Source of the DNA: Flavobacteriales bacterium
GTDB lineage: Bacteria; Bacteroidota; Bacteroidia; Flavobacteriales_D; Sanyastnellaceae
Assembly (NCBI GenBank): GCA_947448135.1
Contig: CANFLZ010000013.1
Span: 1-52,774 of the forward strand
DNA length: 52,774 nt
Direction of reading: 5' to 3'
A program made the translations under genes and the position numbers. The notes under the pieces were generated by a model that saw only the letters and a list, made by a program, of their open reading frames with translations, did no database searches and had not been told where the DNA came from. Within the stretch, counting starts at the first letter, position 1. Each line of letters starts with the position of its first letter. Positions 1 through 52,774 of the stretch are shown piece after piece.

Positions 1-1950
1 AATCAAGATTACATGGGGGTTAGTACGATTAAATTGAGCAATCAGTATTTAGACCCTTCATTGATACGAGAAGTTCTGGCTTACTCTATTCTCGGAAATT
101 ATATGGTTGTCCCAAAGGCTAATTTCGCTTCGGTATATATCAACGACAACTGGATTGGAATTTATACGAATACACAGACCATTGATAAGTCTTTTTGCGC
201 TGAGAATTTTCAATTTAGCAAAGGAACTTTTTTCAAGTGCAATCCAATCTTGAATCCCAGTCCAAGCACCAAATCCAATTTGAAGTATATCGATGGTGAT
301 AGCACCTCTTATTTTAATTTTTATGAATTGAAATCGGGTTCAGGTTGGAGCGAGCTCGTGGCATTGTGTGATAGCATTATCAACCACCCCGAGGCATTGC
401 CTGCGATGATGGATATGGATCGCTTTATATGGATGCTAGCCTTTGACAATGCCATGATTAATTTGGATAGTTACATGGGCGTTTTTGCGCAGAACTATTA
501 TTTGTACAAAGATGGAACTCGTCGATTTAATCCCATTGTTTGGGATTTGAATATGTGTTTCGGGGGATTTCCATACATCGGAGGAGGAGGAACGAGCATG
601 GGTGCTTTGACTATTGCAGACCAGCAACAGTTGACAGGAAATGCACATGCCACGGATGCGTATTGGCCAATGATCAAATGGATTCAGTCTCATCCCACTT
701 ATAAAAAAATGTATTGGGCACATTTGAAAACGATTGTAGAAGAGATGGTTCAGTCAGGCGTTTATATGAACTTGGCAGCTAATTATCAAGCGATAATTGA
801 CAATCTGGCTGCTCAAGATCCGAATTTGTTTTTTGATTATACAGCTTTCCAAAATGGAATGTCAACGTCGGCCAATTCCGGAACGTATTTGATTCCTGGT
901 ATACAGACTTTAATGGAAGGAAGATTGGCCTATTTGAGCGGAACGACTGAATGGAATTATAGCGCCCCGGATATTCAGCCTTTGACACCGAGTGCCGTGG
1001 ATGTGGGTATGGATGCCAATATTCAAGCGGTAGTAGGAAACTCCAATGAAGTGTATTTGGGTTACCGATTTTTTAATGGTGATGCTTTTGTTCGAATACA
1101 AATGTGGGATGATGGCTTGCATAATGATGCTGGAGCCGGAGATGGAATATTCGGTGTTGATGTCCCAATGTCCAGTGGGCAAATGCAATATTATTTCTAT
1201 GCGCAAAATGGGAATGCAGGGATGTTTTCTCCTGTTCGAGCAGAACATGAATTCTATATTTTGAGTGCATCTTTCAACAATGCTTCCGTCCCCGTTTTCA
1301 ATGAATGTGTTTCTTCCAACGTGACTGGGAGTTTCAATTCATTTGGGGACTACTCTGATTGGATTGAACTAAAAAACAACGGTAATTATGCGGTTAGTTT
1401 GAGCGGATATTATTTGTCGGATAATGCATCCAATCTCCAGAAATTTGCCTTCAATGAAGCCGATTTTATTGCACCGCAGGGAAGGGTTATGGTTTGGGGT
1501 GATGATCGATTTGAAAATGGCGTGATTCATTGTCACTTTGGAATCAATAATTTGGGTGACACTTTGTATTTGTCCAATTTGCAGGGCGTAATCGTTGATA
1601 GTGTAGTGATTGAAAATGTGCCCATCGATTCCAGTTGGGCAAGGTGCCCAGATGGTACAGGCGATTGGAATTTAACCTGGCCTACATTTAATGCAACGAA
1701 CTGTGAGATTGTAGCGGTTACGGAATTCGCTTTAGAGGGTATTGAGGTTTATCCCAATCCATGTTCAGATTTTATCCGAATCGAGGGAGAAAATTTGGGT
1801 AATTATAACTTGATGGATTTGTCTGGACGAATTGTACAAAGAGGCAACTTGAATAATTCAAATGCGCTGATATCAATCCAAGAATTGAGCAATGGAATCT
1901 ACTTGCTTGATATGGGTGCACAACCTTTAAAGGTTGTCGTTCAGCATTAA
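1..1950 (+). CDS. CotH-family secreted protein with lamin-tail domain and T9SS sorting signal (5' partial)
   Basis: The frame is open from base 1, and the residues before the first ATG (position 13) fit the family, so the true start lies to the left of the window. About residues 1-330 look like the CotH fold: LSNQYLDPSLIREVLAYS near the start and YLYKDGTRRFNPIVWDLN near residue 170 match the family's Arg and W/D-rich motifs. Around residues 430-540 there is a lamin-tail-like domain (DWIELKNNG, then GYYLSDN). The last ~75 residues (EVYPNPCSDFI to the end) are a type A T9SS C-terminal sorting domain, so the protein should be exported and anchored at, or released from, the cell surface. CotH proteins are kinase-like or spore-coat-related; what this one acts on cannot be told. 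The next gene starts 12 bp downstream. Confidence 0.88.
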   Translation, partial: NQDYMGVSTIKLSNQYLDPSLIREVLAYSILGNYMVVPKANFASVYINDNWIGIYTNTQTIDKSFCAENFQFSKGTFFKCNPILNPSPSTKSNLKYIDGDSTSYFNFYELKSGSGWSELVALCDSIINHPEALPAMMDMDRFIWMLAFDNAMINLDSYMGVFAQNYYLYKDGTRRFNPIVWDLNMCFGGFPYIGGGGTSMGALTIADQQQLTGNAHATDAYWPMIKWIQSHPTYKKMYWAHLKTIVEEMVQSGVYMNLAANYQAIIDNLAAQDPNLFFDYTAFQNGMSTSANSGTYLIPGIQTLMEGRLAYLSGTTEWNYSAPDIQPLTPSAVDVGMDANIQAVVGNSNEVYLGYRFFNGDAFVRIQMWDDGLHNDAGAGDGIFGVDVPMSSGQMQYYFYAQNGNAGMFSPVRAEHEFYILSASFNNASVPVFNECVSSNVTGSFNSFGDYSDWIELKNNGNYAVSLSGYYLSDNASNLQKFAFNEADFIAPQGRVMVWGDDRFENGVIHCHFGINNLGDTLYLSNLQGVIVDSVVIENVPIDSSWARCPDGTGDWNLTWPTFNATNCEIVAVTEFALEGIEVYPNPCSDFIRIEGENLGNYNLMDLSGRIVQRGNLNNSNALISIQELSNGIYLLDMGAQPLKVVVQH

Positions 1951-1962
1951 TTCAGAGATAAC

Positions 1963-2832
1963 ATGATTCGATTGTTGACGGTTTCGGTAGTGCTTATTCT
2001 AGCAGCATTTTACGGTGTTTTTGGCTTAGGAATGGGGAGTCTTTTTAGCTCGAATAATACCGATTTGTCTCCTGACGAAAAAGTCAGTCTTCATCAGGGA
2101 AATGGTCGAGATCTTGAGGAGCGATTTACTGTGCCAGACGGATATCATCGAATAGAACAGCATCCCAATTCCTTCGGTTATTTTTTGCGACATTTTGCTC
2201 TGAAGCCGGAAGGTTCTGTTGTTCATTATTACAATGGCGAAGTCAAGGGCAATGAGGTTTATGAGGCAGTTTTTGATTTGTCAGTTGGGAAGAGAGATCT
2301 CCAACAATGTGCAGATGCGGTGATGCGGATGAGAGCGGAGTATTTGTTTGCTCAAAATAGAAAAGATGAAATTCATTTTCATTTGACCAATGGATTTGAT
2401 TTGGCCTATTCAGAATGGCAAAAAGGAAATCGACTCAAGGTGAATGGCAATAAAACGGCTTGGGTACATACTCAGGATCCTTCCGATAGTCATGAAAGTT
2501 TTTTGCAGTATATGGACGTCGTTTTTAATTATGCAGGGACTTTGTCATTATCTAAAGAATTAAAGTTTAAGGACGCTCGTTCTATTTCACCAGGAGATGT
2601 TTGGATACACGGCGGTTCTCCAGGGCATGCGGTACTCGTTGTCGATGTAGCTGAAAATAAAAATGGCGATAGAATCTTCATGGTTGCGCAGAGTTATATG
2701 CCCGCTCAAGAAATGCAAATTCTGAAAAATTTTAACGCCCCTGATATCAGCCCATGGTATTTTATTCCTGCTTCAGATCTTGAAACTCCAGAATGGACTT
2801 TTGGAAAGGATGAATTGAAGACTTGGGAATAG
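1963..2832 (+). CDS. DUF4846 domain-containing exported protein
   Basis: This 289-residue protein begins with a hydrophobic signal or anchor segment (residues 1-25), so it is probably exported. The body matches the DUF4846 family as I recall it: VPDGYHRIEQHPNSFGYFLR near residues 60-75, DLQQCADAVMRMRAEYLF near 110, then a GDVWIHGGSPGHAVLVVDVA block and an AQSYMPAQEMQILKN block near the C-terminus. The HGGSPGHA segment with its conserved histidines resembles a hydrolase active-site strand, but no activity is established to my knowledge. It follows the CotH gene by 12 bp and may be co-transcribed with it. The tcdA promoter lies over its last codons. Confidence 0.85.
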   Translation: MIRLLTVSVVLILAAFYGVFGLGMGSLFSSNNTDLSPDEKVSLHQGNGRDLEERFTVPDGYHRIEQHPNSFGYFLRHFALKPEGSVVHYYNGEVKGNEVYEAVFDLSVGKRDLQQCADAVMRMRAEYLFAQNRKDEIHFHLTNGFDLAYSEWQKGNRLKVNGNKTAWVHTQDPSDSHESFLQYMDVVFNYAGTLSLSKELKFKDARSISPGDVWIHGGSPGHAVLVVDVAENKNGDRIFMVAQSYMPAQEMQILKNFNAPDISPWYFIPASDLETPEWTFGKDELKTWE

Positions 2833-2851
2833 GTTGATGTTCTTATTTTTG
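2823..2851 (+). promoter_or_regulatory. Bacteroidota-type promoter ahead of tcdA
   Basis: TTG at 2823-2825, an 18-bp spacer, then TATTTTTG at 2844-2851. This fits the Bacteroidota sigma factor consensus TTG-N17-23-TAnnTTTG. Transcription would start about 2856-2858, almost at the start codon, so tcdA mRNA is probably leaderless or nearly so. The -33 box overlaps the 3' end of the DUF4846 gene. Confidence 0.6.
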
Positions 2852-2861
2852 TGGAATGGGA

Positions 2862-3584
2862 ATGACAGATTTTTCTTGGTTGTCAAGAACACAATTGCTA
2901 GTTGGTGAAGAATCATTAAAAAGATTGGCAGGTAAGCATGTAATGGTTGTCGGTATGGGTGGAGTTGGATCATTTGCCGCTGAGTTTATCGCAAGATCAG
3001 GAGTAGGAAAAATGACGATCATTGATGGTGATGTAGTCGACCCAACCAATAGAAACAGACAGTTGCCAGCATTAGCTACGAATCATGGAGTGCCGAAAGT
3101 TCAGATTATGGCACAGCGCATCCGAGAGATCAATCCTGAGATTGAACTCAATGTGGTGCAGGAGTTCGTTAATCCAGAAGTAGTTGCGGCGCAATTGGCC
3201 TATCAACCCGATTATATCATTGATGCCATTGATAGCATTACACCCAAGTTGACTTTTATGCAGTTGGCCTATGAGAGTAAAATTCCCATGGTCAGTAGCA
3301 TGGGAGCAGGGGGCAAGGTCGATCCTACGAGGTTGCATGCGGTGGATATTTCTAAAACCTACAATTGTCCTTTTGCTCATCAGATTAGAAAGCGTTTGAG
3401 AAAGGTTGGAATTAGAAAGGGAATTAAGGCGGTGTTTAGTGATGAATTGCCCGATCCCAATAGTATCATGCTAACGGATGGTTCCAATTACAAGAAGTCC
3501 GCTTATGGAACTATTTCCTACATCCCTGCCACTTTTGGTGCAGTAGTAGCCTCCGTTGCCATCAGAGATTTAATGAAGGAATGA
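2862..3584 (+). CDS. tcdA: tRNA threonylcarbamoyladenosine dehydratase TcdA (CsdL/YgdL)
   Basis: This E1-like (ThiF/UBA fold) enzyme uses ATP to cyclise t6A at position 37 of ANN-decoding tRNAs to ct6A. The nucleotide-binding loop VVGMGGVGSFAAEFIARSG is near residues 30-48 and is followed by IIDGDVVDPTNRNRQ, both diagnostic. DAIDSITPK and the central MVSSMGAGGK also fit. Length (240 residues) is normal for the family. An alternative ATG lies two codons upstream at 2856; I prefer 2862 because homologues begin near there and the promoter leaves no room for a leader. It has its own promoter and is followed by a 70-bp gap before the LOG-family gene. Confidence 0.9.
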   Translation: MTDFSWLSRTQLLVGEESLKRLAGKHVMVVGMGGVGSFAAEFIARSGVGKMTIIDGDVVDPTNRNRQLPALATNHGVPKVQIMAQRIREINPEIELNVVQEFVNPEVVAAQLAYQPDYIIDAIDSITPKLTFMQLAYESKIPMVSSMGAGGKVDPTRLHAVDISKTYNCPFAHQIRKRLRKVGIRKGIKAVFSDELPDPNSIMLTDGSNYKKSAYGTISYIPATFGAVVASVAIRDLMKE

Positions 3585-3655
3585 GAAGAATTTGAAAAGA
3601 TGTATCATGTGTTGTCGAAAGACGCTTTGTATTGGGTTACTAATGAATAATTAAA

Positions 3656-4240
3656 ATGGGTATGCAAGTTTGCGTTTATTGCGCTTCTAGTGGTCAGATT
3701 AACGCTGATTATTTTAAAGCTACTGAAGCATTGGCCAAAGCCTTGGTGAAAGCCGGAATTCAAGTAGTTTTTGGAGGAGGAGGTTCTGGATTGATGGGGA
3801 AGCTAGCAGATGTGGTATTGTCAGAAGGAGGTAAAATTAAAGGCATTATGCCACAATTTATGAATGAAGTGGAGTGGGGGCACAAAGGAGTCGATGACTT
3901 TACCTATACCCAAACCATGCACGAGCGAAAAGCTAAATTCTTGGAAGGTACAGATGCGATCATTGCTCTGCCTGGAGGAACAGGAACTTTAGAGGAATTA
4001 TTTGAAGCCATTACTTTGCGGAAGTTAGGCCAGATTGATACGCCCATCATCATCTTGAATACAAGAGGTTATTATGATCCTTTTATTGCGATGATGAAGA
4101 GAGCTGAGGAGGAAAAATTTATGTTGCCTGATCTGCACCAGGTTTGGCAAGTATTGGATGAACCTGAAGAGGTTGTTCCGGCTATTTTGAAATCGGAAAA
4201 AGTACGTTTGGATATTTCGAATGCAGGTACTTTGCGTTAA
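3656..4240 (+). CDS. LOG-family protein (TIGR00730), putative nucleoside 5'-monophosphate phosphoribohydrolase
   Basis: The 194-residue protein has the Rossmann-like LOG fold. VCVYCASSGQ at the N-terminus, FGGGGSGLMGKLAD near residues 40-53, and the signature ALPGGTGTLEELFEAITLRK near residues 104-123 (PGGxGTxxE) are all present. Members hydrolyse the N-glycosidic bond of (cytokinin) nucleoside monophosphates; in bacteria most act on AMP-like substrates and the real substrate here is unknown. A second ATG at 3662 is an equally possible start. It ends 10 bp before the convergent histidine kinase gene. Confidence 0.88.
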   Translation: MGMQVCVYCASSGQINADYFKATEALAKALVKAGIQVVFGGGGSGLMGKLADVVLSEGGKIKGIMPQFMNEVEWGHKGVDDFTYTQTMHERKAKFLEGTDAIIALPGGTGTLEELFEAITLRKLGQIDTPIIILNTRGYYDPFIAMMKRAEEEKFMLPDLHQVWQVLDEPEEVVPAILKSEKVRLDISNAGTLR

Positions 4241-4250
4241 CGACAGCGGA

Positions 4251-5435
4251 TTATATTTTAGGAATGTTGAAGGAGAAGCTAGTGCCTTTTCCTAATTCTG
4301 ATTTCACAACTATTTTACCACCAAGGGCGTGCACAACCTTTTTAACTGTTGCCAAACCCAATCCATGTCCTTTTTCACCAAATCGATCTTTGCTAGCGTG
4401 CACTACAAAAGGTTCAAAAATTTTCTCATGAAGGTTTTGCGGAATTCCAGGTCCGTTGTCTTGAATGTCAAATAGATAATTGTCGTTATTTTCGGAGATA
4501 AGCACCTTAATTTCTGGGTTCGTTTTATCATTGTATTTTATAGCATTGGAAACCAGGTTCATCAAAACTTGTTCAATAAGCGTATGATGCGTGCGAATCC
4601 CAGAAACATTGGACTGGAAGACAATTGAAGTTCCCTCAGGGATGGTCAATAAATTCAGCAGTGTGGATTCTAAATCATTTGATTTGAAGACGGAAAATGC
4701 TTGACTTATTTCTGCGTAATTTTTACTATAATCCAAAAGACCATTCACCAAACTTCTTAGTTTTTTCGATGAATAAAGGATAGAGTGAATGATTTTCTTT
4801 CCATCTACGTCATTTTTTTCAATGTGCTCTTTGATAAATAATTCAGCGAGCATGCTGATATTGTTCAAAGGAGCTTTTAGGTCATGCGCGGCGACAGATG
4901 CAAATCGAGTAAGTATTTTGTTTCGTTCTTCCAATTCAATTTTGCTTTTTCGGAGTTCCAATAGCTGCGTTATTTGACCGGTTAACGCACGCAAACAATT
5001 GATTTGTGACGCTGATAATTCTCTCGGTTTATTATCAATGACACAAAGAGTTCCTAGTGCATGCCCATTGGCTGAGATTAGCGGGATTCCGCCATAAAAT
5101 ACAATATTCGGATCTCCTTCTACAAGTGGGTTATCATGAAACCGGGCATCCTTTCGAGCATCTTCGACCAACATAATTTCGCTGGGATTCGTGATGGCAT
5201 GGCCGCAAAATGAAATGTCTCTTGGGGTGCTGTCAATATCAATCCCAACTTTGGATTTGAACCATTGGTTTTGATCATCGATTAATGAGATGAGCGCAAT
5301 GGGAGTTTGGCATATTTCTGAAGCAATTGCTGTTAAATCATCATATTCCTTTTCAGGCAACGAATGCAATATCTGGTAAGAGTACAAAGATGCTAGTCTT
5401 TGCTCTTCATTTTCGGGCCTTTGGGGGTTTTGCAT
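4251..5435 (-). CDS. GAF-domain sensor histidine kinase, cytoplasmic
   Basis: The 394-residue protein has no membrane segment. Residues ~20-160 form a GAF sensor domain of the kind that starts with LASLYSYQILHSLPEKEYDD and contains SFCGHAI and GTLCVID. A short coiled linker leads to the HisKA phosphoacceptor box (VAAHDLKAPLNNI, His near residue 180). The HATPase_c domain follows with N box LMNLVSNAIKYND, G1 DNGPGIP and G2 GHGLGLATVKKVVHALGG. No response regulator or receiver domain is nearby, so it is an orphan kinase whose partner is elsewhere. The ligand cannot be read from the sequence. It is in the same orientation as the nuo operon, 90 bp downstream of the small membrane ORF, and could be read through from it. 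Confidence 0.9.
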   Translation of the reverse strand: MQNPQRPENEEQRLASLYSYQILHSLPEKEYDDLTAIASEICQTPIALISLIDDQNQWFKSKVGIDIDSTPRDISFCGHAITNPSEIMLVEDARKDARFHDNPLVEGDPNIVFYGGIPLISANGHALGTLCVIDNKPRELSASQINCLRALTGQITQLLELRKSKIELEERNKILTRFASVAAHDLKAPLNNISMLAELFIKEHIEKNDVDGKKIIHSILYSSKKLRSLVNGLLDYSKNYAEISQAFSVFKSNDLESTLLNLLTIPEGTSIVFQSNVSGIRTHHTLIEQVLMNLVSNAIKYNDKTNPEIKVLISENNDNYLFDIQDNGPGIPQNLHEKIFEPFVVHASKDRFGEKGHGLGLATVKKVVHALGGKIVVKSELGKGTSFSFNIPKI

Positions 5436-5525
5436 AATGTTGATTAATGCTGAAAATGTACGTCTTATTTTCCAATTAAAAACAGGATGCTAAACAGTGC
5501 TATGAAATTTGAGTGAGTTTTAGAA

Positions 5526-5687
5526 TTAGTTCAAAATCAACCAATACAAAATAATCCACAGGATAGAAAAAATAAAGCCCCATTGTAATAGGGCTTTGGC
5601 TTGTATCAAATCTTTTTTAATCCAACGGAAATAAATCCATGCCATTGTCCAAGCGACAAAGAAAGCGATGGGTAAATAAATTCTCAT
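5526..5687 (-). CDS. Small two-helix membrane protein translationally coupled to nuoN
   Basis: This 53-codon ORF begins with an ATG that shares one base with the nuoN stop (TAATG at 5685-5689), the arrangement used elsewhere in this operon (nuoB/nuoC). The product has a hydrophobic helix at residues ~3-20 (IYLPIAFFVAWTMAWIYF), a short basic/polar stretch (RWIKKDLIQAK) and a second helix at ~35-52 (WGFIFSILWIILYWLIL). That is a clean hairpin topology. I recognise no family. It may be an accessory or assembly subunit of complex I or an unrelated membrane peptide. The coupling, two clean helices and the absence of any other frame here argue that it is real. Confidence 0.6.
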   Translation of the reverse strand: MRIYLPIAFFVAWTMAWIYFRWIKKDLIQAKALLQWGFIFSILWIILYWLILN

Positions 5688-7030
5688 TAAATGAAAGCGC
5701 TGAATGCAAATAATGTAAGGAGCGCAATAGCACCTAAAATGGGGTATAATTTGCCATTCTCAGTGTAGGAAGCGCCATTTTCACTTTTGCCATACATGAC
5801 AAAAATAACCTTCAAATAATAATACATCCCAACAACAGATGTGAGCACCATAATAATGGTTAACCAAGTATAATGCCCCATCAATCCACTAATGATGTAG
5901 TATTTTCCAAAGAAGCCTGCCAAAGGAGGAATACCCGCCATGGAGAGCAACGCGATGGTCATCATGGCAGCGGAGAAAGGAGATTTTTTAGCCAATCCTT
6001 CAAAGGCGTGCAATTCCTCTCCAATTTGTGAACCTACATTTTGCATTATAGTGAATGCAATCAAAGATGCAATTCCGTATCCGAGTATGTAAAACATCAA
6101 GGCTTGAGAAGCAAACCCTGGAATCAGCAATGTAGATAAAAGGAAACCGGCATGAGAAATCCCAGAAAACGCCAACATTCTTTTTACGTTGTGCTGTAAG
6201 GTTGCCATTCCATTGGCGATGATCAACGTTAAGGTTACCATGATGGCAATTATACCAGCGAATGTGGACATAGCTCCTTCAAAAGCGCCAGCAAATAGTC
6301 TGAACATACCGATAATGGCAGCTCCTTTTACTACTGTAGCCATCCACCCCGTAATTGGCGTTGGAGCACCTTGATATACATCGGGTGCCCAAAAGTGAAA
6401 TGGCGCAGCACTGATTTTAAAAGCAAATCCTACTAACATCATTACCAATCCAACCATGATCCATGGGTGGGTGTTCTGGGTAGCCATGAAGTGATGAATG
6501 GTGTACAAGTCGAAACTGGCTGTTGCTCCATATATCAATGCAATACCAAATAGCAAAATTGAAGAAGCAACTGACCCCAACAAGAAATATTTAAAACCTG
6601 ATTCGTTCGACAATTGGTCACCTCGCTTACTCGCTGCTAAAACATACAATGGAATGGATAAAATTTCAATGGCCAAGAACAACATCACCAAATTGGTGAA
6701 ATTGGTCATCAACAAAGCCCCACAAAAGCTGAAAGCTATCAACGCGTAAAGGTCTGATGAGTTACCTGTTGCTTGAATGTTTTTATGCTGGGTTACCAAC
6801 CAAAAGGCAGCGAGAATCGTTAATATGGAAATACCTTTTAAGGCAAACGCATCCATGCTGATCATGTTTTGATTCATGATGTTTTCAGCCAAACCCCATT
6901 GAATGGCTGTTCCAGCCAAAATGGCCATGAATGAAATCAGCATCAACGGCATCATCCAAGAACGCAACTTGAAAATTTCAAGTGCCAACAAAGCCACACC
7001 TAGCAAAGCAGAAATTAATAGAATAATCAT
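5687..7030 (-). CDS. nuoN: NADH-quinone oxidoreductase subunit N
   Basis: NuoN is one of three antiporter-like proton-pumping subunits of complex I in the inner membrane. The 447-residue protein is almost wholly hydrophobic with about 14 predicted helices. The family core AAPFHFWAPDVYQGAPTP (near residue 215) followed by a conserved Lys (TVVKGAA) is visible, as is the HNVKRMLAFSGISHAG block. Length is normal. It is the last of the 14 nuo genes, 10 bp after nuoM, and its stop overlaps the start of a 53-residue membrane ORF. Confidence 0.96.
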   Translation of the reverse strand: MIILLISALLGVALLALEIFKLRSWMMPLMLISFMAILAGTAIQWGLAENIMNQNMISMDAFALKGISILTILAAFWLVTQHKNIQATGNSSDLYALIAFSFCGALLMTNFTNLVMLFLAIEILSIPLYVLAASKRGDQLSNESGFKYFLLGSVASSILLFGIALIYGATASFDLYTIHHFMATQNTHPWIMVGLVMMLVGFAFKISAAPFHFWAPDVYQGAPTPITGWMATVVKGAAIIGMFRLFAGAFEGAMSTFAGIIAIMVTLTLIIANGMATLQHNVKRMLAFSGISHAGFLLSTLLIPGFASQALMFYILGYGIASLIAFTIMQNVGSQIGEELHAFEGLAKKSPFSAAMMTIALLSMAGIPPLAGFFGKYYIISGLMGHYTWLTIIMVLTSVVGMYYYLKVIFVMYGKSENGASYTENGKLYPILGAIALLTLFAFSAFI

Positions 7031-7040
7031 TGTGTTACTA

Positions 7041-8447
7041 TTAAAGAATATTTTGAATCAATTGAATTAAAATGTTGGGGTAAATACCCAAAGCAATGAC
7101 GATGATAACAGCGATTGACAGGATCATCGTTTCCTTGGAAGAAAGCGCAGAAAAAGCAATTGCTTTTCCACCCAACATCATTTTTTGGAATCCGCGCAAC
7201 ATATAAGCTGCTCCTAAAATGACTGAAAGTCCTGCCAATGCAGCCAACCCCAATCCTGTATTGGACAATGATTGGAGCAATAGAAATTCACCCACAAATC
7301 CAGATGTGAAAGGAAGTGCTACAGATCCCATCACCAGGATGAAGAACAAAAATGCAAAGGAGGGAGCGCTTGTTCTGATGCCGCCCATCTCGTTCATGCG
7401 ATCGTGACCAACTCTTGATTCGATCATTTGATATACTGCGAACATGGCAACAGCTAAAATACCATGTGAGAACATTTCAAATAAACCACCAACAGTGCCT
7501 TGGTCTGTGTTGGATAACACACCTGCGGAAATCATTCCAACGTGAGCTACAGATGAATATGCAATCATTAACTTCAAACGCTTTTGGGTCAATGCCATCA
7601 ATGAAGCGTAAATAACACTAATCACAGAAAGGTAAATAGCCCATTGACCATGTTCTTCAATTCCAGCGGGAACCATCGGCAATGCCCATCTTACCAAGCC
7701 AAAGGTGGCCATTTTTAGCATTATGGCTGCTAAAAGCATGGTACCTTGAATCGGAGCATGGTCGTATGTAGAAGGCTGCCAAGAATGAAAAGGGAAAACG
7801 GGCATTTTCACAGCGAATGCAATGAATAATCCTGCAAAAACCCAACCCTGTTGTCCAGCAGTCAGTGCTTTTCCAGCTTCCCACATGGCGTTCATTTCGA
7901 ATGTCGGGTGCGCCATGCTTTGGTGCACGTAAAGCAATGACAGCATCATGAACAACGATCCGAATAGGGTATACAAAAAGAATCGCATGGTGATTTTGCT
8001 CAAATGCTCTCCATGTCCCCATTTTAAAATCAAGAAGAAGATCGGAATCAAAGCCCATTCGTAGCACAAATAAAACATCAACGCGTCGGCAGCCATAAAT
8101 GCTCCTAGCATTGCAGCAATCATCATCATGCTCCAAGCATAAAAGCGATTGGCGTTTTGTATTTCTTTATCAATAGAGTAGAGTATACCAATACCTGCTA
8201 TGAGAGTTAACAGAACCATCACGAATGCAGGTCCATCCAAGATCAAAGAAAAGTGGAATCCAATGGTGTCAATCAAGGGTACATCCAAAGAAATGATGTG
8301 CCCGTAGGATTGTAAAACCTTACCAACAATCGCAACTACCAAAGTTGTCATCAGACCGGTTAAGGCAAGTTTATTTGAGTTTGAGCGGCTATTGAATAAC
8401 AATAGGCTTAACAGCAAAGGAATCGAGAATATAGCTAATGCAATCAT
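7041..8447 (-). CDS. nuoM: NADH-quinone oxidoreductase subunit M
   Basis: NuoM is the second antiporter-like membrane subunit. The 468-residue product has about 14 helices; the key glutamate region (FYLCYEWALIPIFFLI, near residue 125-140), VKMPVFPFHSWQPSTYDHAP near 220-235, and KRLKLMIAYSSVAHVG near 290 are the standard signatures. It starts 6 bp after the nuoL stop and ends 10 bp before nuoN. Confidence 0.96.
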   Translation of the reverse strand: MIALAIFSIPLLLSLLLFNSRSNSNKLALTGLMTTLVVAIVGKVLQSYGHIISLDVPLIDTIGFHFSLILDGPAFVMVLLTLIAGIGILYSIDKEIQNANRFYAWSMMMIAAMLGAFMAADALMFYLCYEWALIPIFFLILKWGHGEHLSKITMRFFLYTLFGSLFMMLSLLYVHQSMAHPTFEMNAMWEAGKALTAGQQGWVFAGLFIAFAVKMPVFPFHSWQPSTYDHAPIQGTMLLAAIMLKMATFGLVRWALPMVPAGIEEHGQWAIYLSVISVIYASLMALTQKRLKLMIAYSSVAHVGMISAGVLSNTDQGTVGGLFEMFSHGILAVAMFAVYQMIESRVGHDRMNEMGGIRTSAPSFAFLFFILVMGSVALPFTSGFVGEFLLLQSLSNTGLGLAALAGLSVILGAAYMLRGFQKMMLGGKAIAFSALSSKETMILSIAVIIVIALGIYPNILIQLIQNIL

Positions 8448-8453
8448 AATACG

Positions 8454-10343
8454 TTATATCAAAAACAATAAAGCAATTAAACCACCAATCATTGCCAATA
8501 GATAGGTAATGATTTGACCATTTTGTAATCCTTGTAATAAACGCGCAATTCCTTTTACAGAACTTCCAGAACCGTCTACAATGTTCATTAACGCCTTGTC
8601 TTCTACCCAGTGGTGTAGGCCTGAGGCGATATAGTCAATTGGTTTGCGAATGATGTTGTCATATAATTCATCAAACCCATATTTCTTTAATAATAATTTG
8701 TGAAGGCCTGAATTGATTTCTTCATCTTCCAACGCATTGATTCCTCTGGAAACGTAGGTATTGTAAGCAAAATAAATCATTCCACCGGCAACGCCCATGG
8801 CGACCAAGGCCAAAATGATTTCAGCTGTGGCATCCAAATGAGAATGTGCTGCTACAACGGTTCCGGATAAAAAGTGATCGAGCCAATGATGCACATGCAA
8901 ACTTTCTCCTATAGCATGCGGGAAGCCGATGAATCCGCCGATTGTTGAAGCAATCGCTAACACGATCAATGGAGTCGTCATTGTCGCAGGAGACTCATGC
9001 AAGTGATGTTCTTGTTCGTGAGTTCCTCTGAATTTTCCATGGAATGTCAAGTAAAACATTCGGAACATATAAAAGGCTGTTCCAGCCGCCGCCAACATCA
9101 ACAATACAAACACTGTTAGATTGTTTTCCATGGCATGTGCCAAGATCTGATCTTTTGAGAAGAATCCTGCGAAAGGAAAAATTCCTGCAATGGCAATTGT
9201 ACCAATCAAGAAAGTCCAATAGGTAATGGACATATGATTTTTTAAACCACCCATTCGGCGAATATCTTGCTCGCCTCCCATCGCGTGTATAACGGAACCT
9301 GATCCCAAGAACAACAAAGCTTTAAAAAATGCGTGAGTCACTACATGGAAAACAGCGATGCTGTATGCACCCATACCCAGCGCGGCAAACATGAATCCCA
9401 ATTGGCTGACGGTAGAATAGGCCAGCACTTTTTTAATGTCATTTTGTGTCAAGGCGATACTGGCGCCCATCACCGCGGTAATTACCCCTGCCCAAGTCAC
9501 CACTTGAGAGGCCATTTCAGACATCGCAAATAAATCACTAAAACGAGCAACCAAGTAAATTCCTGCAGTAACCATTGTCGCAGCGTGGATCAATGCTGAT
9601 ACCGGAGTGGGACCGGCCATGGCATCAGGCAACCACGTATGCAACGGAAATTGAGCTGATTTACCCATGGCTCCGATGAACAATAAAATGGCTGCCAATG
9701 TTGTCCATTTTCCCAATGAGGCAATATCACCGCCACTGATCATCAGGTCATTGTAATTGAGTGAACCGCATTGAATAAAAATCAAGGTCATTGCCAACAA
9801 TAATCCCAAATCTCCAATACGATTGATGACAAATGCTTTTTTAGCAGCGTCGTTGTTCGCATGGTCTTTGTACCAAAAGCCAATGAGCATAAATGAACAT
9901 ACACCAACACCTTCCCAACCCACAAACAACAATAACAAGTTGTCTCCTAAAACCAAAAGCAGCATGAAGAATACAAAAAGATTCAAGTAAGACATGAATC
10001 GATTGAATCCTTCATCCTCATGCATATAGCCAATAGAGTAAAGGTGAATTAAAGAACCAACACCTGTAATGAAAAGAATATAAAGGCTACTTAACGGGTC
10101 TACTATAAAACTAATGTCCACTTTAAAAGTACCAACGTGAATCCAGTCAAAAACTTTCACCATGGTGGCGTGTCCTTCATGCAATTGTGTGCTGAAAACC
10201 AAACTCGCGAGAACGAATGAAATTCCAACCATTGCAGTGGCCAGAGTGCCGACTGCGGTTTTACTCATGTTCTTCCCTAAAAAGGTAATACACAAGAAAC
10301 CTAAAGCAGGAAATAGTGGAATGAGTGCAACTAATTTTTCCAT
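8454..10343 (-). CDS. nuoL: NADH-quinone oxidoreductase subunit L
   Basis: NuoL is the distal antiporter-like proton-pumping subunit, with the long lateral helix at its C-terminus. The 629-residue product shows VGWEGVGVCSFMLIGFWY near residue 145, GAMGKSAQFPLHTWLPDAM near 225 and AGPTPVSALIHAATMVTAG just after it. The C-terminal ~130 residues contain an amphipathic stretch and a final hydrophobic anchor (GGLIALLFLI). It follows nuoK by 2 bp. Confidence 0.97.
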   Translation of the reverse strand: MEKLVALIPLFPALGFLCITFLGKNMSKTAVGTLATAMVGISFVLASLVFSTQLHEGHATMVKVFDWIHVGTFKVDISFIVDPLSSLYILFITGVGSLIHLYSIGYMHEDEGFNRFMSYLNLFVFFMLLLVLGDNLLLLFVGWEGVGVCSFMLIGFWYKDHANNDAAKKAFVINRIGDLGLLLAMTLIFIQCGSLNYNDLMISGGDIASLGKWTTLAAILLFIGAMGKSAQFPLHTWLPDAMAGPTPVSALIHAATMVTAGIYLVARFSDLFAMSEMASQVVTWAGVITAVMGASIALTQNDIKKVLAYSTVSQLGFMFAALGMGAYSIAVFHVVTHAFFKALLFLGSGSVIHAMGGEQDIRRMGGLKNHMSITYWTFLIGTIAIAGIFPFAGFFSKDQILAHAMENNLTVFVLLMLAAAGTAFYMFRMFYLTFHGKFRGTHEQEHHLHESPATMTTPLIVLAIASTIGGFIGFPHAIGESLHVHHWLDHFLSGTVVAAHSHLDATAEIILALVAMGVAGGMIYFAYNTYVSRGINALEDEEINSGLHKLLLKKYGFDELYDNIIRKPIDYIASGLHHWVEDKALMNIVDGSGSSVKGIARLLQGLQNGQIITYLLAMIGGLIALLFLI

Positions 10344-10345
10344 GG

Positions 10346-10663
10346 TTATCCTTTCAATTGATTAAGTGAATCTGTATCTGTAGAGTGCATGTTTCTATAA
10401 AGCATCATCAAAATCGCCAAACCAACAGCTACTTCAGCTGCGGCTACAACCATGATGAAGAATACAAAAATTTGCCCGTCGGTGTCTCCATGCATTTTGG
10501 AAAAAGCGACCAACGCAATATTCACGGCATTGAGCATGAGCTCCACGCACATAAACATAATGATGGCGTTTTTTCTGAAGAGTAATCCAAAAATACCAAT
10601 GCAGAAAAGCGCGATGCTCAGTGCCAAATAATGTTGGATGTATATGTTGTGTAAAATTTCCAT
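10346..10663 (-). CDS. nuoK: NADH-quinone oxidoreductase subunit K
   Basis: NuoK is a small three-helix subunit of the membrane arm. The 105-residue product has the conserved glutamates in membrane segments: [18 protein letters not shown] near residue 40 and [18 protein letters not shown] near 75-90. Length is typical (100-105). It is separated from nuoJ by 1 bp and from nuoL by 2 bp. Confidence 0.96.
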
Positions 10664-10664
10664 T

Positions 10665-11177
10665 TTAGTTCTGAGTTTCGTTCAAATTCTTTTTAGACAA
10701 ATAAACTGCTCCGACCATAGCTGCCAAGAAAAGGATAGAAGCCAATTCAAAAGGTAATAAATAGTTGCGATAAAGAGCAATCCCTAAATCTTCAACCATA
10801 CCCGCTGGAGTAGCGGATTCTTTTTGTTGAATCAAAACTTCAGCATGCGGAACCGCACCAGCCAAAACAACGAGCATTAATCCAGAAGCAACAACAGCCA
10901 ACAATTTGACGATACTACTTCTTTTTTCAATTTCTATTGAGTTAAGATTGAGCATCATGATGACATACAGGAATAAAACCATGATAGCACCGGCGTATAC
11001 GATAATGTGAACTGCAGCCAAGAATTGCGCGTTCATCAAAAAATAATGACCCGCAATTGCAAAAAACGTCATGATCAAATACAATACACTGTACACCGGA
11101 TTTTTACTGACGATAACAGCTATCCCGCTGAATACAGCAATAAAGGACAGCAACCAAAAAGCATATTCTGTTAGCAT
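10665..11177 (-). CDS. nuoJ: NADH-quinone oxidoreductase subunit J
   Basis: NuoJ is a five-helix membrane subunit near the quinone channel. The 170-residue protein has [21 protein letters not shown] near residues 25-45 and the conserved helix 3 segment [18 protein letters not shown] near 60-77, where the bulge in the third helix is known to form. It starts 1 bp after nuoI and is 1 bp from nuoK. Confidence 0.95.
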
Positions 11178-11178
11178 A

Positions 11179-11766
11179 TTATTTCTGACGGTCTAAGTAA
11201 GTTTGATTGTGCTTGTGTTTTTTGTCCGTCTTGAAATTCAAAACTTCTTGGGTTTGACGCTTGGTTACATCAACACGGAGGTCAATACCTTCTACCAATT
11301 TGTCTTTTCCAAAAACCTCTTCACCACGGGTAAAGCTGGAGGGAACAATTCTGTCCGTTAAGAAGATGGCTTCTTTGGGGCATGCGTCTTCGCATAATCC
11401 GCAGAAGATGCAGCGAAGCATATTGATCTCATAGATCTTCGCATACTTTTCTTCACGATACAAATTTTCTTCACCTTTTGTTCTTTCGGCAGATTCCATG
11501 GTGATGGCTTCTGCTGGACAAGCTACAGCACAGAGTCCGCATGCGGTGCATCTTTCAGCACCTGCTTCGTCTCTCTTTAAAACGTGTTGGCCACGATAAA
11601 CGGGAGCCAATTCGCGCTGTTGATCGGGATATTTGATAGTCGCTTTGCGCTTGAATAAGTGCGTCAAAGTGATGATCATCCCTTTGATAATCGCAGGGAA
11701 GTACAAACGCTCTGCAAGCGTAAGTTCGTTTTTTACGACTTGAATGGATCGATTGGTTAATTGCAT
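11179..11766 (-). CDS. nuoI: NADH-quinone oxidoreductase subunit I, 2x[4Fe-4S] ferredoxin
   Basis: NuoI carries clusters N6a and N6b on the peripheral arm, passing electrons to NuoB. Two ferredoxin motifs are visible in the 195-residue product: CTACGLCAVACPAEAI near residues 92-107 and CIFCGLCEDACPKEAI near 131-146. The N-terminus (residues 1-45) is the amphipathic membrane-associated segment, and a basic C-terminal tail follows the clusters (KKHKHNQTYLDRQK). It lies 4 bp after nuoH. Confidence 0.97.
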   Translation of the reverse strand: MQLTNRSIQVVKNELTLAERLYFPAIIKGMIITLTHLFKRKATIKYPDQQRELAPVYRGQHVLKRDEAGAERCTACGLCAVACPAEAITMESAERTKGEENLYREEKYAKIYEINMLRCIFCGLCEDACPKEAIFLTDRIVPSSFTRGEEVFGKDKLVEGIDLRVDVTKRQTQEVLNFKTDKKHKHNQTYLDRQK

Positions 11767-11770
11767 AATC

Positions 11771-12805
11771 TTATCCTAATTTTCCTGTAAACAACATAAC
11801 AAAACCTGTGATGATGATATTGGCAATGGCCAATGGCAACAAAACCTTCCAGCCCAAATTCATCAATTGGTCATAACGGAAACGTGGAAGTGTCCAACGA
11901 ACCCACATGAACAAGAAGATGAAAAGGAATATTTTTCCAAAGAAGAATGCGGATTGAACAATGGTCAAAATGTTACCATCCAAACCTAATTCATGTTGGA
12001 AAGGGAAATTGTATCCGCCGAAGTAAAGTGAAGCCATGATCGCCGAACTGATGAACATGTTGATGTATTCAGCAAACAAATAAAATCCCAATTTCATGGA
12101 TGAATATTCGGTGTGATAACCACCTACTAATTCAGACTCACATTCTGGCAAGTCAAAAGGAGCACGGTTGGTTTCTGCAAAGGCACAAATTAAAAAGATG
12201 ATGAATCCCAAGGGTTGATAAACAACATTGGCCATTCCAGCGTCTTGCTGTTCAACAATTTCTTTCAAGCTTAATGTGCCGGTCATCATCACCAATGCAA
12301 TCAACGCTAGGCCCATAGCTACTTCGTACGATATCATTTGTGAAGAAGCGCGCAATGCTCCCAAAAGAGAGTATTTATTGTTGGACGCCCATCCTCCGAT
12401 CATCACCCCATAGACACCAATGGAGACAACTCCCAACAAGTAAAGCAAACCGATATTGATGTCAGTAACTTGCATAGGGTAGAGGGTGGTTTCTGTTTGC
12501 CAACCAGCTCCCCAAGGAATAACGACTCCTGTCATGCATGCGCACAACATGAAGAAGCATGGTCCCAAAATGAACAACCAGCGATTGGAATGCGTAGGAA
12601 TCATTTCTTCTTTGAAGAACATTTTTATTCCATCCGCAATGGGCTGCAATAATCCAAGTGGACCTGCACGGTTTGGACCGACACGGTCCTGCAACCACGC
12701 CGCCAACTTTCTCTCTCCCCACGTCATGTATGCAGCGGCACCTAAAGAAACCGCAAATACGATGACACAAAGAATTATCTTATAAATCAACATGCTATCT
12801 GTCAT
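11771..12805 (-). CDS. nuoH: NADH-quinone oxidoreductase subunit H
   Basis: NuoH is the eight-helix membrane subunit that forms the quinone-binding tunnel with NuoB and NuoD. The 344-residue protein has the signature GPNRAGPLGLLQPIADGIK near residues 42-60 and AFAETNRAPFDLPECESELV near 207-226, including the conserved acidic loop after it (GYHTEYSSM). It starts 3 bp after nuoG and ends 4 bp before nuoI. Confidence 0.97.
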   Translation of the reverse strand: MTDSMLIYKIILCVIVFAVSLGAAAYMTWGERKLAAWLQDRVGPNRAGPLGLLQPIADGIKMFFKEEMIPTHSNRWLFILGPCFFMLCACMTGVVIPWGAGWQTETTLYPMQVTDINIGLLYLLGVVSIGVYGVMIGGWASNNKYSLLGALRASSQMISYEVAMGLALIALVMMTGTLSLKEIVEQQDAGMANVVYQPLGFIIFLICAFAETNRAPFDLPECESELVGGYHTEYSSMKLGFYLFAEYINMFISSAIMASLYFGGYNFPFQHELGLDGNILTIVQSAFFFGKIFLFIFLFMWVRWTLPRFRYDQLMNLGWKVLLPLAIANIIITGFVMLFTGKLG

Positions 12806-12808
12806 GGC

Positions 12809-13846
12809 TTATTTGCTTTCGTTGTTAGGATCTAATGCTCCATGTCCCAAAGTCACCTTTTCTCCGTGAGGCAAGGCTGCTTTTTGACGATCGATGGAAG
12901 CTTTTAGCGCTTTTAAACTATTGTAGTGATTGGCAGAAATAACAGAATGACGGCTGATTTGTGAAGGGCCATCAATCACCCAATCGGAGGTGTTCTTTTT
13001 GTCGAAACGGCAAGTATTGCAAATCCATCCGGTTTTTCCATCATGGTCTGCAACCTCTCCCCATTGGTCTTTGCGGGCAGTGACGCGCAATACGTCATCT
13101 CCTTTGTACCAAAGACGAACATGTCCGCAGCACTTATCACAATCGCGGTGTGCGTCTACTGGTTTGGTAAACCAAACACGACTTTGGAAACGGAATGTCT
13201 TATCGGTCAATGCGCCTACTGGACAAACATCAATGACATTTCCTGAGAAATCGTTGTTGATGGATTTCTCGATATACGTAGATATCTCGGCTACTTCACC
13301 TCGATTTAGCACGCCATGAACACGACAGTCCGTTACTTGATCCGCAGTTTTTACGCAACGGTAGCATAAAATACAACGGTTCATGTGAAGTTGTATTTTA
13401 TCACCAATATCTTTTTTCTCAAATTCGCGACGTGGAAAATCATAGCGAGTTTCGCTCTTTCCATGTTCGTAACCCAAGTCTTGCAAATGACATTCACCAG
13501 CTTGATCGCAAACGGGGCAATCCAATGGGTGATTGACCAAAAGAAACTCAACAACTCCCGCTCGGGCTTCTTGAATTTCCGCAGAGGTGTTGTTTTCAAC
13601 CACCATCCCATCCATGACTTGCGTTCTGCAAGAGGCCACGGGCTTGGGCATCGGGCGAGGATCTTTTTCGGACCCTTGTGAAACTTTCACCAAACAAGTT
13701 CTGCAATAACCACCACTAGTTTTTAATTTAGAATAATAACACATGGTGGGAGGTGCTACCTCGGGACCAATCATTCTGGCAGCTTCCAAAATGGTGGTGC
13801 CATTGGGCACTTCTATCGTAATTCCGTCTATCGTAACTTTAGGCAT
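12809..13846 (-). CDS. nuoG: NADH-quinone oxidoreductase subunit G, short form lacking the large C-terminal domain
   Basis: NuoG carries the N1b, N4 and N5 clusters linking NuoF to NuoI. This product is only 345 residues, against about 800-900 in the E. coli type. The N-terminal 2Fe-2S ligands (CYYSKLKTSGGYCRTC), the His/Cys ligands of N5 (HPLDCPVCDQAGECHLQD) and the 4Fe-4S set (CILCYRCVK, then CPVGALTDK) are all there. The protein continues into the 4Fe-4S start of the molybdopterin-oxidoreductase-like domain (CDKCCGH and GWICNTCRF) and then stops with a short tail. The stop is clean and nuoH begins 3 bp later, so this is a natural short form and not a frameshift: I recall similar lengths in other flavobacteria but could not check. 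Confidence 0.94.
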   Translation of the reverse strand: MPKVTIDGITIEVPNGTTILEAARMIGPEVAPPTMCYYSKLKTSGGYCRTCLVKVSQGSEKDPRPMPKPVASCRTQVMDGMVVENNTSAEIQEARAGVVEFLLVNHPLDCPVCDQAGECHLQDLGYEHGKSETRYDFPRREFEKKDIGDKIQLHMNRCILCYRCVKTADQVTDCRVHGVLNRGEVAEISTYIEKSINNDFSGNVIDVCPVGALTDKTFRFQSRVWFTKPVDAHRDCDKCCGHVRLWYKGDDVLRVTARKDQWGEVADHDGKTGWICNTCRFDKKNTSDWVIDGPSQISRHSVISANHYNSLKALKASIDRQKAALPHGEKVTLGHGALDPNNESK

Positions 13847-13851
13847 AGCTT

Positions 13852-15201
13852 TTAGTTCGCTGGTTCTGGTAAATGATTGATTCGATAATAATGTTTTACA
13901 TCTTTGATAGAGTGACCGGCCTTGACGTACTCTTCAAATTCATGGCGGAAATGACGAATGGCACTTGCCACCGGCCATGCAGCCGCATCTCCCAATGGAC
14001 AGATTGTTTTTCCTTCAATCTTGCTTTGAATATCCCACAACAAATCGACGTCTGACAATGTGCCGTGACCGTGTAAGATTTTGTGTAAGATTTTTTCCAT
14101 CCAACCTGTTCCTTCGCGACAAGGGGAACATTGACCACAACTTTCGTGATGATAGAACCTGGAGAATGTCCAAAGATTTTTAACGATACTGGTGTCTTCG
14201 TCCATTGCGATAAACCCACCTGAACCCAACATGGTACCTGTTGCGAAACCTCCTTCTGACAAACCTTCGTACGACATCAAGCGGGGTTCGCCTGTAGCCG
14301 TTTTTAGGATCAAGTGTGCTGGTAAAATGGGAACCGAAGATCCTCCAGCCACTACAGCTTTGAGTTGCTTGCCATTTTTAATTCCACCACAATATTCTTC
14401 TGAATAAATAAATTCCTCAACGGGTAATCCCAATTCAATTTCATAAACCCCAGGTTTGTTCAAATGACCCGAAGCTGAAATCAATTTGGTACCGGTTGAT
14501 TTTCCGATCCCAATTTGCGCGTAAGCAGCACCACCATCTTTTACAATGGGGACAACAGCAGCAATGGTTTCAACGTTGTTCACTACGGTAGGACAGCCAT
14601 ACAATCCGGCTATCGCTGGGAATGGAGGCTTGATACGTGGATTTCCTCTTTTTCCTTCTAATGACTCGAGTAACGCGGTTTCTTCACCACAGATGTAAGC
14701 ACCTGCACCAACTTGGACATAAAGGTCCAAGTCATAGCCGGAGCCCATGATATTTTTACCCAACAAACCGGCATCGTAAGCTTCTTGAATCGCAGCTTCT
14801 AAAATTCTTGCGACATAGAAATATTCTCCCCTGATGTAGATGTACGAAGTATTGGCTCCCAACGCGAAACTTGAAACAATCATCCCCTCAATCAAAATAT
14901 GAGGAATGTGTTCCATCAAATAACGGTCTTTAAAAGTACCAGGTTCTGATTCATCGGCATTGCAAACCAAGTAACGTGGAACGCCTTCTGGCTTGGCCAA
15001 AAAGCTCCACTTCATGCCGGTTGGGAAACCAGCGCCGCCACGACCACGTAATCCAGAAGTTTTCACCTCTTCCACGATTTGATCGGGAGTCATTGATGTG
15101 AGGGCTTTCTTTAAAGTTTCATATCCCCCTTTTTGGCGATAAACATTTAAGGTTCTGATACCAGGAACGTCAATGTGCTCAAGTAATAACTTCTTTCCCA
15201 T
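13852..15201 (-). CDS. nuoF: NADH-quinone oxidoreductase subunit F, NADH/FMN-binding
   Basis: NuoF binds NADH and FMN and holds cluster N3. Visible signatures are GLRGRGGAGFPTGMKW (near residue 50-65), CNADESEPGTFKDR (near 85-98), GAGAYICGEETALLESLEG (near 170) and the N3 ligands ESCGQCSPCREG with the fourth Cys in TICPLGDAAA. An in-frame ATG exists 69 bp upstream (15270) inside nuoE, but family members start with the MGKKLLLEHIDVPG region, and the ATG at 15201 sits 1 bp after the nuoE stop, matching the spacing used throughout this operon. The product is then 449 residues. Confidence 0.96.
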   Translation of the reverse strand: MGKKLLLEHIDVPGIRTLNVYRQKGGYETLKKALTSMTPDQIVEEVKTSGLRGRGGAGFPTGMKWSFLAKPEGVPRYLVCNADESEPGTFKDRYLMEHIPHILIEGMIVSSFALGANTSYIYIRGEYFYVARILEAAIQEAYDAGLLGKNIMGSGYDLDLYVQVGAGAYICGEETALLESLEGKRGNPRIKPPFPAIAGLYGCPTVVNNVETIAAVVPIVKDGGAAYAQIGIGKSTGTKLISASGHLNKPGVYEIELGLPVEEFIYSEEYCGGIKNGKQLKAVVAGGSSVPILPAHLILKTATGEPRLMSYEGLSEGGFATGTMLGSGGFIAMDEDTSIVKNLWTFSRFYHHESCGQCSPCREGTGWMEKILHKILHGHGTLSDVDLLWDIQSKIEGKTICPLGDAAAWPVASAIRHFRHEFEEYVKAGHSIKDVKHYYRINHLPEPAN

Positions 15202-15202
15202 A

Positions 15203-15742
15203 TCAATCCATATTAACTTTTTGATCTTTGGTATAGACGCGACGCTCAGCGTCATTGCGCAAATTTTCAACCAAGCGATCTACTTTTTCTAACGTGAGGT
15301 TTTCATAGAAATCAGAACCACACTGAAGCATTGGCGCTGTTCCACATGACCCCAAACATTCTACAGTTTTGATTGTGAATTGTCCGTCTGCCGTGGTTTC
15401 GCCATCTTTGATGCCCAATTTCTTCTCCAAATGTTTGACGATATCTTCTGATCCCATCAACCAGCAGGAGCTTGTTCTGCATACTTCTAGTACGCATTTA
15501 CCAACGGGTTTCAAATTGTACATGGAATAAAATGAAGCCACCTCATACACTTCAATCGGTGTGATTTGCAACACTTCGGCAACGTAATCCATTGCTTCAG
15601 AACTCAACCAACCATCAAATTCGGCTTGTGCCACATGTAATACAGGCAACAATGCTGACTTTTGTTTTCCATTGGGATAACGACTGATCATCTTTTGAAC
15701 GACAGCCATTGTTTCGGGTGAAAATTGATATTTCTTTTCCAT
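15203..15742 (-). CDS. nuoE: NADH-quinone oxidoreductase subunit E, 2Fe-2S
   Basis: NuoE is the 24-kDa thioredoxin-like subunit with cluster N1a. In the 179-residue product the four ligands are C-x4-C in VCRTSSCWLMG and C-x3-C in VECLGSCGTAPMLQ, the standard spacing. The N-terminal half is the helical bundle (QKSALLPVLHVAQAEFDGWL). Length is normal. It is 2 bp from nuoD and 1 bp from nuoF. Confidence 0.96.
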   Translation of the reverse strand: MEKKYQFSPETMAVVQKMISRYPNGKQKSALLPVLHVAQAEFDGWLSSEAMDYVAEVLQITPIEVYEVASFYSMYNLKPVGKCVLEVCRTSSCWLMGSEDIVKHLEKKLGIKDGETTADGQFTIKTVECLGSCGTAPMLQCGSDFYENLTLEKVDRLVENLRNDAERRVYTKDQKVNMD

Positions 15743-15744
15743 GT

Positions 15745-16947
15745 TTATGCGTCTAATTCTCCAGCGATAACGTTCATACTACTCATAGTAAGAATAGCAT
15801 CGGATAACATTCCACCTTCGATCATCTCTGAATAAGCTTGATAGTAGATGTAGCAAGGTCTGCGGAAATGCAAGCGATAAGGCGTTCTTCCTCCATCGCT
15901 AATCAAATAAAATCCGAGTTCGCCATTTCCTCCTTCTACACTGTGGTAAATTTCTCCGGTGGGTATTTCCGTTTCACCCATCACTATTTTAAAGTGATAA
16001 ATGAGGGCTTCCATTTTGCTGTATACATCTTGCTTTTCGGGCAAGTAGAAATCTGGAACTTCCGCATGGAAATCGCCCTTTGGCATCTTATCGCATGCTT
16101 GACGAACAATACTCAAGCTCTCCCACATTTCTTGCATTCTCACCATGTAGCGGTCGAATGTGTCACCTTGTGTTCCAACGGGAATCTTGAAATCAAAATC
16201 TTGGTAGGATGAATAAGGATTCATGACGCGAACATCATAATCCACTCCAGCGGCGCGAAGATTGGGTCCGGTGAAACCGTACTCCAAAGCACGTTCTCCA
16301 CTAATAGGGCCGCAATTCACCGTTCTATCCATGAAGATACGGTTTCGGGTAACCAATTTGTCAAATTCACGCAATGCGGCTGGAAACTCTTCTAAAAACG
16401 CATTGATTTTTTTCCAAGCGACTTCTGGAAAATCTCTTTCCATTCCGCCAATACGACCGATGTTGGTGGTCAAACGGGCACCACAGATTTCTTCAAAGAT
16501 TTCGTAGATCTTTTCTCTCCATTGAAACAAGTACAAGAATCCAGTCATGGCTCCTGTGTCTACTGCGATAACGGTATCACAAACAATATGATCCGCAATA
16601 CGGGACAATTCCATGATAATAACGCGCATATATTCTGCACGTTTTGGAATGTCACATTGAATCAATTTTTCAACGGTCATGTGCCATCCCATATTGTTGA
16701 TAGGGGATGAGCAATAGTTCAAGCGGTCTGTGATCGGCGTTACTTGACTGTATGTTCTTCTTTCCGCCAGTTTTTCAAATGCGCGGTGAATGTATCCAAT
16801 CGTAGGAACGGCCTTCACAATAATCTCTCCGTCCATAGTCAAGACATTTTGAAAAATGCCATGCGTTGCAGGGTGAGTAGGACCGAGGTTGAGCGTGGTG
16901 TAATCTTTCTCCATCAAATTGGAGAGATTGTTTTTTTCTATACTCAT
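15745..16947 (-). CDS. nuoD: NADH-quinone oxidoreductase subunit D
   Basis: NuoD is the 49-kDa, hydrogenase-like subunit that forms the quinone headgroup site with NuoB. The 400-residue protein has LNLGPTHPATHGIFQNVLTM near residues 19-38, with the quinone-site His, GYIHRAFEKLAE near 50, and a C-terminal DAILTMSSMNVIAGELDA. NuoC is encoded separately and not fused. A second ATG (residue 12, MEKDYTTLNLG) is closer to the start of most homologues and may be the true start. Distance from nuoC is 3 bp. Confidence 0.95.
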   Translation of the reverse strand: MSIEKNNLSNLMEKDYTTLNLGPTHPATHGIFQNVLTMDGEIIVKAVPTIGYIHRAFEKLAERRTYSQVTPITDRLNYCSSPINNMGWHMTVEKLIQCDIPKRAEYMRVIIMELSRIADHIVCDTVIAVDTGAMTGFLYLFQWREKIYEIFEEICGARLTTNIGRIGGMERDFPEVAWKKINAFLEEFPAALREFDKLVTRNRIFMDRTVNCGPISGERALEYGFTGPNLRAAGVDYDVRVMNPYSSYQDFDFKIPVGTQGDTFDRYMVRMQEMWESLSIVRQACDKMPKGDFHAEVPDFYLPEKQDVYSKMEALIYHFKIVMGETEIPTGEIYHSVEGGNGELGFYLISDGGRTPYRLHFRRPCYIYYQAYSEMIEGGMLSDAILTMSSMNVIAGELDA

Positions 16948-16950
16948 GGT

Positions 16951-17454
16951 TTATCGACCAAAATATTTATCTTCTTTATCATCACGACCCGCATCTTCTA
17001 ATGCATACTCTTTGCGCATTGGATGGTAGTTCATTTCATCCATGTTTAAAATTCTGCGCAAGTCGGGGTGACCTGTAAATCGGAAACCGTAAAAATCAAA
17101 TGCCTCACGTTCCATCCAATTGGCCGTAGGGAATATGCTGGTGCAAGAGGGGACATCCAAATGCGCTTTGCTCATCATGCATTTCAAACGAATGCGCTCA
17201 TTGGTCGGCAAGCAATGCAATTGGTACATCAGCACGAATTCATTTTCGCCTTGATCGGGATAATGAATGCCGCACATCGTTGTTAAAAACTGAAAACCCA
17301 TTTCAGATTTTAAAAACTTCAGTACTTCCAATAAGTTTTTCTTCTCGATGTGAAAAACGGGGAAATCTCTTTCATCTCCAGAAAAGGTAACCGCTTCTGG
17401 GAATTGATTTTGCAATTGAGACAAAACCTTGTCGTGTAGTTCACTCATAGCCAT
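16951..17454 (-). CDS. nuoC: NADH-quinone oxidoreductase subunit C
   Basis: NuoC is the 30-kDa subunit of the connecting fragment. The 167-residue product shows the family hallmark PTANWMEREAFDFYGFRFTG (near residue 108-127) followed by HPDLRRILNMDEMNYHPMRK. The ATG overlaps the last base of the nuoB stop (TAATG), indicating translational coupling. Confidence 0.95.
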   Translation of the reverse strand: MAMSELHDKVLSQLQNQFPEAVTFSGDERDFPVFHIEKKNLLEVLKFLKSEMGFQFLTTMCGIHYPDQGENEFVLMYQLHCLPTNERIRLKCMMSKAHLDVPSCTSIFPTANWMEREAFDFYGFRFTGHPDLRRILNMDEMNYHPMRKEYALEDAGRDDKEDKYFGR

Positions 17455-18005
17455 TATTCCAATCCGTATGCCGCCAATTTGGCTTGGTATTCGGGAGTTT
17501 GTCTTCTTTTGGTTCCTTCGTTTTTAGCCAATTCTTGGATTTTTAAAATTCCATCCAAAACTTGCTCAGGTCGAGGTGGACAACCTGGAATGTAAACGTC
17601 AACAGGAATGACGCGGTCAATTCCTTGAAGAACGCTGTAAGTATCAAAAATACCACCGGAAGAAGCACATGCACCCATACTCAAAACCCACTTGGGTTCT
17701 GCCATTTGCTCATATACCTGTCTCAATACCGGCGCCATTTTTTTTGAAATGGTTCCCATCACCATGAGCAAATCGGCTTGTCTTGGTGAGAAACTCAATC
17801 GCTCAGAACCAAATCGCGCTAAGTCATAAGTTGAAGCCATGGTGGCCATGAATTCAATTCCGCAACAAGAAGTGGCGAATGGCAATGGCCATAATGAATT
17901 GGCACGTGCTAATCCTACAGCTTTGTCCAGCGTTGTGGCGAAAAATCCAGCTCCTTCGTGCCCTTCAGGCTGATTGTCTGGATGTATATTCACTGATGTT
18001 TGCAT
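17454..18005 (-). CDS. nuoB: NADH-quinone oxidoreductase subunit B, [4Fe-4S] N2
   Basis: NuoB carries cluster N2, the direct electron donor to quinone. The 183-residue protein has the adjacent-cysteine motif SCCGIEFMA near residue 46-54, ACASSGG near 112 and the distal ligand in [13 protein letters not shown] near 141-153. It lies 20 bp after nuoA, the widest gap between any two genes of the operon. Confidence 0.96.
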
Positions 18006-18025
18006 ATTGCAATTTGTAATTTAAA

Positions 18026-18409
18026 TCAATCCCAGTTTAAAGCGCCTTTGCGAATAATGTACACAAGTCCAACAATCATGAGCCCCATGAAGGCGAACAT
18101 TTCCCACAATCCGAATATGCCCAACTCTTTAAAGTTGACGGCCCATGGATACATGAAAATAACTTCAACATCAAAAAGGACAAACAATATCGCTACCAAG
18201 AAATACTTGATAGAGAAAGGCGTGCGTGCATTTCCTTTGGATTCAATTCCGCATTCGAAAGCCTCTTCTTTGATTTTTGCATGTCGCTTGGGTCCTAGTG
18301 TGTGGGTCAAGACCATGGTCATGACAACGAACCCCAATGCGATGACTGCCATGATGACAATCGGGAAATAATCCCACAAGTGTGATGTGTTACTCATATC
18401 TGTTTTCAA
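18026..18409 (-). CDS. nuoA: NADH-quinone oxidoreductase subunit A
   Basis: NuoA is a three-helix membrane subunit. The 127-residue product has KIKEEAFECGIESKGNARTP (near residues 45-64, with the conserved acidic/Cys loop), FSIKYFLVAILFVLFDVEV and MYPWAV after it, all diagnostic. It is the first gene of the operon. A second ATG four codons in is possible. Its promoter box lies about 20 bp upstream. Confidence 0.95.
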   Translation of the reverse strand: MKTDMSNTSHLWDYFPIVIMAVIALGFVVMTMVLTHTLGPKRHAKIKEEAFECGIESKGNARTPFSIKYFLVAILFVLFDVEVIFMYPWAVNFKELGIFGLWEMFAFMGLMIVGLVYIIRKGALNWD

Positions 18410-18428
18410 TAGATGCCCAAAGGCGCGT

Positions 18429-18436
18429 CAAATTTA
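18429..18436 (-). promoter_or_regulatory. Promoter -7 element of the nuo operon
   Basis: On the minus strand TAAATTTG lies 19 bp upstream of the nuoA ATG, a perfect TAnnTTTG match. The nearest TTG upstream is 25 bp from it, a little longer than the usual spacer, so the -33 element is uncertain. The 100-bp gap also holds the divergent promoter of the glycosyltransferase gene at 18510. Confidence 0.5.
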
Positions 18437-18509
18437 GGTCGTAGCGCCTGAAATCGTTAGACAAATTTGTTTTTTTTTTCTGGAATATGAACAGCTTTCC
18501 AACATCATG

Positions 18510-18517
18510 TATTTTCG
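18510..18517 (+). promoter_or_regulatory. Candidate promoter -7 element of the membrane glycosyltransferase gene
   Basis: TATTTTCG differs from TAnnTTTG at one position and ends 4 bp before the ATG at 18522. If used, transcription starts at or one or two bases before that ATG, which would exclude the upstream ATG at 18507 as the start. Confidence 0.35.
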
Positions 18518-18521
18518 CTGT

Positions 18522-20000
18522 ATGAGATATCTGTTTTTGTTGTTGGCATTTTGGGCTTGGTGGATGGAGTATCCAAAAGTTGCCGTTCAGGATCCTTCTG
18601 GAATTCACTTCATTAGACAGACGGATGGTTTGGCTTTTGTCTCTTATTATTTCGAAACAGATAACCCATTTTTGGAGTCGGGAACGTTGAATCAAAGTTC
18701 TTCAGAAGGCAGGGTTGCATGTGAGCTTCCCGTTTTTTACTATTTGACAGCTAAAATTTACGCTTACACCGGTATCTACTTTCCCATTTTGCGCTGGCTT
18801 CACGGGATTGTTGTTTTGTTTGGAATATTGCATGTTTTTCTTTTTTTGAAAAAATGGAGCAAGAGCACAGTCATGTCGCTTTCATTGATGCTAATGCTCC
18901 TGACTTCCGTCGTGTTCAGCTACTATGCCTTTAATTTTTTACCAGATGCACCCGCTTGGGCACTGGTATGGATGGGATGGTTCTATGCTTTTCGACTCAT
19001 TGAAAATTGGAATTTAAAATGGTTGATAGTTTCAATATTTTTCTTTCTGTTTGGGGCTTTGTTGAAACCCACTTTTTTTATCCATGCTGTAGCCGCAGCT
19101 GGGATGTGGTTTTGGGGAAGAAAGGAGTTAAATTGGAGCGTCAAAAATTGGACGCAAATCGGATTGTTTTTGATAACAGCAGTGCTCCTTATTATGGGAT
19201 GGAGCTTGCACATTATTCAATACAACACGGCCAACCATGATGATTATTTTTTGGTTTCCACGCGACCAATTTGGAAGATGGATTCAGATGATATTCTGGT
19301 GGTTTGGGATCACATGACGGGTTATTGGTTCAGGGATTATTTGGCCAAAGACGCTTGGCGATTGTTGCTGGGAATGCTCATCTTGATTGGTTTCAGATGG
19401 CGGAAGATGAACGAACATCTGCGCAATGCGCTTTGGATTTTAACTTTGGGAGAATTGGCCTACATCGTCTTGTTTTTTGGACAATTTAAAGATCATGATT
19501 ATTACATCTGGAACATTTTTCCTTGGTTGATTTTGGTCATGGCTGCTTTTGTCAATTCTTTTTGGGAGGCATTGGAGCATCGTGGAATCAAAGTGTTTTT
19601 TGGATGTATTGTTTTGGTTTTAGGAATAACAGCTTGGCGGAGCAATGAGAAGGTGATACGCTGGCGTTTTGCCCATGAAGAACCCAATTTGGCTTGGGTT
19701 GGAAAACGTTTGAAAAATGGTCCTGAAATGCTATTGCAACAAGGAATTCAACCATTTTCCGAAAAGGTAGTAGTGGTTCCTGATTTTACTCGAAATGGTT
19801 CTCTTTTGTTTTTACAGCAAGAAGGATGGACATTGGCGGATTCTACCCAATTGAATCGCTTGTCAGAAGAGTCTGTGCAAGCGGCTACTTTGATGGTGGT
19901 TCTGGACAGTTCTTATTTGCACTTTCCGGAGATCAACCAATATTGGAAAATTCAAATGAGCGATACAGCGCAAGAAATTTTTCTGTTGCGACGTTATTGA
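18522..20000 (+). CDS. Polytopic membrane protein, GT-C/ArnT-like glycosyltransferase
   Basis: The ~492-residue protein has about 10-11 hydrophobic segments in its first 370 residues and a soluble C-terminal part. Near residues 20-35 there is an acidic first loop (VQDPSGIHFIRQTDG), and FNFLPDAPAWALVWMGWFYA near 137-156 resembles the second loop and helix of polyprenyl-phosphate-sugar glycosyltransferases (GT39/PMT-like). These transfer a sugar from a lipid carrier to an acceptor on the outer face of the inner membrane. Neither sugar nor acceptor can be read. ATG 18507 would add five residues, but the promoter-like box overlaps it. The 3' end overlaps the convergent trmB gene by 7 bp. Confidence 0.7.
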   Translation: MRYLFLLLAFWAWWMEYPKVAVQDPSGIHFIRQTDGLAFVSYYFETDNPFLESGTLNQSSSEGRVACELPVFYYLTAKIYAYTGIYFPILRWLHGIVVLFGILHVFLFLKKWSKSTVMSLSLMLMLLTSVVFSYYAFNFLPDAPAWALVWMGWFYAFRLIENWNLKWLIVSIFFFLFGALLKPTFFIHAVAAAGMWFWGRKELNWSVKNWTQIGLFLITAVLLIMGWSLHIIQYNTANHDDYFLVSTRPIWKMDSDDILVVWDHMTGYWFRDYLAKDAWRLLLGMLILIGFRWRKMNEHLRNALWILTLGELAYIVLFFGQFKDHDYYIWNIFPWLILVMAAFVNSFWEALEHRGIKVFFGCIVLVLGITAWRSNEKVIRWRFAHEEPNLAWVGKRLKNGPEMLLQQGIQPFSEKVVVVPDFTRNGSLLFLQQEGWTLADSTQLNRLSEESVQAATLMVVLDSSYLHFPEINQYWKIQMSDTAQEIFLLRRY

Positions 20001-20686
20001 CGAATACGGAAACGAACGTAATGAATTTTCTTTCCCTCTTCCAGCCAACGACTTTCATAGAAGGTGCGAATCGATAATATCTTTTTCCATTGTTCATCTA
20101 AACTCTGGAAGTAATCTCCATATACGTCCTCACTATGACTTTCGATGACATAGTTGGTTCCTTCCAATTCTTCCAGCGCATTTTGATAAATCATGGGATT
20201 GTCATGTTTGATATGAATGACACCATTGTCTTTGATGAAATGCTTGTATTTGTTCCAAAAAAAAGATGATGTAATTCTCTTCAAACCTGTTTCATCTCGG
20301 GGTTGTGGATCTGAAAAAGTGAGCCAAATTTCGTCCACCTCATTGGGTGCAAAAAAGGCCTCAATGAATTCAATTCTTGTTCTCAGAAAAGCGACGTTCG
20401 TCAAGCCTTTCGCCTTTGCGATGCGGGCTCCATGATTAAAACGATGCCCTTTGACATCAATGCCCAAGTAGTTGATATGGGGATTGGCCTCGGCCAATTG
20501 AACGGTGTATTCACCTTTGCCGCATCCCAACTCAATGACCAATGGGTTGTCATTCTTATAAAACTTCTTGCGCCATTCACCCTTCATAAAAGTTTTACCT
20601 TCCTTGATGATGGGTAAAAGATTGGGTTCAAATACGTGCGTAAAAGTTTTGTTCTCCGCCCAACGTTTCAATTTATCCTTCGCCAT
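19994..20686 (-). CDS. trmB: tRNA (guanine-N7-)-methyltransferase
   Basis: TrmB makes m7G46 in tRNA with S-adenosylmethionine. The 230-residue protein has the SAM loop VIELGCGKGEYTVQLAEANP (near residues 50-69), GIDVKGHRFNHGA and the family motif IWLTFSDPQPRDET near 125-138, which holds the catalytic Asp (usual form DPWPKxRH, here DPQPRDET as is common in Bacteroidota). Its end overlaps the previous gene by 7 bp, tail to tail. A TAAATTTG box sits 4 bp ahead of the ATG. Confidence 0.92.
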   Translation of the reverse strand: MAKDKLKRWAENKTFTHVFEPNLLPIIKEGKTFMKGEWRKKFYKNDNPLVIELGCGKGEYTVQLAEANPHINYLGIDVKGHRFNHGARIAKAKGLTNVAFLRTRIEFIEAFFAPNEVDEIWLTFSDPQPRDETGLKRITSSFFWNKYKHFIKDNGVIHIKHDNPMIYQNALEELEGTNYVIESHSEDVYGDYFQSLDEQWKKILSIRTFYESRWLEEGKKIHYVRFRIRQ

Positions 20687-20690
20687 GTTG

Positions 20691-20698
20691 CAAATTTA
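20691..20698 (-). promoter_or_regulatory. Promoter -7 element of trmB, leaderless arrangement
   Basis: On the minus strand TAAATTTG is followed by four bases (CAAC) and then the ATG. With the usual start point a few bases after the box, the mRNA would begin at or next to the A of the start codon. Confidence 0.5.
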
Positions 20699-20736
20699 TA
20701 GCGCAACCCAAACTTTTTTCCGAACTTTCGCCAACA

Positions 20737-21651
20737 ATGAAAAAAGTTTTGGTGGTGCCGATGAATTGGGGACTGGGTCATGCGACCCGATGTATCCCAA
20801 TAATCGAGCGCTGCATAATGGAAGGGGACGAGGTGTATATTTCAGGAAGTGGAAGTAGTGGCCAATTTTTAAAACAATATTTTCCCCAATTGCCTTTCAT
20901 TGACGGTTGTCCCGATTATGGCGTTTTTTATCCGGAAAAGATTGGGTTCTTGACTTGGATCCAACAATGGCCGCGCTGGGAAAGGGCCATTCATCAAGAA
21001 AATAAATGGTTGAAGCAATTGCAAAAAAAAATGCGCTGGGACTTGATCATCAGCGACAATCGCTTTGGAATTTTTCATCCAGGGATTCAAAATATTTTTG
21101 TAACCCACCAACTCAATCCCATCATGCCTGTTTGGGCAAAGCCGGTGTATCAATTGTTGTTTCGCTGGCGAATGAATCGTTTTCAAGAAATTTGGATTCC
21201 TGATGAAAACAGAGAAAATAATTTATCCGGTGAGTTGAGTAAAATCATTTGGAAGGATCTTAACTATCGATGGATTGGACCCCAGTCGCGTTTGAAAAAT
21301 GCCATAGAGAAAGAAACCGAAATCTATGATTGGATTGGATTGGTGAGTGGGCCAGAGATCCATAGGACCTTGTTTGAAAATGAACTCTATGCCGCAATGC
21401 AGCGAAGTGGTCTGAGATGTTTGCTGGTTTGCGGACAGCCACATTTGCAGTTTGACGAAACCCAAGAAAATGTTCGACGAGTAGCTCATTTATCGGATGC
21501 TGAATTAAAATTTGCCTTGCGTAGAACCAAGAAAATTACAGCACGTTCTGGCTATTCTACCATCATGGATTTGGCAGCGATTGGAGTCAAGGGCGAGTTG
21601 ATTCCAACACCCGGACAATCGGAACAAATGTACTTGTCACAGCGTTTTTAG
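20737..21651 (+). CDS. MurG-like (GT28-related) glycosyltransferase, C-terminus short
   Basis: The 304-residue product begins KVLVVPMNWGLGHATRCIPI, the Gly-rich N-terminal loop of UDP-sugar-using GT-B enzymes of the MurG type. Near residues 265-300 there is the donor-site block ITARSGYSTIMDLAAIGVKG and then IPTPGQSEQMYLS. In homologues I recall, 30-45 more residues follow this PGQxEQ block; here the stop comes six residues after it, and the stop codon overlaps the convergent aminotransferase gene. So the last helix appears to be missing, and activity is uncertain. Acceptor and sugar are unknown. Reading past the stop gives no obvious continuation of the family. Confidence 0.78.
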   Translation: MKKVLVVPMNWGLGHATRCIPIIERCIMEGDEVYISGSGSSGQFLKQYFPQLPFIDGCPDYGVFYPEKIGFLTWIQQWPRWERAIHQENKWLKQLQKKMRWDLIISDNRFGIFHPGIQNIFVTHQLNPIMPVWAKPVYQLLFRWRMNRFQEIWIPDENRENNLSGELSKIIWKDLNYRWIGPQSRLKNAIEKETEIYDWIGLVSGPEIHRTLFENELYAAMQRSGLRCLLVCGQPHLQFDETQENVRRVAHLSDAELKFALRRTKKITARSGYSTIMDLAAIGVKGELIPTPGQSEQMYLSQRF

Positions 21652-22793
21652 GAGTTCTGTTTTGTCCAATTGATTATTCGAGAGATGGCTTCGTTCATCA
21701 CTTCGGGAGTTGTTGCGCAGCTGATGCGAATGTGCCCTTTGGCGCCTGGTCCAAACCATTGTTCTAATCCAGGAACCAATTTCACTTTAGCTTCTTTTTC
21801 AATTCGCTCTGTCAACCATTGACTTTCCAATTGCTCGGGATGGCTGAGCCACAAAACAAAAGTTGAATCAGGGTTATTCACTTTGAAAAATGATTGCTCT
21901 TTGTTCAAACGAACGATTGCCAATTGCATGGAGCGGTGCACTGTTTTTAGAAATTCGGCTCTGGCAGATTTGGAGTTCATGGCAGCAGAGGCTGCGATTT
22001 GCGATAAGCTGGAAGCCCCTTGAACGGTTTTGATGTATCCTTGATTCTCCATCAATTCTTGCAAGGTAGCGGCATTTGGAGCAACCAATGCGCCAATCCG
22101 TAAACCAGCCAACCCAAAGCCTTTTGATAATCCGTATACAACCCAAGCACTCGGAACATATTGCCGCATGGATGTAAATTTTCCGCTAAAAATAACATCA
22201 CTCCAAACTTCATCGGAAAGCACTAAGAGTTGGTTGTTTAGAATGAATTCGTTGATGTCGCGTAAATCGCTTTCGGTGTAATAAAAGCCCAAGGGATTGT
22301 GCGGATGGCATAGCAATACCGCTTTTGTTTTGGACGTGATATAGGAAGACCAAAGCGCGGAATCCCATTGCTTTTGTGCAGGAACTCTGACAACGGTGGC
22401 CCCAGCTTTTTCTGCACAATAGCCCAATAAAAAATCCACAGGATCTGGAATCAAGACTTCATCACCTTTGGATAAAAACTGATTGCACCAATCTTGTATG
22501 GCTCCTGCGGCACTGTTCGTGGCAAGTACTTCATCAGGATGGATTGAGCAGTTTTTCACCTTCTGAAAATGTGTCGACATTGCCGTTCTGAATTCCAAGC
22601 TCCCTTGCGGCGCAGCGTATGGAAACAATTGTTGTTGACTCGCTTCAATGATGGCCGAGCTGATATCGGAAGAAAAAGGTATATCGCTGTCAGCAGCGGT
22701 CAATGGGATTACACCTTCGGGAACTTCGGCCCAACGCATGTTGAAGGCGTTTTGACGAAGATAATGGTAGGGTATGGTTTGAAATACGTTCAT
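21648..22793 (-). CDS. PLP-dependent aminotransferase, MalY/PatB-like (possible C-S lyase)
   Basis: This is a fold-type I class I/II enzyme of 381 residues. Signatures are CHPHNPLGFYY near residue 160 (PLP-contacting N-P), LLVLSDEVWSDVIF near 190 (Asp that binds the pyridine N) and VVYGLSKGFGLAGLRIG near 220-236 with the Schiff-base Lys in SKGF. The N-terminal LTAADSDIPFSSDI (compare the WVADMDF motif of MalY/PatB) suggests a cystathionine beta-lyase-like C-S lyase, but a transaminase cannot be excluded. It follows the FAD monooxygenase gene by 1 bp (TAATATG), so the two form an operon. Confidence 0.82.
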   Translation of the reverse strand: MNVFQTIPYHYLRQNAFNMRWAEVPEGVIPLTAADSDIPFSSDISSAIIEASQQQLFPYAAPQGSLEFRTAMSTHFQKVKNCSIHPDEVLATNSAAGAIQDWCNQFLSKGDEVLIPDPVDFLLGYCAEKAGATVVRVPAQKQWDSALWSSYITSKTKAVLLCHPHNPLGFYYTESDLRDINEFILNNQLLVLSDEVWSDVIFSGKFTSMRQYVPSAWVVYGLSKGFGLAGLRIGALVAPNAATLQELMENQGYIKTVQGASSLSQIAASAAMNSKSARAEFLKTVHRSMQLAIVRLNKEQSFFKVNNPDSTFVLWLSHPEQLESQWLTERIEKEAKVKLVPGLEQWFGPGAKGHIRISCATTPEVMNEAISRIINWTKQNS

Positions 22794-22794
22794 A

Positions 22795-23874
22795 TTAAAA
22801 TACTAAAGGCACATGGTTCAACATGAACTCACTTTCACTGTGGCTAAAAAGATGGGCGTATTCCATCCCTTCAAAGGCGATTCGCTCGCATGATTCTCTT
22901 CGATTGTTGAAATGGTTGAAAGCCAATTCAGATGGGGTGTTTTGATTGTCCAAGCATTGCACAAGAGAAACGATATCATCTATCGCCAAATTGGTGCCTT
23001 GACTGGTAAATGGCAAAACGACATGAGCTGCATCTCCCAAGAGGATGTATTGGTCTTTCACATATTGATCAACTCCCAGCAAGATTCGGCCTTTCCAGAG
23101 GTACAAATTGCTCAAATGGAATTTCAATATTTTCTGAATCCATGGATGAGAATATGGGGAAAGCACTTGCTCCACATAACTCGCCAATTCGTCTCTGTTG
23201 GGAATTGGGAATTTCTGAGTCGCCAATTGCAAGTACCAAATTACTTGACCACTTTTCAATGGCAGTATGCCCAATGCTATCCCGATTTTATCGAAAATTA
23301 TCTTGTATAGATTGCCTGCGTGTTGATCCGTGAAATCACGGTCTTCAAAAATCCCATTAATTTCATACGTTGGAGCATCGAGCAATTCCGCATCTGGAAA
23401 GAGTAAACTGCGTACTTGAGAATTAAGACCATCACATCCGATAATCCATTTGTATTGTTCTTCAGCAAAGGGAAGATTATCAATGGTTAATTTTTTTTCA
23501 TTGCTGAGCACAACTTTGCTGCCATGGCAATGGATTTTATCACTTAGTTCAGGAGCCAAAGCTTGTAGAAATTGCTCGCGAGTAATTCCATAGACATCGG
23601 TCACTTGATTTTGAGTCAAAGTTTCACCTCGGTCATTTTGCGTAATGACAGTAGAGGCAGAAGTGCAGAAAGGAGATATTTTTTCCCAATGCCCTAAAGA
23701 CTTTAATCCGTCAACACCATTGGGCATCAACAAAAAGCCAAAGCCCAAATTGCCTTTGAGCAATTCAGGATCAAATAAATCAACTTCAAAATTTCTTTTG
23801 CGAAACTCCAATGCCGATAGAATTCCAGAAACCCCGCCTCCAATTATTGCAACCTTATTTTCTTTTGATTCCAT
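22795..23874 (-). CDS. FAD-dependent monooxygenase (PHBH/UbiH-like)
   Basis: The ~359-residue protein starts MESKENKVAIIGGGVSGILS, the GxGxxG dinucleotide loop at the N-terminus. The second FAD motif GDAAHVVLPFTSQGTNLAID (near residue 280) and the middle WIIGCDGLNSQVRSLLF (DG motif, near 150) complete the class A flavoprotein hydroxylase pattern. Such enzymes hydroxylate aromatic rings or similar substrates with NAD(P)H and oxygen. An ATG nine codons upstream (23901) gives a less typical N-terminus. Coupled to the aminotransferase gene 1 bp downstream, which hints at a joint role in metabolism of an aromatic or amino-acid-derived compound; that is inference. Confidence 0.85.
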   Translation of the reverse strand: MESKENKVAIIGGGVSGILSALEFRKRNFEVDLFDPELLKGNLGFGFLLMPNGVDGLKSLGHWEKISPFCTSASTVITQNDRGETLTQNQVTDVYGITREQFLQALAPELSDKIHCHGSKVVLSNEKKLTIDNLPFAEEQYKWIIGCDGLNSQVRSLLFPDAELLDAPTYEINGIFEDRDFTDQHAGNLYKIIFDKIGIALGILPLKSGQVIWYLQLATQKFPIPNRDELASYVEQVLSPYSHPWIQKILKFHLSNLYLWKGRILLGVDQYVKDQYILLGDAAHVVLPFTSQGTNLAIDDIVSLVQCLDNQNTPSELAFNHFNNRRESCERIAFEGMEYAHLFSHSESEFMLNHVPLVF

Positions 23875-23964
23875 ATTTTCATGACACTTGCTAAAAGTCA
23901 TACGAGTATAATTGAGAAAGGTTTCAATTTTTAAAAAAAAGATGTTCGAATCGGGGTTATCTCT

Positions 23965-23972
23965 TATTTTCG
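23965..23972 (+). promoter_or_regulatory. Candidate promoter -7 element of sucD
   Basis: TATTTTCG, one mismatch from TAnnTTTG, 18 bp ahead of the sucD ATG. A TTC rather than TTG lies about 18 bp upstream, so the -33 element is weak. Confidence 0.35.
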
Positions 23973-23990
23973 CGTCAAAATATTAATACC

Positions 23991-24860
23991 ATGGGTGTTT
24001 TAGTTGGAAAAGATTCTCGCGTTATAGTTCAAGGTTTCACTGGAAGTGAAGGAACTTTTCACGCGCAACAAATGATTGAATACGGAACCAATGTTGTTGG
24101 TGGAGTTACGCCAGGCAAAGGAGGATCAACGCATTTGGATCGTCCCGTTTTTAATACAGTTGCAGAAGCTGTGGAAAAAGCAGGCGCAGATGTTACCATT
24201 ATTTTCGTTCCTCCTGCATTTGCTGCGGATGCGATTATGGAAGCTGCCGATGCGGGTATCAAAGTTATTGTAACCATCACAGAAGGAATTCCAGTAGCGG
24301 ACATGGTGAAAGCCAAAACCTATACTGTTGCTCGTGGAGCAAGATTGATTGGTCCAAACTGTCCAGGAGTCATTACAGCTGGAGAAGCGAAAGTGGGAAT
24401 CATGCCTGGTTTTGTATTCAAACCAGGAACAGTAGGCATTGTTTCTAAATCTGGAACTTTGACTTATGAGGCTGCGGATCAAGTTGCCAAAGCTGGTTTA
24501 GGCGTAACAACGGCCATTGGTATCGGAGGAGATCCCATCATTGGAACCACCACTTTAGAAGCTGTGCAGTTGTTGATGAACGATCCAGCGACCAAGGGAA
24601 TCATCATGATTGGTGAGATTGGCGGTGAATTGGAGCCCAAGGCTGCCATGTGGATCAAAGAAAATGGAACAAAACCTGTAGTAGGATTCATCGCAGGAGA
24701 AACTGCACCAAAAGGACGCACGATGGGTCATGCTGGCGCGATTGTTTCAGGTGAGCATGAATCTGCTTCTGCAAAAAAGAAAATCATGCGCGAGTGTGGT
24801 ATTACAGTGGTTGATTCTCCAGCAGAAATTGGAAAAGCAATGGCTGATTTATTGAAATAA
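23991..24860 (+). CDS. sucD: Succinate--CoA ligase, alpha subunit
   Basis: SucD pairs with SucC in the TCA cycle to convert succinyl-CoA to succinate with nucleotide triphosphate formation. The 289-residue product begins with the CoA-binding [18 protein letters not shown] (near residue 18) and [10 protein letters not shown] near 97-106. The phospho-histidine is His247 in [13 protein letters not shown]. Length is standard. sucC is not adjacent, a common state in Bacteroidota. The gene ends 14 bp before a strong terminator. Confidence 0.97.
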
Positions 24861-24874
24861 ATTCTTTCAACTAT

Positions 24875-24908
24875 AAAAAAAAAGGGACTCATTTGAGTCC
24901 CTTTTTTT
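24875..24908. terminator. Bidirectional intrinsic terminator
   Basis: GGGACTC (24884-24890), loop ATTT, GAGTCCC (24895-24901), with nine A before and eight T after. It serves sucD on the plus strand. Because of the A tract it can also terminate minus-strand transcripts, and on that strand it begins 2 bases after the stop of the small ORF at 24911. Confidence 0.85.
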
Positions 24909-24910
24909 GT

Positions 24911-25063
24911 TTAGTTCTGATGAACAACATTCAAACCTTCTTGCAGCGTTCGAACACTTTTCAAAGCAGCGGAGTACTTTAAAATGTTTTGAATCGAGCT
25001 TTCTTTGGGTTGGTTATTTTGTTGATGTTGTTTGTAATTTTTGAAAGGAGTAGAATCTACCAT
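24911..25063 (-). CDS. Candidate 50-residue protein ending at the shared terminator
   Basis: This ATG-initiated frame has 50 codons and no recognised family. The product is polar in its first half (Lys/Gln/Asn-rich, HQQNNQPKESS) and has a likely amphipathic helix in its second half (SIQNILKYSAALKSVRTLQE). It lies 48 bp upstream of nothing else on this strand, and its stop abuts a terminator that works in this direction, which is the placement expected for a real gene. It starts 48 bp after the end of the DUF4349-like gene and may be its operon partner. The DNA could still be a non-coding 3' region. Confidence 0.4.
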   Translation of the reverse strand: MVDSTPFKNYKQHQQNNQPKESSIQNILKYSAALKSVRTLQEGLNVVHQN

Positions 25064-25111
25064 AAGCAAGTTGTTTTTTTGATGAACGAATTGCTTAGAC
25101 AGATATTGTGT

Positions 25112-26134
25112 TTAGAATACGAAATTCAAAGAAGTGTTGAATCCAATTCCCCTCATGTTGCGATTATAGCTGAAAGGAATGAAATAGTTTACCTTGGTGT
25201 CCCAAAGCAAATACTTGTTTTTAAATAATTCCAAACCGATAGAGGGAGCCAAATAAAATATATCCGATTTACGGATGTCATTGGAAGCGGCAATGTAACC
25301 AACGGTGTATCCCGAATATAGGTTTCCAAATTTGTTTTGGCCTCTCCCCAAATGACGTGAATAAAAATCTTGACCGAAATTCATGACAAATAACTCCGAG
25401 AAATAAGTTGAGTCATTGGCGTTGGCCTGAACCGCTTTGTATGCACCCACGCCGGCATAGCTCTTACCTCGCGTGAACATATACTTGATGAAATAACCTT
25501 GGTAAGCGCTAGCCGCAATTGTGTCAACTGGATTTTCAATTTTCAAATAGGAATATTCTACTCCGGGCATATTGACAAAAGCAACACGGCTGTTGTCGGG
25601 CATGGTCATTTCCTCCTGAACAGTGATGTTGACAGAATATGGCAAATGTGTTGTTGTAAGATTATTTTTCTGCTTTTCTAAATTGAAAATGCGCTCTTCG
25701 ATATTTTGCTTTTCACGCCACAACGATTCAAATTGTGCTGACTTCATCTCATGTTGAATCATGACATCTTCAAAATTCTTTTTCTTTTGGGTAAGAAATT
25801 TAATCTCCAAATCGAGGGCATCTATTTCATCTTTGTGATCAATGGTATTGATTACATTGCTACCGATGAAACCCAATGATGGGAGCAAGGAAACAAATTG
25901 TTGATATTGCTCTGTAGACATTTCTAAGTCCATATTGACGGAGCTCTTGGTCTCATTTTGACTTTGAATGAGGATGTTTTTTTCCAAAACAAAATTCTTC
26001 AAATTTTGCTTAGAATTTGCGAAGTCAATCGCTGTAACATCAATGTTAATTTTAGTAGTGACGACATTTTTGGTTTGCGTCCAAGCGAGGGAACCCATCA
26101 ATAGGAAAAGGAATAAAGTAAAATATTTCTTCAT
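25112..26134 (-). CDS. Outer-membrane protein with DUF4349-like coiled domain and C-terminal beta-barrel-like region
   Basis: The 340-residue protein starts with a clear signal peptide (MKKYFTLFLFLLMGSLAWTQ). Residues ~25-190 resemble DUF4349: a beta segment with NMDLEMSTEQYQQFVSLLP, a coiled coil of ~55 residues (DALDLEIKFLTQKKKNFEDV onwards) and a closing beta strand. Residues ~200-340 have alternating aromatic/hydrophobic strands and end SLNFVF, as outer-membrane barrels do. An ATG 24 codons upstream (26206) is not used by this reasoning, since it would bury the signal peptide. Function is unknown. A TACATTCG box lies 11 bp upstream of the ATG. Confidence 0.72.
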   Translation of the reverse strand: MKKYFTLFLFLLMGSLAWTQTKNVVTTKINIDVTAIDFANSKQNLKNFVLEKNILIQSQNETKSSVNMDLEMSTEQYQQFVSLLPSLGFIGSNVINTIDHKDEIDALDLEIKFLTQKKKNFEDVMIQHEMKSAQFESLWREKQNIEERIFNLEKQKNNLTTTHLPYSVNITVQEEMTMPDNSRVAFVNMPGVEYSYLKIENPVDTIAASAYQGYFIKYMFTRGKSYAGVGAYKAVQANANDSTYFSELFVMNFGQDFYSRHLGRGQNKFGNLYSGYTVGYIAASNDIRKSDIFYLAPSIGLELFKNKYLLWDTKVNYFIPFSYNRNMRGIGFNTSLNFVF

Positions 26135-26175
26135 GATTTTTTTTGCGAATGTACACATTGCATCTCTGGAATAGT

Positions 26176-26183
26176 TAGTTTTG
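26176..26183 (+). promoter_or_regulatory. Promoter -7 element ahead of the cobalamin riboswitch
   Basis: TAGTTTTG matches TAnnTTTG exactly. TTG at 26158-26160 lies 15 bp upstream, slightly short of the usual spacer. Transcription would begin about 26188, right before the aptamer. Confidence 0.5.
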
Positions 26184-26191
26184 TCGAGCAT

Positions 26192-26368
26192 TTGGTTTCT
26201 ATCCACGGATAGAATGAAAAGGGAATGGAGTGAAAAGCTTCAACTGTACCCGCAGCTGTAAACTCTCCGAAAGGAAGATTTTCTTCATCTAACGCCACTG
26301 GTAAATCGGGAAGGCTAAGAAAATAAAAGAGTGAAGTCAGAAGACCTGCCTGATGTTTTATTAACCCC
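26192..26368 (+). ncRNA. Cobalamin riboswitch
   Basis: The conserved core of the B12 aptamer is visible in order: outer stem GGTT (26194-26197) pairing AACC (26363-26366), GGGAA at 26221, CTGTACCCGCAGCTGTAA at 26244-26261, GCCACTG at 26294, GGGAAGG at 26308 and the B12-box end GAAGTCAGAAGACCTGCC at 26333-26350. After the aptamer a short hairpin (GAG-T-CC with GGCTC, 26373-26389) ends 11 bp ahead of the ATG of the receptor gene. There is no T tract, so control is more likely on translation than on termination. High adenosylcobalamin should switch off the BtuB-BtuG genes. Confidence 0.93.
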
Positions 26369-26400
26369 AATGAGTCCGGGAAAAGGCTCAAGGTGAAAGT

Positions 26401-28407
26401 ATGATCAGAAAAATTGTCTTCATTATCGCGGCATGCATGCCTTGTTTTGCTTTGATGTCTCAAAGCCTAGAGTCACGTGATTCAGTGCCCACGCGGTTAA
26501 CTGATTCGAAGCAATATGTCATACCCAGTTCGGACCTCTCTGAATTGGAGATTCGTGTATTTGTGCGACGCAATGCGCAGATAACCTGCGACACCAATTT
26601 TATTTGGGCCAATCAATCCATGGATTTGGGAAGGGCATTGTGTCGTGATGGAAGAATTGCAGGATTCCAATATGGCCCTGCGGGCACAGCCTGTCTGATA
26701 CGTATCGGTGGATTGTCTCCCAATCATACATCTTTGAGTTATCAGGGGATTCCGTTAAATTCGATGACACTAGGGCAAGCAGATTTTTCTCTATTACCGA
26801 CCTTTTTCTTCGATGGTTTTTTTAGTCAAGGCACGATGGAGGGCACATACAGCGGCAGTCCTGGGGTTGGTGGAGGAATTGTTCTGCAAAGCAATAACCT
26901 GCAAGACCATGTCTCCAAGATTAAATATTGGACGGAGGGCAATAGCCTGAATAATTTCTCTCAAGGTTTGGGTATAGCTCAATCATTGAACTGGCACCGA
27001 ATGTCCTTTCGTTATTCGGCAAGAGCTGTCCGGAATCATTACAGCAACCATTTTTACTATAAGGACATTACGACCATCCATGCACCACTGAAAGAACAAA
27101 CGAATAATGATGGAGATCAAAATGCTGGAATGGTCAAGCTTGAAGTGGAGGGCGGGAGAGGTACTTTGGAAATCATGCATTGGAGTGTCATTCGCGATAT
27201 GGAGCTTCCCAATAGGATGGGACAGGAGGCAGCACAAAATTGGCAATATCAATGGGATGTTCAACACCGAAGCAAAATAGAATGGAGGAGAGATAACTTC
27301 GAGATGAAGAATTATATCTTGAATTGGAAAGCGGGCAACTTTTTCTGGGTAGATGCGCAGACTTATACCCAACGTTATTTATTTGTCGCTGATCAGGTCA
27401 GCACGACCAACTCCCACCAGAACATGATGTACTGGCAAGGCACAATGGAGCACCGTGGAAATCTAACGGAGGTAAGAGGAGACAATCGTTGGGTGCGTGT
27501 TGTTTACAATGACAACCAATCCATCAGCCGCAATATTCCGACGCTCTATTTCAGTCATCAGCGAAGTATCTTTTCGAGCGATTTTTTATGGACGATCAAA
27601 GGTTTTGGTCAATGGTCCAATTGGGGCCATCAAGGCTGGAATCAGCAGTATACAATTGAAGGATCTTGGCAAATGCCCAGACGTGTTTTCGAGTCTAGTT
27701 GGGTGACGCAGGCATTTGTTCGTCAGCGTATGCCAGACTTTAATGAGTTGTACTGGCCAGGCTCAGGCAATGCCCATCTCAAGCAAGAGACAGCGCAAGG
27801 GATGAAGACAGTATGGACCACTTCCCTAACCGGCAAGCCATTGCTGCAGGGATATTATTCCACATTGATTTCCTTGGACTACACCTATCGTTTGGTGGAT
27901 CAATGGATTCAATGGGTGCCAATGCCTAATGGCCTTTGGCAGCCTCAGAATTGGAAAACAGTTATTGGTCAAGAATCCAATGTGCTGATCAAAAATACTT
28001 GGCGTCGTGGCCCGCACAATGTTCAATGGAATGGCGGTTGTGAATGGCTGAACAACAAAGCCTGGAAAATGGGTGAGGGGCAAGGTGCTGCCAAGTCGTT
28101 GCCTTACGCACCTCATTGGCGCTTTCAAAGTGAAGTGGGATACGGTCATTCCCAAGGATGGCAAATTCTTTGGCGAATGAAACATATTGGTTGGCGTTAT
28201 ACCAACGAAACGGAAGATCAGTCCATGGTTCTTCCTGCGGTCAATCTCATGGATTGCAGTTTACAACGCACTTTCAAGTCTTCCGGTTATCAATGGAGTT
28301 TTGGTCTGGGATGTGATAATTTGGGAAATGTTTTTTACCAAGAAGTTTCCGGTTATGCCCTTCCTGGAAGAGTTTGGAACATTCAAATCAATTTAGAAAT
28401 CAAATAA
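26401..28407 (+). CDS. btuB: TonB-dependent vitamin B12 receptor, BtuB-like
   Basis: This 668-residue outer-membrane barrel protein would import cobalamin using TonB energy. It has a signal peptide (residues 1-20, ending MSQS) and a plug domain at ~45-165 with IRIGGLSPNHTSLSYQGIPL near residues 98-117 and GSPGVGGGIVLQSNN near 150. The rest is rich in aromatic beta strands and ends NIQINLEIK. It lacks the N-terminal carboxypeptidase-like domain of SusC-type receptors. The B12 substrate is inferred from the riboswitch 33 bp upstream and from the BtuG-like gene 2 bp downstream, not from the protein itself. Confidence 0.88.
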   Translation: MIRKIVFIIAACMPCFALMSQSLESRDSVPTRLTDSKQYVIPSSDLSELEIRVFVRRNAQITCDTNFIWANQSMDLGRALCRDGRIAGFQYGPAGTACLIRIGGLSPNHTSLSYQGIPLNSMTLGQADFSLLPTFFFDGFFSQGTMEGTYSGSPGVGGGIVLQSNNLQDHVSKIKYWTEGNSLNNFSQGLGIAQSLNWHRMSFRYSARAVRNHYSNHFYYKDITTIHAPLKEQTNNDGDQNAGMVKLEVEGGRGTLEIMHWSVIRDMELPNRMGQEAAQNWQYQWDVQHRSKIEWRRDNFEMKNYILNWKAGNFFWVDAQTYTQRYLFVADQVSTTNSHQNMMYWQGTMEHRGNLTEVRGDNRWVRVVYNDNQSISRNIPTLYFSHQRSIFSSDFLWTIKGFGQWSNWGHQGWNQQYTIEGSWQMPRRVFESSWVTQAFVRQRMPDFNELYWPGSGNAHLKQETAQGMKTVWTTSLTGKPLLQGYYSTLISLDYTYRLVDQWIQWVPMPNGLWQPQNWKTVIGQESNVLIKNTWRRGPHNVQWNGGCEWLNNKAWKMGEGQGAAKSLPYAPHWRFQSEVGYGHSQGWQILWRMKHIGWRYTNETEDQSMVLPAVNLMDCSLQRTFKSSGYQWSFGLGCDNLGNVFYQEVSGYALPGRVWNIQINLEIK

Positions 28408-28409
28408 TC

Positions 28410-29450
28410 ATGAAAATAAATGCTATTGTAAGTCTCTCGCTATCGATGTTGTTGTTGACATCTTGCGATCCTTTTGAACCCAACAACACAACCTCTAATG
28501 ATTACTCCACCGGAGTGTGGATCATGAATGAAGGAAATTTTGGACAGAGCAACGGAGGTGTCACCATTCAGCAAAGTGGAACCCGTTACGCCGATCCATT
28601 TTATTCGGTAAATGGCGTGCACATGGGCGATGTGTTGCAGCGTGTGGTTCGCCAAGATGGTAAGTTCTACGCGGTATGCAATGGTTCCAATAAGATCGTC
28701 GTGGGGAATAGTGGCGATTTAAAAGTGCTTTTCGAAATTTCGTCTTTGGATTACCCACGAGATTTGGTGGTGCACAGTGGATATATCTACGTTGCTGAAG
28801 GAGCATCCTCCGGCAAAGTAGGGAAGTTCGATGCCTCTTCAGGCCAGTGGATTGCAGATCTCGCGGTTGGCAATGGACCCGAAAGATTGATGGTAGCGAA
28901 CAATCAACTTTGGGTGGCGAATAGCGGTGGCTGGGTTACAGACAATTCTGTTTCGGTGATTGACTTGGCTACTTTTTCTATTTTAGGAACAGTGACCGTA
29001 GGCGATCGTCCATCGGATTTGGCCTATGATGCGGTTTCTGGCGAAATGGAGGTTTTGGGAATGGGTGAAACTTTGTATGATATCAATTGGAATGTCACGG
29101 GGCACACCTCCGCAACTTTGACAAGTGTGCGCTCTGATTTAACGATTGCAGGCCAAACGGTGGTTGGAGTAGCAGGTGATCATCCAAGATTTATGGATGT
29201 GTTGAATGGACAGATTTTGGTGGTCAATGGCGGTGTGGATGCTTATTCGAATACGCTATCCTTGTTGTGTGACAATTGCATCGCAGGAAATTTTTATTCA
29301 ATAGATGCCGTCAACGATGGACGTGTCTTTGTTACCAGTCAGCCGGACTTTACAACCAATTCCGCTGTCTTCGAATACAACTGGAACAATTTGCAATTGA
29401 ACAGAACATTGGAAGGAGGAATTGGATCTCATTCTGTGAGTGTGCAATAG
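28410..29450 (+). CDS. BtuG-like surface lipoprotein, YncE-type beta-propeller
   Basis: The start is the ATG 2 bp after the receptor's stop, giving a 346-residue lipoprotein: signal peptide with lipobox LLLTSC and acylated Cys19. Upstream frames add 12 codons without a signal. The body consists of repeated propeller blades (DYPRDLVVHSGYIYVAEGAS, NGPERLMVANNQLWVANSGG, VGDRPSDLAYDAVSGE). Known BtuG proteins of gut Bacteroides are surface lipoproteins that bind B12 very tightly and pass it to BtuB, and they are encoded next to BtuB. Fold, lipobox and neighbour agree here, so a BtuG role is the best reading. Another YncE-type ligand is possible. Confidence 0.82.
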   Translation: MKINAIVSLSLSMLLLTSCDPFEPNNTTSNDYSTGVWIMNEGNFGQSNGGVTIQQSGTRYADPFYSVNGVHMGDVLQRVVRQDGKFYAVCNGSNKIVVGNSGDLKVLFEISSLDYPRDLVVHSGYIYVAEGASSGKVGKFDASSGQWIADLAVGNGPERLMVANNQLWVANSGGWVTDNSVSVIDLATFSILGTVTVGDRPSDLAYDAVSGEMEVLGMGETLYDINWNVTGHTSATLTSVRSDLTIAGQTVVGVAGDHPRFMDVLNGQILVVNGGVDAYSNTLSLLCDNCIAGNFYSIDAVNDGRVFVTSQPDFTTNSAVFEYNWNNLQLNRTLEGGIGSHSVSVQ

Positions 29451-29485
29451 AAAGTGATTCGGAATTTGTAAGCCTGCTTTTTCTT

Positions 29486-31025
<1,540 letters not shown>

Positions 31026-31033
31026 TTGAAAGC

Positions 31034-31912
31034 ATGCAACTACTAGACGGGTTATTGGTATCCAAAACGATCAAGCAAGAATTAACCGAAAAGGTTGCTA
31101 TTCGAAAAAGTCTAGGGAAAAAGGTTCCACATCTTGCCGCTATTATTGTGGGAAACGATGGAGCCAGCATGACTTATGTGGCCAGCAAGGTGAAATCTTG
31201 TGAGGAGGTAGGCTATGATTCTACTTTGATTCAGTTGCCTTCTGAAACAACAGAAGCGGAGCTTTTGCAGAAAATCCATCATTTGAACCAAGATGATGCT
31301 GTTGATGGATACATCGTTCAATTGCCCTTGCCCAAACACATCAACGAGCACAAGGTGCTGATGGCTGTTGATTATCGCAAAGATGTAGATGGTTTTCATC
31401 CGGAAAATGTGGGACGAATGGCGTTGGGATTGCCCTGCTTTTTACCCGCCACTCCAGCTGGAATTTTAGAGTTGCTCAAGCGATATAACATCGAAACGGA
31501 AGGTAAGAATTGCGTGGTCGTGGGAAGGTCACACATCGTGGGTATGCCCATGGGGTTGTTGATGCAGCGCAATGATTATCCGGGGAATGCCACAGTAACC
31601 GTGGTGCATTCCAAAACAAAGGATATCGAGAAGATTTGCAGTCAAGCAGATATTTTGATTGTTGCCATTGGAAAGCCTTTGATGATTACCAAAGAGATGG
31701 TCAAGCCAGGCGCAGTGGTGGTGGATGTGGGAATTACGAGAATTGAAGACTCCACGAAAAATAGTGGATTTCGTTTGGCTGGAGATGTAGACTTTCAGCA
31801 AGTTGCCGATCAAGTTTCATTTATTACTCCTGTTCCAGGCGGCGTTGGACCCATGACGATTGCTTCACTTTTGGTCAATACTTTTATAGCTGTAGAAAGA
31901 AAAGACGTATGA
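31034..31912 (+). CDS. folD: Bifunctional methylene-THF dehydrogenase/cyclohydrolase
   Basis: FolD interconverts 5,10-methylene-, methenyl- and 10-formyl-tetrahydrofolate. The 292-residue protein has [16 protein letters not shown] (catalytic Lys in the YxxxK set, near residue 50), [10 protein letters not shown] near 95, [28 protein letters not shown] (NADP loop) and the C-terminal [16 protein letters not shown]. Its TGA overlaps the ATG of the amylase gene (ATGA, 31909-31912). Being next to guaB and upstream of purine metabolism it fits a one-carbon/purine cluster. Confidence 0.96.
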
Positions 31913-34416
31913 AAAAAAATATAATGATCCTCATGCTGTGCGCCTTGCACAGCATTTTTTTTGGACAAAATAACATCCAGAAATTTCGACCAACACCACC
32001 CCCAAAAATGGAGTTCGTTCAGCGCCCATTGAGCCCCATTCGTCTGAGCGCTGGTGAAAATAAAATTGAATTAAAGGATTATTACATCAATGTTGATGGC
32101 ATTAAAACTGTCCATGTCAACGGTAAGAATTGCCCCATTAAAAATGGAGTAGTGACCATACAAGCTCCCTTGCAAAAGGCCGTTGGAGTTTTGGAATTGA
32201 ACTTGGGACGAGAGCTAATCGCCATTCCTATATTGGATGCAGATGCCAAAAAAGTGACCTTTGAATACAAACCCACATCAAGCAAGGTTAAATCAGTTGA
32301 GTTTGCTTCATCCCTGAATGGTTGGAATCGCTTGGCCTCGCCAATGTCCAAGCAAAAGAACGGAAATTGGACAATCGATTTTAATGTGGCAGATGGCGAA
32401 TATCCATACCGCATTTGGGAAGATGGCGTGGAAGGAATGGATGCCAATAACAAGGTGACACGCGATAACGGTCTCGGTGGATTAAACAATGTATGGCGTG
32501 TGGGATCAGTTGATTCACCATCAGCAAAAATCAGAACCAGTTTATTGGAAGGAAACAACATATACGTCTCAGCAGAAGGCGATATTGAAAATGTGGTTGC
32601 CTTTTTTAACAACGAAGTAATTTATCAAGGGAAATTGACCGACCAAAAACTGATGCTGACCTTGAATGAAGACCAGCAAGAAGGTTGGGTTAGGGTTTTT
32701 GCTTCCAGCAATGGCAAGCGAGTGAATGATCTTTTGATTCCGGTTACCAAGGGAACGGTATTGTTGAACGCTCGTTCTTTGCCCCGACAAGATGCGCATG
32801 CACAAGTGATGTACTTCATGATGGTGGATCGTTTTTCCGATGGCAAGAAAGACAACAATTTTCCGACTGACGATCCAACCATTATGCCGCGAGCCAATAC
32901 TTTGGGGGGCGATTTGGTAGGGATTCAAGGGAAGTTGGATGCCAATTATTTCAGCCAATTGGGCGTGAATACATTGTGGATTTCACCCATTTGTCGCAAT
33001 GTGGAAGGAGCGTGGGGTTTGTGGGACAAGGGTGGTGAGCGCAGTAAATTTTCTGCCTACCACGGTTATTGGCCCATTGCTTTGACCAAGATCGATCACC
33101 GATTTGGAACAGAAAATGAGTTGGATAGTTTGATCGATCATGTTCATGACCGTGACATGAACATCATCGTTGATTATGTGGCCCACCACGTGCACCAAGA
33201 TCATCCTTTGATCAAGAGCAAACCGGGATGGACAACGCCTCTGTATTTGCCAGATGGAACAATGAATACAGAAAAGTGGGATGAACATCGATTGACAACG
33301 TGGTTTGATACTTTTTTACCCACTTTCGATTTCTCCAAACCAGAAGTCGTCAATGCCATGACAGACACTGCTATGTTTTGGTTAAAGAACTATGACATCG
33401 ATGGATTTAGACACGATGCCACCAAACACATCAGTACGGATTTCTGGAGGACTTTGACCTATAAAACAAAAAGAGATTTCCCAAATCGTTCGGTGTATCA
33501 AATTGGCGAAACTTACGGGAGTCCAGGTTTGATTCAGAGCTATATCGGAAGTGGCATGTTGGATGCTCAATTTGATTTCAATTTGTATGATGCGATGGTG
33601 GATGCTTTTGCAAAAGAGACCAGCACGTTTGCCAACTTGCAAAAAATCACAGAAGAGTCGTTGCGTTATTATGGATCCCACCATTTGATGGGTGTAATTT
33701 CAGGCAATCAAGACCGCGCCAGATTCATATCGTATGCCGATGGCAGTATCAAAATGGACGAAGATGCAAAACTTGCGGGATGGTCCAGAGATATTCGAAA
33801 CCAAGGATTCAATGGCTATCGTAAACTGGAGCAAATGATGGCCTTTATGATGACTGTTCCTGGTGTTCCTTGTATTTATTATGGTGATGAAATTGGTATG
33901 CCCGGTGGTAACGATCCGGATAACCGACGCATGATGACTTTTGATCAGTTGAATGTGGATCAGAGAAAATTGAAAGCAAGTGTCAGCAAGCTGGCCCAGT
34001 TGAGAAACAAGAACATGGCCTTGATTTATGGCGATTTGGAATTCTTGAAAAACGACGGGAAAGTTTTGGCTTACACACGTCAATATTTTGGCGAGGTTGT
34101 ATTGGTGGTTTTTGATAAGTCAGACAAGAGTCATCGAGATTCCAATTGGGTTGAAGTTCCAGCGCCTGTTGTTTTTCATAACAAATATTTCAAAGGAGAA
34201 ATGGGTTCGCTTTGGAAATTTGAAAATGGAAAGTGGTATGTTTTGTTGGGCGGAAAAGGATACGATGTCTTTACCAGCATCAGCAGCAAGGAATATTTGA
34301 AATTGAAAAGCAAGGCAGATGAGAAAAGTCCTGCTCCGCAAAGAATCAATGTAGATCCGGCCCATCCAAAAGAAAAACCAGAAGAAATCAAACCAAGTAA
34401 GGTGAAGCGTCCATGA
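31909..34416 (+). CDS. Exported GH13 alpha-amylase-family protein
   Basis: The 835-residue protein has a signal peptide ([15 protein letters not shown]) and an N-terminal part (~100-270) of Ig-like/CBM48-type domains. The GH13 barrel spans about 290-690: region [14 protein letters not shown] near 418, nucleophile Asp503 in DGFRHDAT, acid/base Glu534 in IGETYG. Region IV reads GNQD (600-602) where most GH13 enzymes have NHD. The C-terminal ~40 residues are a Lys/Pro-rich tail. Likely action is cleavage of alpha-1,4 glucans or cyclodextrins in the periplasm or at the surface. The gene is oddly placed, overlapping folD and prmC by 4 bp each. Confidence 0.85.
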
Positions 34417-35267
34417 ATGGCCAATTGAGCGGTAATCGGTTAAAGGACGTTGTCAATTGGATTGAGGAAAGACTTTCAGCAAAGGACAAAAGAGAACGGG
34501 ATAATTTCCGCAAGGTATTGCTTCAATCTTTATTGGATGTTTCGCCGGTCGATACCATTCTGCACGGTGACCGAACATTTTCAGAGTCTGAGATTTTAAA
34601 AATTCATTTTGCACTCAAGAAAATTGAGGCGGGACAACCGCTGCAATATGCGGTGAATGAAAGTTTTTTCAGAGGTAGATCGTTTAGTTTGGATCACGAT
34701 GTGTTGATTCCCCGACCAGAAACTGAGGAGTTGGTTCAAGCGGTCATTCCTTACATTTTACCAACCGATCGTGTTTGGGATATTGGGACAGGATCAGGAT
34801 GTATCGCTATCAGCATCGCATTGGAAACCGGCGTTCCAGTTGAAGCTTGGGATGTCTCAGAAAAGGCATTGCGCGTGGCCAAGGCCAACGCAATACGATT
34901 GAATGCACAGGTTGAATTTGTTCAAGCGGATATTCTAACTACGGAAACCATCCAACATCAAGCTTCTGTTTGGATCAGCAATCCTCCTTATGTTTTGGAG
35001 AGCGAGAAAAATGGTATGCAATCAGAGGTTGTCAATCATGAGCCGCATGTGGCGCTTTTTGTTCCTGACAATGACCCATTGTTGTTTTATAGCCAGATCG
35101 CTCGATTGGCTCAATCAGCGAATAGCCCTTGTCGAATGGTGGCATTTGAAGTTCATGAGAATTTTGCGATGGAGGTTGCGGAATTGTTTGACACGAACAA
35201 TTGGCAGGTGCGTATAATCACTGATTTACAGGAAAAAAATAGAATTGTTTTCGCTGAAAAGAAATAA
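34413..35267 (+). CDS. prmC: Release factor glutamine methyltransferase
   Basis: PrmC methylates the Gln of the GGQ motif of release factors RF1/RF2. The 284-residue product has the SAM motif VWDIGTGSGCIAISIALETG near residue 115-134 and the catalytic NPPY in ISNPPYVLESEKNGM near 188. The N-terminal helical domain (IHFALKKIEAGQPLQYAV, near 65) is typical. The ATG overlaps the amylase stop (ATGA). Its substrate RF1 is encoded elsewhere in this window (47763). Confidence 0.94.
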   Translation: MNGQLSGNRLKDVVNWIEERLSAKDKRERDNFRKVLLQSLLDVSPVDTILHGDRTFSESEILKIHFALKKIEAGQPLQYAVNESFFRGRSFSLDHDVLIPRPETEELVQAVIPYILPTDRVWDIGTGSGCIAISIALETGVPVEAWDVSEKALRVAKANAIRLNAQVEFVQADILTTETIQHQASVWISNPPYVLESEKNGMQSEVVNHEPHVALFVPDNDPLLFYSQIARLAQSANSPCRMVAFEVHENFAMEVAELFDTNNWQVRIITDLQEKNRIVFAEKK

Positions 35268-35284
35268 CCCAGTAATTTTAGCCC

Positions 35285-35929
35285 ATGATAGTTTCACCTT
35301 CAGTTCTGAGTGCCGATTTTGCCAACTTGCAACGCGATGTTGAGATGCTCAATGCATCATCAGCGCAATGGATTCATATCGACATCATGGATGGCGAATT
35401 TGTTCCCAATATTTCCTTCGGACTGCCTGTCACAGCAGCAATCGCAAAGCATGCCAAGAAAGTGATGGATGTGCATTTGATGATCATCAATCCAGATCGA
35501 TATATTGTAGATTTCAAAAATGCGGGCGCCGAATATTTGACTGTTCATTTCGAAGCGTGCACCCATCTGCATCGCACGATTCAAAGCATTCATGCCCATG
35601 GAATGAAAGCTGGAGTAGCGCTGAATCCGCATACGCCAGTTAGTGTATTGAAGGATGTTTTGTGTGATTTGGATTTGGTGTTAATCATGTCCGTGAATCC
35701 AGGTTTTGGGGGGCAAACTTTTATTGAACGGACCTATTCCAAAATAAAAGAATTAAAACAGATGATTCTAGAGGGAGGTTACAACACCCTGATTGAAGTG
35801 GATGGAGGCGTGAATGGCGATAATGCAACTTTGCTCAAAGAGGCTGGGGCCGATGCATTGGTTGCTGGTAATTATGTCTTTAAACACAACAACCCTTTGG
35901 AGGCAATCGAAACGATAAAAAATTGTTGA
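35285..35929 (+). CDS. rpe: Ribulose-phosphate 3-epimerase
   Basis: Rpe interconverts ribulose-5-P and xylulose-5-P in the pentose phosphate pathway. The 214-residue TIM barrel shows SPSVLSADFANLQRDVEML at the N-terminus, HIDIMDGEFVPNISFG (metal-binding His and catalytic Asp), VNPGFGGQTFI near 140 and EVDGGVNGDN near 175. Length is standard. It lies 17 bp after prmC and 2 bp before the next gene. Confidence 0.97.
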   Translation: MIVSPSVLSADFANLQRDVEMLNASSAQWIHIDIMDGEFVPNISFGLPVTAAIAKHAKKVMDVHLMIINPDRYIVDFKNAGAEYLTVHFEACTHLHRTIQSIHAHGMKAGVALNPHTPVSVLKDVLCDLDLVLIMSVNPGFGGQTFIERTYSKIKELKQMILEGGYNTLIEVDGGVNGDNATLLKEAGADALVAGNYVFKHNNPLEAIETIKNC

Positions 35930-35931
35930 TT

Positions 35932-36507
35932 ATGGCAAAGAAGAGCACTATGGAACCATTCGGAACATTTAAGTTTCGAGTAATTGTCGATACGGAAGAA
36001 GATGTATTTCGTGATTTGGAATTGGCGACTTCTTCTACGTTTGCCGAATTGCATCGCTCTATTTTAGAGCACTTTGATTTTGAAGATGGCGAAATGGCGA
36101 GTTTCTATCTCAGCAATGAAGAGTGGGAAAAGGGATTGGAAATTCCTTTGATGGATATGGGAGATGGCGTGGTGAGCATGGACAATGCTGTTTTACATGA
36201 AATGGTTCATCAAGTAGGTGACAAAATTCTGTATTTGTACGATTTCATGCGCATGTGGATTTTTTATGTGGAATTGGTTGAAGTAGGAACTTCTCAAGAT
36301 GATAAGGCTTACCCCCATTTGGCGCTTTCATTTGGCGATGCACCAGATCAAGATTCAAAAGAAATGGATGCCATGTTTGAAGGAGATGGAGTGGAGGAAG
36401 ATTTGGGTGCAGAAGCTGGTGATGATGAAGAGGACGATGAGTATGGATTTGGAGATGATGAGAACTTTGATTCCAACGAATTCGATGGTTATTATGAAGA
36501 GCGTTAA
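35932..36507 (+). CDS. pRiA4b ORF-3-like protein (IS1096 passenger TnpR-like family) with acidic tail
   Basis: The 191-residue protein starts at ATG 35932, 2 bp after rpe. Residues ~10-130 match the plasmid pRiA4b ORF-3-like family: FKFRVIVDTEEDVFRDLELA, FAELHRSILEHFDFEDGEMA and GDKILYLYDFMRMWIFYVEL. The last ~60 residues are highly acidic (EDLGAEAGDDEEDDEYGFGD). The name of the family derives from mobile elements, but no transposase, resolvase or terminal repeat is near, and it is embedded in a housekeeping cluster. Function is unknown. Its 3' end overlaps the DUF1573 gene by 14 bp. Confidence 0.82.
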   Translation: MAKKSTMEPFGTFKFRVIVDTEEDVFRDLELATSSTFAELHRSILEHFDFEDGEMASFYLSNEEWEKGLEIPLMDMGDGVVSMDNAVLHEMVHQVGDKILYLYDFMRMWIFYVELVEVGTSQDDKAYPHLALSFGDAPDQDSKEMDAMFEGDGVEEDLGAEAGDDEEDDEYGFGDDENFDSNEFDGYYEER

Positions 36508-37006
36508 TATCAATGTATGTTTTTTTGTTTTGATGTTGTTTCTCGGAACAGCCTGTCAAAACAACGGCTCTGGTAATGTAAGTTCTGACATGATTCACTT
36601 CTCTGCTACAGCATCTGAAGAGAAAGAAGAGTATGAAGGACCTCAAATTCAATTTGACTCAACGTCTTTTGATTTTGGTGTAATGGCTGTTGGGCAAACA
36701 GTACAGCACACTTTTCAGTTTTTAAATGCAGGAAAGTCGGCTTTGATCATTTCAGATGTTCGTCCTTCTTGTGGCTGCACCAGTTTGAAGGATTGGCCCA
36801 AGGATCCCATTGCACCTGGTGAATCAGGAGAGATTGTGATTGAGTTCAAGGCATCAGCTGAATCTGGAAATGTCAAGAAGAAAATCGATATTGCCACCAA
36901 TGCAGAGCCCAAGGATTACATCTTGTACATCCAAGGCAAAGTTGTTGGTGTGGGAGTTGAAAACAAAACACAAGAAGGAAAAATGCATATGGAGCGTACT
37001 CGATAA
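36494..37006 (+). CDS. DUF1573 domain lipoprotein
   Basis: The ATG at 36494 gives a 170-residue protein with a signal peptide and a possible lipobox cysteine (FLGTACQNN, Cys near residue 21). The same frame runs open upstream over the acidic coding region, but those residues have no signal peptide, so 36494 is chosen. The core is DUF1573, an Ig-like domain frequent in Bacteroidota: FDFGVMAVGQTVQHTFQFLN near 55-74, ADVRP-type ISDVRPSCGCTSLKDWPK, and EIVIEFKASAESG. Function is not established. It overlaps the previous gene by 14 bp and yajC starts 38 bp later. Confidence 0.85.
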   Translation: MKSVNINVCFFVLMLFLGTACQNNGSGNVSSDMIHFSATASEEKEEYEGPQIQFDSTSFDFGVMAVGQTVQHTFQFLNAGKSALIISDVRPSCGCTSLKDWPKDPIAPGESGEIVIEFKASAESGNVKKKIDIATNAEPKDYILYIQGKVVGVGVENKTQEGKMHMERTR

Positions 37007-37011
37007 TGCAT

Positions 37012-37019
37012 TAGATTTG
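37012..37019 (+). promoter_or_regulatory. Possible internal promoter -7 element of yajC
   Basis: TAGATTTG fits TAnnTTTG exactly and is 25 bp ahead of the yajC ATG, but I see no TTG at the usual distance. It may give yajC extra transcription independent of guaB. Confidence 0.35.
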
Positions 37020-37044
37020 TTCAGAAATTTAAAAACAGAAAAAG

Positions 37045-37338
37045 ATGATTTTTTTACAACAAGGTGGAGGTGGTTTGGGAACATTGATCATGTTTGGTGG
37101 AATGTTCGTTATCATGTATTTTTTCATGATTCGTCCACAAATGAAAAAACAAAAGGAAGCCAAGAAATTTCAAGAGGCTTTGCAAGTGGGCGATAAAGTC
37201 ATGACCCTTGGCGGTATTCATGGAAAAGTAGTTGAGATTGGTGAAACAGATATCGTAATGTCTATCGATCAAGGTCGTTTGCGCATCGAGAAAGCTGGTA
37301 TCAGCCCTTCTAAACAAGTTGAAGAAGGAAACAAATAA
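37045..37338 (+). CDS. yajC: Sec translocase accessory subunit YajC
   Basis: YajC is a single-span inner-membrane protein that binds SecDF. The 97-residue product has a Gly-rich N-terminus, a hydrophobic span ([18 protein letters not shown]) ending in the family's [13 protein letters not shown], and [19 protein letters not shown] in the cytosolic domain. Length is normal. It is the last gene before a strong terminator. Confidence 0.95.
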
Positions 37339-37342
37339 TCAC

Positions 37343-37366
37343 AAGGGCTTAGGCCCTTTTTTTTTT
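37343..37366 (+). terminator. Intrinsic terminator after yajC
   Basis: AAGGGC (37343-37348), loop TTAG, GCCCTT (37353-37358), and a T tract to 37366. It closes the guaB-to-yajC cluster. The MscS gene begins 7 bp later and must therefore have its own promoter or readthrough. Confidence 0.82.
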
Positions 37367-37372
37367 AATGTT

Positions 37373-38137
37373 ATGGATCAGATGATCAATGAATGGTTGC
37401 ACCGATTTTGGCAGTACTTGCCCAATCTAATCGGTGCTTTGTCTTTTTTAATCATTGGCTGGTATGTGATTGGACGCGTATTACGTGTGCTCGAAGCGAC
37501 CATGCTCAGACGGGCTTTTGATCCCAACCTCAGTTCATTTTTCAAGAGCTTCGCGAATATTGGCTTAAAAGTTTTTGTGTTGATTACAGCGGCAGGATTG
37601 GCAGGATTTGAAATCACCAGTCTAGTAACCTTGCTCGGAGCCGCTGGATTGGCCATCGGTTTGTCTTTGCAAGGTGAATTGCAAAATTTTGCCGGCGGAG
37701 TCATGATTCTTTTGTTCAAGCCTTTCAAACTGGGAGATTATATTCTGGTGGGTTCAGCCAAAGGAAGGGTGCGAGAAATTCAAATCCTCAATACCCAACT
37801 GACAACCGAAAAAGGTGAGGCCATTATCATCCCCAATCGAAATTTGACCAATGAAATTATTGTCAATTATTCCAATTTGTCGGTGGTGCGATTGGAGTTG
37901 CTCATCACGATGCCACTTGAGAATTTTGATGCCGTTGTATGGGAGAGCAAATGCCTGTCGATCATGAAGGAATTGGTTCCCAATATCCAACAACCTTCAC
38001 CAGAGTTTTTAATTTTAAATGTCGACGCTATTGAAGAGACCGTCCAGTTTGAATTTTCTTTTGACGTTGAAAGACAGAAGGAATCTCAATTGCGCTCTGA
38101 ATGGTGGAAGCATTGGATGAGAGCAAACCTCCATTAG
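37373..38137 (+). CDS. Mechanosensitive ion channel, MscS family
   Basis: The 254-residue protein has hydrophobic helices at ~12-32 and ~55-75 and the pore-lining helix LLGAAGLAIGLSLQGELQNF near 87-106, followed by the MscS beta domain signature FKLGDYILVG and GRVREIQILNTQL. Such channels open on membrane tension and protect against osmotic downshock. The chosen ATG (37373) lies just after the terminator; an open frame continues upstream into yajC but lacks sense. ATG 37382 is also possible. No promoter box is visible in the remaining 6 bp. Confidence 0.9.
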   Translation: MDQMINEWLHRFWQYLPNLIGALSFLIIGWYVIGRVLRVLEATMLRRAFDPNLSSFFKSFANIGLKVFVLITAAGLAGFEITSLVTLLGAAGLAIGLSLQGELQNFAGGVMILLFKPFKLGDYILVGSAKGRVREIQILNTQLTTEKGEAIIIPNRNLTNEIIVNYSNLSVVRLELLITMPLENFDAVVWESKCLSIMKELVPNIQQPSPEFLILNVDAIEETVQFEFSFDVERQKESQLRSEWWKHWMRANLH

Positions 38138-38165
38138 TTTTTTCACAATCGGTGAACATCAAACA

Positions 38166-38193
38166 TTGCTGACACCGACTTATTCTAACTTTG
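38166..38193 (+). promoter_or_regulatory. Promoter of the split transketolase genes
   Basis: TTG at 38166-38168, 17-bp spacer and TAACTTTG at 38186-38193, in full agreement with the consensus. The ATG is at 38209, so the leader would be about 10 bases. A TTG start within the box at 38191 is excluded by this. Confidence 0.65.
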
Positions 38194-38208
38194 TCAAAAC
38201 CTAATTAC

Positions 38209-39057
38209 ATGTCAAAATCAGTAGTCGAACTGCAACAAATTGCCTCTCAAGTTCGCCGTGATATTGTTCGCATGGTACATGCAGTCAATAGCGGTCATCC
38301 CGGGGGAAGTTTGGGTTGCACAGACTTTTTAGTCGCCCTTTACTTCAATCAAATGAATCATAACCCATCACAATGGGACATGAATGGTAAGGGACAAGAT
38401 TTATTCTTTTTATCCAATGGGCATATTTCACCGGTATGGTACAGCGTTTTGGCACGTAGCGGATATTTCCCTGTTGCTGAATTGGCCACTTTTAGAAAGC
38501 TCAACACCCGCTTGCAGGGTCATCCGACGACTCACGAACACTTGGAAGGAATTCGAATTGCTAGTGGTTCATTGGGTCAAGGTTTATCTGCTGCCATCGG
38601 CGCGGCTTCTGCTAAGAAGTTGAACGGCGACAACAGTTTGGTTTATGTGTTGCAAGGAGATGGTGAATTGCAAGAGGGGCAAGTTTGGGAAGCGGCCATG
38701 TATGCTGCTCACAACAAAGTAGACAATGTAATTGCAGCTGTAGATTTCAATGGTCAGCAGATCGATGGTTCTACGGAGCAAGTACTTTCTCTTGGAAACC
38801 TTCAAGCCAAATGGGAAGCTTTCGGTTGGAAAGTTTTCAATACCAACGGTAACGACATGACGGCTTTAAATACAACCATCGCCGAGGCCAAAGCAGCTGC
38901 TGGTAAGGGTCAGCCGATTGTTATCTTATTGACAACTTCAATGGGAAAGGGTGTAGACTTTATGGAAGGAACACACAAATGGCATGGCGTTGCCCCCAAT
39001 GATGAGGAGTTGTCTCGTGCATTGGCTCAGTTAGAAGAAACTTTAGGGGATTATTAA
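38209..39057 (+). CDS. Transketolase, N-terminal (TPP-binding) subunit
   Basis: This 282-residue protein is the TPP pyrophosphate-binding half of transketolase; the other half is encoded 10 bp downstream. [18 protein letters not shown] near residue 28-45 and the TPP motif [20 protein letters not shown] near 147-166 with the Asn after it are visible. The two chains would form a complex equal to the ~600-residue fused enzyme. It moves C2 units between sugar phosphates in the pentose phosphate pathway, in line with rpe nearby. Confidence 0.95.
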
Positions 39058-39067
39058 TTCAAGAATC

Positions 39068-40012
39068 ATGTTAGAATTTGAATTGTCACCGTCCAACGAT
39101 ACACGCTCTGGTTTTGGAGCGGGATTGTTAGAGGCGGGTAAAAAAAATAACGAGGTCGTAGCGTTGTGCGCTGATCTTACGGGCTCTTTGAAGATGGATG
39201 CTTTTCAGAAAGCTTTTCCAGAACGCTTTTTCCAAATGGGAATCGCCGAAGCCAATATGATGGGAGTGGCCGCTGGATTAACCATCGGTGGTAAAATTCC
39301 TTTCACAGGAACTTTCGCTAATTTCAGTACCGGTCGTGTGTACGATCAAATTCGCCAAAGCATTGCATACTCGCACAAGAATGTCAAGATTTGCGCTTCA
39401 CACGCAGGTTTGACCTTGGGTGAAGATGGTGCCACGCATCAAATCTTAGAGGATATCGGGATGATGAGTATGTTGCCCGGAATGACGGTAATCAATCCTT
39501 GTGATTACAACCAAACCAAAGCAGCAACCATGGCCATTGCCGAAATGGAAGGGCCTGTTTATTTGCGTTTCGGTCGTCCTAAAGTGACCAACTTCACAGC
39601 GCCTGATCATCAATTTGAAATTGGTAAAGCATGGCATATTCACGCCGGCAGTCACGTGAGCATTATCGCGACAGGACATCTGGTTTGGCCAGCGGTTGAG
39701 GCAGCTCGTCAATTGGAAGCCGAAGGGATCACGGTTGATTTAATCAATATCCATACGATCAAACCTTTGGATGAGGCAGCAATTGTCGCAAGTGCCAAGA
39801 AGACTGGAAAGGTAATTACTTGTGAAGAGCATAATATCATTGGCGGTTTGGGAAGTCGTGTAGCGCAAACTTTGGCTCAGCACCATCCTTGTCCCATTCA
39901 TTTCATTGGTGTAAATGATTCATTCGGAGAGAGTGGAACACCGGATCAATTGATGACGAAATATGGCTTGGATGCGAAAAGCATATACCAAGCGGCAAAA
40001 AATATGATGTAA
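39068..40012 (+). CDS. Transketolase, C-terminal subunit
   Basis: The 314-residue protein contains the pyrimidine-binding half: [20 protein letters not shown] near residue 56-75 with the catalytic Glu, [20 protein letters not shown] near 78, and the C-terminal domain ([19 protein letters not shown] and [16 protein letters not shown]). It is coded 10 bp after the N-terminal subunit and ends 6 bp before a terminator. DXS-like or pyruvate dehydrogenase E1 beta alternatives fit less well because of the partner. Confidence 0.95.
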
Positions 40013-40018
40013 AATTAA

Positions 40019-40041
40019 AAAGGCCGAAAGGCCTTTTTTTT
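40019..40041 (+). terminator. Intrinsic terminator after transketolase genes
   Basis: AAGGCC (40020-40025), tetraloop GAAA, GGCCTT (40030-40035) and a run of T. It closes the transketolase operon 7 bp after the stop and 24 bp ahead of recQ. Confidence 0.82.
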
Positions 40042-40064
40042 ATCGCAAATAGGGCAGTTGAGAA

Positions 40065-41954
40065 ATGAAGTCCATTGATGAAATATTAAAACACTATTGG
40101 GGTTACGATAGTTTGCGGTCTCCGCAAGATCGCATCATTCAAGAGGTTTTGAATCAACGGGATGTGCTGGCTTTGTTACCAACAGGTGGAGGTAAGTCGC
40201 TTTGTTATCAAGTTCCCACTTTGGTGAAACAAGGATTTTGTATTGTGATTTCACCTTTGACAGCGCTGATGGAAGATCAGGTCCAAGATCTCAAACGAAG
40301 AGGAGTGAAAGCGATGATGGTCACTTCTTATCAAAAAAAAAGAGAGGTAGATTACATTTTAAATGAATGTGTATTTGGTGAAGTTCGGTTCTTGTATGTC
40401 TCACCCGAGCGTTTGAAAAATGATCTTTTCAAAGCGCGATTCAAGGATATGCGTCCAACGTTGATTGCAGTAGATGAGGCACATTGTATCGCTCAATGGG
40501 GGCATGATTTTAGGCCGGCTTACATGGAAATAGCGGCCATCAAGGAATGGCATCCAGAGGTTCCTATTTTGGCATTAACAGCAACCGCTACCGATCAGGT
40601 GCAAAAGGAGATCATCGCTTCATTACAACTTCATGATCCCATACAAATTGCAGGAAATTGGTTGCGACCCAACTTGGGTTATGGTGTGAAGAACACCGAG
40701 GATAAAATGGGGCAACTGGAAACGTATTTGGAAAAGATACAGGGCGCATCAATCGTTTACGCCAATTCTCGCGCGCGCGTAGAAGAAATTGCCAAGGCGC
40801 TGAATCAAAAGGACATCAAGGCGCATTATTTTCATGCAGGAGTAGCGGCATTCAGAAAAAGAGAAGTGCTAGCTGAATGGTTGGAAAATGAGGTGCGGGT
40901 GATGGTGGCGACCAACGCTTTCGGAATGGGCATCAACAAGCCGGATGTGCAAAGTGTATTGCATTGGGATATTCCCAATTCCCCAGAGGCTTATTTTCAA
41001 GAGGCCGGTCGCGCGGGTCGCGCGGGACAGAAGGCCTATGCTATTTTGATGGTGCAGCAAGACGAGAAGGCAGAAGGTGAAGAACGCATTCGATTGCAAT
41101 ACCCTTCGCGGGAGGCCATTTTAAAAGTGTACCAAACGGTGATGGACTTTTTTCAATTGGCCATAGGCAATGGTCAGTGGGAGAATGGTGAGTTGGCCTT
41201 GGACACATGGGCGGAGCGCACAGGGCTGAGTCGGCAACAAGTTTTTCATTGTCTGCACACATTGGAAAGAGCGCAATATTTTCAATTGAACGAAGCGGCT
41301 TTCCAGCCATCCAAGGTGACTTATCTTTTCTCGAGTAGACAATTGCTGGAGCTCAAAGAAAAAAATCGCAAATGGTCGGCGATTGTGGATATCATGCTTC
41401 GTATGTATGGCGTGAATCAGGCATTGGAAGTGAAAGTCAATGAAAATGAAATGGCGAGGAACATGCGCACCAGTGTGGATTATGTCATTCAACTTTTGGT
41501 TGGATTGCAGGGGATAGGGGCGATTCAATACGAGCAGCAATTGATGAAACCTTCCTTGACTCTGCTGCTCCCTCGTGTCCATCCCGCTTCGTTGCTGATT
41601 CCCAAAACTGTACTCGAGGATCGATACGAGAATGACAGGCGCCGTTGGAATAAAATGTGGGAATACGTCGATTCTCCATTGTGCAGATCCAGGGCCATGT
41701 CTGAATATTTCGACCAAATCATACCTCAGGATTGTGGTATTTGCGACCGTTGTGTTGAAAAACAACGACAAGCAGCAAGCGATGATTGGAAAAAACACCT
41801 GCTGCATCTTTTGTCCCAAAAATCCATGAGCTGGGAAGCTTGCATGCAATCATGTCCATCCGTTTCTTCGGATGAGGTGATTGAATATTTACGAAATCAA
41901 CTGGATTTTGGAATTGTCATCCAAAATGAGGGGGGTGAACTCCAAAAAGTGTAA
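40065..41954 (+). CDS. recQ: ATP-dependent DNA helicase RecQ
   Basis: The 629-residue protein unwinds DNA 3'-5' in recombination and fork repair. Motif I LPTGGGKSLCYQ is near residue 37-48, DEAH box VDEAHCIAQWGHDFRPAY near 135, motif III LALTATAT, and motifs V/VI ATNAFGMGINKPD and QEAGRAGRAGQKAY. The Zn-binding cysteines are near residues 545-565 (CRSRAMSEYF and CGICDRCV). The winged-helix region is present, but I do not see a HRDC domain, so it is a shorter type of RecQ. It is flanked by a terminator upstream and the glnN promoter downstream. Confidence 0.94.
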   Translation: MKSIDEILKHYWGYDSLRSPQDRIIQEVLNQRDVLALLPTGGGKSLCYQVPTLVKQGFCIVISPLTALMEDQVQDLKRRGVKAMMVTSYQKKREVDYILNECVFGEVRFLYVSPERLKNDLFKARFKDMRPTLIAVDEAHCIAQWGHDFRPAYMEIAAIKEWHPEVPILALTATATDQVQKEIIASLQLHDPIQIAGNWLRPNLGYGVKNTEDKMGQLETYLEKIQGASIVYANSRARVEEIAKALNQKDIKAHYFHAGVAAFRKREVLAEWLENEVRVMVATNAFGMGINKPDVQSVLHWDIPNSPEAYFQEAGRAGRAGQKAYAILMVQQDEKAEGEERIRLQYPSREAILKVYQTVMDFFQLAIGNGQWENGELALDTWAERTGLSRQQVFHCLHTLERAQYFQLNEAAFQPSKVTYLFSSRQLLELKEKNRKWSAIVDIMLRMYGVNQALEVKVNENEMARNMRTSVDYVIQLLVGLQGIGAIQYEQQLMKPSLTLLLPRVHPASLLIPKTVLEDRYENDRRRWNKMWEYVDSPLCRSRAMSEYFDQIIPQDCGICDRCVEKQRQAASDDWKKHLLHLLSQKSMSWEACMQSCPSVSSDEVIEYLRNQLDFGIVIQNEGGELQKV

Positions 41955-42012
41955 TTATTTTGAACAGACCCCCTAAAAAAGGAGGGTGTTATTAAGAAAA
42001 GTTGATTTTTTT

Positions 42013-42044
42013 TTGAATTTCCCCTGCTTCAGGGAATATCTTTG
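42013..42044 (+). promoter_or_regulatory. Promoter of glnN
   Basis: TTG at 42013-42015, a 21-bp spacer and TATCTTTG at 42037-42044, a full consensus match. The glnN ATG is at 42059, leaving a leader of ~10 bases. Confidence 0.65.
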
Positions 42045-42058
42045 CAAAAAAAATCAAT

Positions 42059-44245
42059 ATGAGTATGACCCGTTTTCAAGCTTTGGCCGAGTTAAACACA
42101 CGCCAAGCAGCAGAAGTGAAAGCCCCCAGTTCCAAGGTTTCTGACTACTTTGGAGCCAATGTCTTTTCTCCTTTCCGTATGCGTGAGTATTTGACAGATG
42201 ACGTTTACGAGAAGTTGATGGAGTGCATCAATTTGGGAACACGCATCGATCGCTCTTTAGCGGATCACGTGGCTTCTGCTATGAAAGAATGGTCGATGAG
42301 CAAAGGAGCAACGCATTACACGCATTGGTTTCAACCTTTGACAGGTGCGACAGCTGAAAAGCATGATAGCTTCTTCAAGCCGCTTGGAGATGGTCGTGCT
42401 ATTGAAAAATTTGAAGGAACGATGTTGGTGCAACAAGAGCCTGATGCATCTTCATTTCCCAACGGTGGTATTCGCAATACTTTCGAAGCGCGCGGATACA
42501 CTTTGTGGGATCCGTCTTCTCCCGCTTTTATCGTCGGAACAACCTTGTGTATTCCGACAATTTTCATTTCGTATACAGGTCACGCATTGGATTACAAAAT
42601 GCCAATGATGAAGGCTTTGAACGCTGTTGACGTCGCTGCCACCGCGGTATGTCAATATTTTGATAAAGAGGTCGTGAAGGTGAATACGACCTTGGGATGG
42701 GAGCAAGAATACTTTTTGATTGATGAAGCATTGTTCTTGGCACGTCCCGATATCGCCATGACAGGACGCGCTTTGTTTGGCGCTCGTCCAGCGAAAGGAC
42801 AACAATTGGAGGATCATTATTTTGGTTCAATCCCAGAACGCGCCATGGCCTTTATGCAAGACTTTGAGCAAGAAGCGCATTTGTTGGGTATTCCTGTGAC
42901 TACTCGTCACAATGAGGTTGCACCCAATCAATTCGAAGTAGCTCCCATGTTTGAAGAAGCCAACTTGGCCAATGACCATAACCAATTGTTGATGGATCTA
43001 TTGAACAAAGTGGCGCGCAAACACCAATTCAGAATCTTGTTGCACGAGAAACCTTTTGAAGGAGTAAACGGAAGTGGTAAGCACAACAACTGGGCATTGA
43101 GCACCAATACCGGCGTCAACCTTTTGAAGCCCGGTAAAAATCCAAAAACCAATCTTCAATTCTTGACTTTCTTCGTGAATACAGTTGCGGCGATTTATGA
43201 AAACGCAGATGTCTTGCGCGCCAGTATCGCTTCTGTTGGAAACGACCATCGTTTGGGTGCCAATGAGGCTCCACCAGCCATCATGAGTTGTTTCTTGGGC
43301 GACCAATTGTCGGCCATGTTGGACGATTTGGAGAAAAACATCAAGGCGGGTAAAATGACTCCGCAAGATAAAATTGAGTTGAAGTTGAACATCGGAAAAT
43401 TGCCACAAGTATTGTTGGACAATACCGACAGAAATAGAACTTCGCCCTTTGCTTTCACGGGTAACAAATTTGAATTCCGCGCTGTGGGATCGAGCGCCAA
43501 TTGCGCCAATGCAATGATCGTATTGAATACCATCGTAGCGCAACGTTTGTTGCAATTCAAAAAAGATGTGGATGCGCGCATCAGCAAAGGCGATGACAAA
43601 GACGAAGCGATATTAAAGGAATTGCAACGTTTGATCAAAATGAGCAAGGCCATCCGTTTCGAAGGAAATGGATATGGTGACGAGTGGGTGAAGGAAGCCA
43701 AAAAACGTGGGTTGTCCAATTTCAGCGATACGCCAAGTGCCTTGGCCATTTGGAAGAACAAGGACATTCAAAAGATGTTTCAAAGTTTGAATGTATTGAC
43801 GCCTGAAGAAATTCATGCTCGTTATGAAATCGAAATGGAAACATTCAGCCGCAAGCGTGACATTGAAGCTGCCTTGACTTGCAATTTGGCAATCAACCAC
43901 ATCATCCCAGCAGCATTGCGCTACCAAAGTGAGTTGATTGATAACGTGAGTGGATTGAAATCCATATTGACAGCTTCTGAATTCAAAGAGGCTGCAAGCA
44001 CCCAATTGAATTTGATCAAAGGCATCAGCAAAGAGGTAAATGCCATCAAGCAAGCCATCGATCAAATCGAAGTGGAGCGCACAAAAGCCAATGCTTCGGA
44101 TACAGAAAAGCAAGCCAAGTTGTTTGCTGGACGTATCAAACCATTGATGGATGAGGCACGCGCAGCGGCCGACCGTTTGGAGTTGATTGTCGAGGATGAG
44201 GCTTGGCCTTTGCCTAAAATGAGAGAGATTTTGTTTACCAACTAA
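42059..44245 (+). CDS. glnN: Glutamine synthetase type III
   Basis: GSIII makes glutamine from glutamate, ammonia and ATP and is the main GS type in many Bacteroidota. The 728-residue length is typical of type III and much longer than GSI (~470). Motifs seen are GWEQEYFLID near residue 218, RHNEVAPNQFEVAPMFEEAN near 282-301, EKPFEGVNGSGKHNNW near 335 (NGSGxHxN) and NRTSPFAFTGNKFEFR near 460 with the ATP/catalytic residues. It has its own promoter and terminator, so it is a single-gene unit. Regulation would be at its promoter; no nif/ntr-type site is visible. Confidence 0.96.
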   Translation: MSMTRFQALAELNTRQAAEVKAPSSKVSDYFGANVFSPFRMREYLTDDVYEKLMECINLGTRIDRSLADHVASAMKEWSMSKGATHYTHWFQPLTGATAEKHDSFFKPLGDGRAIEKFEGTMLVQQEPDASSFPNGGIRNTFEARGYTLWDPSSPAFIVGTTLCIPTIFISYTGHALDYKMPMMKALNAVDVAATAVCQYFDKEVVKVNTTLGWEQEYFLIDEALFLARPDIAMTGRALFGARPAKGQQLEDHYFGSIPERAMAFMQDFEQEAHLLGIPVTTRHNEVAPNQFEVAPMFEEANLANDHNQLLMDLLNKVARKHQFRILLHEKPFEGVNGSGKHNNWALSTNTGVNLLKPGKNPKTNLQFLTFFVNTVAAIYENADVLRASIASVGNDHRLGANEAPPAIMSCFLGDQLSAMLDDLEKNIKAGKMTPQDKIELKLNIGKLPQVLLDNTDRNRTSPFAFTGNKFEFRAVGSSANCANAMIVLNTIVAQRLLQFKKDVDARISKGDDKDEAILKELQRLIKMSKAIRFEGNGYGDEWVKEAKKRGLSNFSDTPSALAIWKNKDIQKMFQSLNVLTPEEIHARYEIEMETFSRKRDIEAALTCNLAINHIIPAALRYQSELIDNVSGLKSILTASEFKEAASTQLNLIKGISKEVNAIKQAIDQIEVERTKANASDTEKQAKLFAGRIKPLMDEARAAADRLELIVEDEAWPLPKMREILFTN

Positions 44246-44270
44246 TCCAAGGTTGGATAGGTGTGAAAAG

Positions 44271-44305
44271 AAATAGAGGCCCTTTTTGGGTCTCTATTTG
44301 TTTTT
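44271..44305 (+). terminator. Intrinsic terminator after glnN
   Basis: A 12-bp stem with one G-T wobble: AAATAGAGGCCC (44271-44282), loop TTTTT, GGGTCTCTATTT (44288-44299), then T-rich. Its right half overlaps the region expected to hold the -33 box of the next gene. Confidence 0.85.
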
Positions 44306-44308
44306 GGT

Positions 44309-44316
44309 TATATTCG
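44309..44316 (+). promoter_or_regulatory. Candidate promoter -7 element of the PorE-like gene
   Basis: TATATTCG, one mismatch from TAnnTTTG, 40 bp ahead of the ATG at 44357. TTG at 44286-44288, inside the loop of the glnN terminator, lies 20 bp upstream and could be the -33 box. Confidence 0.4.
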
Positions 44317-44356
44317 CAAAAGTTCAAAACTGCTGGAAAATTAAAGTTCAATTACA

Positions 44357-46504
44357 ATGAAGAAAATTTTAATGGCCTTTTTATTGGGATGTAGCATCAC
44401 TGTGGCATGGTCTCAAAAGGAATTGAAAAAGGCGGATTCTTTTTTTGCATCTCGTCAATACCAAGAGGCTGCTGAAGAATACAAAATCGCAGGTCCAAAA
44501 ATTAAGGATCTCACCATCAAAGCGCAAAGCTATTTCAATGTGGGAGAGTGTTATCGCTTGATGACCCGTTGGAATGAGGCCATTGAGTGGTATGACAAGT
44601 CAGGTCGTGCGATGTACGGAAAAACCAATCCCATGTTGCATTTCAACTGGGGTACTTGTTTGCAAATGCAAGGAAAGTATGAAGATGCCATCGTTCAATT
44701 CAAGAAATTCCAGGAGAATGGTGGAGACCGTGAGAAAGGAAACATGGCCATCAAGTTGTGTCAAAATGCAGCGGATTTGAAAAATCAAAAATCAAAAATC
44801 GAAGTCGATTTGGTTTCTGAATTGAGCACGCCAGAGTTTGACTATGCATTGAATTACGCAGCCAAGAAAGGAAAAGATGGCGACATGTTCATTCTTTCTT
44901 CTTCTCGCAAATCAGCCATGGGTGGAACAAACGATCCCAAGACAGGAGAAGACTTCATGGATTTGTTCACAGTATTGAGAGATCCAAAAGGGAAATTTGC
45001 AACTCCTCAGCCAGTCAGCAATGTGATCAATACGATGCACAATGAGGGTCCTGTTACTTTCACCAAAGATTTTGGCGAGATGTATTTCACTTTTTGTGAA
45101 TACGAAGAAGGTGCATATCACCCTTGTGAAATCAAAATGGCCAAATATTCCAATGACAAGTTTGAGGCACCCATCAAAGTGGTTTTTGATAAAACAAATG
45201 GCGACTCTATCGTATTCGGTCATCCTTGCTTGACACATGATGGCAAGTACTTGGTTTTCGCTTCCAACTTAAAAGGCGGAAAAGGCGGAATGGACTTATG
45301 GTACAGCACCTATGACAAAAAGAATGATCAGTGGGGCGCTCCTAAAAATATCAGCAGCTTGAATACCAATGGCGACGAGATGTTCCCATGGTTTGATGAC
45401 AATACATTGTACTTCGCTTCTAACGCGATTCCTGGATTGGGTGGATTTGATATTTTCAAATCAACCAAAGGAGAGGACATGTCTTTCTCTGCGCCAACCA
45501 ACTTAGGTCATCCGATCAACTCTTCTTCTGATGATTTCGCTTTGATCATTGATCGCAACGCTAAGAAATTATACGGGGTTGAGTTCGCTGGATTCTTTAC
45601 TTCTAACCGTCCAGGTGGAAAAGGAAAGGATGATATCTACCAATTCAAAGACAAGCCTGTATTGTTCACCATGCAAGGTTTTGTTTACGATGACAAAACA
45701 GGTAATCCAATCGAAGGTGCAACAGTAGTTGTGAAAAGTACAGATGGAGCGGAATACAAATTGTCTACGGACAAATCAGGTGCTTTCAACTTAGACAACA
45801 CACAAGTATTGGCTGAGAATACCTACATGGTGGATATCGATAAAACAGATTACATCGGAATCCCCGGCGACCGTTTCTCAACACGTAACTTGAAAGAGAA
45901 TACAAACTTTGCCAAAGAATATTTCTTGATTCCGATTGAGAAAGACGTGGAATACCACATGCCTTTGGTTCAGTATCCTTATAACAAAACTGAGTTGTTG
46001 ATGACAGAGACCATTAATTCTCAAGACTCATTGAACTATTTGTACGAGTTGTTGTCCAAGAACAAAACTTGGAAGATCCAATTGGAAGCCCACACCGATG
46101 CGCGTGGTAGCGATGATGCCAACCAAACATTGTCAGATGGTCGTGCCAAAACTTGCGTAGATTATTTGGTAGGCAAGGGAATCGATGCACGTCGTATCGT
46201 GCCAGTGGGTAAAGGTGAAAAACAACCTTTGACCATGAAAAAAGATCAAGGAACTTTCAAAGCAGGTGATGTTTTGACAGAAGAGTATATCGGTAAATTG
46301 GCCACCAACGAAGAAAAAGAATTGGCGCATCAGTTGAACCGTCGTACTGTTTTCCGCATCTTGGCGACGGATTTCGATCCCAACAAGCCGGATGCTACAC
46401 CGAAGACAGACGGCAAGCCTGCAACTGCTCCAGGTGGCAAGCCAGCTCCAGGTGGTAAGCCAGCACCAACAACGGGTGGTAAACCAGCTCCAAAGAAACC
46501 ATAA
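44357..46504 (+). CDS. PorE-like OmpA-family protein (TPR, PD40, CRD, OmpA), probable T9SS component
   Basis: The 715-residue protein has a signal peptide (ILMAFLLGCSITVAWSQ). TPR-like helices occupy ~20-150 (FASRQYQEAAEEYKIAG and WNEAIEWYDKSGRAMYGK), PD40/WD40-like blades ~180-430 (DGKYLVFASNLKGGKGGMDL, then LYFASNAIPGLGGFDIFKS), a carboxypeptidase-regulatory-like domain ~435-520 (YDDKTGNPIEGATVVV), and an OmpA peptidoglycan-binding domain ~545-675 (EAHTDARGSDDANQTLSDGR). This order is that of PorE in Porphyromonas gingivalis, a T9SS outer-membrane/peptidoglycan linker. The C-terminal 40 residues are a Gly/Lys/Pro repeat (GGKPAP) not expected in the family core. It fits the T9SS cargo at 1-1950. 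Confidence 0.86.
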   Translation: MKKILMAFLLGCSITVAWSQKELKKADSFFASRQYQEAAEEYKIAGPKIKDLTIKAQSYFNVGECYRLMTRWNEAIEWYDKSGRAMYGKTNPMLHFNWGTCLQMQGKYEDAIVQFKKFQENGGDREKGNMAIKLCQNAADLKNQKSKIEVDLVSELSTPEFDYALNYAAKKGKDGDMFILSSSRKSAMGGTNDPKTGEDFMDLFTVLRDPKGKFATPQPVSNVINTMHNEGPVTFTKDFGEMYFTFCEYEEGAYHPCEIKMAKYSNDKFEAPIKVVFDKTNGDSIVFGHPCLTHDGKYLVFASNLKGGKGGMDLWYSTYDKKNDQWGAPKNISSLNTNGDEMFPWFDDNTLYFASNAIPGLGGFDIFKSTKGEDMSFSAPTNLGHPINSSSDDFALIIDRNAKKLYGVEFAGFFTSNRPGGKGKDDIYQFKDKPVLFTMQGFVYDDKTGNPIEGATVVVKSTDGAEYKLSTDKSGAFNLDNTQVLAENTYMVDIDKTDYIGIPGDRFSTRNLKENTNFAKEYFLIPIEKDVEYHMPLVQYPYNKTELLMTETINSQDSLNYLYELLSKNKTWKIQLEAHTDARGSDDANQTLSDGRAKTCVDYLVGKGIDARRIVPVGKGEKQPLTMKKDQGTFKAGDVLTEEYIGKLATNEEKELAHQLNRRTVFRILATDFDPNKPDATPKTDGKPATAPGGKPAPGGKPAPTTGGKPAPKKP
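46411..46494 (+). repeat. Short in-frame tandem repeat coding GGKPAP units
   Basis: Near the 3' end of the PorE-like gene, imperfect copies of an 18-bp unit (GGTGGCAAGCCAGCTCCA and variants) encode GKPATAP, GGKPAP, GGKPAP and, after TT, GGKPAP. Copies differ at synonymous sites, so the array is not brand-new but could vary in number between strains. Confidence 0.75.
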
Positions 46505-46552
46505 TGTTCAAGACTTCGAGTAAGTTTTAGACAGAAAGAAAAATATTCAATC

Positions 46553-46560
46553 TATTTTTG
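46553..46560 (+). promoter_or_regulatory. Promoter -7 element of the purM-prfA-pyrF operon
   Basis: TATTTTTG, a perfect TAnnTTTG match. No TTG is at the normal distance (only TTT at 46525-46528), so the -33 box is weak. Its G is the first base of the hairpin at 46560-46580. Confidence 0.45.
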
Positions 46561-46587
46561 CAGCGGGCTAGTCCCGCTGCTTTTTTT
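46560..46587 (+). terminator. Intrinsic terminator abutting the purM start codon
   Basis: GCAGCGGG (46560-46567), loop CTAGT, CCCGCTGC (46573-46580) and seven T ending directly at the purM ATG (46588). The GC-rich stem and T tract make a strong terminator for the PorE-like gene. Any purM transcript starting at the promoter box just upstream must contain part of it. Confidence 0.75.
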
Positions 46588-47763
46588 ATGTCAGATTCTA
46601 ACCGATACCAACTCCGAGGAGTAAGTGCACAGAAAGAAGATGTGCACCAAGCCATTGCCAATGTGGACAAAGGTTTATTCCCCCAAGCATTTTGTAAAAT
46701 CGTTCCCGATACCTTGACTGGCGATCCTGAATATGCATTGGTGATGCATGCCGATGGCGCAGGCACCAAGTCGTCTCTGGCCTATATGTATTGGAAAGAG
46801 ACAGGTGACCTTTCCGTTTGGAAGGGAATTGCCCAAGATGCGCTCATCATGAATATCGACGATTTGCTTTGCGTGGGTGTTACGGACAACATCTTGTTGA
46901 GCTCCACAATTGGGCGCAACAAGCAGTTGATTCCAGGAGAAGTCATCAAAGCCATCATTGAAGGGACAGAGACCTTGGTAAAGGAATTAAATGCCAGCGG
47001 CATTGGTATCCAGACCACAGGCGGTGAAACGGCTGACGTGGGTGATTTGGTTCGCACCATCATCGTGGATTCTACTGTACTGGCTCGCGTGAAAAGATCT
47101 GATGTCATTGATAACAAAAACATCGCCGCGGGTCAAGTCATCGTGGGCTTTGCGTCTTATGGTCAAGCAACTTATGAAAGTCAATACAATGGCGGAATGG
47201 GAAGCAATGGATTGACCTCTGCGCGCCATGATGTTTTTGATAAAGAATACAAAACAAAATTTCCAGAGTCGTTTGATCCTTCTTTGCCGCAAGAAGTGGT
47301 GTATGTCGGAAGTCAGAAATTGACCCAAGCAGTAGAAGGAGTTCCTTTAGATGCCGGTAAGTTGGTTTTATCGCCAACAAGAACCTATGCGCCGTTGATC
47401 AAACAAATTTTAGATTGGAATCGATCTGCAGTCAAGGGCATGGTGCATTGCAGTGGTGGCGGACAAACCAAGGTGCTTCACTTCGTCGATAAGGTGCATG
47501 TTGTCAAAGACAATTTGTTGCCCGTTCCTCCTTTGTTTCGTCTGATTCAAAGCGAAAGTGGAACGGATTGGAAAGAGATGTACCGCGTATTCAATATGGG
47601 ACATCGAATGGAGATTTATACAGATGAAGCAAGTGCTCAGGAGATGATTCAAATCGCAAAGCGAATGAATATCGAGGCGCAGATTATCGGACGAGTGGAA
47701 GCGAGTGAAAGTAAACAGTTGACCATCGTTGGTCAGTCAGGAACATTTGAATATTACAGCTAA
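46588..47763 (+). CDS. purM: Phosphoribosylformylglycinamidine cyclo-ligase (AIR synthetase)
   Basis: PurM closes the imidazole ring in purine synthesis (FGAM to AIR with ATP). The start ATG at 46588 gives a 391-residue protein beginning [18 protein letters not shown]. The family signatures are [20 protein letters not shown] near residue 53-72, [20 protein letters not shown] near 89-108, and [15 protein letters not shown] near 142-156, with [16 protein letters not shown] near 290. The open frame continues 10 codons upstream through the hairpin but with a TTG start, so it is not used. Its stop overlaps the prfA ATG (TAATG). Length fits the longer Bacteroidota PurM type. Confidence 0.93.
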
Positions 47764-48845
47764 TGTTGGATTTGGTACAAAGATTATTGGCGATTGAAGA
47801 TCGTCATGTGGAGGTGTCTAAATTGATTACCGATCCGTCGGTGATTGCAGATATGAAGCGTTATCCTTCGTTGATGAAGGAGTACAAGGATCTTGAAAAT
47901 TTAGTAGAGAAGGGGAAGTTGTACAAGAAAGCAAAGGATGATTTTCAAGGCGCCAAGGATATATTGTACAGCCAAGAAGATGCGGGTTTGAAGGAGCTGG
48001 CACAAATGGAATACGACGAGTTGGCGCCAAGAATTGAGGAATTGGAGAACGAAATCAAGATGATGCTCATTCCCAAGGATCCTGAAGATGAGCGCAACTG
48101 TGTGGTTGAAATTCGTGGAGGTACTGGAGGAGATGAGGCCGCTATTTTTGCGGGTGATTTGTTCAAGATGTACACAAGGTATGTCGCCACCAAAGGATGG
48201 AAGTATGAGGTGTTGAGCTTGAGCGAAGGAACAGCAGGAGGTTTTAAAGAAGTTGTATTTGAAGTCCAAGGTGTGGATGTATATGGCACTATGAAATTTG
48301 AAAGTGGAGTTCATCGTGTGCAACGCGTTCCAGAGACGGAGGCCCAAGGACGGGTGCATACATCGGCCGCTACAGTGGCTGTGATGCCGGAAGCGGAGGA
48401 ATTTGATGTGGTTATCAATCCCGCAGACATTCAGCGCGATACTTACCGTGCCAGTGGTGCAGGTGGTCAGCACGTCAACAAGACAGAATCTGCGGTGCGT
48501 TTGACGCACATTCCAACGGGCGTCATCGCCGCTTGTCAAGAGGGACGCTCACAGCACGAGAACAATGAAAAGGCCATGCAGATGTTGCGCACCCGAATTT
48601 TCGAGGCTGAGGTCAACAGGAGACAGGAGGAGAGAGCCCGCATGAGAAAGTCGTTGGTGAGTACTGGAGACCGTTCAGCTAAAATTAGAACCTACAATTA
48701 TCCCCAAGGTCGCATGACCGATCACCGCATCAATTTGACTTTGTACAACTTGGATGCAGTGATGAATGGAGAGATCAATGACATCATTGAGGCATTGCAA
48801 GTAGCGGAAAATGCAGAGAAATTATTGGCCGGAAATAACGATTAA
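47763..48845 (+). CDS. prfA: Peptide chain release factor 1
   Basis: RF1 reads UAA and UAG. The 360-residue protein has the GGQ motif at 234-236 ([18 protein letters not shown]) and the stop-codon tripeptide in [20 protein letters not shown], where P190-E191-T192 takes the place of the PAT motif; PxT marks RF1 as opposed to the SPF of RF2. It overlaps purM by one base and is 3 bp from pyrF. PrmC, which methylates this GGQ, is at 34413. Confidence 0.95.
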
Positions 48846-48848
48846 ATC

Positions 48849-49658
48849 ATGACCAGAGCAGAACTCGTCGCGCAGATCAGAAGCAAGAAGTCCCTTTTGT
48901 GTGTGGGCTTGGATATCGATATACAAAAAATCCCAGCGGGTGTAAGTCCATTGGAGTTCAACAAAGCCATCATTGATGCCACCCGCGAATTTGCGGTGGC
49001 GTACAAGCCCAATTTGGCCTTTTATGAGTGCATGGGCAAAGCAGGATGGGACTTGTTTGAAGAAACAGTGAAGTACATTGGCAAGGATCATTTTATCGTA
49101 GCAGATGCCAAGCGCGGCGACATTGGCAACACCAGTACGTATTATGCCAAGACCTTTTTTGAAACTTACGGTTGTGATTCGGTCACTATCGCCCCCTACA
49201 TGGGTGAGGACAGTGTTAAGCCATTTATAGGATTTGAAGGCAAGTGGGCGATCGTGTTGGGCTTGACCTCCAATGCCGGATCCAAAGATTTTCAGATGTT
49301 GGAAACCGAAGGCAAGAAGTTGTATTTAAATGTTATTGAAAAAGTAGCCAGTTGGGGCACCGCGGACAACGTCATGTTTGTAGTGGGCGCAACCAAGGCA
49401 GAGATGATCGGCGAAATTCGACAGATCATACCCAACCATTTCCTGTTGGTTCCAGGAGTAGGTGCACAAGGTGGAAGTTTGGAAGAGGTCATGAAACACG
49501 GATTGACTCCAGATGGAGGCTTGCTCATTAATGCCTCGCGTAGTATTTTGTATGCGTCCAACGGTTCCGATTATACCCAAGCCGCCAGAGCAGAAGCCCA
49601 GCGCATGCAGGCGGAGATGGAGTTGTTGATGAGGAATGGTGAATCGGTAAATCAGTGA
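48849..49658 (+). CDS. pyrF: Orotidine-5'-phosphate decarboxylase, class 2
   Basis: PyrF makes UMP from OMP. The 269-residue enzyme has the class 2 signature FIVADAKRGDIGNTSTYYAK near residues 79-98 containing the catalytic Asp/Lys (DAKRGD), LCVGLDID at the start, and LVPGVGAQGGSLEEVMKHG near 200-218. It is the last gene of purM-prfA-pyrF and ends 9 bp before the convergent higA gene, with no obvious terminator between. Confidence 0.94.
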   Translation: MTRAELVAQIRSKKSLLCVGLDIDIQKIPAGVSPLEFNKAIIDATREFAVAYKPNLAFYECMGKAGWDLFEETVKYIGKDHFIVADAKRGDIGNTSTYYAKTFFETYGCDSVTIAPYMGEDSVKPFIGFEGKWAIVLGLTSNAGSKDFQMLETEGKKLYLNVIEKVASWGTADNVMFVVGATKAEMIGEIRQIIPNHFLLVPGVGAQGGSLEEVMKHGLTPDGGLLINASRSILYASNGSDYTQAARAEAQRMQAEMELLMRNGESVNQ

Positions 49659-49667
49659 ATCTGAGAA

Positions 49668-50018
49668 TCAGTATTCCCTCACCAGCACCTCCGTTGGAAT
49701 GCCCATGGCGTCATGTAATTTGCGAATCATTTCCAAAGTAAGTTTGCGCTTGCGGTTGAGAATTTCACTGACCCTACTCTTGAGTCCGATAATTTCGGCC
49801 AGGTCTTTTTGCTTGTATCCCATTTGCTCCATTCTGAATTGGATGGCATCAATCGGGTCCGGGAATGATATGATGAACTTTTCCTTTTCGTATTGTTCAA
49901 TTAGCAAGGAAAGTAATTCCAAATCATCACCTTGGGCTGTATTTTTTTTTGCATCAAAAATTTCCTCAAGTCTTTGAAGGGCTTGTCGGTATGCTTTCTC
50001 TGTTTTTATGATTTTCAT
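49668..50018 (-). CDS. higA: HigA-type antitoxin with XRE helix-turn-helix
   Basis: The 116-residue protein begins at ATG 50018 (MKIIKTEKAYRQALQRLEEI), 4 bp after the toxin stop; further ATGs upstream lie in the toxin gene. The N-terminal ~55 residues are helical. The C-terminal part is a HigA/XRE domain: GYKQKDLAEIIGLKSRVSEI near residues 72-91 and LNRKRKLTLEMIRKLHDAMG. It should neutralise HigB and repress the operon. A dyad upstream of the toxin gene is the probable operator. Confidence 0.9.
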   Translation of the reverse strand: MKIIKTEKAYRQALQRLEEIFDAKKNTAQGDDLELLSLLIEQYEKEKFIISFPDPIDAIQFRMEQMGYKQKDLAEIIGLKSRVSEILNRKRKLTLEMIRKLHDAMGIPTEVLVREY

Positions 50019-50022
50019 TTCT

Positions 50023-50316
50023 CTAAATATTTGATGCATCCACTTTGTCATATTCTGCGTGCGTTCCAATAAATCGAATCCAAACGATTCCATAATCAAA
50101 ATTGATGCGCACAATCAATCGGTATTTGTTCCCTTTGATGTTAAAAACAATGCGATTGTTGTTCAGAAAGCTCGCTGATGGGTACATCCGTTTGATTTGT
50201 TTCGGATTTTTCCACATCGCCTCAACGGCTTCTTTGTGCCAACATTTTAGGGCATTTTCACTGTCCGCATGTTTTTCCCAAAAGGAACGGAGGGTACTTT
50301 TTGCAATTACTCTCAA
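50023..50316 (-). CDS. higB: HigB-type (RelE superfamily) toxin, TTG start
   Basis: The 97-residue product MRVIAKSTLRSFWEKHADSE... matches the HigB toxin family: IAKSTLRSFWEKHAD at the N-terminus, FNIKGNKYRLIVRINFDYGI (near 58-77) and WIRFIGTHAEYDKVDA at the C-terminus. Such toxins cut mRNA on the ribosome. There is no ATG at the homologous position: the start codon is TTG at 50316 and the only nearby GTG is followed by a stop, so TTG is the start. It precedes the antitoxin gene, as is usual for higBA. Confidence 0.88.
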   Translation of the reverse strand: MRVIAKSTLRSFWEKHADSENALKCWHKEAVEAMWKNPKQIKRMYPSASFLNNNRIVFNIKGNKYRLIVRINFDYGIVWIRFIGTHAEYDKVDASNI

Positions 50317-50320
50317 AGCA

Positions 50321-50328
50321 CAAATATA
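50321..50328 (-). promoter_or_regulatory. Promoter -7 element of higBA
   Basis: On the minus strand TATATTTG matches TAnnTTTG and is 4 bp ahead of the TTG start, giving a leaderless or near-leaderless toxin mRNA. Confidence 0.5.
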
Positions 50329-50336
50329 TTAATTAG

Positions 50337-50351
50337 TTCCCATTTTGGGAA
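50337..50351. promoter_or_regulatory. Operator-like inverted repeat of higBA
   Basis: TTCCCATTTTGGGAA, a perfect 6-bp dyad around TTT, lies 8 bp upstream of the -7 box, inside the region between the -7 and -33 elements. This is a standard place for antitoxin (HigA) binding. That HigA binds here is inference. Confidence 0.55.
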
Positions 50352-50438
50352 ATGAATTGTTCTGATTTTTTGAAACGATTTCATCTTGCAAATTTCCATT
50401 TTGTTGTGTAAGATGTCAACCTATAAATTATGCACATA

Positions 50439-50537
50439 ATGGCGAATGGACTTCGTCCGGTGGATCGGTAGGGGCGAATGGGCATTCGCCCGGTGGATCG
50501 GTAGGGGCGAATGGGCATTCGCCCGGTAAATCGGTGA
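50439..50537. repeat. Three tandem 33-bp units, each with a hairpin
   Basis: Units at 50439-50471, 50472-50504 and 50505-50537. The middle and last differ only in the last few bases; the first is more diverged. Each contains an inverted repeat: GGGCGAATGGGCATTCGCCC (8-bp stem, loop GGGC) in units 2 and 3, and CGAATGGACTTCG in unit 1. The unit ends GGTGGATCGGTAG. A fragment of a fourth follows (GTGGATCGGTTTAAGG). There are no spacers, so it is not a CRISPR array. Minus-strand translation yields a repetitive 104-residue frame with no sign of a protein. Confidence 0.85.
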
Positions 50538-50579
50538 ATCAGTGGATCGGTTTAAGGTAAGGGGTTGTGGACTGAATTT

Positions 50580-50673
50580 CCCCTCCTGCCTGAACGCAGT
50601 GAAGGAAAGGAGGGGTGTCCTGACGAGCGCAAGCGCTGTCGGGACGGGCCCAGACGAGCTTCGCTGTCTGGGC
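50580..50673. repeat. Cluster of three stem-loops with shared GACGAGC/GCTGTC core
   Basis: Stem 1: CCCCTCCT (50580-50587) with AGGAGGGG (50608-50615). Stem 2: 50617-50645, GTCCTGACGAGCGC pairing with GCGCTGTCGGGAC. Stem 3: 50648-50673, GCCCAGAC with GTCTGGGC and inner AGC/GCT around TTC. Stems 2 and 3 share GACGAGC...GCTGTC. Could be a structured RNA or the remains of a mobile repeat. Confidence 0.7.
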
Positions 50674-50692
50674 AAGGTGGTCAATTCAAAGC

Positions 50693-50715
50693 GAGAAACA
50701 GAAACAGAATGAGAA
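50693..50715. repeat. Left arm of a 23-bp perfect inverted repeat
   Basis: The 23 bases (begin GAGAAACAGAAACAG, end AATGAGAA) are the exact reverse complement of 50856-50878 in the signal peptide of the LamG gene. The arms are 140 bp apart. The sequence is low in complexity (purine-rich), so chance is possible. Confidence 0.75.
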
Positions 50716-50771
50716 TGTAACGAAGTGGTTTGCACGGTTGTTTATCCCTTGATTTTTCTCACATATTTATA

Positions 50772-50787
50772 TTATGTATATACATAA
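50772..50787. promoter_or_regulatory. 16-bp perfect palindrome, possible operator
   Basis: TTATGTATATACATAA is its own reverse complement. It ends 18 bp upstream of the TATATTTG box of the LamG gene, overlapping the place where the -33 element would be, so it may bind a regulator. AT-rich palindromes can arise by chance. Confidence 0.4.
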
Positions 50788-50805
50788 ATTATGATTTCAA
50801 ATCCT

Positions 50806-50813
50806 TATATTTG
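50806..50813 (+). promoter_or_regulatory. Promoter -7 element of the LamG gene
   Basis: TATATTTG matches the consensus exactly and is 20 bp ahead of the ATG at 50834. The -33 box is not clear. Confidence 0.5.
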
Positions 50814-50833
50814 AGCGCCTTAAAACCAACGTT

Positions 50834-52774
50834 ATGAAAACCAAAACTTCCCCCTTTCTCATTCTGTTTCTGTTTCTCATTCTACTTTCCCCATCATTCC
50901 TTTTTTCCCAAATTCCCGCCTACGTCCCCACCAACGGTCTAGTGGGCTACTGGCCCTTCAATGGCAATGCCAATGATGAGAGTGGGAATGGAAACAACGG
51001 AACAGTGAATGGCGCTACGTTGACAGCGGATAGAGATGGCAATGCGAATAGTGCGTATTATTTCGACGGGACTTCGAATTCTATAATTATTGGAAATGCT
51101 TTTTTTGACAACGGTTGGAATGAGAACTCCATTTGTTTTTGGTTTAAACCAAATAGTAATACAAGTAATAGCTGCATCATGAATACTATTCCGCATGATG
51201 GAACTGCAGTTGCGTTTGGTTTATATGGTACAAATCAAAAGTTGTATTTTGGTAAGAATTCAGATCCTACTCAACATGTATGGAATATTATCGGAGGCAA
51301 TTTGGGGAATCATGAATTTAATTTCCCATTATTTGAATACAGTCAGTGGTATAATATTTCAATTGTTAAAGTTCAAAACACCTATAGTTTTTATGTGAAT
51401 GGTATTCTAGATTATACAGTTTCATCTTCGATTACGCCAATTAGCTATTATTGTTCCTTGATTTTTGGGAATCTTTCACCCAACCAAGGATACGCATCGG
51501 AATTTTATAAAGGTTTTCTTGATGAAATTTCAATTTACAATCGCGCTCTCACATCTTCTGAAATCACGGCCATGTATTCGAGTGTGACCAGTATAGCAGG
51601 CTGCACAAACAACACCGCCTGCAACTACAACGCCTCAGCCACACAAGAAGATGGGTCGTGCACGTTTCCAGCTCAGACTTATTTGACCTGTGCAGGAACT
51701 TGTATCAATGATACAGATGGAGATGGTATTTGCAATGAATTGGAAGTGCCTACCACACCGGCTTACCTCCCCACCAACGGTCTCGTAGGCTACTGGCCCT
51801 TCAATGGCAATGCCAATGACGAAAGTGGGAACGGGAATCATGGGACAGTGAATGGAGCTACGTTGACGAATGATAGAAATGGCAATGCGAATAGTGCTTA
51901 TAGTTTTGATGGAAACACAATTGAGATTGCGCACAATAGTGATTTAGGAATTCCGCAATCTGGTGAGTTTTCCGTAAGTGTGTGGTACGATTTAATGGGA
52001 AATTCTATTCCTCAACATATTATGGGAAAGAGACCCAACGGATCATCACAATTTAATTGGCAATTGGCCTATGAAACTGATCTTATAATTTTCGGAGGTG
52101 TTAATCTTTCATACACTGGTGGATATTATCAGGGAAATATTCAACAAAATTCATGGGTTCATATTGTTGGTACTTATAGCAATGGTTCATGGACAGTTTA
52201 TTACAATTCAGTTCCGGGAAGTTCAATTCAATTTACTCCATATCCTGATACAAATACACCTTTAACATTCGGAAATTCAGGGATGTTTCAACCTTTTGTT
52301 GGATATTTGGACGACATCGCCATCTACAACCGCGCCCTCACTCAAGAAGAAATCACCGCGTTGTACACGGGCGCAACAAACAATAGCAGTGGAGGAGGTG
52401 GCAACGTTACAGCGGGAACACCTGCTGAGAGCGTGCCAGCTGGCATTCCTTATCAAGCGGTGATCCGAGACAATAATGGCGTAGCCTTGAGCAATGCTGC
52501 CGTGACGGTTCGTTTCTCGTTGCACCAAGGGACAACGAGTGGAACAGTGGAGTACCAAGAAACGCAAGCATTGACCACCAACGCTTTCGGATTGATCAAC
52601 ACGCAATTCGGCACAGGAACCGCCATCCAAGGCACTTTTGCCGGCATCAACTGGAGCAACACCAGCAAATTTATTCAAGTAGAAGCCAACATTGGAGCAG
52701 GTTATGTGGACATGGGTACCCAACAGATGATGTCCGTTCCGTTTGCACTTCAGGCCAACAAAGCCACTGCCATT
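50834..52774 (+). CDS. Secreted protein with two LamG-like domains and a T9SS-associated middle (3' partial)
   Basis: The ATG at 50834 opens a frame of 647 codons that runs off the window end without a stop. It begins with a signal peptide (TSPFLILFLFLILLSPSFLF). Two LamG/concanavalin-like domains follow, at ~28-255 and ~308-515, each starting NGLVGYWPFNGNANDESGNG and ending DEIS/DDIAIYNRAL. Between them is a Cys-rich segment (GCTNNTACNYNASATQEDGS and DGDGICNELE). After residue ~515 a Gly/Ser linker leads to a domain typical of Bacteroidota secreted proteins (PYQAVIRDNNGVALSNAAVT, then MMSVPFALQANKA) near the window end. Probably a surface or secreted carbohydrate/protein-binding protein; the ligand is unknown. 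Confidence 0.88.
   Translation, partial: MKTKTSPFLILFLFLILLSPSFLFSQIPAYVPTNGLVGYWPFNGNANDESGNGNNGTVNGATLTADRDGNANSAYYFDGTSNSIIIGNAFFDNGWNENSICFWFKPNSNTSNSCIMNTIPHDGTAVAFGLYGTNQKLYFGKNSDPTQHVWNIIGGNLGNHEFNFPLFEYSQWYNISIVKVQNTYSFYVNGILDYTVSSSITPISYYCSLIFGNLSPNQGYASEFYKGFLDEISIYNRALTSSEITAMYSSVTSIAGCTNNTACNYNASATQEDGSCTFPAQTYLTCAGTCINDTDGDGICNELEVPTTPAYLPTNGLVGYWPFNGNANDESGNGNHGTVNGATLTNDRNGNANSAYSFDGNTIEIAHNSDLGIPQSGEFSVSVWYDLMGNSIPQHIMGKRPNGSSQFNWQLAYETDLIIFGGVNLSYTGGYYQGNIQQNSWVHIVGTYSNGSWTVYYNSVPGSSIQFTPYPDTNTPLTFGNSGMFQPFVGYLDDIAIYNRALTQEEITALYTGATNNSSGGGGNVTAGTPAESVPAGIPYQAVIRDNNGVALSNAAVTVRFSLHQGTTSGTVEYQETQALTTNAFGLINTQFGTGTAIQGTFAGINWSNTSKFIQVEANIGAGYVDMGTQQMMSVPFALQANKATAI
50856..50878. 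repeat. Right arm of the 23-bp inverted repeat, inside the signal-peptide codons
   Basis: TTCTCATTCTG...TTTCTC, exact complement of 50693-50715. In frame it encodes LILFLFL in the hydrophobic core of the signal peptide. Confidence 0.75.
50918..51058 (+). repeat. Direct repeat copy 1 in LamG gene
   Basis: The 141 bp (47 codons) match 51761-51901 at roughly 87 % by hand count (about 19 mismatches). The remainder of the two LamG domains is far less alike at DNA level. Confidence 0.85.
51761..51901 (+). repeat. Direct repeat copy 2 in LamG gene
   Basis: Second copy, 843 bp (281 codons) after the first and in the same frame. Most changes are in third codon positions. Confidence 0.85.

Follow-up and report, generated by a model that had tools for sequence, protein, structure and literature searches.

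CydX is a single-helix protein tied to cydAB, and the HIG1 domain proteins (HIGD1/Rcf1; PF04588) are two-helix hairpins with a basic loop. The small protein described here resembles both in part. Like the CydX/YbgT-type oxidase subunits, it is tiny, predicted to lie in the membrane and encoded close behind a respiratory operon, but it is a two-helix hairpin and the neighbours of its gene change from genus to genus. With the HIG1 proteins it shares the hairpin, the basic loop and a similar size, but not the sequence: HIG1 was matched by one of 31 members of the family with an E-value of 0.079, i.e., at the level of chance, and no PDB match was found by sequence or by fold. Two further likenesses are provided by homologues. 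CcmD of Bacteroidota (PF20077, CcmD_alt) is also a small membrane protein of a ccm operon, and the hairpin of genome G609 is encoded directly after it, but the two are then present side by side and the neighbour matches PF20077 at 3.8e-24; of the 39 families that match the 31 members weakly, 25 were listed, and PF20077 is not one of these. Lastly, class A beta-lactamases with an N-terminal membrane anchor (PF13354) are the fourth case: in one genus (g33) the hairpin forms the N-terminus of one of these enzymes, whereas it is found alone in the window, as in the loci read elsewhere than in g33 and one contig of G323.

The window, i.e., the whole stretch of DNA analysed, has 52,774 nucleotides and comes from a Flavobacteriales genome (G000). 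The hairpin ORF occupies 5526-5687 of the minus strand (162 nt, ATG at 5687-5685, stop TAA at 5528-5526) and its product of 53 residues is MRIYLPIAFFVAWTMAWIYFRWIKKDLIQAKALLQWGFIFSILWIILYWLILN. Its upstream neighbour (5687-7030, minus strand, 447 aa) is NuoN according to TIGR01770 (E 3.5e-102; 342.8 bits for a cut-off of 332.6), and the stop of nuoN and the ATG of the hairpin have one base in common. The order of the same-strand ORFs up to 18409 looks like that of a full nuo operon, the profile check having been made for NuoN only. The ORF in the place of nuoG (12809-13846, minus strand) has only 345 aa, which we take to be short for a NuoG, and the remaining operon looks complete. On the other side, a gene of 394 aa (4251-5435, minus strand) starts 90 nt past the hairpin stop; from its sequence it is presumably a GAF-type sensor histidine kinase.

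The ORF is more than a product of chance because the closest of the relatives that have a nuoN match (G003) holds a 63% identical copy at the equivalent place (52 aa, 4 nt after nuoN), because a family detectable by profile extends across Bacteroidia and because dN/dS is 0.20. This last value (NG86, pair G000/G003) is rough, dS being 1.6, i.e., near saturation. The NuoN proteins of the same two genomes are 82% identical, and dN/dS of their nuoN is 0.05 (YN00). For 16 other pairs of homologues, dN/dS ranges from 0.00 to 0.28 (NG86). Only 8 of the 17 hairpin pairs yielded a value with YN00: 0.12-0.36 in seven of them and 1.17 in one (dS 0.08). NG86 and YN00 together show purifying selection on the hairpin.

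An earlier note on this DNA had claimed a real small ORF tight behind nuoN, giving no strand, and had proposed dN/dS as a check. The claim is confirmed on the minus strand, with a ratio well below 1, and the ORF is, from the comparison of sequences, a real gene for a predicted membrane hairpin of 53 residues. The added remark that such a gene would be missed by gene-length cut-offs is doubtful: common gene callers have a minimum of 90 nt, less than the 162 nt found here.

A terminator-like stem of 10 pairs followed by a T-run is located inside the ORF (5574-5597, minus strand), some 90 nt downstream of nuoN. The nuo transcript may end there, or the structure may be due to chance; in the 1.8-kb region, four terminator-like stems were found for a mean of 1.3 in shuffles. 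This stem is what favours an open frame arisen by chance in a terminator or in untranslated 3' sequence. Such an origin is barely credible in view of the protein of G003 and its dN/dS, of the conservation across the whole family and of the equivalent place in G003, where no such stem is visible by eye.

When 40 relatives were searched with the single sequence, the one strong match was that of G003 and the others were weak. Among the latter, the matches with E 0.02-0.1 in three genomes of the same genus (G001, G002, G004) proved genuine by position and alignment, being hairpins of 53 aa; the remaining weak matches were left unused. Profiles were built stepwise (A1, A3, A4, A5). The window protein matches the A5 profile at 7.4e-16, a value to be read with the fact that G000 is itself row 1 of A5. 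At the family level, 24 of 114 genomes have a match at E<=0.1, which is weak except in ten of them (E<=2.2e-13). At the order level, matches at E<=0.01 were obtained in 57 of 399 genomes, the best E being above 1e-3 in 17 of these; G013 and G248 are clear with A5, and most of the other weak ones resemble chance fragments. The class-level and phylum-level searches gave 20 of 395 and 16 of 395 genomes, respectively, at E<=1e-3; among the latter one match is weak (G559) and one lies beyond the class (G907). The hairpin is present in 22 of the 86 genomes of genus g27. It is in single copy in 39 of 41 carriers (matches at E<=1e-7). The window ORF thus belongs to a family of predicted two-helix membrane hairpins of 52-56 aa, widespread in the class Bacteroidia and found once outside it.

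The libraries Pfam, NCBIfam and PHROGs contain no convincing match for 31 members, the best E per member being about 0.003 in each library. The family most shared among those listed, Bax1-I (6 of 31 members, best E 0.0068), was set aside as hydrophobic noise. Among PDB sequences nothing was found by the family profile, and among PDB folds nothing matches the AlphaFold2 model. The family is apparently undescribed, as far as literature listings and the openings of abstracts go, which hold nothing describing it. It is a new family among the conserved small membrane proteins, a kind already known, and adds to those of a major phylum one that nothing in Pfam, NCBIfam, PHROGs or the PDB sequences matches convincingly.

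AlphaFold2 (two sequences) predicts two helices in the window protein, residues 4-23 and 27-52, with a mean pLDDT of 84 and a pTM of 0.52. Helix 1 corresponds to 5619-5678 and is also indicated by conservation. The basic loop region (residues 23-32, IKKDLIQAKA, 5592-5621), defined by the sequence and the counts of Lys plus Arg, extends into the ends of the two predicted helices. Helix 2 (5532-5609) holds the positions at which the family is most conserved, i.e., F40, W44 and Y48 in the numbering of the window protein; all three features are on the minus strand. The hairpin with a basic turn that the earlier note had described is supported.

Conservation was calculated for 60 members (effective number 39); G702 was left out of this table and of the tree and kept in the charge table of 61 members. 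In family columns, W45 of helix 2 is found in all members and F41 in 95%, and column 20 is always Tyr, Phe or Trp. Column 49 is aromatic in 91%, columns 25 and 26 are Lys or Arg in 85 and 92%, respectively, and columns 14 and 17 are aromatic in 81 and 82%. The window protein has Tyr at column 20, F41, W45, Y49 and two Lys at 25-26. Its column 17 is Ala, for Trp or Tyr in 82% of the weight of the family, and its Trp is located one column later. Over 61 members, residues 22-36 contain a mean of 3.84 Lys plus Arg, vs. 0.74 for residues 1-6.

Genus g33 has the hairpin as the N-terminus of a longer protein (342-343 aa), which continues in frame as a class A beta-lactamase (PF13354; E 2e-36 for locus L074). 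The four fusion proteins (L074, L081 and L058 of g33; L082 of G323) have the motifs SxxK, SDN, KTG and NExxM, and no Met is found between the hairpin and residue 104. In two sister genomes within g33 (G046, G047) the hairpin is alone. The fusion of G323 stands beside a second, genus-typical copy and is closely like the fusions of g33; its contig may be misbinned. Class A beta-lactamases work outside the cytoplasm, and therefore the C-terminus of the hairpin would be outside, i.e., an Nout/Cout topology with the basic loop inside. The concentration of Lys and Arg in the loop agrees with the positive-inside rule and leads to the same orientation. It can be inferred with good support, from this charge bias and from natural fusions to putative enzymes (one genus and one contig of G323), that the hairpin would insert Nout/Cout with its K/R-rich loop in the cytoplasm. 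The fusions are in this sense a ready-made prediction of topology.

The earlier note had seen in the protein a possible extra subunit or assembly factor of complex I and had proposed to look for the ORF after nuoN in other genomes. A total of 59 nuoN loci were fetched (29 in the family and the best 30 from a set of 80 genomes), of which 57 are distinct, G016 and G024 having been fetched twice. The hairpin is within 1.5 kb of nuoN in two of the 57 distinct loci, i.e., those of G000 and G003; four loci have less than 400 nt of downstream sequence. The synteny thus fails beyond one close relative, and with homologues beside unrelated genes the claim is unsupported.

The occurrence of complex I was compared with that of the hairpin in the chosen set of 80 genomes, made of 40 thought positive and 40 thought negative; after the A5 search (positive meaning E<=1e-7) these became 41 carriers and 39 non-carriers. 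NuoN (E<=1e-70) is found in 37 of the 41 carriers and in 19 of the 39 others (Fisher p 6e-5, kinship ignored). By genus, the values are 19 of 21 with hairpin and 15 of 34 without (p 6e-4, kinship again ignored). Such a bias is not observed for CcoN (29 of 41 vs. 27 of 39). It should be noted that G032, negative for NuoN at 1e-70, has a partial NuoN at 2.2e-65; when it is counted, 19 of 39 becomes 20 of 39. Conversely, four of the 41 carriers (G178, G283, G305, G308) have no NuoN at E<=1e-70; G283, G305 and G308 were scored at this stricter limit only and may likewise hold a weaker NuoN.

Within genus g27 no association is observed: NuoN (E<=1e-60) is found in 16 of 22 carriers and 42 of 64 others (Fisher p 0.61, kinship ignored), or in 13 of 15 vs. 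24 of 35 (p 0.29) when the genomes at least 90% complete are considered. Six of the 22 carriers are without NuoN at this limit, two of them (G178, G290) being at least 90% complete. The carriers without a NuoN match include genomes of good quality, i.e., G178 and G290 (limit 1e-60) and G283 and G308 (limit 1e-70). Some peculiarities of the NuoN matches can be mentioned here. In the window's family, a NuoN match at E<=1e-60 is present in only 28 of the 114 genomes. Two nuoN loci (C83, C117) are found in G002, one of them sharing sequence with that of G004, perhaps by contamination. In g27, two NuoN-like matches have one in-frame TAA (G277 C44:12806-14134 and G330 C21:17284-18612), and an intact copy is present in G330 as well.

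If the hairpin were a supernumerary subunit or an assembly factor of complex I, it would pack against NuoN or at another site of the membrane arm, and other species would encode it off the operon. The base in common with the nuoN stop in G000, the gap of 4 nt in G003 and the co-occurrence over the 80 genomes, to which CcoN gives no parallel, favour such a function, but the hairpin is near nuoN in so few loci, is carried by the four genomes without NuoN at the stricter limit, shows no association within g27 and is missing from many genomes with complex I (the 19 of 39 non-carriers) that we consider this role quite improbable. The phylogeny would explain the co-occurrence as well as a functional link does. 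In our reading of the sequence comparisons, the hairpin and complex I would mark the same lineages and complex I would not be required. The hairpin is probably not made specially for complex I because its family is widespread and found beside many unrelated genes.

These genes were named from one representative per block, the other members of a block being assigned by sequence likeness. The hairpin is after nuoN in G000 (-1 nt, i.e., the shared base) and G003 (+4 nt) only. It is directly after rpoD (sigma-70) in G001, G002 and G004, and also after rpoD in G046, where the end of rpoD was determined by eye. Nine genomes of g27 have it after obg-pap2-crcB with gaps of 2-3 nt (named on G170; CrcB at 2e-22, just under its cut-off). 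It follows the gene of a 3-dmu-9_3-mt protein with one base in common (-1) in G147, G162, G188 and G248, a di-haem peroxidase gene with a gap of 2 nt in G186, and an AIRS/ThiL-like gene with a gap of 1-2 nt in G1036, G945 and G1005. Other upstream genes are those of RecQ (G736, G697), trxB (G624), dnaE (G323) and Ppx/GppA (G305). The hairpin is between nadA and mnmG in G637 and also adjoins mnmG in G612 and G702. In G609 it is between CcmD_alt (gap +4) and CcmE in the ccm operon, and one copy is located 180 nt after a catalase. Some copies are far from any upstream gene of the same strand, e.g., those of G283, G178 and G013, and many others are close behind one.

The neighbours were compared all against all in 40 stretches, clusters present in three or more being considered. 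Apart from local blocks, no fixed arrangement across distant genera was seen in these 40 stretches. The largest cross-genus cluster (six stretches) is made of long TPR/signalling proteins, i.e., TPR-histidine kinases, TPR-SpoIIE, 7TM-SpoIIE and plain TPR proteins. Such proteins, which are common ones, are near the hairpin in L193, L194, L195, L199 and L216, and a kinase-like gene follows the window hairpin too. This cluster was rejected as a partner, its proteins being of differing kinds, sides and strands. The hairpin tree has too few columns for deep forks, and copies in like settings tend to group in it. The nuoN-linked and rpoD-linked copies of the window's genus are separated on weak forks in the free tree, and a single clade is not rejected (AU test, p 0.169). 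The placements seem to be inherited within lineages and to change between them.

A general helper of respiratory or haem enzymes, comparable to the mitochondrial HIG1/Rcf1 hairpins and with placements reflecting its role, would agree with the two-helix hairpin and its basic loop, and with the copies after nuoN, after the di-haem peroxidase gene, between ccmD and ccmE and 180 nt after a catalase. We hold it rather unlikely: most of the named placements are unrelated (rpoD, crcB, recQ, dnaE, Ppx/GppA, nadA/mnmG, AIRS/ThiL-like), the match to HIG1 is at chance level and CcoN is not associated. A bolder version can be proposed by analogy with HIG1/Rcf1, in which a roaming respiratory-membrane helper of Bacteroidota would bind complex I or another redox complex while being tied to no operon; it would have been re-seated behind nuoN, the di-haem peroxidase gene, ccmD and others genus by genus, and the co-occurrence with NuoN would then be a real functional signal. 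Taken as a whole, this version is unlikely.

We prefer, with a probability of roughly 0.5, the reading that the hairpin is a small membrane protein that stands alone and has a partner of its own. Expression, and not the partner, would be supplied by the gene upstream, here nuoN, because the hairpin gene is often close behind an unrelated expressed gene. The protein might act alone, the aromatic residues of both helices (F14/W17/Y20 and F41/W45/Y49 in family columns) packing against the hairpin itself or against a larger inner-membrane protein, and the basic loop might sit at the cytoplasmic surface, as in known small membrane modulators. Several observations count against this reading: (i) the association with NuoN over the 80 genomes, unless it is phylogenetic; (ii) three tight placements (nuoN, di-haem peroxidase, ccm operon) that are respiratory or haem-related; (iii) the patchy distribution, e.g., in g27, which could also fit a dispensable or selfish element; (iv) the copies far from any upstream gene of the same strand; (v) the Trp of the window protein, one column away from W17 of the family. 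The case is also a warning: the base in common with the stop of a complex-subunit gene pointed to a function for which the family as a whole gives no support.

The third observation leads to a small hydrophobic toxin, or the gene of another dispensable, mobile element. The protein is tiny and hydrophobic, its loci differ in related species, it is present in 22 of 86 genomes of one genus, and a close pair of copies with stops occurs in G952. This pair (C1; L224 and L231) consists of two hairpin copies about 1.5 kb apart, both with in-frame stops and with open pieces of only 38 residues, and looks like a decaying duplication. Purifying selection, the conserved interior residues, the single copy in nearly all carriers, the many copies beside housekeeping genes and the fusion to an enzyme, which suggests use as a membrane anchor, all speak against such an element, and we regard it as highly improbable. 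No relative was found in plasmid records (query, the G194 protein) or in phage records and viral contigs (query, the window protein), these searches reaching close relatives only. With a conserved protein and neighbours that change, the family plainly raises the question of how tiny genes for membrane proteins are moved and why they are retained.

Three minor observations concern single loci. The place after rpoD is occupied in G000 and G003 by a DUF6150-type protein with YESQ repeats instead of the hairpin (L108 2445-2780 and L107 2398-2781, on the reverse complement of each locus); the L108 protein was assigned by PF19647 at 1.9e-24 and that of L107 by likeness. G051 has two hairpin copies, one of which runs off its contig. 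In G002 and G004, the rpoD-linked hairpin is followed by an ORF of 145 aa that looks like a phage-type lysozyme (L004 431-868 and L010 1038-1475, respectively).
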